From contig CAJXUN010000043.1 in NCBI GenBank assembly GCA_913061475.1, positions 1-37,639 of the forward strand: a stretch of DNA of 37,639 nt, given 5' to 3'. Positions 1 through 37,639 of this stretch are shown piece by piece. A model generated the notes under the pieces. That model ran no database searches, was not told the DNA's origin, and was given only the letters and a program-made list of their open reading frames with translations. Within the stretch, counting starts at the first letter, position 1, and each line of letters begins with the position of its first letter. Position numbers and translations under genes: made by a program. Source of the stretch: an uncultured Colwellia sp. Lineage in GTDB: Bacteria > Pseudomonadota > Gammaproteobacteria > Enterobacterales > Alteromonadaceae.

Positions 1-41
1 GCTGCCAAGCACCATACGAGTTAAAAATAATGGAGGCGAAT

Positions 42-68
42 GTTATAGGATCATTACCACCATAGCAA
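42..68 (-). promoter_or_regulatory. possible leftward promoter at the window edge
   Basis: On the minus strand TATAAC (42-47) is followed by a GC-rich discriminator-like stretch (ATTCGCCTCC), with a weak TTGCTA (63-68) at a short 15-bp spacing. A divergent gene upstream of priA would fit, and in Escherichia coli that neighbour is rpmE. The gene itself lies outside the window, so this is a tentative reading. Confidence 0.25.
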
Positions 69-80
69 TAAAAATTGCTA
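63..80. repeat. perfect 7-bp inverted repeat
   Basis: TAGCAAT, an AAAA loop, then ATTGCTA form a perfect small palindrome in the region upstream of priA. It has no following T-run, so it does not look like a rho-independent terminator. It overlaps the possible leftward promoter and could be an operator or chance structure. Confidence 0.35.
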
Positions 81-139
81 GAAATTTAAGCAATAAATCA
101 CTTTATTACATAAATACACCCTAAGGCTAGTTTTCGGTC

Positions 140-167
140 TTGGCATTACGCCATTTAGCAGTAGAAT
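140..167 (+). promoter_or_regulatory. putative sigma-70 promoter of priA
   Basis: TTGGCA (140-145) and TAGAAT (162-167) are separated by 16 bp and each matches five of six consensus positions. Transcription would start near 174, giving only about 16 nt of leader before the priA ATG, with no visible Shine-Dalgarno sequence. Confidence 0.5.
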
Positions 168-189
168 ATGCTCAACATTTTATTTTTAT

Positions 190-2418
190 ATGGCAGTATT
201 TTTGGCGATAACTTCAACAGACATTTACGTGCAAGTTGCTATACCAGTTCCTATGCGCCAGTTATTTACTTACAAAGTTCCCGCTAAGTTAGCGACTAAA
301 GCGGTGCAGCTTGGTGAACGCGTTATTGTGCCGTTCGGCTCTCGCCAAGTTGTTGCTATTGTCCTGTCGATAGATGAAAGCACTGAATATGCGGTAGAAA
401 AAATAAAATCTGTGCTTAGTCGTGTCAATGACAGCTTCAGTTTTTCACCAGAACTACTGTCATTTATTCAACGCTGTAGTGATTATTATCATCACCCCAT
501 TGGCGATGTTTTCCAACAAGCATTACCGGTTTTACTGAGACAAATAAAACAGCCAGATTTAGCATTACCACAAATATGGCTAGCAAAAGAGCAGTTAGGC
601 GATGAAGTCTTGGCTGCCACCGCCAAGCGCTCGCCAAAACAAGCTGAGTTACTCGACTTTATTAAACAGCACCAGGGGGTGACTTGGTCTGAGCTATTAA
701 CCCTAGGTTTTAATAAAGCACAACTCAATGCGCTTGAGAAAAAACAACTTATTTATAGCGAAACTCGCGCGGCGACAGTATTTAAATGGCAAGACCAAGC
801 ACTGCAGTACGAGAACAGATTAGCGCTATCGGCTGAACAAGCCATTATTGTCGCGACCATGAAAGAAATGCAATCGCAGTTTTCCTGTCACTTAATTGAT
901 GGTATTACCGGTAGTGGTAAAACCGAAGTGTATTTACAGGCGATTGAACAAATATTGGCAAAAAATAAGCAAGTGTTGGTGTTAGTACCAGAAATAGGTC
1001 TGACACCACAAACCTTAAGCCGTTTCGAGCAACGTTTTAATGTCCCCATAAGCTTGCATCACTCGGGTTTGAATGACAAAGAGCGCTTACAAACTTGGTT
1101 AGAAGCTCAGCGCGGCACCGCTGCCATTGTTATTGGTACTCGCTCGGCTATCTTCACTCCACTACATGATTTAGGTCTGATCATTGTTGATGAAGAGCAC
1201 GATGCTTCATTTAAGCAGCAAGACAGTTTTCGCTATCACGCACGAGACATTGCTATTCTCAGGGCCAGACAACTTAATATTCCAATTATGCTTGGCAGTG
1301 CTACACCAAGCTTTGAGTCGCTACAAAATGCTTTAACGGGTAAATACCATTATCACCAATTACGAAAACGTGCCGGTAATGCTTCAACAGCAAAAATAAG
1401 TTTAATCGATGTTGCGCAGCAGCAAATGGAACATGGCCTCTCAGGCACGCTAAAGCAGGCGATTAAAAACACTCTAGCTCGCGGCGAGCAAGCGTTAATA
1501 TTTCTCAATCGCCGAGGTTATGCGCCAGCAATAAACTGCCAAGAGTGTCATTGGGTTGCCGGCTGCCAACGTTGTAATAAGCCTTACACCTTACATCAAG
1601 GCCAAGGGTTATTAATTTGCCATCATTGCGGCAGCCAGAAACGCATTCCGGCACAATGTCCGAGCTGTGGAAGTGTGCGAATAAAATCGTTAGGACAAGG
1701 GACTGAGCAACTAGAAGAAAGAATTAGCGCACTATTTCCTGATTATTCTACCGTAAGAATCGATCGTGATAGCACACGAAAAAAAGGTGCGTTAGCCAAG
1801 TTATTAACCGAAGTTGGCAATAAAGAACATCAATTACTTATTGGCACACAAATGCTCGCTAAAGGTCATCACTTTCCTGATGTTACCTTAGTGGCTGTAC
1901 TTGATGTTGATGGCGCTTTATTTAGCTATGATTTTCGCGCCGCCGAGCATATGGCGCAATTGTTAGTGCAAGTATCGGGTCGAGCAGGTCGAGCAAGTAA
2001 GCCGGGTAAGGTCATGGTACAAAGTAACTTCCCTGATCATCCTTTGCTACAAGATTTGATTCATAATGGCTATCAACACTTTGCCAAACAAGCACTCATT
2101 GAACGCCAACAAGCCTTGTTACCCCCATTCAGCTTTCAAGCATTATTTAGGGCCGAAGCCAACTACCCTTCCTACCCTGAAAAATTTTTACGTGCGATGA
2201 CCGAAGTGCCATTTGACGGTTGTCAATTTGCAGGGCCGGTACCTGCAGCCATGGAGAAAAAAGCAGGGAAATTCCGTTTTCATTTAATTTTACAAGCTAA
2301 ATCTCGAAAACAACTACATCAAGCGGTATATAAGCTCATCCATAATAGCGCAACGAACGAATGGCATTCAAAAGTGCGTTGGTCTATTGATATCGACCCC
2401 GTAGATTTAAGTTGGTAA
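190..2418 (+). CDS. priA: primosomal protein N' (replication restart helicase PriA)
   Basis: PriA is a 3'-to-5' superfamily 2 DNA helicase that recognises stalled forks and D-loops and loads the replicative helicase through PriB/DnaT. The 742-residue length is normal. Visible are the N-terminal 3'-DNA-binding start (VAIPVP), Walker A GITGSGKT (238-245), the DEEH Walker B box (334-337), and a zinc region with paired cysteines (CQEC, CQRC, CHHC, CPSC) around residues 450-500. The C-terminal helicase motifs QVSGRAGRA and GTQMLAKGHHFP follow. No clear Shine-Dalgarno precedes the ATG. A GTG at 229 would give an N terminus closer in length to E. coli PriA, so the start is uncertain by about 13 residues. 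ftsN follows after 122 bp. Confidence 0.97.
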   Translation: MAVFLAITSTDIYVQVAIPVPMRQLFTYKVPAKLATKAVQLGERVIVPFGSRQVVAIVLSIDESTEYAVEKIKSVLSRVNDSFSFSPELLSFIQRCSDYYHHPIGDVFQQALPVLLRQIKQPDLALPQIWLAKEQLGDEVLAATAKRSPKQAELLDFIKQHQGVTWSELLTLGFNKAQLNALEKKQLIYSETRAATVFKWQDQALQYENRLALSAEQAIIVATMKEMQSQFSCHLIDGITGSGKTEVYLQAIEQILAKNKQVLVLVPEIGLTPQTLSRFEQRFNVPISLHHSGLNDKERLQTWLEAQRGTAAIVIGTRSAIFTPLHDLGLIIVDEEHDASFKQQDSFRYHARDIAILRARQLNIPIMLGSATPSFESLQNALTGKYHYHQLRKRAGNASTAKISLIDVAQQQMEHGLSGTLKQAIKNTLARGEQALIFLNRRGYAPAINCQECHWVAGCQRCNKPYTLHQGQGLLICHHCGSQKRIPAQCPSCGSVRIKSLGQGTEQLEERISALFPDYSTVRIDRDSTRKKGALAKLLTEVGNKEHQLLIGTQMLAKGHHFPDVTLVAVLDVDGALFSYDFRAAEHMAQLLVQVSGRAGRASKPGKVMVQSNFPDHPLLQDLIHNGYQHFAKQALIERQQALLPPFSFQALFRAEANYPSYPEKFLRAMTEVPFDGCQFAGPVPAAMEKKAGKFRFHLILQAKSRKQLHQAVYKLIHNSATNEWHSKVRWSIDIDPVDLSW

Positions 2419-2503
2419 GCTTGGGTTTATTGAGCAACGAGGCCTCAAACAAGTTTATTTACAAGTTAATCAACTCAATGAGTGATATTTCTTTACCAGT
2501 TGG

Positions 2504-2533
2504 TTAGAATTGGCGAAAGTCTTCTGGTATAAA
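2504..2533 (+). promoter_or_regulatory. putative ftsN promoter, possibly giving a leaderless transcript
   Basis: TTAGAA (2504-2509) and TATAAA (2528-2533) are 18 bp apart. The ATG of ftsN at 2541 lies only 7 nt after the -10 box, about where transcription would begin. No Shine-Dalgarno is present before the ATG. A promoter inside priA could also transcribe ftsN. Confidence 0.35.
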
Positions 2534-2540
2534 GTTTTTC

Positions 2541-3092
2541 ATGGCACATCAAGATTACGTTTCCCGCTCTCGAGCAAAGAACAAAAAACAAAGTCCTTAC
2601 AAGAAAAATGCTGAGCCTACTCAAGGCACCTCTTTGAAAGTAAAGCTAATTGTTGCTTTTCTCGTTGTCGCTTTGCCAAGTTTTGGCTATATGCTCTGGA
2701 GTATTAAAGACAAGCAACCTGAAGTCATCGTAGCACCTAAAGTCCTTAAAGTTAAAAAAGCAAACGACCTACCTGAACTGCCGGAAGAGAAGTGGACCTA
2801 CGTTGATGAGCTAAAAAGCAAAGAAGTTGAAGTTGGTGAGTACGAAGTTAAAGACAAAGGCCCCTATAAAATGCAATGTGGCTCGTTTAAAACCCGTAAA
2901 CAAGCCGAGTCGTTAAAAGCAAAAATCGCTTTTACCGGTTTAGTTGCGCAGGTAAGTAAATCTGTTGGCACGTCAGCAACTTGGTATAAAGTCTACTTAG
3001 GACCTTACGCGAAAAAACGCACAGCGGAAAAGGACAAACATAAACTAAAAAACAATTCCGTACACGGCTGTAAAATTTGGGGCTGGAATTAG
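2541..3092 (+). CDS. ftsN: cell division protein FtsN (SPOR domain)
   Basis: FtsN is a bitopic inner-membrane divisome protein that triggers septal peptidoglycan synthesis. The 183-residue product has a basic cytoplasmic tail starting MAHQDYVSRSR, resembling the E. coli FtsN start and supporting this ATG. One membrane segment lies at about 34-55 (LIVAFLVVALPSFGYML). A short periplasmic linker carries a WTYVDEL segment. A C-terminal SPOR domain (about 108-182) binds denuded glycan strands. Two cysteines in the SPOR domain (MQCGSF and GCKIW) match the conserved disulfide pair of E. coli FtsN. It is much shorter than E. coli FtsN (319 residues) because the linker is reduced. Its position between priA and hslVU matches the usual gammaproteobacterial order, but no cytR lies here. 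Confidence 0.93.
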   Translation: MAHQDYVSRSRAKNKKQSPYKKNAEPTQGTSLKVKLIVAFLVVALPSFGYMLWSIKDKQPEVIVAPKVLKVKKANDLPELPEEKWTYVDELKSKEVEVGEYEVKDKGPYKMQCGSFKTRKQAESLKAKIAFTGLVAQVSKSVGTSATWYKVYLGPYAKKRTAEKDKHKLKNNSVHGCKIWGWN

Positions 3093-3110
3093 CTCTACGT
3101 CAACACACAT

Positions 3111-3144
3111 GCCCTGTTGCATCTTTCGACTCCAGGGCTTTTTT
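3111..3144 (+). terminator. rho-independent terminator after ftsN
   Basis: GCCCTG (3111-3116) pairs with CAGGGC (3133-3138) across a 16-nt loop and is followed directly by six T. It separates ftsN from the heat-shock-like hslV promoter. Confidence 0.75.
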
Positions 3145-3189
3145 AATGCTTTTCTTGCAGAAAAAAAATTATAAATTCATCTTACCTCC

Positions 3190-3216
3190 CTTGAAAAAGC
3201 CCAGGCGACCCCTTAT
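3190..3216 (+). promoter_or_regulatory. sigma-32 (heat-shock) type promoter of hslVU
   Basis: CTTGAA (3190-3195) and CCCCTTAT (3209-3216) are separated by 13 bp. They closely match the RpoH consensus CTTGAA-N13-17-CCCCATnT. hslVU is a classical heat-shock operon in E. coli, so the match agrees with the gene content. The start would fall near 3223, about 50 nt before hslV. Confidence 0.75.
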
Positions 3217-3272
3217 CTAATCTACATTAGACAAGCCGACTCTCCCTGTTGGCAATATAGAAGAGGTTAATT

Positions 3273-3791
3273 GTGACTACTATTGTTTCAGTCAGACGTA
3301 ATGGCAAAGTTGCCATTGGTGGTGATGGTCAAGTTTCCCTTGGCAACACAGTAATGAAAGGCAATGCACGCAAAGTGCGTCGTTTATATAATGGCAAAGT
3401 ATTAGCGGGTTTTGCCGGCGGCACTGCTGATGCATTTACTTTATTCGAACGTTTTGAAAGTAAGTTAGAAATGCACCAAGGTCATCTCACTAAAGCTGCA
3501 GTTGAATTAGCAAAAGATTGGCGCAGCGATCGCGCCTTAAGAAAACTCGAAGCTTTATTGGCCGTCGCCGATGAAACGGCTTCCTTGATCATTACCGGTA
3601 ATGGTGATGTTGTGCAACCTGAGCATGATCTTATTGCCATTGGTAGTGGTGGTAACTTTGCCCAATCTGCGGCGACAGCATTACTGGAAAACACCGAACT
3701 TTCTGCAAAAGAAATTGTTGAAAAATCATTAAAAATTGCTGGTGATATTTGTGTATTTACCAATCAACAACACGTGATTGATGAACTATAA
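3273..3791 (+). CDS. hslV: ATP-dependent protease proteolytic subunit HslV
   Basis: HslV (ClpQ) is the threonine-protease dodecamer of the HslUV chaperone-protease and degrades unfolded or regulatory proteins in the cytoplasm. The 172-residue product starts with GTG. An AGAGG Shine-Dalgarno (3262-3266) supports this start. After methionine removal the N terminus [10 protein letters not shown] exposes the catalytic threonine. The sequence follows the family along its length ([43 protein letters not shown]). hslU follows 22 bp later, so the two are clearly one operon, most likely driven by the sigma-32-like promoter at 3190-3216. Confidence 0.98.
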
Positions 3792-3813
3792 CCGCCATTT
3801 GTAAGGAATTAAT

Positions 3814-5142
3814 ATGTCAAATATGACACCACGTGAAATAGTTCACGAACTCGACAGCCATATTGTCGGCCAAAGCGATGCCAAACGCGCTGTCGCAATA
3901 GCACTTAGAAATCGCTGGCGTAGAATGCAACTTAATGATGAGTTGCGCGCAGAAGTTACCCCTAAAAACATTTTAATGATTGGTCCAACGGGTGTCGGTA
4001 AAACAGAAATTGCCCGACGTTTAGCTAAACTCGCCAATGCGCCATTTATTAAAGTAGAAGCGACTAAGTTCACGGAAGTGGGCTATGTCGGTAAAGAAGT
4101 CGAAACCATTATCCGTGATCTGGCGGATATGGCCATTAAAATGACCAAAGAGCAGGAAATGGCACGTGTTAAACACTTAGCAGAAGAAGCTGCCGAAGAA
4201 CGTATTTTGGATGTATTACTGCCTCCAGCACGTGATGGTTTTGGTAACGATGAACAACCAGAAAACAATACTACTCGCCAAGTATTTCGTAAAAAATTAC
4301 GTGAAGGCCAGCTCGACGACAAAGAAATTGAACTCGATTTAGCGGCCCCACAAGTTGGCGTTGAAATCATGGCACCTCCGGGTATGGAAGACATGACTTC
4401 ACAACTACAAAACATGTTCCAAAACATGTCGAGTGAGAAAACAAAAAAACGTAAGCTGAAAATCAAAGATGCTTTTAAGGCATTGCAAGAAGAAGAAGCG
4501 GCGAAAATTGTTAACCAAGATGACATCAAAGAAAAAGCCATTTACGCTGTTGAGCAAAACGGTATCGTATTTATTGATGAAATTGACAAAATTTGTAAAC
4601 GTGGCGATAGCTCAGGTCCAGACGTTTCAAGAGAAGGTGTTCAACGTGACTTACTACCTTTAGTTGAAGGCTCTACGGTTAGCACGAAGCACGGCATGAT
4701 CAAAACTGACCATATCCTGTTTATTGCTTCTGGTGCTTTTCAAATGGCAAAACCATCTGATTTAATCCCAGAATTACAAGGTCGCTTACCTATCCGCGTC
4801 GAGCTAAAAGCATTAACCACTGATGATTTTGTTCGTATATTAACCGAGCCTAATGCCTCATTGACTGAACAATACATTGCCTTGTTAGCCACCGAAGGTG
4901 TCGATATTTCATTTAGTGAAGATGGCATTCAAGCCATTGCTAATGCCGCATGGCAAGTCAACGAAAGCACAGAGAATATTGGCGCTCGTCGTTTACATAC
5001 GATGATGGAACGCCTTATCGAAGAGCTTTCATTTACCGCCAATGATCGCGCTGGTGAAAGTATCGTTATTAACGCTGAGTTTGTTGCAGACATCTTGTCT
5101 GAATTAGTGAAAGATGAAGATCTAAGCCGCTTTATTTTATAG
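3814..5142 (+). CDS. hslU: ATP-dependent protease ATPase subunit HslU
   Basis: HslU (ClpY) is the AAA+ unfoldase hexamer that feeds substrates into HslV. The 442 residues match the family length. Walker A is GPTGVGKT (57-64), Walker B is VFIDEID (252-258). The insertion I-domain lies between them (about 110-240, rich in charged residues), and sensor/arginine regions follow ([18 protein letters not shown]). The extreme C terminus DEDLSRFIL is the conserved tail that inserts into HslV to activate it. An AAGGAA Shine-Dalgarno lies before the ATG. The DUF971 gene follows within 25 bp and is probably cotranscribed. Confidence 0.98.
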
Positions 5143-5164
5143 CACGATGAACCTTGGAGTAAGC

Positions 5165-5551
5165 ATGAGTAATATTAAACGCTTTGTCATCAACAAAGCG
5201 ACTGCAAACTTATCGATATTTGATGAAAATGGCGAGCAAGACAGCAGCAAAGTCACTAAGTTAAGCTTTGAATATTTACGTGTATTTGCTCCAACTGATG
5301 ACAAAGGTCAGCCGATAAGCTCGCCGCCAAAAGTATTTCATAAAAAACAAGTACAACTATTAAAAATAGAGTCGGTAGCTAAACACGGCTATCGCTTTAT
5401 TTTTGATGATAACCATAGCAACATCTATAGTGACGATTATCTAAAGTTACTAGCAACAGAATACCAACACCGCTGGCAACACTATATAGAACATACAGGC
5501 AAAGCAATCAATAGCCGAGAAGCAACGATAGAAATTAAAGAACTTAAGTAG
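5165..5551 (+). CDS. DUF971 / gamma-butyrobetaine hydroxylase-like N-terminal domain protein
   Basis: This small protein (128 residues) has the DUF971 fold, which is also the N-terminal domain of eukaryotic gamma-butyrobetaine hydroxylases. Typical elements are LSFEYLRVFAPTDD near the start, VFHKKQVQLLKIESVAKHGYRFIFDD, and NIYSDDYLKLLATEYQHRWQHYIE. I chose the ATG at 5165 because GGAG (5156-5159) sits 5 nt upstream; an in-frame ATG at 5147 lacks such a site. DUF971 genes commonly lie beside hslVU in gammaproteobacteria, but I know of no settled function for the bacterial stand-alone form. Roles in metal-cofactor or protease biology would be guesses. Confidence 0.85.
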   Translation: MSNIKRFVINKATANLSIFDENGEQDSSKVTKLSFEYLRVFAPTDDKGQPISSPPKVFHKKQVQLLKIESVAKHGYRFIFDDNHSNIYSDDYLKLLATEYQHRWQHYIEHTGKAINSREATIEIKELK

Positions 5552-5638
5552 TAAACGCTAAGTGCTTTAACAACCACCTGAAGATATACTTTAGGGTCTC
5601 TAGTATCCCTACGTGGCCTATATTTAGACTACACCCGA

Positions 5639-7498
5639 TTAAACAGTAAATTGGCTCACTTCATCGTGAAGTACTCTAGCTTGCTCTGACACCTCTTCAC
5701 TCATCTGGGCATTATGCCTTGCTGTCACACCAGATTGCTCCGCTACATCTCGTATAGTTACAACATGTATATTAACTTCTGATGCAACCGTACTTTGCTG
5801 ATGAATAGCGGTGGCAATGGCGGTACTCATTTCCATAATAGCAGTAACATCATTGGTGATTTTTTCCAGCATTGCACCAGCACTACTTGCCTTATCTGCA
5901 CTTTCTTTACCTTGGCTTCGACATACCGCCATATGATTGACAATATCTTTAGTACGCGTTTGCAAAGAACCGATAATAGCTTCTATTTCTTGCGTTGACT
6001 CTTGAGTACGACTAGCAAGTGTACGCACTTCATCAGCCACAACAGCAAACCCCCGGCCTTGTTCACCAGCTCTGGCAGCCTCTATTGCGGCATTTAACGC
6101 GAGTAAATTTGTTTGCTCCGCAATACCGCGTATAACATCAAGTACTGAACCTATAGTGTCACTATCTTTTGCAAGTGCATGCACAACAACCTCTGAATCA
6201 GATAGCTTGTCAGATAATTCATCAATACAGCTGATGGTTTGTGCCACGCCGGCTTTACCTTCAGTGGCATTTTTATTCGTACTTTCAGCCTTGCTCGCCG
6301 CTTCATGGGTATTATTGCCAATTTCTTCAACAGTGGCTACCATTTCGGTCACTGCGGTTGCCACTAAGTCTGTTTGCTGAATTTGGCTGTCAACACCTTC
6401 AATCGAGGTATGAATGTTCTCTGACAAAGAATGTGTTGCCGTGTTTAATGTACCTACTGACTGGTTGACTCGCACAATCAACTGCTTAAAGCTATCTAAC
6501 ATTTGATTAAATATTTGAGCCATTTCACCAATTTCATCGTTATTATCCATTTCGACTCGAATTGATAAATTTTGGCTATCAGCCACTTGCTTCATCACGT
6601 TGTTTAACTTATTAATGCGCGACAATACACTGCGAGAAACGGTCAATGCAATTAGCATGGCTAAAACTAAAACAATGGCAAATACTGAATAGGCAATTAA
6701 ATTTACCAATTGGGTATGCTCAACTACATTCTCTTTACTGACTTTAATCACAGTAGCCATCATTTTGTCGACTTTATGAACAGCCGCACGCATATCGCCT
6801 TGAATACCGCTATTGGCATCAAAACCAAGCAGCTTTTGCGCCTCGACTAAGTTAGAAAAACCTTGTTTATAACTCTTAATATTAACTAGGACCTGTTTTT
6901 TTACGCTAGCGGTTAGTGTACTTTCTTCAACATGTTGAGAGAATTTATTTGCAATTTCTTGCCAACGGACAAAATACTTTTCATCTAAACGCAACATGAA
7001 ATCTTTTTCATTACGGCGCAGCTGCAACATATCACTGAGCAGTTTATAATCTGCTCCCTCTAGCAATTTTTCAACGCCGTGCACTGCCTTTCTTAGCTCG
7101 CCATATAAGCCATCTTTCGCGTGCAAACCTATTTGTTGCTGGGCAGTAACAAATTGATGAAAAAAGTCATTATAATTATTTAACACTGTGGTTAACTCAG
7201 ATAATACAGTAACATCATTATCCATTTCGCTAAATGCCGTAGACATTCGTTCAACATCCATTTGTAATGCTTCAAAGTTATGCTCAAATGTTGCCAAATA
7301 TTTTAAATCTTTGCGGGCCATAAAATCTTTTTCATCGCGACGTAATTGCAATACCGAACTTTCGATATTACCAATTAACCTAGCCATTTGGACATCACGT
7401 TGAAGGGAATTAACTGAATAGTTGATCAATCCAAGCATAATTAACATGGCGATGGCAACAATGCCGGCGTTGGCAAGAAGTTTGTGCTTAATTAGCAT
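5639..7498 (-). CDS. methyl-accepting chemotaxis protein with helical bimodular (HBM) sensor
   Basis: This 619-residue inner-membrane chemoreceptor has membrane segments at about 10-28 and 266-287. Between them is a large periplasmic sensor with two matching halves: LRRDEKDFM (52-60) recurs as LRRNEKDFM (160-168), and [12 protein letters not shown] (about 133-144) recurs as [12 protein letters not shown] (about 234-245). This duplicated four-helix layout is the HBM family, known from Pseudomonas McpS, which senses organic acids. A HAMP domain (about 289-341) follows. The cytoplasmic signalling hairpin has the conserved tip [32 protein letters not shown]. No CheR-binding pentapeptide is visible at the C terminus. 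The ligand cannot be read from the sequence. The gene stands alone, convergent with the DUF971 gene. Confidence 0.93.
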
Positions 7499-7577
7499 AC
7501 GACACTTAACTCGAGGTAAATTGAATAATATTTTGAGTATAGTCGAACTAAAAATATTGCAATAATTTCAACTAAAT

Positions 7578-9578
7578 TTATTTACGTTTTAAGTACTTGG
7601 TAAATTCTTCTTCGCTAATCGGCTTGCTGATAAAGTACCCTTGCACCGCATCACAGCCAATATTTCGCAATAATTGTAACTGCTCTTGAGTTTCAACACC
7701 TTCAGCTAGTACTCGTTTACCTAAGCCGTGAGATAATTCAACCATGGTTTTCACGATCGTTAAATCAGAGTCGTTGGATGCGACATCTTGAATAAAGCTT
7801 CGATCTATTTTTATTTTATCTATCGGTAGTTTACGCAAATAAGCTAACGAGGAATAACCGGTACCAAAATCATCAATCGATACTTTAATACCCATATTTT
7901 GCAGTACAATAATCGTTTTCATCACCAGTTCAATATCAGTGATAACAACATTTTCCGTGACTTCTAATTCCAGATAAATAGGTGGAATTTCATACTTCAT
8001 TAATAACTTTTGAATGTTACTTACAAAGTTGTGTGCTTGAAATTCAACCGCAGTTATATTGATAGCCAACGGTACACGACGTTTATAGGTTAGATACCAT
8101 TTAGCGATAGTTTGGCAGGTTTTCTCCAAAACATAGTTATCAAGTTCACTGTATAAATTTAACGCGGCTATATCGTCAAAGAACTCGCCTGGCGCTAGCA
8201 AGCCTTTTTCTGGGTGCTGCCAACGTACCAAGACCTCAGCGCCTTCTAAACGATTACTTTTCAGATTCAATTGCGGTTGAAAATGTAAAATAAATTCTTC
8301 ATTAGCGATAGCACTACGAATTTCTTTTTCCATTGCTAATAAGTGTCGCCCTTGAGATTGCATCCCTAATTCAAATTTAACCGTTTGAATGTTATGACTT
8401 TCAGCTTGAAATAACGCTAAGTTCGCTTTTTGTAATAAGTCATCGGCATTATCAGCGTCGGTAGGAAAATCACAATAGCCAACACTGCACTGCAAGTGCA
8501 CTTCTTGTTGCGCCACTTGGTAAGGACGAGCGATAAGCGCATGTAAATGCTCCGACGCCGTTAATTGCTGCTGCTCACTGATATAGTCGATAACATACAT
8601 AAATGAGTCACCACTTAAACGCCCGACCACTTTAGGCTTAAGCAAACTGTGATTAAGTCGGCTCGCTATTTCACCTAAAATCAAATCCCCTACTTTTAAG
8701 CCGTAGGTATCATTAACAAACTTAAAACGTTTAATATCCAACAAATAAACACAAAGCTTTTGTGATTTAGCTTGCGCAATATGCATTTCGTTAGTTAACT
8801 TTTCAAGTACCTGCTCACGGTTCAAAACCCCCGTTAAAGAGTCGTGTTTGCCTAAATATTTTGCACGATTAATCGCTGTTGAGGCAACATTTCTTTCCGC
8901 ACCTTGCATCCATATCAAAATAATGAAACCTAAAATTGTATTAATACCCATATCGATATATATCAAGCAATCCGTTAGGTAGCGGAACCAGTCTTCAGTT
9001 AGCGAAACAATTGAGGCGAACGAGTAGGCAACAAAACGACCGCCCACTAAAATACAATAAGCCAATAAAACTCGACCTGAGAAGTGATCAACATTAGCTG
9101 AGTATAAGTAGAATGCGGCGGCAATAAACCCACAGCCAAAAATAAAAGCCGCTAAACTTTCTCGTAAATAGAAACGATTAAAAACACTATGACTATCAAA
9201 CCCATACATTAACGTCGCAGTAACACCAAGGGCAACTGCTAATCCAACGCCAATAAACAAAACATTGGGGGCTATTTTTTCTTGCTTAGTGGCGCTATAA
9301 ATACCAAACATCAAGCACAAAAAGTGTAAGTAATTACTGACCTGCTGCACTAGTGTGATTGAGACATCAATGAAACTACCCACTTCTTCATCATTAAATA
9401 TACTTTGACAAGCAAGCGCTAATTGATTCACCGCCAATGCTGATAAACTCAGCATCCAAAATTTTACATACTGACGACCAAGACCGCGATAATAGGCAAG
9501 AAGAAATAAAGCAAGAATACTAAAAATAAGAGTTTCTGTAGAATAAATTAAGCTCTGGGTAAATGCCCGTTCAGCCAT
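7578..9578 (-). CDS. membrane GGDEF/EAL protein, probable c-di-GMP phosphodiesterase
   Basis: This 666-residue protein has about seven to eight hydrophobic segments in residues 10-225, then a GGDEF-like domain (about 240-400) and an EAL domain (about 415-660). The GGDEF signature is degenerate (SGDSF, 322-326), so cyclase activity is unlikely. The EAL domain keeps the residues expected for metal binding and catalysis: EVLVR (448-452), the INIT asparagine (near 508), E540, the DDFGTGYSSL aspartates (570-571), K591, E627/E630 in AEGVE, and Q647. It therefore probably hydrolyses c-di-GMP in response to a membrane or ligand signal, with the degenerate GGDEF as a possible GTP-binding regulator. 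The gene is divergent from rraA. The substrate and stimulus are inferred. Confidence 0.9.
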   Translation of the reverse strand: MAERAFTQSLIYSTETLIFSILALFLLAYYRGLGRQYVKFWMLSLSALAVNQLALACQSIFNDEEVGSFIDVSITLVQQVSNYLHFLCLMFGIYSATKQEKIAPNVLFIGVGLAVALGVTATLMYGFDSHSVFNRFYLRESLAAFIFGCGFIAAAFYLYSANVDHFSGRVLLAYCILVGGRFVAYSFASIVSLTEDWFRYLTDCLIYIDMGINTILGFIILIWMQGAERNVASTAINRAKYLGKHDSLTGVLNREQVLEKLTNEMHIAQAKSQKLCVYLLDIKRFKFVNDTYGLKVGDLILGEIASRLNHSLLKPKVVGRLSGDSFMYVIDYISEQQQLTASEHLHALIARPYQVAQQEVHLQCSVGYCDFPTDADNADDLLQKANLALFQAESHNIQTVKFELGMQSQGRHLLAMEKEIRSAIANEEFILHFQPQLNLKSNRLEGAEVLVRWQHPEKGLLAPGEFFDDIAALNLYSELDNYVLEKTCQTIAKWYLTYKRRVPLAINITAVEFQAHNFVSNIQKLLMKYEIPPIYLELEVTENVVITDIELVMKTIIVLQNMGIKVSIDDFGTGYSSLAYLRKLPIDKIKIDRSFIQDVASNDSDLTIVKTMVELSHGLGKRVLAEGVETQEQLQLLRNIGCDAVQGYFISKPISEEEFTKYLKRK

Positions 9579-9690
9579 AAATATAACTCTTAAAGGAAAG
9601 TGATGGGCTATTATTAAATAATGTTTTTTGTCGAATTACAAGCAGCAGTTTGCCAAGCATTTATTTAACAACTATAGCGGCTTAGCTGTT

Positions 9691-9718
9691 GTGCCTGTGT
9701 ATTCAGCAGTTATACTAG
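9691..9718 (+). promoter_or_regulatory. putative sigma-70 promoter of rraA
   Basis: TTGTGC (9691-9696) and TATACT (9713-9718) are 16 bp apart. The start would lie near 9725, giving a 25-nt leader. AGGA (9737-9740) lies 9 nt before the rraA ATG. Confidence 0.5.
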
Positions 9719-9749
9719 ATAAGATATAACGCTACTAGGAAAACTTACT

Positions 9750-10235
9750 ATGGAATACAACACTTCAGAATTGTGCGATATCTACACTGATTTAGTCGAT
9801 GTACTTGAGCCGGTGTTCAGTAATTATGGTGGCCGAAGCTCGTTTGGTGGAAAAATTGTCACAGTAAAATGCTTCGAAAATAACGGCATAATTTTAGAGC
9901 TTGCTGAGACTGATGGAACGGGTAAGGTATTGGTTATTGATGGTGGTGGTTCAACACGACGCGCACTGATTAATATTCATATTGCAGAACAAGCGGCAAA
10001 AAATAATTGGGAAGGCATTATTTGCTTTGGTAGCGTTAGAGACGTTGATGCTTTAGAAGACGTTGATATTGGCATTCAAGGTTTATTATCTATACCGGTT
10101 GGCGCAAGCACGAGTAATCTCGGTGAAAGCGATCTGGCGATCAACTTTGCTGGCGTAACGTTTTTACCCGACGATCATATTTATGCTGACAATACCGGCG
10201 TAATTTTATCACCTGATCCATTAGACATTGAATAG
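9750..10235 (+). CDS. rraA: ribonuclease E activity regulator RraA
   Basis: RraA binds the C-terminal scaffold of RNase E and inhibits its endonuclease activity, changing mRNA decay globally. The 161 residues equal the length of the E. coli protein. Family landmarks include [19 protein letters not shown], the glycine-rich [13 protein letters not shown] loop, [14 protein letters not shown], and a C-terminal [12 protein letters not shown]. The fold is shared with HMG/CHA aldolases, but in this clade the role is regulatory. The gene ends only 17 bp from the convergent GGDEF/EAL-like gene, without a visible terminator, so the two transcripts may overlap. Confidence 0.95.
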
Positions 10236-10252
10236 CTCACTTTTAACTGGTG

Positions 10253-12325
10253 TTAATATTGCTTTTGCCACGCTGCAAGCCAGTGTGGTAATTCTTTTGT
10301 GTTTACTCCGTTACTATAATGCTTACCCTGCGCATGCTCTCCTCCCATAGCGATAAACATTTCTTCAATCGCCAAAGCATTAATATTAGTGCCAATTAGG
10401 GGTAAATCCATTTTACGTGTTAAGGTGATCAACGCATTGATAATGGCTTTATCAGATGAGCCAGAAGCCGTATTGGCAAGCATATGGCAATCGATTTTAA
10501 TGCCGCTAATAGCCAGTCTACGTATATAACGTAATGCTTCATAGCTGCCGGAAAACTCATCAATCACAATGTTAATGCCAAGTGATTTCAATTGATCAAT
10601 ACTCGCTTTAGCCTGTGGAGAAGCCTTTAATAATATAGCTTCATGCACCTCAACCAAAAGAAATTCGCAATCTACATCATGCAGCAATGATTGTTGTTCG
10701 ATATACTCCACAAGATCGGGTTCTAATAAACTATCACCCGTTAACTTAATCGCTATCGGCACTAAGGTATTGAGTCCCTTAAGTTCAACCAGTGATTTAA
10801 ATGTCTGATCAACCATTTTCCGGCTTAATGCATAGGCATCACCACTTTGCTCAGCAATGGACATTATTTTCGCTAGATCTAAAAGCTCATCGCTTTTACG
10901 TTGCCAAGTAACCTGCATTTCAAAGGCCATAATCCTTTTGGATTTAAGCTTAATTTGTGGCTGTAACGTCCACTGTAAAGTATTGTCCTGAATCGCATGC
11001 TTAAGTTGTTCCATTTTCTGCAATTGCTGAATATTAAAAATGGCGAGTTCTTCATTAAAAAAACTGACTTGATTGTGTTGCTGCTCTGCTTGCAATAATG
11101 CATCTTCAGCATGAGCTATCACTTCGCTCACGTTATTACTGCTTTTACCAACAAACGCAACACCAAAAGCTAAGGTAAAAAATGACGAAAAGCTTTTAAA
11201 GCTCATGGGCTCTGGAACAGCAAGTACTAACTCTTTGCATAGTTTTTCAATAACAATTTCGTCACTATGCTTATTTTGCGACATATCCACCGCCACTAAA
11301 AAGTGCAGCCCTTGTAAGCGAGCAAGCCGCACTGGCGAGCCTTGCTCTGAAAAGTTAAGTAATTCATCATGGCTGACAATCGACTGTTGTAAACTATAAG
11401 CCAACTGCAACAGCAAAATATCTGAATTATGATGACCTAAAACACTGTTCACTTGCTGAAAATTGGTGGGTTTAAAAACGATCGCGGCATAGCGGGCAGA
11501 GGCATTAAGTTTCAAGCTATGCTCAAACAGCGATAAGGCATATTGATAATTAGGTAAATTAGTGACCGGATCATAGGACTCAATAAAAGCAGATTTTGCT
11601 GATAACGCTTTAGATTCACTCGCTTTATTTGTCAATCGATTAACCAGATACCAGCAGGCATTCGCCATGGTTAGCAAATAAGTTAAAACGCTCGCGCCGA
11701 CAAAAGCATTTAACGACACATGCCCGCCAAACCAAAAATAAACACTGATTGCAAAAAATACATTTACCGTCAACGAGTTTATCAAACGCGACTTTATCTC
11801 AGGAGTGTTACGGTGCATAAGCCAAATGTAGCTCAGCACGGTGAGCATTTGTACACTAGCAAAAATCAACCACGCCATTTGACTACTTACGAGTTCAGAG
11901 AAAAGTAGAAAAACAAAGAGACATAACAGCAAGATAAAAATACTATTTTTTACAATTAATTTAAGCGTTGAAACACTTTCTCCAGCCTTATAATTAAGCG
12001 ACCAGTAACAACTCGTTTGCAGTATTAAGGCGCTCAAGATCAAGTTGATTGAACCATAGTCTTGCGGGAAATAATTGAGTAGATAGAGTAAAATAAGTAA
12101 CGTTATCGTCAACAATATGGGTAAACACTTGTTAATTGCTGGCAAGGGTGTAATGACAAAGACTAGCAGTACCACCGGCAAGCTTAACCCTAACACAAAA
12201 GCAATATTAAACTCGATGAATGAGAACAAGTGACTAGCAGCAAAAACGGGAAAAGAGCTAAACAATAAGTTTGCAATGATTGCCAATGAAAAAAGAATAG
12301 TGAGGCGAGTAGTACTGTAATTCAT
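10253..12325 (-). CDS. membrane protein with degenerate GGDEF and EAL domains
   Basis: About 690 residues from the ATG at 12325; an upstream in-frame GTG at 12376 would add 17 residues, and neither start has a good Shine-Dalgarno. Roughly eight hydrophobic segments span the first 245 residues. They are followed by a GGDEF-like and an EAL-like domain that have both lost their signatures. The GGDEF position reads RLQGLHF. The EAL box reads EMQVTW, the DDFGTGYSSL loop reads DEFSGSYEAL, the AEGVE box reads GTNIN, and the INIT asparagine position reads IKLT. The overall domain frame (PQIKLKSKRIMAFE, GIKIDCHM, AQGKHYSN) remains. It is therefore probably neither cyclase nor phosphodiesterase but a receptor or scaffold, comparable in logic to E. 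coli CsrD. It is convergent with rraA and downstream of hutI on the same strand. Confidence 0.85.
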   Translation of the reverse strand: MNYSTTRLTILFSLAIIANLLFSSFPVFAASHLFSFIEFNIAFVLGLSLPVVLLVFVITPLPAINKCLPILLTITLLILLYLLNYFPQDYGSINLILSALILQTSCYWSLNYKAGESVSTLKLIVKNSIFILLLCLFVFLLFSELVSSQMAWLIFASVQMLTVLSYIWLMHRNTPEIKSRLINSLTVNVFFAISVYFWFGGHVSLNAFVGASVLTYLLTMANACWYLVNRLTNKASESKALSAKSAFIESYDPVTNLPNYQYALSLFEHSLKLNASARYAAIVFKPTNFQQVNSVLGHHNSDILLLQLAYSLQQSIVSHDELLNFSEQGSPVRLARLQGLHFLVAVDMSQNKHSDEIVIEKLCKELVLAVPEPMSFKSFSSFFTLAFGVAFVGKSSNNVSEVIAHAEDALLQAEQQHNQVSFFNEELAIFNIQQLQKMEQLKHAIQDNTLQWTLQPQIKLKSKRIMAFEMQVTWQRKSDELLDLAKIMSIAEQSGDAYALSRKMVDQTFKSLVELKGLNTLVPIAIKLTGDSLLEPDLVEYIEQQSLLHDVDCEFLLVEVHEAILLKASPQAKASIDQLKSLGINIVIDEFSGSYEALRYIRRLAISGIKIDCHMLANTASGSSDKAIINALITLTRKMDLPLIGTNINALAIEEMFIAMGGEHAQGKHYSNGVNTKELPHWLAAWQKQY

Positions 12326-12390
12326 GATAACGAAATCCAAACTGGCATATTTACTAAGGTTAAGCAATTGACTCACTTTTGTACAGTAAC

Positions 12391-12419
12391 CTCGCTTGTA
12401 ACCATTGTTCTCAAGCGAG
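12391..12419. repeat. inverted repeat between hutI and the GGDEF/EAL-like gene
   Basis: CTCGCTTG (12391-12398) and CAAGCGAG (12412-12419) form a perfect 8-bp stem with a 13-nt loop. On the minus strand, downstream of hutI, no T-run follows it; on the plus strand TTTT follows. It may be a weak terminator or a processing hairpin for the hutI transcript. Confidence 0.45.
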
Positions 12420-12454
12420 TTTTAGTTGAACACTGTCTTTATTTCAGATGTTAC

Positions 12455-13690
12455 TTAAATCACCAATTTTCCAGCTTGTATCAGATGAGATAGAGGATTA
12501 ACACCAAACTGATAGCATAACTCTGCCGGTTGTTGAATATCCCAACAAGCAATATCAGCATCATAACCAACCGCAAGTTGCCCTTTCGAGTCAGCTAAGC
12601 CAAGTGCTTTAGCTCCCTGTGAAGTAACAGCGGCTAATGCTTCAACCGGTGTTAAACGAAATAATGTACAAGCCATATTGAGCATTAATTGGATTGAAGT
12701 TATTGGCGAAGAGCCAGGATTAGCATCAGTTGCAATAGCCATACCCACGCCATGCTTGCGTAATAAGTCGATTGGCGGTAATTGAGTTTCTCTTAAAAAG
12801 TAAAAAGCGCCCGGTAACAATACCGCTGTCATATTGGCATTTTTCATCGCAATAACACCGGCCTCATCAAGAAACTCAATATGATCAGAAGATAACGCGT
12901 TATATTCTGCCGCTAACGCTGTGCCACCTAAGTTAGAGAGTTGCTCGGCATGTACTTTAATAGGTAAGGCAAACTTCTTTGCCGCGGCAAATACTTTTTC
13001 AGTTTGTTCGACACTAAAGCCAATGCCTTCACAAAAAACATCAACGGCATCGGCTAATTTTAGGCTTGCCACTTTTGGTAGCATATCTGCAACGACTAAA
13101 TCAATGTAAGCATCTGCTCGGTCTTTATATTCAGCAGGTAAAGCGTGTGCGCCTAAAAATGTTTTCCGAACAGTAACAGGCAAACTTTGCGCTAATTGCT
13201 CGGCAACTTTCAGCATTTTTATTTCATTTGTCGTATCTAAACCGTATCCCGATTTTATTTCTACCGTGGTAACACCTTGTTGGTGCAATGCCGTTAAGCG
13301 CTTATGTGCGCTAGCAAACAATTCACTTTCACTCGCCGCACGTGTTGCTTTAACGGTTGAGACAATACCGCCACCAGCATTAGCTATTTCTTCATAGCTT
13401 TTACCTTCAAGGCGCATTTCAAATTCATTTGCGCGATTACCACCAAAAACAAGATGAGTATGACAATCAACTAAACCTGGCGTTAACCAAGCGCCTTTAC
13501 CATCAATAACCTTAACGGTTTTATTATCAAACGCCGGCAATTCATCCATTGCACCAAGCCAAGCAATTTTACCCTTAGCTATCGCAAGTGCGCCATTTTC
13601 AATAGCACCGTAACTATTAGCACCATCACTCATAGTTGCAAGGTTTACATTAGTCCAAAGGGTTTGCCAGTGTTGAGTTTTTTTCGACAT
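12455..13690 (-). CDS. hutI: imidazolonepropionase HutI
   Basis: HutI hydrolyses 4-imidazolone-5-propanoate to N-formimino-L-glutamate, the third step of histidine degradation. I place the start at the ATG at 13690 (411 residues, MSKKTQHW), because a TTGGAA Shine-Dalgarno lies just upstream; a TTG four codons earlier is less likely. This is an amidohydrolase barrel: the metal-binding [10 protein letters not shown] motif, EIKSGYGLD for substrate contact, [18 protein letters not shown] and [10 protein letters not shown] carry the expected histidines and aspartate. It is divergent from hutC-hutH-hutU, with two putative HutC operators between them. This arrangement would let one repressor control both arms. 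Confidence 0.97.
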
Positions 13691-13777
13691 AAAAAATTCC
13701 AATGCATTTATTGCCAGCGAGTTTTAACCTACATGCTGCGATGTAGTAAACTAATGGCTAATAGTAAATGGTTCTCA

Positions 13778-13794
13778 TACCAAAGGGATTGGTA
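13778..13794. repeat. short inverted repeat in the hutI upstream region
   Basis: TACCAA (13778-13783) and TTGGTA (13789-13794) flank AGGGA. It lies about 88 bp upstream of the hutI ATG, so on the hutI side of the two operator palindromes. It could be a leader hairpin of hutI mRNA or a remnant of a dispersed repeat. Confidence 0.35.
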
Positions 13795-13840
13795 CAATTA
13801 GTAATTCTCACTCTAACTGATAGCAAATTAACAATCAAGC

Positions 13841-13852
13841 TTGTATATACAA
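13841..13852. promoter_or_regulatory. putative HutC operator 1
   Basis: The perfect palindrome TTGTATATACAA matches the known HutC/GntR operator style (TTGTATNTACAA). A second identical copy lies exactly 40 bp away, nearly four helical turns. This copy is on the hutI-proximal side and would be placed to block hutI transcription. Confidence 0.8.
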
Positions 13853-13880
13853 CTCTTGACCTATTGGAAAAAAGATGAGA

Positions 13881-13892
13881 TTGTATATACAA
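13881..13892. promoter_or_regulatory. putative HutC operator 2 with overlapping hutC promoter
   Basis: This is the second TTGTATATACAA palindrome, about 53 bp before the hutC ATG. TTGACC (13856-13861) lies between the two operators at a -35-like distance from this palindrome, so the operator would cover the -10 region of the hutC-hutH-hutU promoter. No good -10 hexamer is obvious at 17 bp, so the exact promoter is uncertain. Confidence 0.75.
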
Positions 13893-13944
13893 GTCAAAGT
13901 GACTTTTAGTTATCATCCTGCTGCAACATTAACCGAGCATAACA

Positions 13945-14655
13945 ATGACAAAATTAAAGCCCGCAAAGTATACCATCATCAAGCAATATATTTGCGAAAA
14001 GATAGAATCGGGTCAATGGTTTGAGCATAGCAAAGTTCCTTCTGAAAATGAGTTAACTGAACAATTTTCGGTTAGCCGCATGACCGCACGACGTGCATTG
14101 CAAGAATTAACCGAGCAAGGTTTACTGGTGCGCTCTCAAGGCTCAGGTACTTTTGTTGCTACCTTTAAGTCGCAATCATCCTTATTAGAAATCCGCAATA
14201 TTGCCGATGAGATTCATGAACGAGGTCATCAATATCATGCCCAACAATTAGCATTACAGTCAGTTGATGTAAATGAAGAAATAGCCATTTTATTATCTTT
14301 AAAAACGGGTGATAAGGCGTATTTTTCTAGCGTATTACATTTTGAGAACGAGGTAGCTATTCAATTAGAGCAACGCTTCGTCAACCCCAAATTAGTCGCT
14401 CATTATTTAACACAAGATTTCACAAAAATTACCCCGCATGAATATTTGTCTTCTGAAGCGCCATTGACGGAAGCGACACATGAAGTTGAAGCTATTCTTG
14501 CCAACGCAGATGTTTGTAAATTGTTAAACATTACAGAATCGGCGCCTTGTTTACAGGTTAAACGTCGCACTTGGTCAAGCCAAGGTGTGGTCAGCTTAGC
14601 CATTTTGACCTCGCCGGGAAATAAGTACCGCTTAGGTAGTCATTTAGTTTTTTAA
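13945..14655 (+). CDS. hutC: histidine utilization repressor HutC (GntR family)
   Basis: HutC represses hut genes until urocanate binds. The 236-residue protein has an N-terminal winged helix-turn-helix (about 8-75; KVPSENELTEQFSVSRMTARRALQELTEQGLL) and a C-terminal UTRA effector domain (about 95-232). The ending PGNKYRLGSHL is typical of HutC proteins. It is the first gene of hutC-hutH-hutU (22 bp to hutH) and lies behind two identical operator palindromes, so it very likely controls its own expression and the divergent hutI. The ribosome binding site is weak (GAG in CCGAGCATAACA), which would keep the repressor level low relative to the enzymes. Confidence 0.94.
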   Translation: MTKLKPAKYTIIKQYICEKIESGQWFEHSKVPSENELTEQFSVSRMTARRALQELTEQGLLVRSQGSGTFVATFKSQSSLLEIRNIADEIHERGHQYHAQQLALQSVDVNEEIAILLSLKTGDKAYFSSVLHFENEVAIQLEQRFVNPKLVAHYLTQDFTKITPHEYLSSEAPLTEATHEVEAILANADVCKLLNITESAPCLQVKRRTWSSQGVVSLAILTSPGNKYRLGSHLVF

Positions 14656-14677
14656 CTTTTAATTTAGGAGCGTTAAC

Positions 14678-16195
14678 ATGACGTTTAAATATGGTATCGA
14701 CCATCTAGACCTTGATAGTGTTAATGGTATTGCCAACGGCAGTATTAAAGCAGAGCTTTGCCAAGAAGCATTAGATAAGATTAATACAAGCCGCCAAAGA
14801 GTTGAGAAAATGGCTGCTTCGGATAAAGCGGTGTACGGTATAAACACTGGCTTTGGTCCATTATGTGATACTCAAATTACACCTGAAGAAACCAACTTAC
14901 TGCAAACGAATTTACTTATTACTCATGCCGTAGGTGTAGGTGAACCAATCGCCAAAGAAATATCAAAGTTAATGTTAATCACCAAAGTGCATGCACTAAG
15001 CAAAGGTTTTTCAGGTATTCGCCTAGAAACTGTTGAAAGAATGCTAGCATTTATCGATCTTGATCTTATTCCTGTCGTACCAGAACAAGGCTCTGTAGGC
15101 GCATCAGGTGACTTAGCACCACTTTCACACTTATTCTTACCACTACTAGGTGAAGGGGATTTCTGGCAGAGTAAAGAGGGGCAAGCTGATAAAATAATCC
15201 CTGCTGCGCAAGCACTAAAAGATCATGGTTTAGCGCCAATGGAATTGCACGCCAAAGAAGGCTTAGCGTTGATTAACGGTACACAGTTTATCTTATCCCA
15301 TGCTATCACCGGCTTAACTAAGATGCGCTACTTACTAGACCTAGCTGACCTTACTGGTGCCATGAGTATCGAAGGTATGCAAGGTAGTGAGTCACCGTTT
15401 AGAGCAGAGCTGCACGCCACACGCCCTTTTCCTGGTAATTTAGACGTTGCTGGCCGCATGAGAATGTTCTTTGCTGGCTCGCAAAATATGTCTTCTCACA
15501 CTCATTGTGAACGTGTACAAGACCCATACTCATTAAGATGTATTCCACAAGTTCACGGGGCATCTCGTAACGCCTACAACCATTTAAAAGATTTAGCTGA
15601 GATTGAAATGAATTCAGTCACTGATAACCCAATTGTTATCAGCAGTGAAGAAGCGATTTCTGGTGGTAACTTCCACGGTCAACCGTTAGCTATGGTACTT
15701 GACTATGCTTCGATTGCCTCTGCTGAACTAGGTAATATTTCAGACCGTCGCTGTTACTTACTGTTAGAAGGTTTACATGGTTTACCTCGGCTATTAACCG
15801 CTTCGGGTGGCTTAAATTCAGGTATGATGATCCCACAATACACTACAGCAGCATTAGTGACTGAAAACAAATCGCTGTGTTTCCCTCCGTCTGCAGACAG
15901 TGTACCTACGTCAATGGGACAAGAAGACCATGTATCTATGGGCAGCATTTCAAGCCGACAGTTTAACCAGATCTTGGGTAATTTAGAGAAAATTTTAGCG
16001 ATTGAGCTAATGTATGCCGCGCAAGCCATTGACTTTAGACGCCCGAATAAATGCTCAGACATTATTGAGAAAAATTTCGCGGTGATCAGAGCGAAAGTGG
16101 CAAAGCTTGAAGAAGATAGACTACTAAAACCTGATATTGACGCCATGATCGCCTTAGTAAGATCACAAGCCTTTACTGTTCACTTCGATACCTAA
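14678..16195 (+). CDS. hutH: histidine ammonia-lyase HutH
   Basis: HutH deaminates L-histidine to trans-urocanate. The 505 residues are near the usual length. The internal Ala142-Ser143-Gly144 triad (GSVGASGDLAPLS) that cyclises into the MIO electrophile is intact. YGINTGFG near the N terminus and QDPYSLRCIPQVHGA, SVTDNPIV, GGNFHGQP and QEDHVSMG also match the family. An AGGAG Shine-Dalgarno (14666-14670) supports the start. Several stretches differ from the Pseudomonas-type enzyme as I remember it (for example EGMQGSESPFRAELHATRPFPG and the C-terminal third) and look closer to a Bacteroidetes-like branch. That assignment needs an alignment. It is cotranscribed with hutC and hutU. Confidence 0.97.
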   Translation: MTFKYGIDHLDLDSVNGIANGSIKAELCQEALDKINTSRQRVEKMAASDKAVYGINTGFGPLCDTQITPEETNLLQTNLLITHAVGVGEPIAKEISKLMLITKVHALSKGFSGIRLETVERMLAFIDLDLIPVVPEQGSVGASGDLAPLSHLFLPLLGEGDFWQSKEGQADKIIPAAQALKDHGLAPMELHAKEGLALINGTQFILSHAITGLTKMRYLLDLADLTGAMSIEGMQGSESPFRAELHATRPFPGNLDVAGRMRMFFAGSQNMSSHTHCERVQDPYSLRCIPQVHGASRNAYNHLKDLAEIEMNSVTDNPIVISSEEAISGGNFHGQPLAMVLDYASIASAELGNISDRRCYLLLEGLHGLPRLLTASGGLNSGMMIPQYTTAALVTENKSLCFPPSADSVPTSMGQEDHVSMGSISSRQFNQILGNLEKILAIELMYAAQAIDFRRPNKCSDIIEKNFAVIRAKVAKLEEDRLLKPDIDAMIALVRSQAFTVHFDT

Positions 16196-16213
16196 TTAGG
16201 GGAGTCTACAACC

Positions 16214-18244
16214 ATGGAAACAGCAATGAATTCTCAACAAAAAGCGCTTTTTCAAGACAGCATCAAGCAAGGTATTCCTAGTGTATTACCAGAAGCTAAG
16301 CCATACCCTGTTGACGCTAACCGCGCCCCTAAACGTAAAGACATTCTATCTGTCGAAGAAAAGCAGTTAGCGGTTAGAAACGCGTTACGTTATTTTCCTA
16401 AAGCGTGGCATCAAGAACTAGCAACTGAATTCGCACAAGAATTGAAAGACTTTGGCCGTATTTACATGTATCGCTTTAAGCCTAGCTATCACATGAAAGC
16501 GCGTTCAATTTCCGACTACCCTGCACAGTGTCAGCAAGCGGCCGCGATTATGCTAATGGTGGAAAATAACTTAGATCCAGCTGTTGCACAGCATCCTGAA
16601 GAACTCATTACTTATGGTGGCAACGGCGCTGTGTTCCAAAACTGGGCACAGTACTTATTAGCCATGAAGTATTTAAGTGAGATGGAGAACGATCAAACCT
16701 TACATTTATACTCAGGTCACCCGATGGGCTTATTTCCATCATCGGAAGATGCGCCGCGGGTGGTTGTTACCAACGGTATGATGATCCCTAATTATTCTCA
16801 ACCTGATGACTGGGAAAAGTTTAACGCTTTAGGTGTTACTCAGTATGGCCAAATGACGGCCGGCTCGTTTATGTACATTGGCCCACAAGGCATTGTACAT
16901 GGCACCACTATTACGGTAATGAATGCTTTTCGTAAAGTACTTAGCAAAGGCGAAAGTCCACAAGGTAAAATTTTCCTTACGGCAGGTTTAGGCGGTATGA
17001 GTGGTGCTCAGCCGAAAGCGGGAAACATTGCAAACTGCGTAACCGTTTGTGCTGAAGTTAATGCAAAAGCGGCAACTAAGCGTCACCAACAAGGTTGGGT
17101 TGACGAGTTAATTGATAACATGGATGAGCTAGTTGCTCGTGTTAAATCAGCGCAAGCCGCTGAGGAAGTAGTATCAATTGCTTATATTGGTAACATTGTT
17201 GATGTCTGGGAAAGCTTTTATGAGCAAGATATTTATATTCATCTGGGCTCAGACCAAACGTCATTACATAACCCTTGGTCAGGCGGTTATTACCCCGTTG
17301 ATATTAGCTATGAAGAGTCAAATCGCTTAATTCGTGAAGAGCCAGAAGTATTCAAAACTAAAGTACAAGAAACATTAAAACGCCACGCAGCGGCTGTTAA
17401 CAAGCACACAGCACGTGGTACCTACTTCTTTGATTACGGCAATGCTTTCTTACTTGAAGCATCTCGCGCCGGCGGCGATGTCATGGCAGAAAATGGACTT
17501 GATTTTAAATACCCATCATACGTACAAGATATCTTGGGCCCAATGTGTTTCGACTATGGTTTTGGGCCATTTCGTTGGGTTTGTGCTTCAGGTAAACCAG
17601 AAGACTTAGATAAAACTGATGCCATCGCAGCTAGTGTTTTGAAAAAAATTATGCAAGAGTCGCCGGAAGAAATTCAGCAGCAAATGCAAGACAACATCAC
17701 TTGGATTGAAGACGCTAAGCAAAATAAGTTAGTGGTTGGCTCACAAGCCCGTATTCTTTATGCTGATGCGCAAGGCCGCATGGAAATTGCCAAAGCCTTT
17801 AATGATGCAATTAACAACGGTGAAATTGGCCCGGTAGTACTGGGGCGTGATCATCACGATGTTAGTGGTACAGATTCACCGTTCCGTGAAACGTCAAACA
17901 TCTATGACGGTAGCCGTTTTACGGCCGATATGGCGATTCACAACGTTATAGGTGACAGCTTCCGTGGTGCCACGTGGGTATCAATCCATAATGGCGGCGG
18001 CGTTGGTTGGGGTGAAGTAGTTAATGGTGGTTTTGGTATGTTACTTGACGGCTCAACAGCCGCAGAACGTCGTTTAAAATCAATGCTATTGTTTGATGTA
18101 AACAATGGTATCGCCCGTCGCAGTTGGGCCCGTAACTCTGAGGCCAACTTCGCTATTAAACGCGAAATGGCACGCACACCTAAACTTAAAGTAACTTTAG
18201 CAAACTTAGTTGAAAATGATATTTTAGATAACTTATCATTTTAA
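16214..18244 (+). CDS. hutU: urocanate hydratase HutU, long form
   Basis: HutU adds water to urocanate to give 4-imidazolone-5-propanoate using tightly bound NAD+. The start has a strong GGGGAG Shine-Dalgarno (16199-16204). Family motifs are intact: YGGNGAVFQNW, YSGHPMGLFPSS, MTAGSFMYIGPQGIVHGT, the NAD-binding GLGGMSGAQPKA, FGPFRWVCASG, and DHHDVSGTDSPFRETS. At 676 residues it is about 120 longer than the common bacterial enzyme (about 555). Its length and N-terminal region (EKQLAVRNALRYFP, RIYMYRF, NNLDPAVAQHPEELITYGGNG) resemble the animal UROC1 type as I recall it. It ends the hut operon; a MITE-like element begins 6 bp after its stop. Confidence 0.97.
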   Translation: METAMNSQQKALFQDSIKQGIPSVLPEAKPYPVDANRAPKRKDILSVEEKQLAVRNALRYFPKAWHQELATEFAQELKDFGRIYMYRFKPSYHMKARSISDYPAQCQQAAAIMLMVENNLDPAVAQHPEELITYGGNGAVFQNWAQYLLAMKYLSEMENDQTLHLYSGHPMGLFPSSEDAPRVVVTNGMMIPNYSQPDDWEKFNALGVTQYGQMTAGSFMYIGPQGIVHGTTITVMNAFRKVLSKGESPQGKIFLTAGLGGMSGAQPKAGNIANCVTVCAEVNAKAATKRHQQGWVDELIDNMDELVARVKSAQAAEEVVSIAYIGNIVDVWESFYEQDIYIHLGSDQTSLHNPWSGGYYPVDISYEESNRLIREEPEVFKTKVQETLKRHAAAVNKHTARGTYFFDYGNAFLLEASRAGGDVMAENGLDFKYPSYVQDILGPMCFDYGFGPFRWVCASGKPEDLDKTDAIAASVLKKIMQESPEEIQQQMQDNITWIEDAKQNKLVVGSQARILYADAQGRMEIAKAFNDAINNGEIGPVVLGRDHHDVSGTDSPFRETSNIYDGSRFTADMAIHNVIGDSFRGATWVSIHNGGGVGWGEVVNGGFGMLLDGSTAAERRLKSMLLFDVNNGIARRSWARNSEANFAIKREMARTPKLKVTLANLVENDILDNLSF

Positions 18245-18249
18245 AAGAC

Positions 18250-18528
18250 TAGGGTCTGTTGATCTTTCGCGGTTAAATTTTGTTCGGCTTTTTAAAGATA
18301 GTAAAGCGTTTTAATCGCGGCGAGTAGTGTGTAGCCTAGTCATTCTAAGCAAATACTGCTCAACAAAGAGTAAAACGCTTTTAGCCGAATCCTTCGGACA
18401 GCGTTTGTTGGTCATTTTTACGGCGTTATTACCTTTTTATGTGGAACAACCACATGACAAAGGCTCTGCCTTGTATAAATACCCAACAAACTGCTGCAAA
18501 AACAGTCTCAAAAGATCAACAGACCCTA
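18250..18528. mobile_element. MITE-like non-autonomous element in the hut 3' UTR
   Basis: Perfect terminal inverted repeats of 18 bp (TAGGGTCTGTTGATCTTT at 18250-18267, its reverse complement at 18511-18528) bound a 279-bp stretch with no transposase. The outermost TA at each end could be a TA target duplication, as used by Tc1/mariner-IS630 and some IS5-group elements. The interior is highly structured: AAGCGTTTTA (18304-18313) pairs with TAAAACGCTT (18371-18380), CCGAA/TTCGG (18385-18397) form a small hairpin, and ATGTGG/CCACAT (18439-18455) form another. The composition is more GC-rich than nearby intergenic DNA. The 73-codon open frame at 18327-18548 runs through the element and past its end, and is probably not a gene. 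Confidence 0.8.
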
Positions 18529-18592
18529 ACATTGAGCTAAAGCAATAGGGTTTTCTAGAAAAGTGCTAACTTAAAAAGTATTGGTTAACCAT

Positions 18593-18622
18593 AAAAAAAT
18601 CCGATTTAAGCCGGATTTTTTT
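18593..18622. terminator. bidirectional rho-independent terminator
   Basis: AAAAAAATCCG (18593-18603) pairs perfectly with CGGATTTTTTT (18612-18622) across an 8-nt loop, with T-runs in both directions. It would end the hut operon on the plus strand and the convergent SEC-C gene on the minus strand. Confidence 0.88.
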
Positions 18623-18731
18623 ATCTGCTTGTTTTGACAAATATCAAATTATACAAGACAAGATAAACGTTACGTTATGAGCACATAATGATATCTAAGC
18701 TGCTAAATAACGTCTATTGAAAGCAGCCAGA

Positions 18732-19064
18732 TTAGCCACAACATTTTTTATATTTTGTACCGCTACCGCATGAGCAAGGATCATTACGACTTGGGGTCTT
18801 ATCGAATGTTGTCGTCGTTGGCTTATTAAGGATGGCGTCAAGCTCATTAAGATCTTCATCTACGGCACTATCAACACTGATATTGGCGAATAAGTTATTG
18901 TCAGCAACTAAAGCAGCCACTTGCGCTTTTTTTTCTTCACTACAAACCACTAAAGTTAATGGATTTTTTTCTGTGCCAAGTTTAACGGTACGCTTAGTGC
19001 TATAACCTGTTTTGACATGATTGACTCTGGTATGAATACGCCCTTTGTAATACAGATCGTGCAT
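18732..19064 (-). CDS. SEC-C metal-binding motif protein (PBPRA1643-like family)
   Basis: The 110-residue protein ends in a SEC-C zinc motif (RNDPCSCGSGTKYKKCCG), as found at the C terminus of SecA and in many stand-alone proteins. The N-terminal part (MHDLYYKGRIHTRVNHVKTGYSTKRTVKLGTEK) matches what I recall of a small Alteromonadales/Vibrionales family named after PBPRA1643. No catalytic motif is seen; metal binding and a protein- or RNA-contact role are inferences from the motif. It is monocistronic, with its own promoter (19105-19132) and a shared terminator (18593-18622). Confidence 0.85.
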   Translation of the reverse strand: MHDLYYKGRIHTRVNHVKTGYSTKRTVKLGTEKNPLTLVVCSEEKKAQVAALVADNNLFANISVDSAVDEDLNELDAILNKPTTTTFDKTPSRNDPCSCGSGTKYKKCCG

Positions 19065-19104
19065 AACAAAACTCCGTTAATTAAATACTTGATTTGAGCG
19101 CGGC

Positions 19105-19132
19105 AGTATAACCTAAACGGTGAAATAGTCGA
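19105..19132 (-). promoter_or_regulatory. putative promoter of the SEC-C gene
   Basis: On the minus strand TCGACT (19127-19132) and TATACT (19105-19110) are 16 bp apart, followed by a GC-rich discriminator (GCCGCGC). The 349-bp gap 19065-19413 holds this promoter and the XRE promoter; I see no further gene in it. Confidence 0.5.
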
Positions 19133-19303
19133 CCGTTGAATTAAGGTGTTTAGGCTGTAGTTAACTTTTTACCAAAGCCGAGAAGAAATCTTGCTTTCGT
19201 TTATTACAGTTTTACCTAGCAAAGTATGAAACCATCAATATAGAAAAAACATGGTTCGTTAGTCATGTATTATTTATCACTTCCCCCTAACTACTTGAAA
19301 ATA

Positions 19304-19332
19304 TTAGCCTGTCATAGCAAAGTCACTATAAT
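19304..19332 (+). promoter_or_regulatory. putative promoter of the XRE regulator gene
   Basis: A perfect TATAAT (19327-19332) lies 17 bp after TTAGCC (19304-19309). The start would be near 19339, leaving a leader of about 75 nt before the TTG start codon. Confidence 0.5.
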
Positions 19333-19413
19333 GACGTAACAAAAGACTCGCTATTTATTTTGCAGCCTAGCATATTGGGTAACGAAGCAAGAATGACATT
19401 TTTGGAGTAAACA

Positions 19414-20115
19414 TTGCAGAACCCTAAGTTTAATTTATCCCCTGAACGCGTTAAATATTACCGCAAAGATAACGGTTGGTCGCAAGAGTTATTAGCGAAA
19501 GCCGCTGGTTTAAGTTTACGTACGATACAGCGCGCGGAAAAAGATGGTAATAGTTCAGTCGAAACACAATTAGCCTTGGCTGCTGCACTTAATGTTTCCA
19601 GCAAAAATCTCTCTTTAGCTTCAACACAAATTGAAACTCAATGGAAGTGGAGAAGTATTATGCAAAGTATCAGCGCATTGTTGGTTGTTTTTGGTGCCAT
19701 CATCATGTTGGTTATACTGGGTGGTGATAGCGCTATGTATAGCGACTATTGCAGCGGGTTATTTATTTTACTGTTTATGTATGCCTCGACGGCTATAGCT
19801 TTTGGTGGTCATGGCATGATCAAATCTATTATTGGTTTGAAATATTTATTTGCTGGCGATATTTCAAGTTCTGATTCAACGAAGTTTTTAAGCGTTATCA
19901 TAACCAAGCAAATTAGCTTTATTTATGGCGGTGCATTAATTGGACTTATGGTTGGTTTAATCGCTATTTTTTCTCATTATAATGAAAGTATAGCCGATGG
20001 CAGCTTATACTCAGCCTATGCGGTTTGTTTAGTGGTTCTGTTATACGCTAGTGTTATTGCTGAAGCGATATTACGCCCACTAGCAACCAAATTGACCCTA
20101 ACAATTAATGACTAA
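19414..20115 (+). CDS. membrane-anchored XRE-family regulator
   Basis: The 233-residue protein starts with TTG, supported by a TGGAG Shine-Dalgarno (19402-19406) 7 nt upstream. Residues 12-61 form a Cro/C1-type helix-turn-helix (VKYYRKDNGWSQELLAKAAG, then LSLRTIQRAEKDG). Four hydrophobic segments follow (about 77-98, 107-130, 167-190 and 199-222), so the DNA-binding domain sits in the cytoplasm on a four-helix membrane domain. Such proteins probably sense membrane state or a membrane partner, but I recognise no specific function. It stands alone between the SEC-C gene and nfeD. A 31-bp perfect palindrome follows its stop and might be its terminator or its operator at nfeD. Confidence 0.85.
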   Translation: MQNPKFNLSPERVKYYRKDNGWSQELLAKAAGLSLRTIQRAEKDGNSSVETQLALAAALNVSSKNLSLASTQIETQWKWRSIMQSISALLVVFGAIIMLVILGGDSAMYSDYCSGLFILLFMYASTAIAFGGHGMIKSIIGLKYLFAGDISSSDSTKFLSVIITKQISFIYGGALIGLMVGLIAIFSHYNESIADGSLYSAYAVCLVVLLYASVIAEAILRPLATKLTLTIND

Positions 20116-20139
20116 ATAGATTTATCCACGGTAAACCTC

Positions 20140-20170
20140 AACAAGCTTGACATAATATGTCAAGCTTGTT
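20140..20170. repeat. perfect 15-bp inverted repeat between the XRE gene and nfeD
   Basis: AACAAGCTTGACATA, one A, then TATGTCAAGCTTGTT form a perfect palindrome 24 bp after the XRE stop. It could fold as a terminator hairpin, but only a short T-run follows (ACTTTG). It also contains a perfect -35 hexamer, TTGACA, on each strand, so it might instead be an operator over a promoter for the nfeD operon. Confidence 0.65.
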
Positions 20171-20273
20171 ACTTTGAATATAACGTCAGTAGAGCTTAAT
20201 TGAACCTAACAAGTGAAATGATTAATTCGCCCGTTAATTAGCACAAGCTCCCATATTCATCATAGAGGTTGTA

Positions 20274-20726
20274 ATGGAATACATACTATTTTTTGAAACT
20301 TGGATCATCCTCGCTATATTGTTCGCTTGTCTTGAAATATTCGTTCCAGGCGGTATTTTACTCAATTTAGGCATAGCGTCATTATTAGTCGCTATTGGTG
20401 TTCACCAAGAAATTCTGGATACTTGGGTGCTAACCTTAACAACCTGGTTCATTATCGCCACCTTACTTCTGATAGCGGTTTACTTTATTACCGAACGATT
20501 TTTTCCCGGTGAAACCACCGTTGAAAATATCTATGAAGAGTTAGATATATACGGAAAAAACGTTCGTGTTATAGAGCAAATAGGACCTGGTACACAGGCG
20601 GGTCGAGTTGAATTTCAAGGCACTACCTGGACGGCACTTGGCGACGGCACTATTATCGATGCTGGTAGCCAGGCTTCTATTGTTTGTAAAGAAAATATAT
20701 CTCTCGTCGTTGAACCCACCAAATAA
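20274..20726 (+). CDS. NfeD-family membrane protein (short form)
   Basis: The 150-residue protein has hydrophobic segments at about 5-45 and 53-72 and a C-terminal OB-fold of the NfeD type (residues about 95-148; GRVEFQGTTWTALGDGTIIDAGSQASIVC). NfeD proteins pair with SPFH/stomatin partners in bacterial membranes. Here two SPFH genes follow directly, 48 bp downstream, which fits that pairing. This is the short type without the ClpP-like protease domain. A GAGG Shine-Dalgarno lies upstream. The likely role is membrane-domain organisation or quality control, inferred from the family. Confidence 0.9.
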   Translation: MEYILFFETWIILAILFACLEIFVPGGILLNLGIASLLVAIGVHQEILDTWVLTLTTWFIIATLLLIAVYFITERFFPGETTVENIYEELDIYGKNVRVIEQIGPGTQAGRVEFQGTTWTALGDGTIIDAGSQASIVCKENISLVVEPTK

Positions 20727-20774
20727 CTTTATTTACCCATTTTAAACACCCAAAAATTTAGTAGGAGAATACCT

Positions 20775-21695
20775 ATGTTAGCTACTGTTACCTTTGCTTT
20801 TCTAGCTTTGCTCTTTATCGTCGTAAAGCTAGTACTTGTAGTACAAATGAAAGAAATTTGCGTGATAGAGCGTCTCGGTAAGTTTCGTGCTGTGCTGCAA
20901 CCTGGATTACATTTTTTGATCCCCTTCATTGATCGCGTCGCCTATCGTCATGAAACCAGAGAGCAAGTACTTGATATACCAGCACAAAGCTGTATTTCTC
21001 GTGATAATATTCAAATCAGTGTTGATGGCTTGGTTTATATTCAAGTCATGGACGGTGAAAAAGCTAGTTACGGTATCGAAGATTACCGTCGCGCCAGCAT
21101 TAATTTGGCACAAACCACCATGCGATCTGAAATAGGTAAATTAAATTTAGGCCAAACATTTTCCGAACGAGACACCTTAAACGAAACCATAGTCAGCGAG
21201 ATTGATAAAGCTTCAGACCCTTGGGGGATTAAAGTATTACGCTACGAAGTACGTAATATTACGCCATCAGATAATGTTATCCATACCCTTGAAAAGCAAA
21301 TGGAAGCTGAACGACAAAAACGTGCTGAAATTACTTTAGCGGAAGCAGAAAAAGAATCCACCATCAACCTGTCTGAAGGTGAGCGCCAAGAAGCGATCAA
21401 CCTGTCTGAAGGTGATAAGCAAAAGCAAATTAATGAGGCTCATGGCCGCGCACAAGAAATCGCTATTCTGACTCAAGCCTCAGCAGAGGGCATTAATTTA
21501 ATTGCCAAAGCTGCAGCATTACCCAGTGGTGATCAAGCAATAAAGATGCGTTTATTGGAACAATTTATCTCACAAACGGGCAATATTCTGAAAACCGCAG
21601 ATGTTTCTATCGTACCAAGCGAAGTGGCGAAATTAGAAGGTTTCTTCCAAGGTATGGAAAAAGTAACGCAAAATATTCAAGGAGCAAAATCATGA
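20775..21695 (+). CDS. SPFH/stomatin-family protein (QmcA-like), first copy
   Basis: The 306-residue protein has an N-terminal membrane helix (1-25), then an SPFH/band-7 domain (about 28-190; IERLGKFRAVLQPGLHFLIPFIDRVAYRH). A long helical region (about 180-250) and a C-terminal hydrophobic helix with AEGINLIAKAAALPSGDQAIK complete it. The helical region has 11-residue repeats: TINLSEGERQE, AINLSEGDKQK, QINEAHGRAQE. The first two units share an identical 20-bp DNA stretch, suggesting recent tandem duplication. An AGGAG Shine-Dalgarno precedes the ATG. The stop overlaps the next SPFH gene by 4 bp (ATGA), so the two are translationally coupled and may form hetero-oligomeric rings with NfeD, as HflK/HflC do with FtsH. 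Confidence 0.92.
   Translation: MLATVTFAFLALLFIVVKLVLVVQMKEICVIERLGKFRAVLQPGLHFLIPFIDRVAYRHETREQVLDIPAQSCISRDNIQISVDGLVYIQVMDGEKASYGIEDYRRASINLAQTTMRSEIGKLNLGQTFSERDTLNETIVSEIDKASDPWGIKVLRYEVRNITPSDNVIHTLEKQMEAERQKRAEITLAEAEKESTINLSEGERQEAINLSEGDKQKQINEAHGRAQEIAILTQASAEGINLIAKAAALPSGDQAIKMRLLEQFISQTGNILKTADVSIVPSEVAKLEGFFQGMEKVTQNIQGAKS
21363..21415 (+). repeat. tandem 33-bp repeat within the first SPFH gene
   Basis: An identical 20-bp stretch (ATCAACCTGTCTGAAGGTGA) occurs at 21363-21382 and 21396-21415. The 33-bp period encodes 11 residues with the core INLSEG, matching a hendecad coiled-coil period. Confidence 0.85.
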
Positions 21696-22627
21696 TAGCA
21701 ATTGACGCAGACACTATTGATTTAGCTGTATTAGCCATTTGGGCGTTTATCTTTTTATTTTTGGCGTTCAAATTTTTCCAAGCAATTTGTTTAGTACCTA
21801 CAAAATCTGCGTATGTCGTTGAGCGTTTAGGAAAGTATCGCTGTACTTTAGATGCTGGCTTTCATTTACTCTTACCATTCATTGACCGTGTCGCCTTTAT
21901 TCAGGACTTAAAAGAGGAAACCATCGAAGTCCCTCCACAAGAGTGTTTTTCAAAAGATGAAGTGAATGTTGAAGTCGATGGCGTTATTTACATTCAAGTT
22001 ATTGACGCAGTAAAGGCAAGTTATGGCATAACCGACTATCGCTTCGCCGCCATGCAACTTGCTCAGACTACCACTCGTTCAGTCATTGGTACGCTTGAAT
22101 TGGATAGAACCTTTGAAGAGCGTGACATTATCAGTGCAAAAGTAGTTGAAGTGCTTGATAAAGCGGGTGAAAGCTGGGGAATTAGAGTGCATCGCTATGA
22201 AATTAAAAATATTACGCCACCAGCAACTGTACGTAATGCCATGGAAATGCAAGTTAATGCCGAACGAGAGCGACGTGCCATTTTGGCAAAAAGCTTAGGC
22301 GATAAAGCCAGTCGTATTAACCGCTCAGAAGGACAAATGACTGAGCTAATTAATTTATCAGAAGGTGAAAAACAACGTCGGATAAATTCAGCAGAAGGTA
22401 AAGCAGCAGAAATATTGGCCATTGCTCAAGCTACTGGAGATTCAATTAGCAAGTTAGCAGCAGCAATAGAACAGCCGGGTGGTCAACAGGCTCTAGATAT
22501 GCAATTAAGCGAGCAATATTTGCAGCAAATGAAAGGCTTAAGTCAGCAGTCAACAAAAGTCATTTTGCCAGCAAACTTACTTGATTTTAAACAATGGCTA
22601 GCAACTGCGGGGATCCATAATAAATAA
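21692..22627 (+). CDS. SPFH/stomatin-family protein, second copy
   Basis: The 311-residue paralogue of the preceding gene has an N-terminal membrane helix (about 10-32) and a band-7 domain (VERLGKYRCTLDAGFHLLLPFIDRVAFIQ). It shares SYGITDYRFAAMQLAQTT with the corresponding stretch of its neighbour. Its helical region also carries 11-residue units (RINRSEGQMTE, LINLSEGEKQR, RINSAEGKAAE). It overlaps the upstream gene by 4 bp, and a strong terminator follows 26 bp after the stop. The two copies differ along their length, so the duplication is old. A paired assembly in the inner membrane with the NfeD partner is the likely role, inferred from the family. Confidence 0.92.
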   Translation: MIAIDADTIDLAVLAIWAFIFLFLAFKFFQAICLVPTKSAYVVERLGKYRCTLDAGFHLLLPFIDRVAFIQDLKEETIEVPPQECFSKDEVNVEVDGVIYIQVIDAVKASYGITDYRFAAMQLAQTTTRSVIGTLELDRTFEERDIISAKVVEVLDKAGESWGIRVHRYEIKNITPPATVRNAMEMQVNAERERRAILAKSLGDKASRINRSEGQMTELINLSEGEKQRRINSAEGKAAEILAIAQATGDSISKLAAAIEQPGGQQALDMQLSEQYLQQMKGLSQQSTKVILPANLLDFKQWLATAGIHNK

Positions 22628-22653
22628 TATGGCTTTCGAACAAGCTAAATTCT

Positions 22654-22678
22654 AAAGCCGACATTACTGTCGGCTTTT
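22654..22678. terminator. bidirectional terminator after the nfeD-SPFH operon
   Basis: AAAGCCGACA (22654-22663) pairs with TGTCGGCTTT (22668-22677) across TTAC. It closes the plus-strand operon. The minus-strand gene ends at its edge and probably uses the same hairpin. Confidence 0.82.
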
Positions 22679-23000
22679 ATAACAATAAAAAGCCGATAGA
22701 AAGCACTAAAACCAACGAACACAGCAACCAAATTTTATCAGCGACTTTGACTTTTTTAGCTTTATTTACCTGCCGTAACTTACTGACTGCTACATAAAAC
22801 CCCGTTGTGGCTAAGGCAATAAGCATGTGAACTTGAATAGTGAGCAGTTCGCTATTTTCTTGCCAAAGAAATACCGGGCCACTGTAATTAACAAAAAATA
22901 AATTTAACAGTGAAACATGGGCCCATAGAACAAAAAACAATAAGGTTATTTTAAATTGATAAATGGCTTTCAGTGTTTTGGTAATGACATTATTTGCCAT
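22677..23000 (-). CDS. small integral membrane protein of unknown function
   Basis: The 107-residue protein has three hydrophobic segments: about 17-36 (ITLLFFVLWAHVSLLNLFFV), 53-72 (LTIQVHMLIALATTGFYVAV), and 89-107 at the C terminus (IWLLCSLVLVLSIGFLLL). The loops are short, with a lysine-rich cytoplasmic stretch (KAKKVKVADK) before the last helix. I do not recognise the family. The 105-bp gap to the next gene upstream may hold its own promoter. Its stop lies within the shared terminator hairpin. Confidence 0.7.
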   Translation of the reverse strand: MANNVITKTLKAIYQFKITLLFFVLWAHVSLLNLFFVNYSGPVFLWQENSELLTIQVHMLIALATTGFYVAVSKLRQVNKAKKVKVADKIWLLCSLVLVLSIGFLLL

Positions 23001-23105
23001 AAAATATTGACCTTAATTAGTTATTTTTAATTGACTAATAATGACTGAGTTACTTTTCGCTAAAGCATTAATGACTTAAAGATTTAGGTTAATTGATTGT
23101 ATAAC

Positions 23106-23957
23106 TTACAATGTTGTTGCCCATTGCAATAAATCATCATAGAGATATTTATAAGGTAGTTCTTTAAGCAGTTTATCACCTAAAACTTGCTTGCCAGTGC
23201 TAGTCACTTGCTCTTGTTCAAAGCTAGGAATAGCTAAACCAAGTGCTTTTGCCGCTACCTGATAATAATCTTTACGACAGGTTTTAGTAGCACTAACAAC
23301 ATTGTAAATTTGTCTTGGTAGCACCATGCTACTTTCAATCAAGCTATTAATAATATTCACGACATCGGCTTGATGTACTAAGTTAACTTGAGCACTTGCA
23401 TTGGTAAATATACGACCCGACTGTAAGAACTTTCCTGGGTGTCGGTTAGGCCCTACTAAGCCAGCTAAGCGCAAAATATGAAACTGTTTAGAAAATGATT
23501 GTACCGCCTGCTCAGCCGCTAATAAAGTTTCAACTTTTTCAGCGTTAAGGTTTAACGATGTATTTTCATCAATTTCGCCGACTAAGCCATTATAAATGGC
23601 TGTGGAGTTCAATAGAATAATATGTTTAGTTTGTCCCGATTCAGCCAATTGCACTAATTGCTGAATTTTTAAAGGATAATCGAACTTACCCTTTTTTAGT
23701 TGTGGTGGGAGCGCGATCACTAACACGTCTTGCTGAAATAGCGCTTTATCTACTAACGTACTATTGGCGTCAATATCCAATTTGTTATCGCTAACGGCGA
23801 TAGGCAGTATTAATTGTGTCGCGGGGATATTTAGCCTATTAAGCTTATCTCGTGTTGATTGTGACTGATAACTCGCCAACACAGGAATTTTTTTTTCCAG
23901 TAACGTTTGAGCAAGCACTTGCCCTAGCCAACCACAACCAATAATACTAACACTCAT
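23106..23957 (-). CDS. NAD(P)-binding epimerase/dehydratase-like protein (YeeZ-like SDR)
   Basis: The 283-residue protein starts MSVSIIGCGWLGQVLA, a Rossmann GxGxxG loop (GCGWLG, 7-12) followed by a short-chain dehydrogenase/epimerase fold. Later features include LVIALPPQ, HIILLNSTAIYNG (the SDR serine-tyrosine area), ILRLAGLVGPNRHPGKFL and VNLVHQADVVNII. This pattern resembles E. coli YeeZ, an atypical extended SDR of unknown substrate. It is on the minus strand downstream of the NTF2-like gene (39-bp gap), suggesting cotranscription, but the partners do not reveal the substrate. Confidence 0.85.
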   Translation of the reverse strand: MSVSIIGCGWLGQVLAQTLLEKKIPVLASYQSQSTRDKLNRLNIPATQLILPIAVSDNKLDIDANSTLVDKALFQQDVLVIALPPQLKKGKFDYPLKIQQLVQLAESGQTKHIILLNSTAIYNGLVGEIDENTSLNLNAEKVETLLAAEQAVQSFSKQFHILRLAGLVGPNRHPGKFLQSGRIFTNASAQVNLVHQADVVNIINSLIESSMVLPRQIYNVVSATKTCRKDYYQVAAKALGLAIPSFEQEQVTSTGKQVLGDKLLKELPYKYLYDDLLQWATTL

Positions 23958-23996
23958 AAATAAAAATTCTCTTAAAATTAGTTGCTACAAAATTAT

Positions 23997-24473
23997 TCAG
24001 CCAACACCGTTAGTTTTACCGACGCGATAGTCTTCAATAGACTCTACAACATCATTTGCAATAGCATTGGGCACTGGGATTGATAAATTATATTGCAGTA
24101 TCTTCCAACCTTGTTCGGTATTGATCAATAAACCACTGCCTCGACAACGGCCGTAATTTTTGTTTTCCAGTAATTCATCAAAAAAAACAATATTACTCAC
24201 CTGAGTTGACGTTATATGACGTTCAATCGGTTGATATAACCACCCTTTACCTTGACTAAAATAAGGTTTAACAAAGGCAGAAAATTCAGCTTTATTCCAA
24301 CGTTCTGAGCTATCGGTACCAAGATAGATGGCATTATCGGCGAGTAGTGCCATATATTGTTCATAATCGGCTTGGGCGGCGGCTTGATGAAAATCATCAA
24401 GCACTTGATTTAACTTTTCATTAGCCGACGCAAAACAACTTACAAACAGTAAGCTTATTATCATCTTATACAT
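23997..24473 (-). CDS. secreted NTF2-like (SnoaL/DUF4440-type) protein
   Basis: The 158-residue product has an N-terminal signal peptide (MYKMIISLLFVSCFASA, cleavage near 17-18). It is followed by a single NTF2-like cone fold: NQVLDDFHQAAAQADYEQYMALLADNAIYLGTD, then FVKPYFSQGKGWLY and a C-terminal GWKILQYNLSIPVPN. Such domains often act as binding pockets or small enzymes. The export signal suggests a periplasmic role here. No catalytic residues can be named. Its neighbours give no clear clue. Confidence 0.8.
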   Translation of the reverse strand: MYKMIISLLFVSCFASANEKLNQVLDDFHQAAAQADYEQYMALLADNAIYLGTDSSERWNKAEFSAFVKPYFSQGKGWLYQPIERHITSTQVSNIVFFDELLENKNYGRCRGSGLLINTEQGWKILQYNLSIPVPNAIANDVVESIEDYRVGKTNGVG

Positions 24474-24542
24474 AGTGACTTAATTCCTTGTCTGAAATTT
24501 ACTGTTATAATCATACCGTAATTTATTGACTCTTGGCAGTGC

Positions 24543-25448
24543 TTAACACTGTTTATCTCTTTTCAAAACCGCCACATAACAGCCGGTAAAAACCGCAACA
24601 ACTTTATCACCACAACAGACTTGTACTTCAATATTGAAGCGGGCGTTTTTCCCAATAGTTAATTCATCGCCATTACCACTGACTAAGTCGCGGGTCGTTC
24701 TCGCATGAGCAATACCAGCTAATGGCGCTAGATAGCGAATATTACCTTCAGCTAAAACAATATCAGCCTGTTGTTGATATTGTTTTAGCGCAAAATACAC
24801 CCAGCCCCAACCTGTAAGCGTCGCCAAGGTATAAATACTGCCAGCAAACATAGTATTGTGAAGGTTTTTATTAAACTTAGCATCGCAATTGGTGATTAAT
24901 GTTTGTTGATCAAAGTGACAAATACTAATATTCATCGCCTTACTCAGGGGAATAGTTTGATGCCACAACTGTTGAAGTTCGTGCGAGATTACGGCTAAAT
25001 GAGCATTAAGAACCGATATCGCCTTAGTCATTTTATTATGACTTACTTCATCGTAAAGCGTATGAGAGTAGCCTTCATCAACATACCCTAAACGCTGATA
25101 AAATCCTATAGCACTATCACGAGCATTTAATTCAATCGTTTTCACGCCAACTTGAGCGGCTACGCTTTCCAACTCATTGATCAGTAATTTTCCAAGCCCT
25201 AGCCCCCTAACCTGATGACTTATTGCCATATAACGAATTTGTGCCTGATCTTGACTATACTTATGTAAACGCCCAACACCGACAATGTTATCGATATCGT
25301 CAACAATGACTCGATGGTATGATTGAGCCTCTAAGTCGTCTTTTTCGCTACCATAGGGTTGTTGCCATGGTTTACGTAGAGCCTGCCAACGTAATTGATA
25401 ATATTGCTCTAATTCAGTTTTATTTTTTGGCGCTCTACATTCGTACAT
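24543..25448 (-). CDS. yiiD: bifunctional GNAT acetyltransferase / hotdog thioesterase-like protein (YiiD type)
   Basis: The 301-residue protein has an N-terminal GNAT domain (about 1-145; YYQLRWQALRKPWQQPYGSEKDD, acetyl-CoA loop QVRGLGLGKLLINEL) and a C-terminal hotdog domain (about 155-300; HNTMFAGSIYTLATLTGWGWVYFAL). Both halves match E. coli YiiD (also called FabY) as I remember it. The hotdog half of that protein has been linked to malonyl-ACP decarboxylation in fatty-acid initiation. Proximity to dtd and yihY is conserved with E. coli. A spermidine-synthase-like gene has been placed between it and dtd here. Confidence 0.88.
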   Translation of the reverse strand: MYECRAPKNKTELEQYYQLRWQALRKPWQQPYGSEKDDLEAQSYHRVIVDDIDNIVGVGRLHKYSQDQAQIRYMAISHQVRGLGLGKLLINELESVAAQVGVKTIELNARDSAIGFYQRLGYVDEGYSHTLYDEVSHNKMTKAISVLNAHLAVISHELQQLWHQTIPLSKAMNISICHFDQQTLITNCDAKFNKNLHNTMFAGSIYTLATLTGWGWVYFALKQYQQQADIVLAEGNIRYLAPLAGIAHARTTRDLVSGNGDELTIGKNARFNIEVQVCCGDKVVAVFTGCYVAVLKRDKQC

Positions 25449-25518
25449 TAGCTATTCTTATACTAAGTGAAATAAATTAAATGCTAACAAATCCTTTATT
25501 GCCGGAATCTAATAACAC

Positions 25519-26280
25519 GTGAAACTTGCCCAACATGTGAATCAAGGGCACCTAGTGTACCTTAGTAACGCAGAAGACCAAATATCGATTAGTGAAAATA
25601 CCTATTATCGTTGGTTAGCGTTTGATGACGTGATTCAAAGCGTAATGCATTTGCGACAGCCCGAAAAATTAACCTTACCGCACCAATACGCTGTATTAAT
25701 GCCGTTACTTTTCTTTAAGCCCATAAATGTGGTTGAATTAGGTTTAGGTGGCGGAAATATCAGCCGGTTTTTAGCTGTATTGCATTCAGATATTGATGTC
25801 GTCAGTGTTGAACTTTCTCGCCAAGTAATTCAATGTTTTAGCAAATTTTTCAACCCACTCCAACACAACATGACTATTGAAAACGAAGCCGCACTAACAT
25901 GGTTGAAAAGTAGCAGTAACAGGCAAGCTACTGATTGGCTGGTTTGTGATGTCTATCAACATCATGCCGATAGTTTTCAAAAGCGGGTAGAATTGTTAAG
26001 CGCATTAGTCGATAATTTACAGCTTGGTGCTTGCTTAACGATTAACTTGCCGGATCTTGATGATCATGAAGTAAATCTTTGTTTGACTATATTAAAGCAG
26101 CTACAAAATTCGCATCAGATAATTTACTTTCATATTCCGCGCTATCTTAATATTGTTATTCACCTTTTACCCAATCATTGGCCAATTAATCGTCTGAAAA
26201 AACGTTCAAAAGCTACGTACTTGCCTTTATGGCAGTATCGCCGATGGAAAAAATACTTTGCTCATCATATCAAAGCATAA
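25519..26280 (+). CDS. spermidine synthase-like methyltransferase-fold protein
   Basis: The 253-residue protein has a GTG start without a clear Shine-Dalgarno. A Rossmann-like SAM-binding core is visible: VVELGLGGGNISRFLAVLHSD (motif I), VVSVELSRQVIQCFSKFF (acidic ribose-binding loop) and DWLVCDVYQHHAD. The arrangement resembles polyamine synthase (SpeE-like) proteins. However, the GGGDG core is replaced by GLGGGN and the canonical catalytic VDSTDP-type stretch reads CDVYQ, so aminopropyl transfer is doubtful. The C terminus is basic (RLKKRSKATYLPLWQYRRWKKYF). It is divergent from yiiD and convergent with dtd, ending 11 bp from it. Its substrate is unknown. Confidence 0.75.
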   Translation: MKLAQHVNQGHLVYLSNAEDQISISENTYYRWLAFDDVIQSVMHLRQPEKLTLPHQYAVLMPLLFFKPINVVELGLGGGNISRFLAVLHSDIDVVSVELSRQVIQCFSKFFNPLQHNMTIENEAALTWLKSSSNRQATDWLVCDVYQHHADSFQKRVELLSALVDNLQLGACLTINLPDLDDHEVNLCLTILKQLQNSHQIIYFHIPRYLNIVIHLLPNHWPINRLKKRSKATYLPLWQYRRWKKYFAHHIKA

Positions 26281-26291
26281 TACGGCATTTG

Positions 26292-26729
26292 TTAAGCTTG
26301 TAAGTTAATAGTGACCGGGCCGTCATTAAGCAAACTTACTTGCATATCAGCGCCAAACACCCCTGTTGGTACCGCAAAGCCTAAGTGACGTAACTGGCTG
26401 CAAAAATATTGATATAATTCTTCACTCATTTCCGGGGACGCAGCACTCGTAAAGCTTGGACGTAGACCTTTAGAAGTATTTGCAGCAAGGGTAAACTGCG
26501 AGACAACTAATATCTCGCCATTAACTTGCTTAACATTCAAATTCATTTTGCCGTTCTCATCGGAAAAAATTCTATACCCTGCCACACGTTCAGCTAAGCG
26601 CTTAGCTTTAACCTGATTATCTTCAGGTTCAATAGCCAATAGCACCAATAAACCCTGCGCTATTTCACCAACCACTTGGTTATCAACACTAACACTCGCG
26701 TGTGAAACTCGTTGCAATAATGCGATCAT
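26292..26729 (-). CDS. dtd: D-aminoacyl-tRNA deacylase
   Basis: Dtd removes D-amino acids (and glycine from tRNA-Ala) from mischarged tRNA. The 145-residue length is typical. Conserved motifs are [16 protein letters not shown] at the start, the active-site VVSQFTLAA with its threonine, and a C-terminal Gly-cisPro motif in LNDGPVTI. The start codon directly follows the stop of the upstream pip gene (TAAATG at 26727-26732), which suggests translational coupling. Confidence 0.97.
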
Positions 26730-27704
26730 TTACTCTCTGCTACTTTTTTCTGCAATAAAATTAGCCATAGTATCTGCTGCTTTACAAAATCCATCAATAG
26801 TTTGTGTTTCAAAACCTCCATGACCTGCTTTCGGTAATATTTGTAATTGTGCACTTGCCCATGCTTGCACGAGTTTATCGGCATAGCGCAACTGACACAC
26901 CATGTCATAGCGACCATGTAAAACAATGGCTGGAATTTCATTAATTGTCGCTAAATTATTCAAGATAAAATTCTCTTCAATAAAACAATGATTGATAAAG
27001 TAGTGAGCTGATATTTTTGCCATACATAAGGCTTGATGGGCGTCTTCGATATGATGTGATTCTATATGGTGATGTTCGATTGTTGACAATCTAAGCTCCC
27101 ACAAGCACCACGCCTTACTGGCGGCAATAGCAGCAATTTCATTGCTTCCAATGAGTAAGTCATAATAGCCGTGTAGAACATTTTTACTGCTAATATCAGG
27201 TAGCTGCTCAACAAAATCTCGGTGGTATTCGGGAAAAAATCCTGCGGCACCATTGTTGCTATATAGCCAGTCATATTCAGTAGATGTACCGAGAAAAATT
27301 CCCCGCAAAATAAAGCCCAACACTGTTTCCGGGTACTCAATACCATAGAGCAAGGCCAATGTGGTGCCCCAAGAGCCTCCAGCGACTAACCAATGAGATA
27401 TATCTAAATGTTTACGGATAAGGTCAAGGTCATCAATCAAGTCTTTGGTGGTATTATTCTTCAGGCTTGGCGATGGTTTGGAGCGACCACAGCCTCGTTG
27501 ATCAAATAAAATGATTCGATACTTATCAGGATCAAAATAGCGCCGATGATTTTTACTTGTGCCACCACCTGGGCCACCATGTAAATAAATAACGGCGATG
27601 CCATTTGGATTACCTGATTGTTCAAGATAGAGTTGATGCCCATCAGAAACATCGAGCCACTCTTGGTGATACACCGCTATATTTGGAAAAAGCACTCTGG
27701 CCAT
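26730..27704 (-). CDS. pip: proline iminopeptidase (S33 family)
   Basis: This alpha/beta-hydrolase removes N-terminal proline from peptides. The 324-residue protein has HGGPGGG (oxyanion loop), FDQRGCGRS, the nucleophile elbow GGSWG with S111, and the acid and base D267 (HGRYDMVC) and H295 (KAGHGG). All are in the order expected of the MEROPS S33 proline iminopeptidases, and no signal peptide is seen. Its stop abuts the dtd start, so the pair is probably one transcript, possibly with yihY upstream (82-bp gap). A GGAGGG Shine-Dalgarno on the minus strand precedes the ATG. Confidence 0.93.
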   Translation of the reverse strand: MARVLFPNIAVYHQEWLDVSDGHQLYLEQSGNPNGIAVIYLHGGPGGGTSKNHRRYFDPDKYRIILFDQRGCGRSKPSPSLKNNTTKDLIDDLDLIRKHLDISHWLVAGGSWGTTLALLYGIEYPETVLGFILRGIFLGTSTEYDWLYSNNGAAGFFPEYHRDFVEQLPDISSKNVLHGYYDLLIGSNEIAAIAASKAWCLWELRLSTIEHHHIESHHIEDAHQALCMAKISAHYFINHCFIEENFILNNLATINEIPAIVLHGRYDMVCQLRYADKLVQAWASAQLQILPKAGHGGFETQTIDGFCKAADTMANFIAEKSSRE

Positions 27705-27786
27705 AAACCCTCCTTAAAGAGAATCTATTCAGTTTAGTTGCTTAACAAGCAAATAGCGACCATGCCATCTGATAATAAATTATAAC

Positions 27787-28665
27787 TTAATCAGTATCTT
27801 GCTCTGATAACGCTAACTTGTTTTTTGTATCAAAATCTTCTAATGATACGGTAAATAGTGCCCCTACTAGCACCACCAACCAACTCAAATATACCCAAAG
27901 AAATAAAATTGGAATACTCGATAACGCGCCATATATCGCCTGATAAGATGGTAGTTGAGTTACATAGATAGCAAAAGATTTTTTCGCTACCTCAAATAAA
28001 ACTGCCGCTAGTACAGCACCAGCAATAGCAAATTTAGCTGGAATGACTTTATTAGGCACTACCATATATAAAATGAAAAAAGCGGTTGTTGATGCGACTA
28101 AAGGTAACGCCCGAACCAAAACATTGGTTAGCCCTAACAAGTCGTAATCACCTAACGACACCATAGATAAAATATAAGAACTCAGTACCAAGCTACTCCC
28201 CACTAATACTGGGCCTAACGTTAAAACCATCCAATACATTGAGAAGGAGGTGATAACTCTGCGCTTTTCATCGACCCGCCATAGCTTATTTAAGCATTTA
28301 TCAATTGCTGAAATGAGTAGCATGGCAAAAATAAATAGTGCGGTTATTGCCACGGCTGACATCTTAGACGCATTGCTAACAAAACCGGTAATATGCTCTT
28401 GCACCACATCACCAGAAGCAGGAACAAAGTTCTGATAAACAAAATTTTCTATTAATTCTCGAATTTCAGAAAATATCGGAAAAGCGGTCATGACCGATAA
28501 CATAACTACCATTAATGGCACTAATGACATTAAGGTAACATATGACAAGTAACCCGCGGTGACATGTATCCGTTCTTTTTTAAAGTTGTTAACAAACAAT
28601 AAAAAAAAGCTAAGGCCCGCTTCGATATAATGATGTTGCTTTATTTTTTCTAATTTGGAATGCAT
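27787..28665 (-). CDS. yihY: YihY/BrkB-family inner-membrane protein (UPF0761)
   Basis: The 292-residue protein has about six membrane helices, with the typical family stretches [64 protein letters not shown] and [25 protein letters not shown]. It is shown by family resemblance to be a polytopic inner-membrane protein; the molecular function is not established (it was formerly called ribonuclease BN in error). It lies upstream of pip-dtd on the same strand, agreeing with the conserved yihY-dtd linkage. Confidence 0.93.
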
Positions 28666-28978
28666 ATAAACGACTAGTTAGAACCATTACATTCATAGTA
28701 AGGCAATGGATAAAATAACGGTAGTGATAATCTAGGTAATTTTATATTTCATGCCATTATATTTAAAATATAATTAATCAGTGGTGCCAACATTCAGATA
28801 GCTGTTGTATACCTGACTAAAACTCGATTAGATAGACGGTGACATTCGGTGAGGTTAGTCAGGGTCAATTTCAACAATAATAAAACACATAACTGAATGG
28901 CACGTATCATTTAGTAAATATATTACCGATTAATCGTATTTTATTAACGTGATTAAAATATATAATAACGTTTACTTG
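28666..28978. other. 313-bp gene-free stretch upstream of yihY
   Basis: No open frame with coding character was found. It holds the yihY leader and promoter region, the 9-bp inverted repeat pair at 28812-28863, and AT-rich sequence just after the 54-residue gene. No clear rho-independent terminator for the small-gene operon is visible. Confidence 0.6.
28812..28863. repeat. inverted repeat pair CCTGACTAA/TTAGTCAGG
   Basis: CCTGACTAA (28812-28820) and its reverse complement (28855-28863) flank 34 bp. Two CGGTGA direct repeats lie inside. It could be a structured leader, a small RNA fragment or a remnant of a repeat element. Confidence 0.4.
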
Positions 28979-29143
28979 TTAGTGCGGAGAAACAATTTGT
29001 TCAAGGCTTTCTTCTGGCCAGTTAGCCAGTTGGTTAATTTCAGCTAACAAGGCAGATAACTGTTTAACTTGCTTAGGTCCTGCAGAGCCTTCTTCAAAGA
29101 GTTGGCTTAATTGCTGTAGCGTTTTGAGCTGTTCTGGAGACAT
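28979..29143 (-). CDS. small protein of 54 residues, unknown function
   Basis: An ATG (29143) with an AAGGA Shine-Dalgarno about 10 nt upstream opens a 54-codon frame beginning MSPEQLKTLQQLSQLFEEG and ending QIVSPH. Codon use and the amphipathic helical pattern (repeated QLSQLF, QLSALLAEINQLA) look coding. It lies 37 bp after the 60-residue small gene on the same strand, so both probably form one operon. I do not recognise the family. Two predicted helices separated by GSAGP suggest a helical hairpin. Confidence 0.65.
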   Translation of the reverse strand: MSPEQLKTLQQLSQLFEEGSAGPKQVKQLSALLAEINQLANWPEESLEQIVSPH

Positions 29144-29180
29144 TAAGAAATTATCCTTTTTCTTGTAACGATATTAATGG

Positions 29181-29363
29181 TTAACTAGCTGTGCGTCTAT
29201 TGCCTGTGGGAAACACAACCATATTGTTTTTGATGTTATCGCGACCATCATTAATAAACTCATCGTACAGTTTATCTAGCTCACGTTTTTCTAATAACTT
29301 TGCATTATTGGCAACCGCTTTTTCAAATAGGCAATTCAGTCTTGCTAACTTGTGCGTTTCCAT
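29181..29363 (-). CDS. small protein of 60 residues, unknown function
   Basis: I choose the ATG at 29363, preceded by AAGGGTGA about 9 nt upstream, giving METHKLARLNCLFEKAVANN through GNRRTAS. The upstream in-frame start at 29387 lacks a ribosome site. The protein is mostly one charged helix (KLLEKRELDKLYDEFINDGRD) followed by a basic tail. It resembles small uncharacterised conserved proteins of Alteromonadales, but I cannot name a family. It leads a probable two-gene operon with the 54-residue gene. Confidence 0.7.
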   Translation of the reverse strand: METHKLARLNCLFEKAVANNAKLLEKRELDKLYDEFINDGRDNIKNNMVVFPTGNRRTAS

Positions 29364-29612
29364 AACTATCACCCTTCTAACATTCAAATGGTCATTACCT
29401 TGAGTCTGAGCTTAAATATAGCAGTTAATGGGATTTCTAAAAGGTCAGGAAATATAAATGGATAATATAATTTTTAAAAATAAAGATGCACTAATAACAA
29501 AAAACGTAACATACTATTTTTTAAAAGAATTATAAAAAGATTAAAAGTTAAGAATTAAAATACCCTCTTAATGTTTAAGACATGTCTTACATAAAACATC
29601 TCTTTACAGTAA
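29364..29612. other. AT-rich gap between the small-gene operon and typA
   Basis: Very AT-rich DNA (29440-29600) lies upstream of the 60-residue gene and may supply its promoter with an UP-like element. A TATATT-like -10 is visible on the minus strand near 29413-29418 without a convincing -35. No gene is seen. Confidence 0.5.
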
Positions 29613-29654
29613 AAAATGTAAAAAAAAACCATTCGAATTACTTCAAATGGTTTT
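29613..29654 (-). terminator. rho-independent terminator of typA
   Basis: On the minus strand AAAACCATTTGAA pairs with TTCGAATGGTTTT (one G-U pair) across a 4-nt loop (29625-29654) and is followed by a long T-run (plus-strand A-run at 29621-29628). Confidence 0.85.
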
Positions 29655-29676
29655 CTAATCATCGGTTGGCTAAAGT

Positions 29677-31494
29677 TTATTTAGCACTACGACCTTCACG
29701 TTTACGATCATTCTCTTTTAATGACTTCTTACGAATACGAATGCTTTCAGGCGTCACTTCAACTAACTCATCATTATCAATAAATTCTAATGCTTGCTCT
29801 AAAGACATAATGATAGGTGGAGTCAATGTTTGTGCTTCATCAGTACCAGAAGAACGAACGTTAGTTAATTGCTTACCCTTAAGGGCATTAACCGTTAAAT
29901 CGTTATCACGGCTATGAATACCAATGACTTGACCTTCGTAAATATCAATACCGTGACCAATTAACATACGACCACGAGATTGTAAGTTAAAGATAGCGTT
30001 AGTTAATGCTTTACCCGTTGCGTTAGCGATCATTACACCATTTTTACGTTGGCCGATTTCGCCGCCTTTATGAGGACCGTATTCAAAGAATGTATGATAA
30101 ATCAAACCAGAACCTGACGTTAACGTCATAAATTCAGTTTGGAAACCAATCAAACCACGACTAGGCATGATAAAGTCCATACGAATACGACCAGTACCAT
30201 CAGGCGCCATATCAGTTAATTCTGCTTTACGTACACCCATTCTTTCCATGATAGGACCTTGATGCTGTTCTTCAACATCAATAGTTACAGTTTCGTATGG
30301 TTCTTGTAACTCACCATTTATTTCACGAATAATAACTTCTGGACGTGATACCGCAAGCTCAAAACCTTCACGACGCATGTTTTCAATTAGGATACCTAAA
30401 TGAAGCTCACCACGTCCTGATACTTTAAACTTATCCGCATCTTCTAATTGCTCAACACGCAATGCAACGTTGTGGATCAACTCTTTATCTAAACGGTCTT
30501 TGATGTTACGTGATGTAACAAATTTACCTTCTTTACCACAAAATGGTGAAGTATTTACTTGGAAAGTCATGTTGATGGTCGGTTCATCAACAGACAATGC
30601 CGGTAAACCTTCAACTTCCGTTGGACAACAAATAGTGTCTGATATTTTTAACTCGCCTAGGCCAGTAATAGCGATAATATCACCAGCAAAACCTTCGGCA
30701 ATATCATGGCGCTCTAATCCTAAGTAACCAAAAACTTTACCTACTTTGGCATTGTGTACGCCGCCGTTTGCTAAGTTAATAGTCACTTGTTGATTTGGCT
30801 TTACAGAACCACGGGCAATACGACCAACGCCAATAACACCTAAGTATGAGCTGTAATCAAGTTGAGATATTTGCATTTGAAATGGACCATCTGGATCCGC
30901 TGTTGGTGCAGGCACTTCTTTAAGAATAGTATCAAATAGAGGTGTCATGTCAGTGCCAGTTGCGCCTTCTTCAAGCGTCGCCCAACCATTGATTGCTGAA
31001 GCGTAAACAACTTTAAAGTCAAGTTGTTCATCGGTAGCACCAAGGTTATCAAACAATTCAAAAACTTGGTCCATAACCCAGTCAGGACGAGAACCTGGCT
31101 TATCAACTTTATTAATAACAACAATTGGTTTTAAACCTTGAGCAAACGCTTTTTTCGTAACGAAACGCGTTTGTGGCATAGGGCCCTCTTGTGCATCAAC
31201 GATAAGCAAAACTGAATCTACCATCGACATTACACGTTCAACTTCACCACCAAAATCAGCATGGCCAGGAGTATCTACGATGTTTACACGGTAGCCGTTC
31301 CAGTTAATAGCCGTGTTTTTAGCTAAGATTGTGATACCACGTTCTTTTTCGATGTCATTCGAATCCATCGTACGTTCTTCTAGACCGCCACGGGCGTCTA
31401 GCGTACCTGACTGTTCTAATAATTTATCAACTAAAGTGGTTTTTCCGTGGTCAACGTGAGCAATAATTGCCACATTTCTTAATTTATCTAACAC
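29677..31494 (-). CDS. typA: ribosome-associated GTPase TypA/BipA
   Basis: TypA (BipA) is a translational GTPase related to EF-G that helps 50S assembly and growth at low temperature or under stress. The 605 residues match the family. It uses a GTG start ([21 protein letters not shown]), which corresponds to the E. coli N terminus. G-box motifs are AHVDHGKT (12-19), [21 protein letters not shown] and [12 protein letters not shown]. The BipA-specific C-terminal domain and a basic tail ([20 protein letters not shown]) follow. It is divergent from glnA, as in enteric bacteria, with its own promoter and a strong terminator. Confidence 0.97.
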
Positions 31495-31568
31495 AGGCGT
31501 TACTCGCTGTTACTATCGTTTATTGCTACTTCAAGCAGTTTAACGAATAGGGCTATAATTGGGCGCGT

Positions 31569-31597
31569 ATTATACAGCAGAAGTACAAACAAAGACA
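31569..31597 (-). promoter_or_regulatory. putative typA promoter
   Basis: On the minus strand a perfect TATAAT (31569-31574) is followed by ACGCGCCC, a GC-rich discriminator typical of growth-rate-controlled promoters. The -35 region is weak (TCTTTG at 17 bp). The 355-bp gap 31495-31849 holds this promoter and the glnA control region; no gene was seen in it. Confidence 0.5.
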
Positions 31598-31678
31598 CTG
31601 CCATAAAAATATAAATTAAATTTATAACCCCTAAATAGATTCCTGCTAATATATTGTCCATGACCAAATTGGAGCGAC

Positions 31679-31695
31679 CGCACCATGATGCAGCA
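31679..31695 (+). promoter_or_regulatory. weak NtrC-type site upstream of glnA
   Basis: CGCACCATGATGCAGCA has one good half-site (GCAC) and a poor second half at the 7-bp NtrC spacing. Its centre lies 22 bp (two helical turns) from the strong site at 31701-31717, so cooperative binding on one DNA face is possible. Confidence 0.4.
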
Positions 31696-31700
31696 AGTAG

Positions 31701-31717
31701 CGCACAAAAATGGTGCA
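31701..31717 (+). promoter_or_regulatory. NtrC-type enhancer site upstream of glnA
   Basis: CGCACAAAAATGGTGCA matches the NtrC dyad pattern GCAC-N7-GTGC exactly. It is centred about 86 bp before the predicted sigma-54 start, a normal enhancer distance. Confidence 0.78.
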
Positions 31718-31768
31718 GAACAACTCAAGTAAAAACATTAAAGCCTTATATTTCAATAGCTTTAGCTT

Positions 31769-31785
31769 TGGCACAGTATTAGCTT
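31769..31785 (+). promoter_or_regulatory. sigma-54 promoter of glnA
   Basis: TGGCACAGTATTAGCTT fits the -24/-12 consensus, with GG (31770-31771) and GC (31782-31783) separated by exactly 10 bp. Transcription would start near 31795, giving a leader of about 55 nt before the glnA ATG. RpoN and phosphorylated NtrC would be needed. Confidence 0.8.
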
Positions 31786-31849
31786 AAGCACAAACAAACA
31801 AAATTAATTTTTTGAAAGCTTAAAGAACTTACTACACTGGAGATTTTCA

Positions 31850-33256
31850 ATGTCAAACGCAGTTTTAGATTTAATTAAAGAACATGACGTCAAATTTGTT
31901 GATTTACGTTTTACTGACTCTAAAGGTAAAGAACAACACGTTTCAATTCCACATCATCAAGTAACAGAAGATTTTTTTGAAGATGGTAAAATGTTTGATG
32001 GTTCTTCAATTGAAGGCTGGAAAGGCATTAACGAATCAGACATGGTGATGATGCCGGTTGCAGAATCTGCGGTACTCGACCCATTTACTGAAGCGGTAAC
32101 ATTGAATATTCGTTGTGACATTGTTGAACCTACTACTATGCAAGGTTACAGCCGTGATCCACGCTCAGTTGCTAAGCGCGCTGAAGACTATATGCGCAGT
32201 ACTGGCATCGCAGATACTGTATTGATTGGTCCAGAGCCAGAGTTTTTCGTGTTTGATGATGTACGTTTTCACACAGATATGAGTGGTTCGTTCTATAAAA
32301 TAGACGATAAAGAAGCCGCTTGGAATTCTGGTACAGAATACGAAGAAGGCAACATGGGACATCGTCCAGGTGTAAAAGGTGGTTATTTCCCAACGTCACC
32401 TGTCGATTCATCTCAAGATTTGCGCTCAGCTATGTGCTTAGTAATGGAAGAAATGGGCTTAGTGGTGGAAGCTCATCATCACGAAGTAGCCACTGCGGGT
32501 CAAAATGAAATTGCTTGTCGTTTTAACACTATGGTACTTAAAGCAGATGAAGTTCAAATCTATAAGTATGTTGTTCATAACGTAGCGCACGCCTACGGTA
32601 AAACAGCGACCTTTATGCCAAAACCATTGGTTGGTGATAATGGTACAGGTATGCATGTACACCAATCTCTTGCTAAAGACGGCGTTAACTTATTCTCTGG
32701 TGATAAATACGGCGGGTTATCTGAGTTAGCACTTTATTACATTGGCGGTATCATTAAGCATGCCAAAGCATTGAATGCTTTCACTAATGCCTCTACTAAC
32801 TCATATAAGCGTCTTGTGCCACACTTTGAAGCACCGGTAATGCTAGCTTACTCTGCACGTAACCGTTCCGCGTCAATTCGCATTCCAATGGTGCCAAGTC
32901 CAAAAGCTATGCGTATTGAAGTTCGCTTCCCTGATCCAACCATGAATCCTTACTTAGGTTTCTCTGCAATGTTAATGGCTGGTCTTGATGGTATCAAAAA
33001 TAAGATCCATCCTGGTGATGCCATGGATAAAGATTTATATGACTTACCAGCAGAAGAAGCTGCTGAAATTCCTCAAGTTGCAACCTCATTAAGTGAAGCA
33101 CTTGACGCCTTAGAAAATGACATGGACTTCTTAACAGAGGGTGGTGTTATGGACAAAGATATGATCGACGCTTATATTGGCTTAAAGCGTAAAGAAGTTG
33201 AGTTATTAAACTCTACAACTCATCCTGTTGAATTCGATATGTACTACAGCGTATAA
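31850..33256 (+). CDS. glnA: glutamine synthetase, type I
   Basis: GlnA condenses glutamate and ammonia with ATP to form glutamine and is the main ammonia-assimilating enzyme. The 468 residues are typical of GSI-beta. Signature regions are visible: [66 protein letters not shown] and [13 protein letters not shown]. Tyr397 in [10 protein letters not shown] is the adenylylation site, at the same number as in E. coli, so control by GlnE is expected. A GGAG Shine-Dalgarno lies before the ATG. Upstream are a sigma-54 promoter and NtrC sites; a UUCG-loop terminator follows. Confidence 0.99.
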
Positions 33257-33278
33257 AGAATTCAAATAGTTAAATATT

Positions 33279-33307
33279 AAAAAAGCTCACTTCGGTGAGC
33301 TTTTTTT
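33279..33307 (+). terminator. rho-independent terminator of glnA
   Basis: AAAAAAGCTCAC and GTGAGCTTTTTTT form a strong stem around a TTCG tetraloop, with a run of T. It separates glnA from the downstream DUF4124 and glnLG genes, so those need their own promoter or read-through. Confidence 0.93.
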
Positions 33308-33369
33308 GTGGCACATTCGGCATTATTTGGATAGATTAACACTAGACCTACGGAACAGGAATATTACTT

Positions 33370-33897
33370 TTGATCTACACCGCACGTTTTTGCCTTTTTT
33401 TTCTATTGCTTACGCAAGCTTTCTCGGTGTTTGCAAGCACGGCTAAAATTTATGTATGGCGCAACGAACAAGGTGTACTAGTTTTTTCAGATAGTCCTCA
33501 GCCGGGGGCAGAAGAAGTAGATATTAAAGAACCTAATACCGTAAAATCCTCAATTGACACCTCCATATTAGATATAAAACCCCAAGCGATAGACAATAAT
33601 TATCAAGTAGAAATAATCCAACCAAAAAATAACGCTACGGTCAGAGATAACACAGGTTCAGTTTATGTGTCAGGTAGAATTAAACCTATCTTTAAACGCG
33701 GACTTAAGATTCAATTATATTTAGATGATCAACCTTATGAAAAACCACAAACACATTCAATGTTCGTGCTAAGAAATGTAGACCGTGGCGAACATCAAAT
33801 AAAAATGTCGATCTTTGATGATAAAGGCAAGGTTATTGCAACGTCTTCTCCAGTAACGTTTTATATGCACAGAGTCTCTGTTAATAAGGCAAATTAG
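33370..33897 (+). CDS. exported DUF4124 domain protein
   Basis: The 175-residue product starts with TTG, 9 nt after AGGA (33357-33360). It has a signal peptide (MIYTARFCLFFLLLTQAFSVFA, cleavage near 22). A DUF4124 domain follows (KIYVWRNEQGVLVFSDSPQPGAEEVDI, about 26-52). The C-terminal half (about 75-170) resembles an Ig-like beta domain (VEIIQPKNNATVRDNTGSVYVSGRI, then RGEHQIKMSIFDDKGKVIATSSPVTFYMHRV). Genes of this type sit between glnA and ntrBC in several gammaproteobacteria, but I know no proven function. A periplasmic location is likely. Confidence 0.85.
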   Translation: MIYTARFCLFFLLLTQAFSVFASTAKIYVWRNEQGVLVFSDSPQPGAEEVDIKEPNTVKSSIDTSILDIKPQAIDNNYQVEIIQPKNNATVRDNTGSVYVSGRIKPIFKRGLKIQLYLDDQPYEKPQTHSMFVLRNVDRGEHQIKMSIFDDKGKVIATSSPVTFYMHRVSVNKAN

Positions 33898-33946
33898 CCT
33901 GATTTCAGTGCATATTGCACCATAATTATTTACACTCGTTACTTAT

Positions 33947-33963
33947 CGCACCATTTTAGTGCA
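33947..33963 (+). promoter_or_regulatory. NtrC-type dyad just before glnL
   Basis: CGCACCATTTTAGTGCA matches GCAC-N7-GTGC exactly. It ends where the AAGGA Shine-Dalgarno of glnL begins and lies 10 bp before the ATG. In E. coli NtrC represses glnLp through a site at the same gene, so autorepression is likely. A lone half-site (GCAC, 33917-33920) lies 31 bp upstream. Confidence 0.72.
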
Positions 33964-33973
33964 AGGAAAAGTA

Positions 33974-35062
33974 ATGTCTAATAACGTCCTAAATTTAAAA
34001 AAAATAAAATTGCACTATCAACAAGCGTTACCTAATCAGATGGTAACGGCAGTCGTCGTATTAGATAGCGATCTAAGCATTTGCTATGTTAATCCTGCTG
34101 CTGAAGCATTGTTAGTTAAAAGTTTAAGTAAACTAAACCGACAACCTATTGAACAAGTATTTTACAATACCCCTATTAATAGTAACCGTTTGCAGCAGCT
34201 ACTAACTACCGGACAAGAGTTTAGTGATAGTGATGTTACGATTGAGTTTTTTGATCACCGCCGAATCACCGTAGAGATCACAGCCTCATCGGTTACTTTT
34301 GAGCAATACCCACACATATTGTTAGAATTTAAACAAATTGATCAACAAAAACAGATCAGCGCCGAAGCTTTTCAGCAACAACAATGGGAATCTGCTCGAG
34401 ATCTTATCCGTGGTCTGGCACATGAAATTAAAAATCCTTTGGGTGGGCTAAGAGGTGCAGCACAATTATTAGATTTAGAGCTTAACGCAGAACAAAAAGA
34501 ATATACCGCCATGATCATTGAGCAAGCCGATAGGCTAACGAACTTGGTTGATCGCTTGTTAGGTCCAAATCATTTACCCGTAATGAAATTGCAAAATATT
34601 CATATAGTTATCGAAAAAGTGTTCCAATTAACACAATTTGATAACCCGAAGAACATCGCCTTAGCGCGCGATTATGATCCCTCAATTCCTGAATTAACCT
34701 TTGATCAAGACAAGTTACAACAAACGGTTATCAATATTATTAACAATGCTATTCAAGCATTAGATACAGAGCATAAGATTACATTAAGAACGCGGGCAGC
34801 AAGCAATAAAACCATTAACGGTAAGCGAATAAAACTCTGCGCTGAAATCAGCATAATCGACAACGGCCCAGGCATACCTGAGCATATTCAAAGTACGCTA
34901 TTCTACCCTATGGTGTCCGGTCGAGCCTCAGGAACCGGCTTAGGTCTTTCAATTTGCCAAACGATAGTACATCAGCACAACGGAAAATTATCCTGTAAAA
35001 GCCGTCCAGGGCATACAGAGTTTACTATTTTATTACCTTTTGATAGCGAGAGAAGCCAATGA
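33974..35062 (+). CDS. glnL: nitrogen regulation sensor histidine kinase NtrB (GlnL)
   Basis: NtrB phosphorylates and, with PII, dephosphorylates NtrC according to nitrogen status. I choose the ATG at 33974 (362 residues, MSNNVLNLKK), because AAGGA lies 6 nt upstream; a GTG at 33959 lies inside the NtrC dyad. The domains are an N-terminal PAS (about 15-125; VTAVVVLDSDLSICYVNPAAEALL), a phosphoacceptor histidine H150 in RGLAHEIKNPLGGLRGAAQLL, and a C-terminal HATPase with QTVINIINNAIQAL, IIDNGPGIP and GTGLGLSICQTIVHQHNG. It is cytoplasmic, without membrane helices. It overlaps glnG by 4 bp (ATGA), so the pair is coupled. Confidence 0.97.
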   Translation: MSNNVLNLKKIKLHYQQALPNQMVTAVVVLDSDLSICYVNPAAEALLVKSLSKLNRQPIEQVFYNTPINSNRLQQLLTTGQEFSDSDVTIEFFDHRRITVEITASSVTFEQYPHILLEFKQIDQQKQISAEAFQQQQWESARDLIRGLAHEIKNPLGGLRGAAQLLDLELNAEQKEYTAMIIEQADRLTNLVDRLLGPNHLPVMKLQNIHIVIEKVFQLTQFDNPKNIALARDYDPSIPELTFDQDKLQQTVINIINNAIQALDTEHKITLRTRAASNKTINGKRIKLCAEISIIDNGPGIPEHIQSTLFYPMVSGRASGTGLGLSICQTIVHQHNGKLSCKSRPGHTEFTILLPFDSERSQ

Positions 35063-36468
35063 TCACCGAACAAGTTTGGATCGTCGATGATGATAGTTCC
35101 ATTAGATGGGTACTAGAAAAGGCATTGTCCAACGCTAACATCAGCGTAGGGACATTTCATAACCCTGAAGACCTCTTAACCGCATTAGAACATAACCAGC
35201 CTGAGGTCATTATTTCTGATATTCGCATGCCTAATATCGACGGTATGACATTATTAGCCCAAATCAATGATCAGTTTTCTCATATACCGGTTATTATCAT
35301 GACGGCGCATTCTGACCTCGACAGTGCGGTAAATGCCTATCAGGGCGGCGCTTTTGAGTATTTGCCAAAGCCTTTTGATATTGACGATGCAGTGACCCTT
35401 GCCAATAGAGCGTTAACACACGCTCGTGAATTAAAATCTAAAAAACAACTTAACGTTCCATCGGTAGAAAGTGTCGGCATTATCGGAGCAGCACCGTCAA
35501 TGCAGGAAGTTTTTAGAGCTATTGGTCGACTATCTCGTTCAAGTATCAGTGTGCTAATTAATGGTGAATCCGGTACAGGTAAAGAATTAGTCGCACATGC
35601 ATTACATATGCACAGTCCTCGCTCTTCAGCCCCCTTTATTCCACTTAATATGGCAGCTATCCCAAAAGACTTAATTGAATCCGAACTATTTGGCCACGAA
35701 AAAGGCGCATTTACTGGCGCTAATGCAATACGTCAAGGACGCTTTGAACAGGCGCATCAGGGAACACTTTTCTTAGATGAAATAGGTGATATGCCATTAG
35801 ATATTCAAACACGATTACTTAGGGTACTCGCTGATGGTCAATTTTACCGCGTTGGCGGTCACTCCCCCATACAAGTTGATGTACGAATAATTGCAGCAAC
35901 ACATCAAAACTTAGAGGAACGAGTCAACAATGGTGAGTTTCGTGAAGATTTATTTCATCGACTTAATGTCATCAGAATACAAATTCCGAGCCTAAGAGAA
36001 AGAAAAGAAGATATTAAGCAATTAGCCCAACATTTCTTAAAGCAAGCAGCTAACGAGCTAGCCGTTGAAAGTAAAACACTGCATAAAACGACCTTATCAT
36101 ATTTAGAGCAATGTGAATGGCCAGGCAATGTTAGGCAACTGGAAAATATCTGTCGATTTTTAACGGTTATGGCTAGCGGTAAACAAATACTAATGACTGA
36201 CTTACCCAGTGAACTGACCGAAAAGCCGGTTACGCTAATCAACAACTCACAGGAAAGCTGGCAAGATAACTTAAAAAAATGGGTAAATAATGAATTATCA
36301 TTAGGTAAGAGTAATATTATTGAACAAGCATTACCTGAGTTTGAGAAAGTATTACTCGCTAGTGCCCTAAAACATACTCAAGGTCACAAACAAGAAGCAG
36401 CCAAACGTTTAGGTTGGGGGCGTAATACCTTAACAAGAAAACTAAAAGAGCTAAATATGCCAGATTAG
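35059..36468 (+). CDS. glnG: nitrogen regulation response regulator NtrC (GlnG)
   Basis: NtrC is the sigma-54 enhancer-binding activator of nitrogen-limitation genes. The 469-residue protein has a receiver domain with phosphorylation site D54 (IISDIRMPN) and a central AAA+ domain. The latter has Walker A GESGTGKE (169-176), the sigma-54 contact loop GAFTGA (216-221), LFLDEIGDMPL and the VRIIAATHQNL sensor region. A C-terminal Fis-like helix-turn-helix follows (KQEAAKRLGWGRNTLTRKLKEL). It would act on the dyads before glnA and glnL. It is coupled to glnL by a 4-bp overlap. No clear terminator precedes the convergent epmA. Confidence 0.98.
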   Translation: MITEQVWIVDDDSSIRWVLEKALSNANISVGTFHNPEDLLTALEHNQPEVIISDIRMPNIDGMTLLAQINDQFSHIPVIIMTAHSDLDSAVNAYQGGAFEYLPKPFDIDDAVTLANRALTHARELKSKKQLNVPSVESVGIIGAAPSMQEVFRAIGRLSRSSISVLINGESGTGKELVAHALHMHSPRSSAPFIPLNMAAIPKDLIESELFGHEKGAFTGANAIRQGRFEQAHQGTLFLDEIGDMPLDIQTRLLRVLADGQFYRVGGHSPIQVDVRIIAATHQNLEERVNNGEFREDLFHRLNVIRIQIPSLRERKEDIKQLAQHFLKQAANELAVESKTLHKTTLSYLEQCEWPGNVRQLENICRFLTVMASGKQILMTDLPSELTEKPVTLINNSQESWQDNLKKWVNNELSLGKSNIIEQALPEFEKVLLASALKHTQGHKQEAAKRLGWGRNTLTRKLKELNMPD

Positions 36469-36491
36469 CGGATTGGTTTTATTACTCGTTC

Positions 36492-37469
36492 CTAAGCGTT
36501 TACTATCGGAAAAGTGATAACTTGGTCTATTTTATTCACCGTTAAAGCAAGCATAACGAGCCGATCAATGCCAAGTGCAACACCTGCACACGCAGGTAAG
36601 CCGTGCTCCAATGCCGAGATGAAGTGTTGATCAATGTCTTGTTCAATTTTTCCTAATGTAGTGCGTGTTTGATTGTCCTGCTCAAAGCGCAATTTTTGTT
36701 GAGCAACATCAGTTAATTCATGAAAACCATTAGCCAGTTCAATACCTTTAAAGTAACACTCAAAACGCTCGGCAACACGTGGATCCTTCAAGCTGATTTT
36801 TGCAAGTGACGCTTGGCTTGCTGGAAAGTTATAAACAAAACATGGCTTATTATCGCCTATATTGGGTTCAATTAACTCTGCCATAATAAATTGTAGTAAT
36901 GTATCTAGACAATCTTCCTGTTCTAGCCAATCACTCAATTTATCATGAGCAGAAATGATTCGAATTAGTTCATCTCTGTTAGTCATCAAAGGATCAATAG
37001 CGACTTCTCTGATAAAGAGTTCCTGATAACTAATACGCTCAACTTGCTGGCAGCCCAAAACAGAGCTAAGTAACTCCGCCACCTCATCCATTAATTGAAA
37101 ATGGTCAAAACCAACTCTATACCACTCTAACATGGTAAATTCGGGATTATGATATCGACCTTGTTGTTCATGCCGAAAGGCTTTACAAATTTGATAACAA
37201 CAACCGTAACCACTTGCGAGTAAACGCTTCATCGCAAATTCAGGTGATGTTTGCGCATACAGATTTGTTGACTCATCACAATGACTCTCTGCAGAGTAAT
37301 TATATAGAGTACTAAACGCATCCAAATGTACATCAGTTACCGTGGCATGTGAAAGTAAAGGCGTTTCAACTTCAATGATATCTAAAGCTAAGAAGAAGCT
37401 CCGAATTTGGGCTAAAATATGCGCTCGTTGCTTGGCATTTTGCCAGTCCATAGTCGGTTGCCATGACAT
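36492..37469 (-). CDS. epmA: elongation factor P--(R)-beta-lysine ligase
   Basis: EpmA (PoxA/GenX/YjeA) attaches (R)-beta-lysine to a conserved lysine of elongation factor P, aiding translation of polyproline stretches. The 325-residue product from the ATG at 37469 resembles the catalytic core of class II lysyl-tRNA synthetase without the anticodon-binding domain. Motif 2 appears as FRHEQQGRYHNPEFTMLEWY and motif 3 as GVALGIDRLVML, with EVETPLLSHATVTD near the start. An in-frame TTG just upstream is less likely as a start. It lies between glnG and the rrn terminator. Confidence 0.95.
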   Translation of the reverse strand: MSWQPTMDWQNAKQRAHILAQIRSFFLALDIIEVETPLLSHATVTDVHLDAFSTLYNYSAESHCDESTNLYAQTSPEFAMKRLLASGYGCCYQICKAFRHEQQGRYHNPEFTMLEWYRVGFDHFQLMDEVAELLSSVLGCQQVERISYQELFIREVAIDPLMTNRDELIRIISAHDKLSDWLEQEDCLDTLLQFIMAELIEPNIGDNKPCFVYNFPASQASLAKISLKDPRVAERFECYFKGIELANGFHELTDVAQQKLRFEQDNQTRTTLGKIEQDIDQHFISALEHGLPACAGVALGIDRLVMLALTVNKIDQVITFPIVNA

Positions 37470-37537
37470 CAATAAAATTACCTATAAGAATACAATCAAC
37501 ATTTAACGCTACTTTAAACGAAATAATAGCAGACAGC

Positions 37538-37566
37538 AAAAAGCCCGACTCTTTCGAATCGGGCTT
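37538..37566 (-). terminator. rho-independent terminator of the rrn operon
   Basis: AAGCCCGA (37541-37548) pairs with TCGGGCTT (37559-37566) across a 10-nt loop, with an A-run at 37538-37542 on the plus strand (T-run on the minus strand). It lies just after the 5S rRNA 3' end. Confidence 0.85.
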
Positions 37567-37574
37567 CTTTAATA

Positions 37575-37639
37575 GGAGCCTGATAATGTCCTACTCTCAC
37601 ATGGGAACTCCCACACTACCATCGGCGCTAACACGTTTC
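37575..37639 (-). rRNA. rrf: 5S ribosomal RNA, 3' part only
   Basis: Read on the minus strand, the last 65 bases match the 3' half of bacterial 5S rRNA (AGCGCCGATGGTAGTGTGGG, then CCCATGTGAGAGTAGGACAT). The 5' part and the rest of the rrn operon lie beyond the right edge. The exact 3' end is estimated to within a few bases. Confidence 0.92.

Follow-up and report, generated by a model that had tools for sequence, protein, structure and literature searches.

The 279-nt element at positions 18250–18528 of the window (the whole 37,639-nucleotide stretch of DNA analysed here, from an uncultured Colwellia sp.) is best explained as a MITE that would be mobilised in trans and that carries a selected fold, with a hairpin module that may work single-stranded, in one orientation, as RNA. 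We give this joint explanation a probability of roughly 0.6. The features on which the argument turns are as follows.

18250..18528, + strand (by match to the model): whole element; covariance model R1, match 1–268, E 4.4e-79
18250..18267, + strand: left terminal inverted repeat, TA outermost (sequence, 18-mer scan)
18511..18528, − strand: right terminal inverted repeat, TA outermost (sequence, 18-mer scan)
18250..18251, no strand: left TA of the duplicated target pair; its partner TA is 18527–18528; a single TA stands at the empty site of relative G014
18283..18389, + strand: arm 1; hairpin module 18302–18384 right way up on +; arm model R2, E 8.7e-13
18390..18398, + strand: tiny central hairpin TCC-TTC-GGA (consensus fold)
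18399..18496, − strand: arm 2; hairpin module 18405–18488 right way up on −; R2, E 4.2e-15
16214..18244, + strand: hutU (urocanase), host gene directly upstream, outside the element (urocanase domains)
18591..18624, + strand: terminator-like hairpin past the element, host sequence outside the element (sequence)

The preliminary description had reported perfect 18-bp inverted ends with TA enclosing 279 bp without a transposase, placed after the hutU stop with the operon terminator beyond, and both the sequence and an ORF check bear this out. Apart from these repeats, the whole window contains no inverted pair of 18-mers spaced within 300 nt, and with a longest stop-free stretch of 71 codons the element encodes no transposase. 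Five bases separate the hutU stop (18244) from the element. The domains of the upstream genes (GntR/UTRA, aromatic amino acid lyase and urocanase) correspond to hutC, hutH and hutU, and from its place before the terminator the element is expected to form the tail of the hutCHU mRNA. The window copy is 279 nt long; the usual length of the element is about 268 nt.

A search of the host assembly with the 279-bp query returned 25 matches, eight of them over nearly the entire length; many lie at contig ends, as expected because a draft assembly breaks at repeats. The terminal 18-mer (up to three mismatches) occurs at 78 places in the host genome, against two for a reversed control; given these counts and the 25 matches, the element is not a product of chance. 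Other host copies comprise forms of 315–381 bp and a type of 269 bp that has GGGGCT ends, besides four end pairs 49–63 bp apart. Three host copies (L006, L007 and L008; 381, 315 and 380 bp) contain extra hairpin-like pieces of about 50 nt inside the arm or arms, by eye at matching places of one or both. Across the genus, sequence matches were found in 10 of 17 genomes, host included, and across the family the 18-mer with one free base was present in 44 of 118, host again included. Relatives also occur in 16 named plasmid or second-chromosome records, Vibrio, Pseudoalteromonas and Catenovulum among them; phage records contained no match to the element.

The site behind hutU was compared in the 17 genus genomes, three of which gave no hutU match. 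Element ends (up to three mismatches) were found within 400 bp of the hutU 3′ end in none of the 13 other genomes that were readable. The closest relative, G014, has AAAAGGCTAACATAT where the window has AAAAGACTA-element-ACATTG, with TA flanking the element on both sides; this is a clean empty site behind hutU with a single TA. A YTAR target fits the outer bases of 57 of 69 copies bounded by TA on each side; to obtain this set, copies lacking either TA, lying too close to a locus end or having repeated flanks were removed from 98 near-full copies. Judged by comparison with its relatives, 18250–18528 is a recent insertion.

An end scan of genome contigs yielded at least 116 stretches. Among the matches listed, the spacing of end pairs (up to three mismatches) peaked at 267 bp (11 pairs) and 268 bp (13 pairs), and three long pairs of 882, 883 and 887 bp were present in Pseudoalteromonas (L155), Rheinheimera (L179) and Vibrio metschnikovii (L101), respectively. 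The long pairs of L155 and L179 enclose a 253-aa transposase with PF13340 and PF01609, and these two intact proteins fit NF033580, of the IS5 family, with E 5e-77 and 1e-85; the longest frame in L101 is only 126 codons. A fourth long pair (L110, 6370–7652; 1283 bp) encloses, by eye, a 310-codon frame with an HNH-like C-terminus, which is not a transposase. Transposase relatives occur in 3 of the 17 genus genomes, and in one of them (G010) pieces of the gene adjoin the same ends. The host assembly gave no transposase match, an absence that is not proven given that the draft breaks at these repeats. The transposase gene with the same termini anticipated by the preliminary description was found in other genomes and not in the host draft. 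Because longer elements with matching ends encode an IS5-family transposase in the two intact cases, the element can be read as a MITE moved in trans; comparison shows what would be a non-autonomous transposon, mobilised by a transposase of the NF033580 type, with a YTAR target and TA duplication. The MITE reading of the preliminary description thus stands: the element is multi-copy, same-ended copies exist in the host and its relatives, the TA is duplicated, the site is empty in G014 and free of the ends in the 13 readable relatives, and longer IS5-type elements have matching ends. By eye, no transposase with the ends TAGGGCCTGTTAACAC was seen among the frames listed at 16 places in G252, G339, G211 and G296.

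Derivation of the element from such an insertion sequence by internal deletion is not supported: R2 finds no module in L101, L155 or L179 (E up to 1), and the whole-element model R1 gives only a weak match in these loci, in L101 (E 0.088). Mini-elements consisting of ends only, 43–66 bp overall, were observed at L064 140–189, L065 124–186, L066 130–178, L067 108–160, L085 932–997, L114 6391–6444, L161 2951–2993 and L166 4462–4505. Their existence suggests that the body may not be needed for insertion, and its conservation would therefore call for another cause.

The preliminary description had noted several internal hairpins; hairpins are indeed present, and the wording understated what is one conserved two-armed fold. 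A sequence profile applied to 228 loci located 189 non-overlapping places, 98 of them near full length, and removal of copies at least 93% identical left a near set of 67. The consensus architecture is a terminal stem enclosing an arm, a tiny hairpin and a second arm, and most full-length relatives measure about 268 nt. Folded without their ends, the interiors of the 67 copies had mean z scores against shuffled sequences of −5.1 on the + strand and −4.9 on the − strand. Against 100 tree-simulated alignments, six column pairs covaried at E ≤0.05, and all six are complementary and lie within the consensus fold. In a structure-free MAFFT alignment of 46 sequences (45 of the near 67 with lengths of 255–272 nt, plus the window), 90.4% of 4374 cells were paired, versus 77.4% after shuffling and 38–43% after sliding, and 76 of 96 pairs had changed on both sides, all 11 helices containing such a pair. 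The sliding control flatters the fold because most sequences of the pairing test had also served to derive the structure, a fault from which the simulated null is free. Two results weigh against the fold: default RNAalifold scoring on the 67 copies retained only part of it, and unpaired columns were no better conserved than paired ones (0.97 versus 1.10 bits; 67 copies). Several internal-loop positions stay unpaired across copies.

The fold extends far beyond the host. Counting the host and some short matches, R1 hit 45 of 229 genomes sampled evenly across the class (E 0.001); across the phylum it hit 60 of 299 (E 1e-6), including families of other classes. The 30 best class-wide matches outside the host's family were all 266–270 nt long. 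Several matches confined to the core proved to sit at contig ends. From 57 loci of the class and phylum scans, a distant set of 46 was assembled, leaving out close relatives of the host, the second of a genus and one 193-nt copy; its mean pairwise identity was 0.55. In these 46 copies, aligned by fitting to the model, all four Watson–Crick types occur at 27 of 77 interior pairs. Folded singly and without the model, 40 of the 46 sequences formed a terminal stem bearing an arm, tiny hairpin and arm, against 3 of 138 interior-shuffled controls. A profile using sequence only detected most of 26 distant copies, four of them no better than E 0.02. TA is symmetric at both ends in 29 of the 46, with a YTAR fit in 24 of these, and the ends of the 29 fall into six sequence classes, with at least six overall. 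One type of relative also sits on named plasmids from Azotobacter, Pseudomonas aeruginosa and Halomonas. Taken together, covariation and model-free folding show a fold that is maintained by selection as the sequence, and even the ends, turn over. Because relatives keep the fold though their letters, even at the ends, have changed, the shape itself seems to matter.

Rfam 15 at the gathering score gave no match in the window, nor over the copies in 20 loci. Permissive thresholds added only chance-level hits, FTX_2 on the element (E 4.7) and mir-87 on a single solitary module (E 0.12), besides a t44 match in L267 that was set aside because it falls outside the copy. In the open-access literature searched we found no account of the element, and searches with end-sequence strings returned nothing related. 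Open frames run through distant copies at L280–L282, L286 and L289, for example ...LRVAPEKAPLRVARRSFGVTKPLSS...; such frames probably give rise to spurious hypothetical proteins in annotation.

The two arms are versions of one unit. When arm 2 is reverse-complemented it aligns with arm 1 in a single register, giving a module of about 84 nt; with the two copies inverted, each strand presents one of them right way up. Forty hand-chosen modules (the two arms of each of 18 elements, plus four solitary modules) were paired in 95.7% of 1036 cells, versus 60.6% after shuffling, with a covariation of 0.910 versus 0.235, and their internal loop, CnAGGC opposite AAC, is nearly invariant. Among the 46 distant copies, CAAGGC is present in arm 1 of 35 and GCCTTG in arm 2 of 36, with both in 29; among the 67 near copies, the full CAAGGC is present in arm 1 of only 10 and GCCTTG in arm 2 of 43. 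The ratio of GU to AC read in the module orientation was 62:12, or 35:12 without the strongest pair. On the + strand of the near 67, arm 1 had 149 G–U and 47 A–C (a ratio of 3.17, where column make-up predicts 1.53), arm 2 had 67 and 82 (0.82, with 0.97 expected) and the ends had 40 and 55; the preference of arm 2 in this set, 82:67 in the module orientation, is weak. The sequences are related, so these counts are not independent. The weak arm 2 preference, the share of the arm 1 ratio that column make-up accounts for and the scarcity of the full CAAGGC in arm 1 of the near copies count against the explanation that we favour. This wobble asymmetry suggests that the module may matter as a single strand in one orientation.

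In the window, R2 matched both arms and nothing else. It matched 32 of 36 chosen genomes, of which 28 had prior R1 matches and G014 prior sequence matches; among the seven chosen as element-free, it matched three, all of the host's genus, and none of the other four. Solitary modules are present in several loci. In G321, five modules lie behind four genes, two of them in tandem and all five antisense to the gene (L337 3011–3106, L338 2971–3054, L339 3004–3101, and L340 2950–3047 and 3055–3150). The four genes, too few for testing, encode a cyclic-nucleotide-binding protein, a UvrD-type helicase, chorismate synthase and GMP synthase; the nearest module ends 3–12 nt from the stop for three of them, and at the chorismate synthase gene the edge of the model overlaps the gene end. 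By eye, single modules also lie inside other ends, with one set shared by Shewanella copies (L112 1594–1677, L123 5798–5881 and L126 4132–4213) and a second such family in Pseudoalteromonas and Thalassotalea (L092 5625–5708 and 3600–3683, and L161 3575–3658).

In the joint explanation that we favour, a transposase of the IS5 family (NF033580 type) would act on the ends and insert the element at YTAR, duplicating the TA. The body would be two inverted copies of one hairpin module, joined by the paired ends and the tiny central hairpin. The wobble asymmetry and the conservation of the loop point to a module that would work folded, single-stranded and in one orientation, and to a trans-acting factor that would read the internal loop. 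The inverted pair would present one working module whichever strand is used, so that no orientation bias would be expected. Among 81 copies flanked by called genes on either side (from the 98, after dropping those near locus ends or with repeated flanks), 44 lie sense and 37 antisense to the neighbouring genes; this lack of bias fits action as RNA and as single-stranded DNA. With less confidence, we suggest an RNA form in which read-through would transcribe the copies, presumably including the one in the hutCHU tail, and a closed-ended, self-contained structure would protect or tether the transcript and make insertions tolerable.

An RNA module shared among loci, raised in the preliminary description, is possible, and of two single-strand readings it is the one we favour; the excess of GU over AC would equally favour single-stranded DNA. 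In that alternative, which we regard as rather unlikely, the element is unchanged but its fold would act as DNA: much like a REP hairpin, the module would be recognised by a protein while exposed on the template of the lagging strand or during conjugation or repair; recognition would couple movement to replication, and the inverted pair would put a working module on whichever template strand. The strand-specific module and its inverted pairing fit such action as well as they fit RNA. Solitary and tandem modules exist, as they do for REPs, and the solitary modules of G321 lie just behind stops and antisense to the gene, and would therefore be upside down in that mRNA. However, no REP-type tag stands at a constant place beside the module: GTAG/CGTC was found within 36 nt upstream of 2 of 40 modules, at differing places, and within 40 nt upstream of none of 16 solitary modules. 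Moreover, double-stranded DNA is the accepted substrate of IS5-type transposition with TA duplication, and wobble tolerance is more typical of RNA.

Readings that deny the fold a role of its own, or tie it to hutCHU, fare worse. It is very unlikely that this is an ordinary MITE whose fold is a functionless by-product of template-switch correction between palindrome arms. Palindrome correction is a known mutational process that would yield two-sided changes, and some 'unpaired' positions do pair, 153/221 in 34% and 144/230 in 52% of copies. Plain correction is nevertheless weakened by arm mismatches that are kept (A–G at columns 54/110 in 48 of 67 copies and C–A at columns 61/102 in 58 of 67), because correction would pair them; the conservation of loop motifs across the phylum and a wobble asymmetry that tracks module orientation also stand against it. 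We consider it likewise very unlikely that the host selected a 3′-UTR element tuning the hutCHU mRNA. The element does lie between the stop codon and the terminator, but in none of the 13 genus relatives with a readable site were the ends found behind hutU, and the copies elsewhere, as counted above, show no orientation bias; the dedicated 3′-UTR module contemplated in the preliminary description is thus not supported by position.

More tentatively than for the joint explanation, we propose that a mobile hairpin module may extend across the phylum in several kinds of small element, its conserved internal loop recognised by a widely shared protein that would be newly linked to it, with transposases and ends that come and go and a core that lasts. 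Its carriers would include the inverted pairs within different end classes and the solitary or tandem modules.

The element resembles the MITEs of IS5-family insertion sequences in being short, gene-free, multi-copy and intergenic, with a duplicated TA, a YTAR target and inverted ends that match an insertion sequence. Unlike them, it has a body that is missing from the insertion sequences (L101, L155 and L179) and a fold, loops and usual length that are kept across the phylum while the ends change. As far as the available text of three reports describes them, REPINs and REP sequences with TnpAREP (RAYT) share inverted pairs of one hairpin unit, solitary or tandem units and compensatory changes; REP dimers have also been reported within longer palindromes (PMC3116915, PMC8266576, PMC3733652), and REP hairpins act as single-stranded DNA (PMC8266576, PMC3116915). 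By contrast, the module here is about 84 nt long with a defined internal loop, where REPs, in the same accounts, measure 20–40 bp, and the element has a TA duplication and transposon-type ends. The bcr1 and bcr3 repeats of the Bacillus cereus group, in the portion of the report available, are MITE-like and often lie in transcripts, and bcr3 accompanies longer mRNA half-life; they belong to another phylum and are likened to the element by description alone (PMC3446304). Folding MITE transcripts and small RNAs born from MITEs have been described in prokaryotes; the folding example, in the text available, relies on mFold prediction from a single sequence, whereas the fold here shows covariation across genera (PMC10969869). 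Other stem–loop repeats and MITEs, seen in excerpts of their reports, are set beside the element by description only (PMC2267715, PMC4853749).

The element is widespread and matches no Rfam 15 family, and the annotation of many Pseudomonadota genomes could therefore improve. MITE bodies are usually regarded as debris. Here, a MITE body with a covarying fold is kept phylum-wide and its ends are exchanged, so that the conserved unit would seem to be the body and not the ends. An inverted pair of strand-specific modules would explain function in either orientation, and it offers a direct way to look for a putative missing binding factor.
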